Origin: Methylobacterium sp.
GTDB taxonomy: Bacteria > Pseudomonadota > Alphaproteobacteria > Rhizobiales > Beijerinckiaceae
DNA: 11,171 nucleotides
Reading direction: 5' to 3'
Assembly: GCA_021154065.1 (NCBI GenBank)
Contig: JAJKJG010000098.1
Coordinates: forward strand, 1 to 11,171
Below, piece by piece: positions 1 to 11,171 of the stretch. The notes beneath the pieces were generated by a model. The model made no database searches. It had not been told where the DNA came from and saw only the letters and a program-made list of their open reading frames with translations. Both the position numbers and the translations under genes were made by a program. Each line of letters opens with the position of its first letter. The first letter of the stretch is position 1.

Positions 1-506
1 CGAAGCTGCGCGTCGAGGTTCGACAGCGGCTCGTCCATGAGGCAGACCTTCGTCTCGGCGACGATGGCGCGGCCGAGCGCGACGCGCTGCTGCTGCCCGC
101 CGGAGAGCTGCGAGGGTTTGCGCTCGAGGAGCTTCTCCAGGCCGAGGATGCCGGCGGCGCGCTTGAGGCGCGCGTCGCGCTCGGGCCGCGGCACGTCGCG
201 CACCTTGAGCCCGAAGACGATGTTCTCCGCGACCGAGAGGTGCGGAAACAGCGCGTAGCTCTGGAACACCATCGAGACGCCGCGCTTTGCCGGCGGAAGC
301 CCGGTCACGTCGCGGTTCCCGATCGCGATCGTGCCGGCGCTCGCGGCCTCGAGCCCGGCGATGAGCCGCAGCGTCGTCGACTTGCCGCAGCCGGAGGGCC
401 CGAGCAGGGCGACGAGCCGCCCGGGCGGGGCCGAGAAGCTGATGCGGTCGACGGCCGGGGTCGCGCCCCAGCTCTTCGTCACCCCGCTCAACGCCACCTC
501 CGCCAT
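1..506 (-). CDS. ABC transporter ATP-binding protein (second ATPase of the operon), 3' end outside window
   Basis: This is the nucleotide-binding subunit of an ABC importer, which hydrolyses ATP at the cytoplasmic face to drive uptake through the two permeases encoded just upstream. The first 168 residues are visible and the reading frame runs off the left edge. Walker A is GPSGCGKST at residues 36-44, the Q-loop glutamine is near 82 in the VFQSYALFPH segment, the signature LSGGQ is at 134-138 and Walker B is VCLMDEP at 154-160, followed by the SNLD D-loop. The H-switch histidine and any TOBE domain lie outside. The ATG at 506 is 17 nt after the permease stop and has a GGGGGA purine run close in front. 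It is a divergent paralogue of the ATPase at 3464-4549. All visible catalytic motifs are intact, so it looks active rather than degenerate. The family call is firm; the substrate is unknown. Confidence 0.95.
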   Translation of the reverse strand, partial: MAEVALSGVTKSWGATPAVDRISFSAPPGRLVALLGPSGCGKSTTLRLIAGLEAASAGTIAIGNRDVTGLPPAKRGVSMVFQSYALFPHLSVAENIVFGLKVRDVPRPERDARLKRAAGILGLEKLLERKPSQLSGGQQQRVALGRAIVAETKVCLMDEPLSNLDAQL

Positions 507-523
507 GTCCCCCGCCGCCGGCC

Positions 524-1336
524 CTACTGTCCGACCTTACTGAGGACATCGGCGCGCAGGAAGCGCTCGATCACCATCATGAACGCGACCGAGGGCACGA
601 GCAGGATCAGCGCCGTGATCGAGGCGATCTGGTAGTTGCCGCCCATCGAGGCCGAGTAGAGCAGGAGCGGCAGGGTCGTGACCTGCGGCACGCCGACGAA
701 AAAGGTGCCGGTGAACTCGTCGAGCGACTCGAGGAACACGAAGATCGCGCTCGCCATGATGCCGGGCGCGGCGAGCGGCAGCGTGATGGTGGCAAAGGTG
801 CGCAAGCCCGAGGCGCCCATGTTGCGCGCCGCGAGCTCGAGGTCGCGGTCGACGGTGGCGAAGGCCGCGGCGGCGATCCAGACCGAGTAGACGAGGCCGT
901 GCGCGGCGTGGACCAGCACGACGCCGGCGACGGTGCCGGCAAGCCCGATCTGGTAGAAGATGCGCGCGACGTTGATGTAGATCGCGACCGACGGAAAGGC
1001 CTGCGGCAGGAGGAACGCGATCATGATCAGCGTGCGGGCGGGAAGCTTCAGCCTTGCAAGGGCATAGCCGGCCGGCACCGAGACGAGGAGCGCCACGAGC
1101 ACGGTAAGCCCGGCGATGGCGACGCTCGTCGCGAGCGACGACATGGCGTCGCCGGTCGGGCGGAACACCACCTCCCAATAGCGCAGGCCGTAGGTGACCG
1201 GCAGCTTGAACGGCGTGTACCAGCGCTCGGCGACCGACCACAGAGCGAGGTTCGCGAGCGGGCCGAACAGCGCGAAGGCGAAGAGGGCGAGCGCGAGCGC
1301 CTTCGCAGCCGTGCCGAGGACTGCGCGGAGTGTCAC
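524..1336 (-). CDS. ABC transporter permease (second permease, PotC-like)
   Basis: This is an integral membrane subunit of a binding-protein-dependent importer, 270 aa, the normal size for this class. A hydrophobic N-terminal helix lies at about residues 13-35. Further membrane segments lie at about 67-95, 102-125, 135-160, 190-205 and 235-258. The EAA loop that docks on the ATPase begins ELAARNMGAS at about 167-176 and ends in TLP at 185-187. The chosen start is GTG at 1336, which overlaps the TGA of the preceding permease in the 4-nt arrangement GTGA and indicates translational coupling. The same frame stays open upstream to about 2287 and could give 587 aa, but that extension is an arginine- and alanine-rich shadow of the other permease and is rejected. 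It probably forms the channel as a heterodimer with the permease at 1333-2160. Confidence 0.93.
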   Translation of the reverse strand: MTLRAVLGTAAKALALALFAFALFGPLANLALWSVAERWYTPFKLPVTYGLRYWEVVFRPTGDAMSSLATSVAIAGLTVLVALLVSVPAGYALARLKLPARTLIMIAFLLPQAFPSVAIYINVARIFYQIGLAGTVAGVVLVHAAHGLVYSVWIAAAAFATVDRDLELAARNMGASGLRTFATITLPLAAPGIMASAIFVFLESLDEFTGTFFVGVPQVTTLPLLLYSASMGGNYQIASITALILLVPSVAFMMVIERFLRADVLSKVGQ

Positions 1337-2160
1337 GGCGTTCCGTGCCGCACCTGGTGGCGCAGGTAGATCCACGCCACGACCGCGGTCATGGCGTAGG
1401 AGATGACGCCGAGCGCGTTCGCGGTCGCGTAATCGCCGTAGGAGTTGATGCGGAAGGCCATGTCGACGGTCAGCATCGTCGGCTGCGAGCCGGCGACCAT
1501 CATCGGCACCGAGAGCACGGACAGCATGGTCACGAAGGACAGGACGAGGCCGACGAGGAGCGTCTGCCCGACCTGCGGCAGCACGATCTCGACGAGCACC
1601 CGCAGGCGCGAGGCGCCGAGGTTGCGCCCGGCCTCGATCGTCGCCCGGTCGAGCGAGGCCATGGCGCCGGCGAGCATCAGGGTCACGAACGGCACCTGCT
1701 TCCACACGAAGGTGATGACGATGCCGCGCCAGTCGAGCAGGCTCGCCGTCTGGATCGGATCGAGGACGCCGGCGGCGACGAGCGTGTTGTTCATGAGCCC
1801 GTTCTTGGCGAGGAAGGTGCGCATGCACTGCGCCGCGACGATGAACGGGATGAACAGCGGCCAGCGGTAGAGCCAGCGCAGCGTCGTGATCAGCCTCGGC
1901 GTCTCGGAGAGCGTCAGCACGCCGGCGATGGCGATCGAGATCAGCGCGATCAGCGCCGTCGAGACGAGGACGATGAAGACGGTGAAGCGGATATCGGTGG
2001 CGTAGAGCTCGAACGCCTTTTCGAAATGGGCGAGCGTCGGCTCGCCATTCGCCGTGAACGCGGCGACGAGCGAGAAGCCGAGCGGATAGAGGAACAGCGC
2101 CGCGACGAGCGCCAGCGCCGGCGCGACGAGGAGGAGGCCAAGGGGCGAGGGGCGGGACAT
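1333..2160 (-). CDS. ABC transporter permease (first permease, PotB-like)
   Basis: This is an inner-membrane channel subunit of the ABC importer, about 275 aa. It has an N-terminal membrane helix at about residues 8-35, then further hydrophobic segments near 62-85, 101-112, 148-168, 200-222 and 250-267. The EAA loop is visible as EAGRNLGAS at about 176-184, ending in VLP near 193-195, which matches the consensus for the coupling helix that contacts the ATPase. I chose ATG at 2160; a GTG directly in front at 2163 is an equally possible start. The ribosome-binding site is weak (AAAGG, very short spacing). Its stop overlaps the GTG start of the second permease. It is separated from the binding-protein gene by 177 nt filled with large palindromes, whereas most other junctions in this operon overlap. 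Confidence 0.93.
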   Translation of the reverse strand: MSRPSPLGLLLVAPALALVAALFLYPLGFSLVAAFTANGEPTLAHFEKAFELYATDIRFTVFIVLVSTALIALISIAIAGVLTLSETPRLITTLRWLYRWPLFIPFIVAAQCMRTFLAKNGLMNNTLVAAGVLDPIQTASLLDWRGIVITFVWKQVPFVTLMLAGAMASLDRATIEAGRNLGASRLRVLVEIVLPQVGQTLLVGLVLSFVTMLSVLSVPMMVAGSQPTMLTVDMAFRINSYGDYATANALGVISYAMTAVVAWIYLRHQVRHGTP

Positions 2161-2163
2161 CAC

Positions 2164-2335
2164 CCTTTGGCCAACGCACCGCGTCCCTCAGCCTGAGGTG
2201 CGAAGCCCGAAGGGCTGAGCCTCGAAGGACGCTGCACGCCGACGCCGCGCACGGCCGTGGGCGTGCTTCGAGGCTCCCCCGGGTCAAGCCCGGGGTCGCA
2301 CCTCAGCATGAGCATGAGGAGGTCCGCGTTCGGTA
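2164..2335. repeat. Palindromic repeat locus 1, between binding protein and permease genes
   Basis: Two copies of the main repeat face each other here. The first (2186-2230) starts with the hairpin CCTCAGCCTGAGG and carries the module AGCCCGAAGGGCTGA before GCCTCGAAGGACG. The second (about 2262-2320, opposite orientation) carries CCCCGGGCTTGACCCGGGG as its module, read on the minus strand. That sequence is itself a hairpin of a kind I remember as a common stand-alone palindrome in alphaproteobacteria. Between them GCACGCC (2234-2240) pairs with GGCGTGC (2260-2266), so the whole locus can fold as one long cruciform or RNA hairpin. The copies are joined by their GCCTCGAAG ends, the reverse of the arrangement at the other loci. 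A small GCATGA tandem doubling lies at about 2306-2317. No gene is present. Confidence 0.85.
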
Positions 2336-2337
2336 CG

Positions 2338-3471
2338 TCAATTCGCGACCTTGCGCTCGTAGGCTTCGAGGATGTCGTTGAAGTAGGGCGCGATCGGGAA
2401 CGGCTTGCCCTTCGACTGCAGATCGTCCGGCGAGATGTCGGCGAAGAGCTTCTTCCAGGCCGCCTGATCGAGCTTGCCTTCGAGGTTCTTGGCGTCGATG
2501 CCCGGATACCAGTTGAAGCGCTTGACGATGCCTTCCGCCTGCACCTCGGGGCTCGTCGCGAGCGCGACGAAATCCTGCGCGAGCTTCGAATTCGCCTTCG
2601 CCGGCACGGCGTAATACATCGGCTGGCCGGGCATGCCGGGGGCGACGAGCTTCAGCTTCATGTTCGGCGGCAGCTTGCCGTCGGTCATCCAGGTGTAGAA
2701 CATGTCGACCCAGACCGGCCCCATGGCGATCTCGCCGCGGTTGAGCATGTCGAGGGTGCCGGCGTTGCCGGGGGTGATGACGACCTTGGTGTTGAACTCC
2801 TTGAGGTCGGCAAGCGCCTTGTCCCAGGCGGCCTTCGTCGCCGCGTCGTAGGGGCCCTTCTCGAGCTTGTCGCCGCCGCCGGCGAAGGCCGCGACCCAGC
2901 CCGACACGAAGGCGACGCCGGACATGCCGCCCTTGATGCCGTTGTAGCCGAACTGCTTCGGGTGCTTCTTCACCCATTCCATGAGCTCGGGGTAGGAGTT
3001 CGGCACGTCCTTCACGAGGTCGGGATTGTAGGCGATCGCGGTCTGCGAGTGGAACATCGGCATGACGAACCCGGACACCTCCGCGCCGAGCGCGTTCTTC
3101 GCCGTGTCGCGGGTCGCGAGCGCGCCGGTCGGGATCTTGTCGGTGTATTTCTCCAGGAGGCCCTCGTTCACCATCGTGCCGGCGGCCTTCTGGTGGATGA
3201 CGACGACGTCGAAGTCGGATTTGGCGGCGCCGCCCTTCTTTTGCGCGTCGAGCTTCTCGTAGATCTTCTGCGAGCCGGCGTCGCCGGGCCCGGTGCCGAC
3301 GGCGGTCACCTTCACGCCGGGATGCGACTTCTCGAACATCGGGCCGAGATAGTCCTTGATGTAGTCGACCATGTTCTGGTCGCCGGCCGTCGCGACGTTG
3401 AGCGTCTGCTGCGCCGCGGCCGGCCACGCCAGCGCGGTCGCGGCAAGGGCCGCTGCGAGTGTCCTACGCAT
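2338..3471 (-). CDS. ABC transporter periplasmic substrate-binding protein
   Basis: This extracellular solute-binding protein of 377 aa captures the substrate in the periplasm and delivers it to the two permeases. A clear Sec signal peptide is present: MRRT, then an alanine/leucine core and WPAAA, with likely cleavage after about residue 20. The mature part begins QTLNVATAGDQNMVDYIKDY and has the general layout of the iron/polyamine/phosphonate binding-protein group (family 1 type, PotD/AfuA-like). The segments DFDVVVIHQKAAGTM and GPVWVDMFYTW look like lobe and ligand-pocket regions, but I cannot name the ligand. The ATG at 3471 lies 8 nt inside the end of the ATPase gene, with a strong GGGAGGA ribosome-binding site in that gene's last codons. 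The downstream gap carries a large palindrome that may protect this transcript end. Confidence 0.93.
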   Translation of the reverse strand: MRRTLAAALAATALAWPAAAQQTLNVATAGDQNMVDYIKDYLGPMFEKSHPGVKVTAVGTGPGDAGSQKIYEKLDAQKKGGAAKSDFDVVVIHQKAAGTMVNEGLLEKYTDKIPTGALATRDTAKNALGAEVSGFVMPMFHSQTAIAYNPDLVKDVPNSYPELMEWVKKHPKQFGYNGIKGGMSGVAFVSGWVAAFAGGGDKLEKGPYDAATKAAWDKALADLKEFNTKVVITPGNAGTLDMLNRGEIAMGPVWVDMFYTWMTDGKLPPNMKLKLVAPGMPGQPMYYAVPAKANSKLAQDFVALATSPEVQAEGIVKRFNWYPGIDAKNLEGKLDQAAWKKLFADISPDDLQSKGKPFPIAPYFNDILEAYERKVAN

Positions 3472-4549
3472 GAGTTCCTCCCTCGTCTTTGGCGCTTGGG
3501 AACAGGTGCAGCTCCGCCAGCGGCAAGCGCAGACCGACTGGGGTATCGAGGTCGAGGTAGCGCTCGTCCGTCACGGTGAAGTGGCGGTCTCCGATCGCGA
3601 CGCCATAGCGGTAATGTCCACCCGGATAGGCCCGGTGCGCAATCCGTCCCGGCAGGACGATGGCGCCGGGGAGGCGCGCGTCGGGGTTGTCGAGCTTCGC
3701 GACGTCGTCGCGGAAATAGGCGGTGACTGGACCGACGGGCGCCTCGCCGCTCCAGGGGATGGGCGCCGCACCGCCGACGCCGATCGCGACCCCCTCCGGG
3801 AGGCGGGCGACCTCGAGGTCGAGCGTGTTCTCCGCCCCCATGAAGCTCGCGACGAAGGGCGAGTTCGGCCGGTCGTAGACCTCCTTCGGCGGGCCGGCCT
3901 GGGCGATGCGGCCGGCATCCATCACCACGATCCGGTCGGCCATGGTCATCGCCTCCTCGCGGTCATGCGTGACGTGGATCGCGGTGAAGCCGAGGCGGTT
4001 CTGGAGCGTCTTGATCTCCTGGCGCAGCTGCACGCGCACCTTGGCGTCGAGGTTCGACAGCGGCTCGTCGAGAAGGAGAAGTTGCGGGTCGATGGCGAGC
4101 GCCCGCCCGAGCGCCACGCGCTGGCGCTGGCCGCCGGAGAGGTTCGTGACCTTGCGCTCCTCGAGGCCGGAGAGGTTGAGGAGCTTCAGCACCTCGCCGA
4201 CCCGCCGCCGCACCTCGGGCCGCGGCACGCCGCGCAGGCGCAAGCCGTAGCCGACATTGCCGAGCACCGTCATATGCGGCCACAGCGCGTAGGATTGGAA
4301 CACCATCGCGATGTTGCGCTTCTCGGGCGGAAGGTTCGCGACGTCGCGGCCCGAGAGCCGGATCGCCCCCGCCGACGATTTCTGGAAGCCCGCGATGGTC
4401 CGCAACAGCGTGGTCTTGCCGCAGCCCGACGAGCCGAGAATCGCCACGAACTCGCCCGGCGCGACGGCAAGGTCGATGCCATGCAGCACCGGCGTCGCGC
4501 CGTAGCCGACGTGGAGATTCTGGACTTCGATCGCAGGGGTTTCGGTCAT
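3464..4549 (-). CDS. ABC transporter ATP-binding protein (PotA-like, with C-terminal TOBE-type region)
   Basis: This is the first ATPase subunit of the importer, 361 aa, the usual length of PotA/UgpC-like ATPases. Walker A is GSSGCGKTT at 39-47, the Q-loop glutamine is about 85, the signature LSGGQRQR is at 137-144, Walker B is LLLLDEP at 157-163, the D-loop SNLD is at 165-168 and the H-switch histidine is about 195 in VTHD. Residues from about 240 to 350 are a beta-rich region consistent with a TOBE regulatory domain. The ATG at 4549 overlaps the TGA of the GIY-YIG gene (ATGA), and its TAG lies within the start of the binding-protein gene. It heads the transporter genes, while a second ATPase closes them. 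It could belong to a phosphonate, polyamine or ferric importer; the sequence does not decide. Confidence 0.95.
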   Translation of the reverse strand: MTETPAIEVQNLHVGYGATPVLHGIDLAVAPGEFVAILGSSGCGKTTLLRTIAGFQKSSAGAIRLSGRDVANLPPEKRNIAMVFQSYALWPHMTVLGNVGYGLRLRGVPRPEVRRRVGEVLKLLNLSGLEERKVTNLSGGQRQRVALGRALAIDPQLLLLDEPLSNLDAKVRVQLRQEIKTLQNRLGFTAIHVTHDREEAMTMADRIVVMDAGRIAQAGPPKEVYDRPNSPFVASFMGAENTLDLEVARLPEGVAIGVGGAAPIPWSGEAPVGPVTAYFRDDVAKLDNPDARLPGAIVLPGRIAHRAYPGGHYRYGVAIGDRHFTVTDERYLDLDTPVGLRLPLAELHLFPSAKDEGGTHA

Positions 4550-5040
4550 CCCGTCCCGCCCTGCCGGACTGCGTGCTTCGAGGCTCGCTGCGCTCGCACC
4601 TCAGCATGAGGAGAGGGGAGTTTGGGCCCAGCTCCCAAATCCTCATGCTGAGGTGCGAGGCCGTCAGGCCGAGCCTCGAAGCACGCACCCTGCGCGGGCG
4701 CATTCTGCGTGGCTCGTTCCGGATCCGTGGTTTTCGAGAGAACCCTGGTCCGTCCACCGGGCCGCTTGGCGAGCCAAGGCAAGCGGTCCCACTCGCCCGG
4801 AATCAGAGCTTCCTTCTTGGCCCGGCTCCAGCCCTTGATGCGCCGCTCGGCGGCCATGGCATCGGTCATCCGTTCGAAATGCTCGTGGAAAACGAGCTGC
4901 ACGGGCCGGCGGGTGCTCGTGTAGCCGCCGAGCGCCCCGGTCTGATGCTCGTAGAAGCGCTTGTCGAGATCGTCTCCGCGCGCCGAGCCGACGTAGTAGC
5001 TGTCGTCCGCGCACTGCAGGATATAGACGAACGCGCCCAT
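4546..5040 (-). CDS. GIY-YIG nuclease domain protein with repeat-encoded C-terminal tail
   Basis: This small protein (164 aa) has an N-terminal GIY-YIG domain of the UPF0213/YhbQ type, a family of putative single-domain endonucleases of uncertain cellular role. The first motif appears as FVYILQC (residues 4-10) and the second as YYVGSA (15-20). Arg28 in KRFYEHQTG and the conserved glutamate about 65 in AAERRIKGW fit the catalytic arginine and metal-binding glutamate. Family members are usually about 90-100 aa, so the domain is complete by about residue 90. Residues from about 118 to 160 are translated straight through the palindromic repeat at 4571-4688, giving low-complexity sequence such as GACFEARP. 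The stop then overlaps the ATPase start as ATGA. The start ATG at 5040 has GAGGG in front. The tail is probably not functional. Confidence 0.85.
   Translation of the reverse strand: MGAFVYILQCADDSYYVGSARGDDLDKRFYEHQTGALGGYTSTRRPVQLVFHEHFERMTDAMAAERRIKGWSRAKKEALIPGEWDRLPWLAKRPGGRTRVLSKTTDPERATQNAPAQGACFEARPDGLAPQHEDLGAGPKLPSPHAEVRAQRASKHAVRQGGTG
4571..4688. repeat. Palindromic repeat locus 2, inside the 3' end of the GIY-YIG gene
   Basis: This is a large, nearly symmetrical inverted pair of the main repeat. The left arm (4571-4611), read on the minus strand, is TCCTCATGCTGAGGTGCGA, module GCGCAGCGA, GCCTCGAAGCACGC. The right arm (4640-4688), read on the plus strand, has the same flanks around the module GGCCGTCAGGCCGA, itself a small hairpin. 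The centre contains TTTGGG (4621-4626) pairing with CCCAAA (4634-4639). In RNA the two arms would form one very long hairpin about 22 nt upstream of the ATPase start codon. Unlike the other main-family loci it is translated, as the last quarter of the GIY-YIG protein. Confidence 0.9.
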
Positions 5041-5064
5041 GTGGCCCTCGGCGATCCTTGAACG

Positions 5065-5286
5065 ATATCAACCCTCATCCAGAGGTGCGAGCCCTCGACA
5101 AGGCCGCTGCATCGGTATCCTGCGTGCTTCGAGGCTCGCTCCGCTCGCACCCCAGCATGAGGGTTTGGGTGTATGGCCCAAACTCAGACCTCCTCATGCT
5201 GGATGAGGGCTGTGGTGCATGGCCCGAACACAGACCTCCTCATGCTGAGGTGCGAGGCCGAAGGCCGAGCCTCGAAGCACGCACCG
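5065..5286. repeat. Palindromic repeat locus 3, composite array between Na/Pi transporter and GIY-YIG genes
   Basis: The gap of 271 nt between the two genes is almost entirely repeat. From left to right there is a degenerate copy at about 5072-5097 with CCTCATCCAGAGGTGCGA and no clear module. Next comes a minus-oriented arm at 5121-5163 with module GCGGAGCGA. A truncated arm lies at about 5191-5210, and a full plus-oriented arm at 5239-5284 has the module GGCCGAAGGCCGA. In the centre GTTTGGG (5163-5169) can pair with CCCAAAC (5177-5183). A 29-nt segment is repeated at a 46-nt period within the array. No gene or convincing promoter is seen here. Confidence 0.88.
5173..5247. repeat. 29-nt imperfect tandem duplication inside repeat locus 3
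   Basis: The segment 5173-5201 (starting ATGGCCCAAACTCAGACC and ending CATGCTG) recurs at 5219-5247 (starting ATGGCCCGAACACAGACC). They match at 27 of 29 positions, with a period of 46 nt. The first copy then breaks off into GATGAGGGC, whereas the second continues into a complete repeat arm. This looks like a local duplication or recombination scar. Confidence 0.8.
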
Positions 5287-5311
5287 ACGGTTGCGCATCC
5301 TCCCGCGTTGC

Positions 5312-6964
5312 CTACTCAGCCGCCACCCTCAATCGGCTCTCCCGCAGCTCGCCCGAGGCCTCGAGGATCGGGTAGGCGACCGAGGTGATGTGGGCGTTGA
5401 TGCGCTTGAGATCGCGCAGGATGTCGAGGTGCAGCGCGCTCGTTTCGATCGAGGCGATGGTGCCCTCGCGCAGGCGGCGCAGGTGGCTCTCGGTCGCGCC
5501 GCGCTCGGCCAATCGGATGTTGTCCTTCTCGAGCACGAGCTGGCGCGCCATGCGGATGTCGCGGGTGACGAACACGGTCATGGCGAGGCGCATCTGGTCG
5601 ACGACGCGGGCGTGCAGCGCCTTGATCTCGGCCCAGCCCTCCGGCGAGAAGTCGAGGTGCAGGCGGCTCTTCTTCGCCGCGAGCTCGAGCAGGCTCTTGT
5701 CGATGATATCGCCGATGTGCTCGAGGTTGGTCGTGAACAGGATGAGGTCGAAGGCGCGCCGGCTGTCCTCCTCGGACAGCGGGTTGCGGGTGAGCCGCGT
5801 CAGATAGAGCTTGATCTCCTCCTGCAGGCGGTCGACCGGATCGTCGAGGCCCTTGACCGCCTGGCGGCGCCTGTCGCCGTCCTCGCCGAAGGCGAGGATC
5901 GTCTCACGCAGCATGATCTCGACCATGTCGGCAAGCCGCATCACCTCGCGGGTCGCGCTGCCGAGCGCGATCGAGGGGCGGTCGAGGAGGGTGTCGTCGA
6001 GATGCTCGATCGTCGGCTCGCCGGGCGCCTTCGCGTCCGGGATCAGGCGCTCGAGCCAGCCGGCGGCGACGCCGGTCAGGGGCAGGAAAACCAGCGCCAG
6101 CGCGAGGTTGAAGAGGGTGTGGAAGTCGGCGATCTGGCGCGCCGGATCGCTTTCGAGGCGCGCCATGCCGTCGGCCGCGAGGCGCAGGACCAGGAGCGCC
6201 GCGAGCGCGCCCGCGAGCCGGAACAGGAAATTGCCGAACAGCACGCGCTTTGCCGCCGCGGGCGCGCGCAGCGACAGGCCGATCGGAATCAGCCCCGAGC
6301 CGATGTTGGCGCCGAGCACGAGCGCCATCCCGAGCGGGGCGGACAGCATCGCGGCGGAGGTCAGCGAGATCACGAGCAGCACCATCGCGACGCTCGAGTG
6401 GAACAGCCAGGTCAGGAGCGCCCCGACGATCACCGCCAGGATCGGGTCGTCGCCGAGACGCTGGAGCACGAGGGCGAGGACCTCGCTGCCGCGAAAGCCA
6501 TGGCTTGCGGCGACGACCATCCCGAGCGACAGGATCATCAGCGCCAGGCCGATGACGATGCGTCCGACCTGCTGCACGGTCGCGTTCTCGACCGCCATGA
6601 AGGCGATCACGCCGGCGATGAGCAGCACCGGCACGAGACCGGAGAGGTCGAAAGCGAGGGCCTGCACGACGAGGGTCGAGCCGACATCGGCGCCGAGCAT
6701 CACCGCGAGCGCGGCGGAGAGCGCGATGAGCCCGCGCTCGGCAAACGACACGACGATGAGCCCGGTCGCCGACGAGCTCTGCACCGCGCTCGCGACGCCG
6801 ATGCCGGCAAGGCAGGCACGGAGCGGGTTCGCGGTCGCCTGCGCGACGGCGCGGCGGAAGCGTTCGCCGAAGGCGCGCAGCACGCCGGTCCGCACCATCC
6901 GCGTCGCCCAGAGCAGGAGCGCGATGCCTCCGAGGAGGTTCAGGAGAACGGTGTGGCCGGCCAC
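5312..6964 (-). CDS. Na+/Pi-cotransporter family membrane protein with PhoU-like domain
   Basis: This is an inner-membrane protein of the Na/Pi cotransporter family (PF02690 type, YjbB/NptA-like), likely moving phosphate with sodium. In bacterial relatives it is often tied to phosphate efflux or homeostasis. It has two inverted half-repeats: QSSSAT begins about residue 62, counting from the GTG, and GADVGST about 91. The second half shows FHSS about 188-191 and GANIGSG at 218-224. Hydrophobic segments extend to about residue 305. A soluble helical PhoU-like region with LEHIGDIIDKSL follows to the end. I prefer GTG at 6964 because the product then begins MAGHTVLLNLLGG, as relatives do; a TTG at 7009 in the same frame is possible, and neither has a good ribosome-binding site. 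The gene lies directly after the iolB terminator, so it is probably a separate transcription unit. Confidence 0.92.
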   Translation of the reverse strand: MAGHTVLLNLLGGIALLLWATRMVRTGVLRAFGERFRRAVAQATANPLRACLAGIGVASAVQSSSATGLIVVSFAERGLIALSAALAVMLGADVGSTLVVQALAFDLSGLVPVLLIAGVIAFMAVENATVQQVGRIVIGLALMILSLGMVVAASHGFRGSEVLALVLQRLGDDPILAVIVGALLTWLFHSSVAMVLLVISLTSAAMLSAPLGMALVLGANIGSGLIPIGLSLRAPAAAKRVLFGNFLFRLAGALAALLVLRLAADGMARLESDPARQIADFHTLFNLALALVFLPLTGVAAGWLERLIPDAKAPGEPTIEHLDDTLLDRPSIALGSATREVMRLADMVEIMLRETILAFGEDGDRRRQAVKGLDDPVDRLQEEIKLYLTRLTRNPLSEEDSRRAFDLILFTTNLEHIGDIIDKSLLELAAKKSRLHLDFSPEGWAEIKALHARVVDQMRLAMTVFVTRDIRMARQLVLEKDNIRLAERGATESHLRRLREGTIASIETSALHLDILRDLKRINAHITSVAYPILEASGELRESRLRVAAE

Positions 6965-7045
6965 TGTCGCGGAATGCCTCGCGGGGTGCCTCTGAGGGCG
7001 TTGTTCCAAAGGGCACTGTGCATCCCCGGGCCGGGAGTCACAACG

Positions 7046-7073
7046 AAAAACGCCTGCGATTCTGCGGCTTTTT
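7046..7073 (-). terminator. Intrinsic terminator after iolB
   Basis: Read on the minus strand, AAAAA is followed by the hairpin GCCGC-AGAATC-GC(A)GGC and then G and TTTTT. This is a short GC stem with a single bulged base and a run of five T, starting 10 nt after the iolB stop. The A-run on the other side gives a matching T-run on the plus strand, so it could act in both directions. It marks the end of the inositol operon. Confidence 0.75.
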
Positions 7074-7082
7074 GTGGGTTTT

Positions 7083-7877
7083 CTACCCCTTTACCATCCA
7101 CTCGTGCGCCGGGTCGTTGCGGAAACGCCAGATCCGGCGCGGGCCGGCCATGACGTTCAGGTAGTAGAGCCGGTAGCCGTGCGGCGCGCCGACCGGGTGG
7201 TAGCCCCGCGGCACGAGCACGACGTCGCGGTCCTCGACCGCCATCGTCTCGTCGAGCGAGCGGTCGTCGGTGTAGACGCGCTGGACGGCGTAGCCCTGGG
7301 CCGGGTCGAGGCGGTGGTAATAGGTCTCCTCGAGGAGCGACTCGTCCGGCAGCGCGTCGCGGTCATGCTTGTGCGGCGGATAGCTCGACCAGTGGCCCGG
7401 CGGCGTGATGACCTCGACGACGAGGAGGCTGTGCGCCGGCTCGGTCTCGGGCAGGATGTTCTGGACGTGGCGGGTGTTCGTGCCGGAGCCGCGCGTGAGA
7501 CTCTCGATCGTGTCCGGCCCGATGAGCCGCGCCGCGTGGGCGCCGCCGCCCGGGCCCGAGCAGACGGCAAGCTCAAGCGCGGTCGTTGCCGCGGCGCGCC
7601 AGGTCGAGCCCGCCGGCACGTAGACCGAGGACGGCTTGCCCTCGAAGGGCGACATCCGGCCGCCGATCTCCCCGAAGCTCTTGCCGTCGACCTCGACCCG
7701 CGCCTTGCCGGCGACGAGGACGAGGCAAGCCTCGCGCTCGCCGGTCGCGGCGGATGCCGCTTCCCCGGCCGCGAGCCTGTGGACCTCGAATCCGACATAG
7801 GTCCAGCCGGCGCTCTTGGGCGTCACCCGGTGGATGCGGCCGCGTTCGGCGGCGGGCTTGAGGAGGAGGTTGGACAT
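7083..7877 (-). CDS. iolB: 5-deoxy-glucuronate isomerase (IolB)
   Basis: IolB converts 5-deoxy-D-glucuronate to 2-deoxy-5-keto-D-gluconate in the cytoplasmic myo-inositol degradation pathway, the step after the IolD hydrolase. The 264-aa product has the expected length and the two-cupin layout of the KduI/IolB family. The metal site is visible in SSYPPHKHD (residues 164-172, His169 and His171), LEETYYHR (182-189) and VPRGYHPVGAPHGYRLYYLN (222-241), with His227 as a further probable ligand. The N-terminal cupin covers roughly residues 20-110. The ATG at 7877 has AGGAG at a 6-nt spacing, a good ribosome-binding site. It is the last gene of iolD-iolE-iolB and is followed at once by an intrinsic terminator. 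A repeat-filled gap of 188 nt separates it from iolE. Confidence 0.96.
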   Translation of the reverse strand: MSNLLLKPAAERGRIHRVTPKSAGWTYVGFEVHRLAAGEAASAATGEREACLVLVAGKARVEVDGKSFGEIGGRMSPFEGKPSSVYVPAGSTWRAAATTALELAVCSGPGGGAHAARLIGPDTIESLTRGSGTNTRHVQNILPETEPAHSLLVVEVITPPGHWSSYPPHKHDRDALPDESLLEETYYHRLDPAQGYAVQRVYTDDRSLDETMAVEDRDVVLVPRGYHPVGAPHGYRLYYLNVMAGPRRIWRFRNDPAHEWMVKG

Positions 7878-7927
7878 CGTCGACTCCTACTCGCCGAAGG
7901 CTAGCGGATGAGGGGCTGGCTCGACAG

Positions 7928-8062
7928 GGTGCGTCCTTCGAGGCTCGCTTGCGCTCGCACCTCAGGATGAGGATATGGGAGGTTGGCCCAAACGGCTGCC
8001 GGGCCAAACACAAATCTCCTCATGCTGAGGTGCGAGCGTAGCGAGCCTCGAAGCACGCACGC
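7928..8062. repeat. Palindromic repeat locus 4, between iolE and iolB
   Basis: This is an inverted pair of the main repeat. The left arm (7928-7973), read on the minus strand, is TCCTCATCCTGAGGTGCGA, module GCGCAAGCGA, then GCCTCGAAGGACGCACC. The right arm (8018-8060), plus strand, has TCCTCATGCTGAGGTGCGA, module GCGTAGCGA, GCCTCGAAGCACGCAC. The centre holds TTGGCCC (7983-7989) pairing with GGGCCAA (8001-8007). The remaining nucleotides up to the iolB start contain only its ribosome-binding site. Confidence 0.9.
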
Positions 8063-8065
8063 AGC

Positions 8066-8950
8066 TCACAGCAGCCCCGCCCCCGCAAGATAGCGCCTGA
8101 GGTTGGCGTAGCCCATCCTGGCATAGGTGAGGGGATGGGCCTTTTCCGGATCCTGCTCGGCCTCGACCACGGCCCAGCCCACGTCGCCCGAAAGCTCGGC
8201 AAGCACCGCCGGGTAATCGACGCAGCCGTCGCCCGGGACCGTGAACACGCCGGCGATCACCGCGTCGAGGAAGGAGAGGCGCGAGGCGGTGGCGCGCGCC
8301 ATCACCTCGGCGCGTACGTCCTTGGCGTGGAAATGCGAGATGCGGGAGCGATAGCGGCGGGCGAGCGCCGCCGGGTCGGCGCCCGCGAAGGTCGCGTGCC
8401 CGGTGTCGAGGAGGAGATGCACGGAGGGGCCGGTCGCCGCCATGAAGGCGTCGATGTCGGCTTCGGACTGGACCACCGTGCCCATGTGATGGTGGTACAC
8501 GAGCCGCAGCCCCTCGGCGAGAACGGCGTCGCCGACGGCGGTGATGCGGCGGCCGAACTCCGGCCATTCGCCGGGCCCGAGGACCGGCCGCTCGTCGAGC
8601 GGCGTCGCGCGGTCGCCATGGATCGCGTTCGACGTTTCGGCGAGGATCAACACCTTGCAGCCCATCGCCTTGAGGAGGGCGAGGTGAGGCCGCAGCGCCG
8701 CGAGCTCATCTTCGGCGGAGCGGGCCAAGAGCTCGGCCGAATGCCATCCGGAGACGAGGTCGAGGCCGAAGCGATCGAGCACCGCCGTCAGCGCCTTCGG
8801 CTCACGCGGGAACTTGTGGCCGAGCTCCATGCCTTCGAAGCCGGCCTCCTTCGCCTCGGCCAAGCAGGTCTCGAGGCTCGTCGCGCCGCCGAGCGAGCGC
8901 AGGTCGTCGTTCGACCAGCCGATCGGATTGGCGCCGATGCGGACGGTCAC
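8066..8950 (-). CDS. iolE: Myo-inosose-2 dehydratase (IolE)
   Basis: IolE dehydrates 2-keto-myo-inositol (scyllo-inosose) to 3D-trihydroxycyclohexane-1,2-dione, the second step of inositol degradation and the supplier of the IolD substrate. The 294-aa product matches the family length and is a xylose-isomerase-like TIM barrel. Typical segments are the N-terminal IGANPIGWSNDDL (5-17), YHHHMGTVVQ (152-161), LLLDTGHATFAG (179-190) with Asp182 and His185, HFHAKDVR (206-213), FTVPGDG (236-242) and VVEAEQDP (261-268). These contain the acidic and histidine residues expected to bind the divalent metal. The start is GTG at 8950, which gives the family N-terminus; the Shine-Dalgarno GGGGAGG ends 6 nt before it and is the 3' arm of a repeat hairpin. 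iolD lies upstream on the same strand across a 201-nt gap. Confidence 0.96.
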   Translation of the reverse strand: MTVRIGANPIGWSNDDLRSLGGATSLETCLAEAKEAGFEGMELGHKFPREPKALTAVLDRFGLDLVSGWHSAELLARSAEDELAALRPHLALLKAMGCKVLILAETSNAIHGDRATPLDERPVLGPGEWPEFGRRITAVGDAVLAEGLRLVYHHHMGTVVQSEADIDAFMAATGPSVHLLLDTGHATFAGADPAALARRYRSRISHFHAKDVRAEVMARATASRLSFLDAVIAGVFTVPGDGCVDYPAVLAELSGDVGWAVVEAEQDPEKAHPLTYARMGYANLRRYLAGAGLL

Positions 8951-8975
8951 CTTCTGCCTCCCCCTTGCGGGGAGG
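8951..8975 (-). promoter_or_regulatory. Ribosome-binding site of iolE embedded in a repeat hairpin
   Basis: On the minus strand the sequence is CCTCCCCGCAAGGGGGAGG followed by CAGAAG and the GTG start of iolE. CCTCCCC pairs with GGGGAGG across a GCAAG loop (7-bp stem, 8957-8975). The 3' arm is the only good Shine-Dalgarno sequence for iolE, so folding of the hairpin would hide it. That the site is a repeat end is seen directly; any regulatory effect is inferred. Confidence 0.7.
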
Positions 8976-9130
8976 CCGGACTCGGCCGAAGGCCGAGCCG
9001 GGTGGGGGTCGCGGGCGTAGAGCGCGGGATGATTTGATCAGGCGCCGCACCGGCGAGGGCGGGCACACCCTTGGCGGAGCGTTCTAGCCCCGCGACCCCC
9101 ACCCCTACCCCTCCCCGCAAGGGGGAGGGG
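8957..9130. repeat. Inverted repeat pair of a second family, between iolD and iolE
   Basis: The arms are 8957-9014 and 9087-9130 in opposite orientation. Both contain the hairpin CCTCCCCCTTGCGGGGAGG (or its complement) and GGGTGGGGGTCGCGGG. The left arm has the extra hairpin CTCGGCCGAAGGCCGAG (8981-8997) where the right arm has only a short AGGGGT-like stretch. Between the arms, CGCCG (9043-9047) pairs with CGGCG (9051-9055). This family differs from the main one in its flanks. No gene lies between iolD and iolE. Confidence 0.85.
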
Positions 9131-9151
9131 ATTCGCGTGTCGAGCTTTCCG

Positions 9152-10996
<1,845 letters not shown>

Positions 10997-11171
10997 GGCG
11001 CGCCCTACCTCGCCCCGCTTGCGGGGCGAGGCCGACTGGCGCCTGGGGCGCGAGCGGGTGAGGGGTCGTCGGGATTGAGGCTCAGCGGTCGATGCCCACT
11101 CAGGGCGAGGCCCTCTCCCGGCGCGCGGCGAGAGGCGTCATCGCCATGACCAGCCGGAGTTTGCTCGTCCC
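10997..11171. other. Upstream region of iolD, no clear gene
   Basis: These 175 nt contain the 11009-11030 hairpin, a GAGGGG-type stretch at about 11051-11066 and a CCTCTC/GAGAGG inverted repeat at about 11112-11134, all resembling repeat sequence. I see no convincing promoter. On the minus strand one frame is open from the right edge to a TGA at 11100-11102 and could be the last codons of an upstream gene, but its composition is repeat-like and too short to judge. Confidence 0.4.
11003..11030 (-). promoter_or_regulatory. Hairpin abutting the iolD ribosome-binding site
   Basis: Positions 11009-11030 form a perfect inverted repeat, CTCGCCCCGC against GCGGGGCGAG, separated by two bases (ten possible pairs). 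On the minus strand its 3' arm ends in GAG and is followed directly by GTAGGG and the iolD start. A GAGG at 11008-11011 falls partly within the stem, while AGGG at 11003-11006 is just outside it. The CCCCGCAAG core resembles the hairpin in front of iolE. Confidence 0.65.

Follow-up and report, generated by a model that had tools for sequence, protein, structure and literature searches.

The stretch of Methylobacterium sp. DNA analysed here, 11,171 nucleotides long and henceforth called the window, raises the question of how palindromic repeats can keep their flanks while their centres differ, and of which gene product might assist them. The eight copies at four loci which a preliminary description had listed together with their centres are indeed present and form four inverted pairs, the first of which is arranged tail-to-tail and the other three (pairs 2-4) head-to-head (Table 1). 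The units share the layout CCTCATGCTGAGGTG-arm-CCTCGAAG within a conserved frame whose flanks read CCTCATNCTGAGGTG ... CCTCGAAGNA, and most of them start with CCTCAT. Seven of the eight half-units exactly match the core pattern TGAGGTGCGA-N5..35-CCTCGAAG, for which 200 dinucleotide shuffles yield no match; the exception, half-unit 5, carries TGGGGTG in place of TGAGGTG. When folded as strands of DNA, all four pairs exceed shuffled sequences in stability by 8.5 to 12.8 standard deviations, pair 1 (half-units 1 and 2) adopting a four-way junction and pairs 2-4, whose arms are shorter, mainly long hairpins. A palindromic repeat of another type is present at 8955-9130 of the window (CTCCCCCTTGCGGGGAGG ... 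CTCCCCGCAAGGGGGAG around 8957-9125) and again at 11005-11075 (CTCGCCCCGCTTGCGGGGCGAG near 11009-11031).

Table 1. Positions of the half-units, the degenerate half-copies and the GIY-YIG reading frame in the window.
Feature	Position	Strand	Remarks
Half-unit 1	2185..2233	+	arm 2201-2219, AGCCC-GAA-GGGCT inside CGA..GAG
Half-unit 2	2260..2318	-	arm 2274-2298, CCCCGGG-CTTGA-CCCGGGG
Half-unit 3	4570..4614	-	arm 4584-4596, GC-GCA-GC
Half-unit 4	4638..4687	+	arm 4656-4673, GGCC-GTCA-GGCC
Half-unit 5	5121..5164	-	arm 5135-5147, GC-GGA-GC
Half-unit 6	5235..5283	+	arm 5253-5269, GGCC-GAA-GGCC
Half-unit 7	7930..7974	-	arm 7944-7957, GC-GCAA-GC
Half-unit 8	8015..8059	+	arm 8033-8045, GC-GTA-GC
Degenerate half-copy upstream of the nuclease start	5070..5094	+	repeat family D4
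Degenerate half-copy, CCTCATGCTG then ATGAGG	5189..5210	+	repeat family D1 (5175-5210)
Predicted GIY-YIG nuclease ORF, 164 aa	4546..5040	-	PF01541, 55.5 bits; domain residues 4-76, ~5031-4813

All eight centres obey a single rule, TGAGGTG - C GA (stem) (loop) (stem) GA G - CCTCGAAG, so that the differing centres can be regarded as variants of one hairpin arm. In the window the stems comprise 2 to 7 pairs, and the loops are GAA (two), GCA, GGA, GTA, GCAA, GTCA and CTTGA (once each), seven of the eight thus being of the GNA or GNNA type. Such loops on short G-C stems are described in PMC4686876 as extraordinarily stable DNA mini-hairpins. A census of 327 arms of up to 45 nt from five related genomes reveals a triloop in the best hairpin of 267, which is GNA in 211 and TNC in 6 cases, indicating that the choice of strand is not arbitrary; on reading, a loop is occasionally encountered in inverted form (TTC for GAA). 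The loop is closed by C-G in 231 and by T-A in 77 arms (together 308 of 327), the reverse pairs G-C (17) and A-T (2) being rare. Among the 153 arms of 13 nt, both inner pairs are of the Watson-Crick type in 145 and the tandem G.A is retained in 139. Besides this 13-nt GA type, the arm classes include 11-nt types, one of 23 nt and long arms carrying two to three serial hairpins; some arms of 37-54 nt, on reading, consist of two to three small hairpins, a palindrome within a palindrome as had been suggested from the window. The notion of a small set of fixed modules, in contrast, is not supported: the sequences of the stems are highly varied, the constraint being that they pair and, in most cases, close a GNA loop. 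Arm sequence is thus free as long as pairing is preserved, and the loop is in most arms of the GNA or GNNA type.

Strong folding and conserved pairing would also be compatible with RNA elements, such as terminator or stability hairpins, maintained by compensatory mutation. A T.G wobble, however, occurs only once among the 306 inner pairs of the 13-nt arms, from which we infer that selection on DNA, or replacement of whole arms, is favoured over RNA. Moreover, an Rfam search of the window returned no match and one and the same element holds half-units of opposite polarity, so that we consider maintenance as RNA elements highly improbable.

The strict pattern is found in 2 of 16 genomes of a first set, in 23 of 298 genomes from the family of G003 and in 49 of 99 from the genus of G194, the richest being G380 with 98 and G319 with 40 strict copies; a reversed-pattern control gives none in the genomes listed. 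Five large genomes contain 179 full elements by pattern, the usual element of about 130 bp consisting of an outer stem, arm A, an inner stem with a variable apical loop, and arm B. In Bradyrhizobium hipponense (e.g. loci L082, L086 and L092 of G014) the same frame surrounds longer centres of about 30 nt, and at L231 of G380 the element forms a mosaic together with further repeats such as TTTTCTGCGACGAACCGGCATCCACTTCGTCGGAAAA and AGAGCCTGTTTGA. An exact 18-mer was not found in the viral contigs searched. As a same-locus comparison at 80 named iolE loci detected no copy by the patterns used, alleles were compared among G380, G319, G238, G334 and G376, whose aligned stretches are mostly 85 to 93% identical.

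This comparison started from 42 ortholog rows, of which 34 were retained after applying a span limit and removing repeats and 15 show a full element on both sides by pattern; in 13 of the latter, but not in el1 and el22, the flank distances match to within 31 nt. In the 15 pairs, which count one site three times, 39 of 1020 frame positions differ, as do 27 of 30 arms, which supports the initial view that change is concentrated in the centre. Length has changed in 15 of the 30 arms, 86 of 210 positions in the apical loop differ, and replacement arms, judged by eye, again look like hairpins. The alignments show that elements persist at orthologous sites while other hairpins replace single arms. 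At the site shared by three species (L137 in G319, L164 in G334, L225 in G380), G334 and G380 have an identical arm A, from which that of G319 differs; for arm B it is G319 and G380 that are nearly identical and G334 that differs. Hence, two arms about 55 nt apart have separate histories, which supports independent exchange of arms. In at least three pairs (el3, el35 and el71) the 13-nt arm is located on opposite sides, which may reflect independent insertion or an event affecting the entire interior, either its inversion or its replacement. Furthermore, among the 75 elements of G380 with a 13-nt arm, the arm class is unrelated to the outer flank (p 0.18), the apical loop (p 0.74), the frame (p 0.32) and the partner arm (p 0.71). 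Congruent smooth trees of centres and flanks, which the preliminary description had named as the pattern speaking against swapping, are therefore not what is observed. Module exchange is supported.

No nuclease would be needed if arms changed through template switching or through hairpin-templated repair in the course of replication, combined with selection for a stable hairpin. Where a 13-nt arm is aligned with a 13-nt arm, inner pairs have changed on both sides in five cases, on one side in none and on neither side in 13; such paired double changes, like the occasional inverted loops, are what this process would produce. Replacement of whole arms with a change in length, as seen in half of the aligned arms, is in contrast easier to envisage with a donor, which makes an explanation by replication and selection alone rather improbable.

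As to the enzyme, the preliminary description had pointed to a REP-associated tyrosine transposase (RAYT). The inverted-dimer layout does resemble that of RAYT-mobilised REPs of the gammaproteobacterial style. A Y1_Tnp gene is, however, present in 3 of 25 carrier genomes and absent from the two richest, G380 and G319; within 1.5 kb on each side of the three Y1_Tnp loci no copy is found. A RAYT is accordingly rejected as general helper, and we attach hardly any probability to mobilisation of this kind.

The further statement that no mobilising gene is nearby has to be revised, since a palindrome-bracketed reading frame, a candidate partner, is situated between pairs 2 and 3 and reads, at the 3' end, into half-units 4 and 3. 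Its PF01541 score exceeds the curated cut-off of 22.6 bits, and Y6, Y16, G18, R28, H32 and E65, which we take to be the catalytic-type residues of the GIY-YIG domain of this predicted nuclease, are invariant in 33 sequences. In a Foldseek search with the structure model (pLDDT 84.5) UPF0213 proteins alone pass an E value of 0.001, followed by Slx1, a branched-DNA nuclease; At-HIGLE, I-TevI and UvrC are additional structural neighbours by Z score. The UPF0213 proteins BH0048 and EF2693, which share the domain and are the best Foldseek matches, are also recognised by sequence (E values of 2e-10 and 9e-8); to our knowledge, no palindrome link exists for either. Several homologous proteins end in an apparently translated palindrome, e.g. 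PHPEV or SFEAR. The window protein is 96% identical to one named from a Microvirga MAG, while the IolE protein of the window is 85% identical to that of Chelatococcus albus and 81% to that of a Microvirga MAG; 23 phage records contain GIY-YIG relatives, all below 60% identity. The gene lies in a context of ABC transporter genes, a Na/Pi cotransporter-PhoU gene (5312-7009) and iolB, iolE and iolD for inositol breakdown. In Chelatococcus albus (L001, 2845-3229; also L281) a small GIY-YIG gene is found about 7 kb from iolE, flanked on either side by a palindromic repeat of another kind (CCCCGGACAGCCGC..GCGGCTTCCGGGG). Unlike the window gene, two small GIY-YIG relatives from Sphingomonas plasmids are unbracketed and operon-like in their arrangement, namely nrdR - GIY-YIG - RNA methyltransferase in S. 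parapaucimobilis (L342) and rnc - GIY-YIG - era in S. paeninsulae (L343).

Bracketing was assessed at 56 unique loci, comprising the small GIY-YIG loci of 40 genomes, the 30 most window-like ones, L082, L115 and the window itself, after removal of four duplicate nuclease loci from 60. By their flanks, 38 belong to the window-type palindrome, 16 to a CGTC type and 2 to neither. The 38 rows, picked by a loose flank label, are identical to those on one side of a branch of the protein tree; on its other side, 16 of 18 loci possess CGTC-type palindromes. The distinction between the 38 and the 16 rows requires a single change on the protein tree, and for group A none of 500 shuffles is as low. Strict motifs within 350 nt occur on both flanks of 30, on one flank of 7 and on neither flank of 1 of the 38 window-side loci, the sole unflanked one lying near a contig end. 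Without the window, L082 and L115, which had been found via the repeat, the corresponding numbers are 27, 7 and 1 (n=35). At random positions a palindrome is met on any side in 1.2% and on both sides in 0 of 5000 cases; for element-centred stretches of G319 and G380 these values amount to 7.8% and 0.02%. Of the genes belonging to the clade of the window protein (clade A), 6 of 7 have a strict copy within 500 nt, compared with 0 of 18 other small GIY-YIG genes (mostly without clade assignment, four GIY-YIG fragments being left out), 0 of 11 UvrC genes and 0 of 30 GFA genes, the last serving as a control of positions only; the seventh clade-A gene, in G350, is bracketed by looser copies.

Repeats shared between left and right flank rank above the 98.5th percentile of random at 19 of the 26 scorable small GIY-YIG loci of the 40 genomes (L291 left out) vs 0 of 2 UvrC loci, and are strong, too, at L296, which encodes a 641-residue PF01541 frame. 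The same brackets are found on two named replicons, M. bullatum plasmid 1 and M. aquaticum pMaq22A_1p. Genomes rich in window-type copies, e.g. G334, G343 and G003, additionally contain small GIY-YIG genes from across the branch (L275, L272 and L270), which are flanked by the CGTC type. In six further alphaproteobacterial genomes, CGTC-type motifs accompany small GIY-YIG loci on both sides in two cases, on one side in one and on neither in three. Of four GIY-YIG fragments in carrier genomes, one (in G334) has the motif on both sides and three do not. Conversely, a search of the five genomes and the window for bracketed gaps within 1.5 kb having at least two motif hits on at least one side returned nine, of which three hold the nuclease and six, each with a single motif hit on one side, do not; gaps with at least two hits on both sides were absent from the five genomes. 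At the level of sequence comparison these distributions demonstrate an association of the predicted nuclease gene with copies of its putative cognate palindrome.

Such an association could also arise if the gene were a homing parasite which merely inserts at host or older palindromes, arms being exchanged by ordinary recombination among copies. GIY-YIG homing nucleases are a known class, and I-TevI, one of the structural neighbours, shares the domain with the window protein, whose gene was possibly likewise inserted at a repeated target. A close nuclease match is absent from 13 of the 23 strict-copy genomes of the family sample, for which we assume that palindrome copies may outlast the nuclease gene. 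In addition, one orthologous locus carries an element, the nuclease gene and a half-element in G376 (L268) vs an element without the gene in G238 (L150), which is a gain or loss of the nuclease unit; both observations suit a parasite. The window gene differs from homing endonucleases by the lack of an intron and by a conserved part of only about 97 residues. Each of the two nuclease clades, moreover, is consistently associated with a palindrome family of its own. This suggests that gene and repeat have co-evolved instead of having met at chance sites, and we therefore deem a mere homing parasite unlikely.

The reading we prefer, at a probability of roughly 0.6, is that the repeats are REP/BIME-like intergenic palindromes with a cognate GIY-YIG nuclease which would cut branched DNA, repair then copying and shuffling them. 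Two inverse half-units, as single strand or cruciform, would form two long stems and two short side arms. The proposed partner, a small UPF0213-type GIY-YIG nuclease encoded between cognate palindrome copies, would cut close to the base of an arm in the extruded DNA, be it branched or a hairpin, whereupon repair from another copy would swap arms and spread palindromes; in the manner of homing, such repair may also bring the nuclease gene to a palindrome site. In a wider form, for which we see even chances, small GIY-YIG nucleases would be dedicated partners of alphaproteobacterial palindromes, each clade being bracketed by and acting on its own family (CCTCAT/CTCGAAG or CGTCAT type), cutting extruded hairpins or four-way junctions, with break repair spreading the palindromes and shuffling their arms.

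How does such a system compare with those already described? MITEs are short, non-coding and dispersed and have inverted ends, all of which applies to the window elements; unlike for MITEs, no transposase with matching ends was found. In alignments of filled and empty sites, whose intergenic flanks have diverged, no target-site duplication is seen. In REP/BIME systems with a RAYT, according to PMC2817692, the gene is flanked by two copies and gene and repeat apparently co-evolve. The window family shares with them short palindromes, inverted dimers, many copies, a gene between two copies and apparent co-evolution of gene and repeat, but combines a GIY-YIG nuclease instead of a tyrosine transposase with exchangeable side arms. 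As in GTAG REPs, inverted dimers occur (four pairs in the window), yet the flanks lack a GTAG tag and at the three Y1_Tnp loci no RAYT gene is flanked by the repeats. CGTC REPs are mainly alphaproteobacterial and form inverted dimers often composed of two different units (Di Nocera 2013, PMC3733652); as defined there, they possess a CGTC, TGTC or CCTC tag, an 8-9 bp stem starting with complementary AT and a CCA tail. While the CCTC start of the window units corresponds to a listed tag variant, the window family is branched, with side arms, and has neither the AT-starting 8-9 bp stem nor the CCA tail.

Of the two REP super-families distinguished in that survey, only the GTAG class is assigned a partner enzyme; for CGTC palindromes, the class dominant in alphaproteobacteria, the survey found no dedicated transposase and left the mobiliser open, and for the preference for mixed dimers it sees "no obvious explanation" (PMC3733652). 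The term GIY is absent from the text of this survey and of two further papers carrying its title phrase, and among the matches listed, mostly open-access literature, we found no report of GIY-YIG genes linked to such repeats. A nuclease gene bracketed by cognate palindromes represents a directly testable candidate partner, and arm exchange an assayable read-out of its action. GNA mini-hairpins are mainly familiar from DNA chemistry, and the arms constitute a natural collection of them. If the wider proposal is true, a second enzyme, unrelated to the first, would join those serving REP systems, and CGTC REPs would gain the partner which they reportedly lack.
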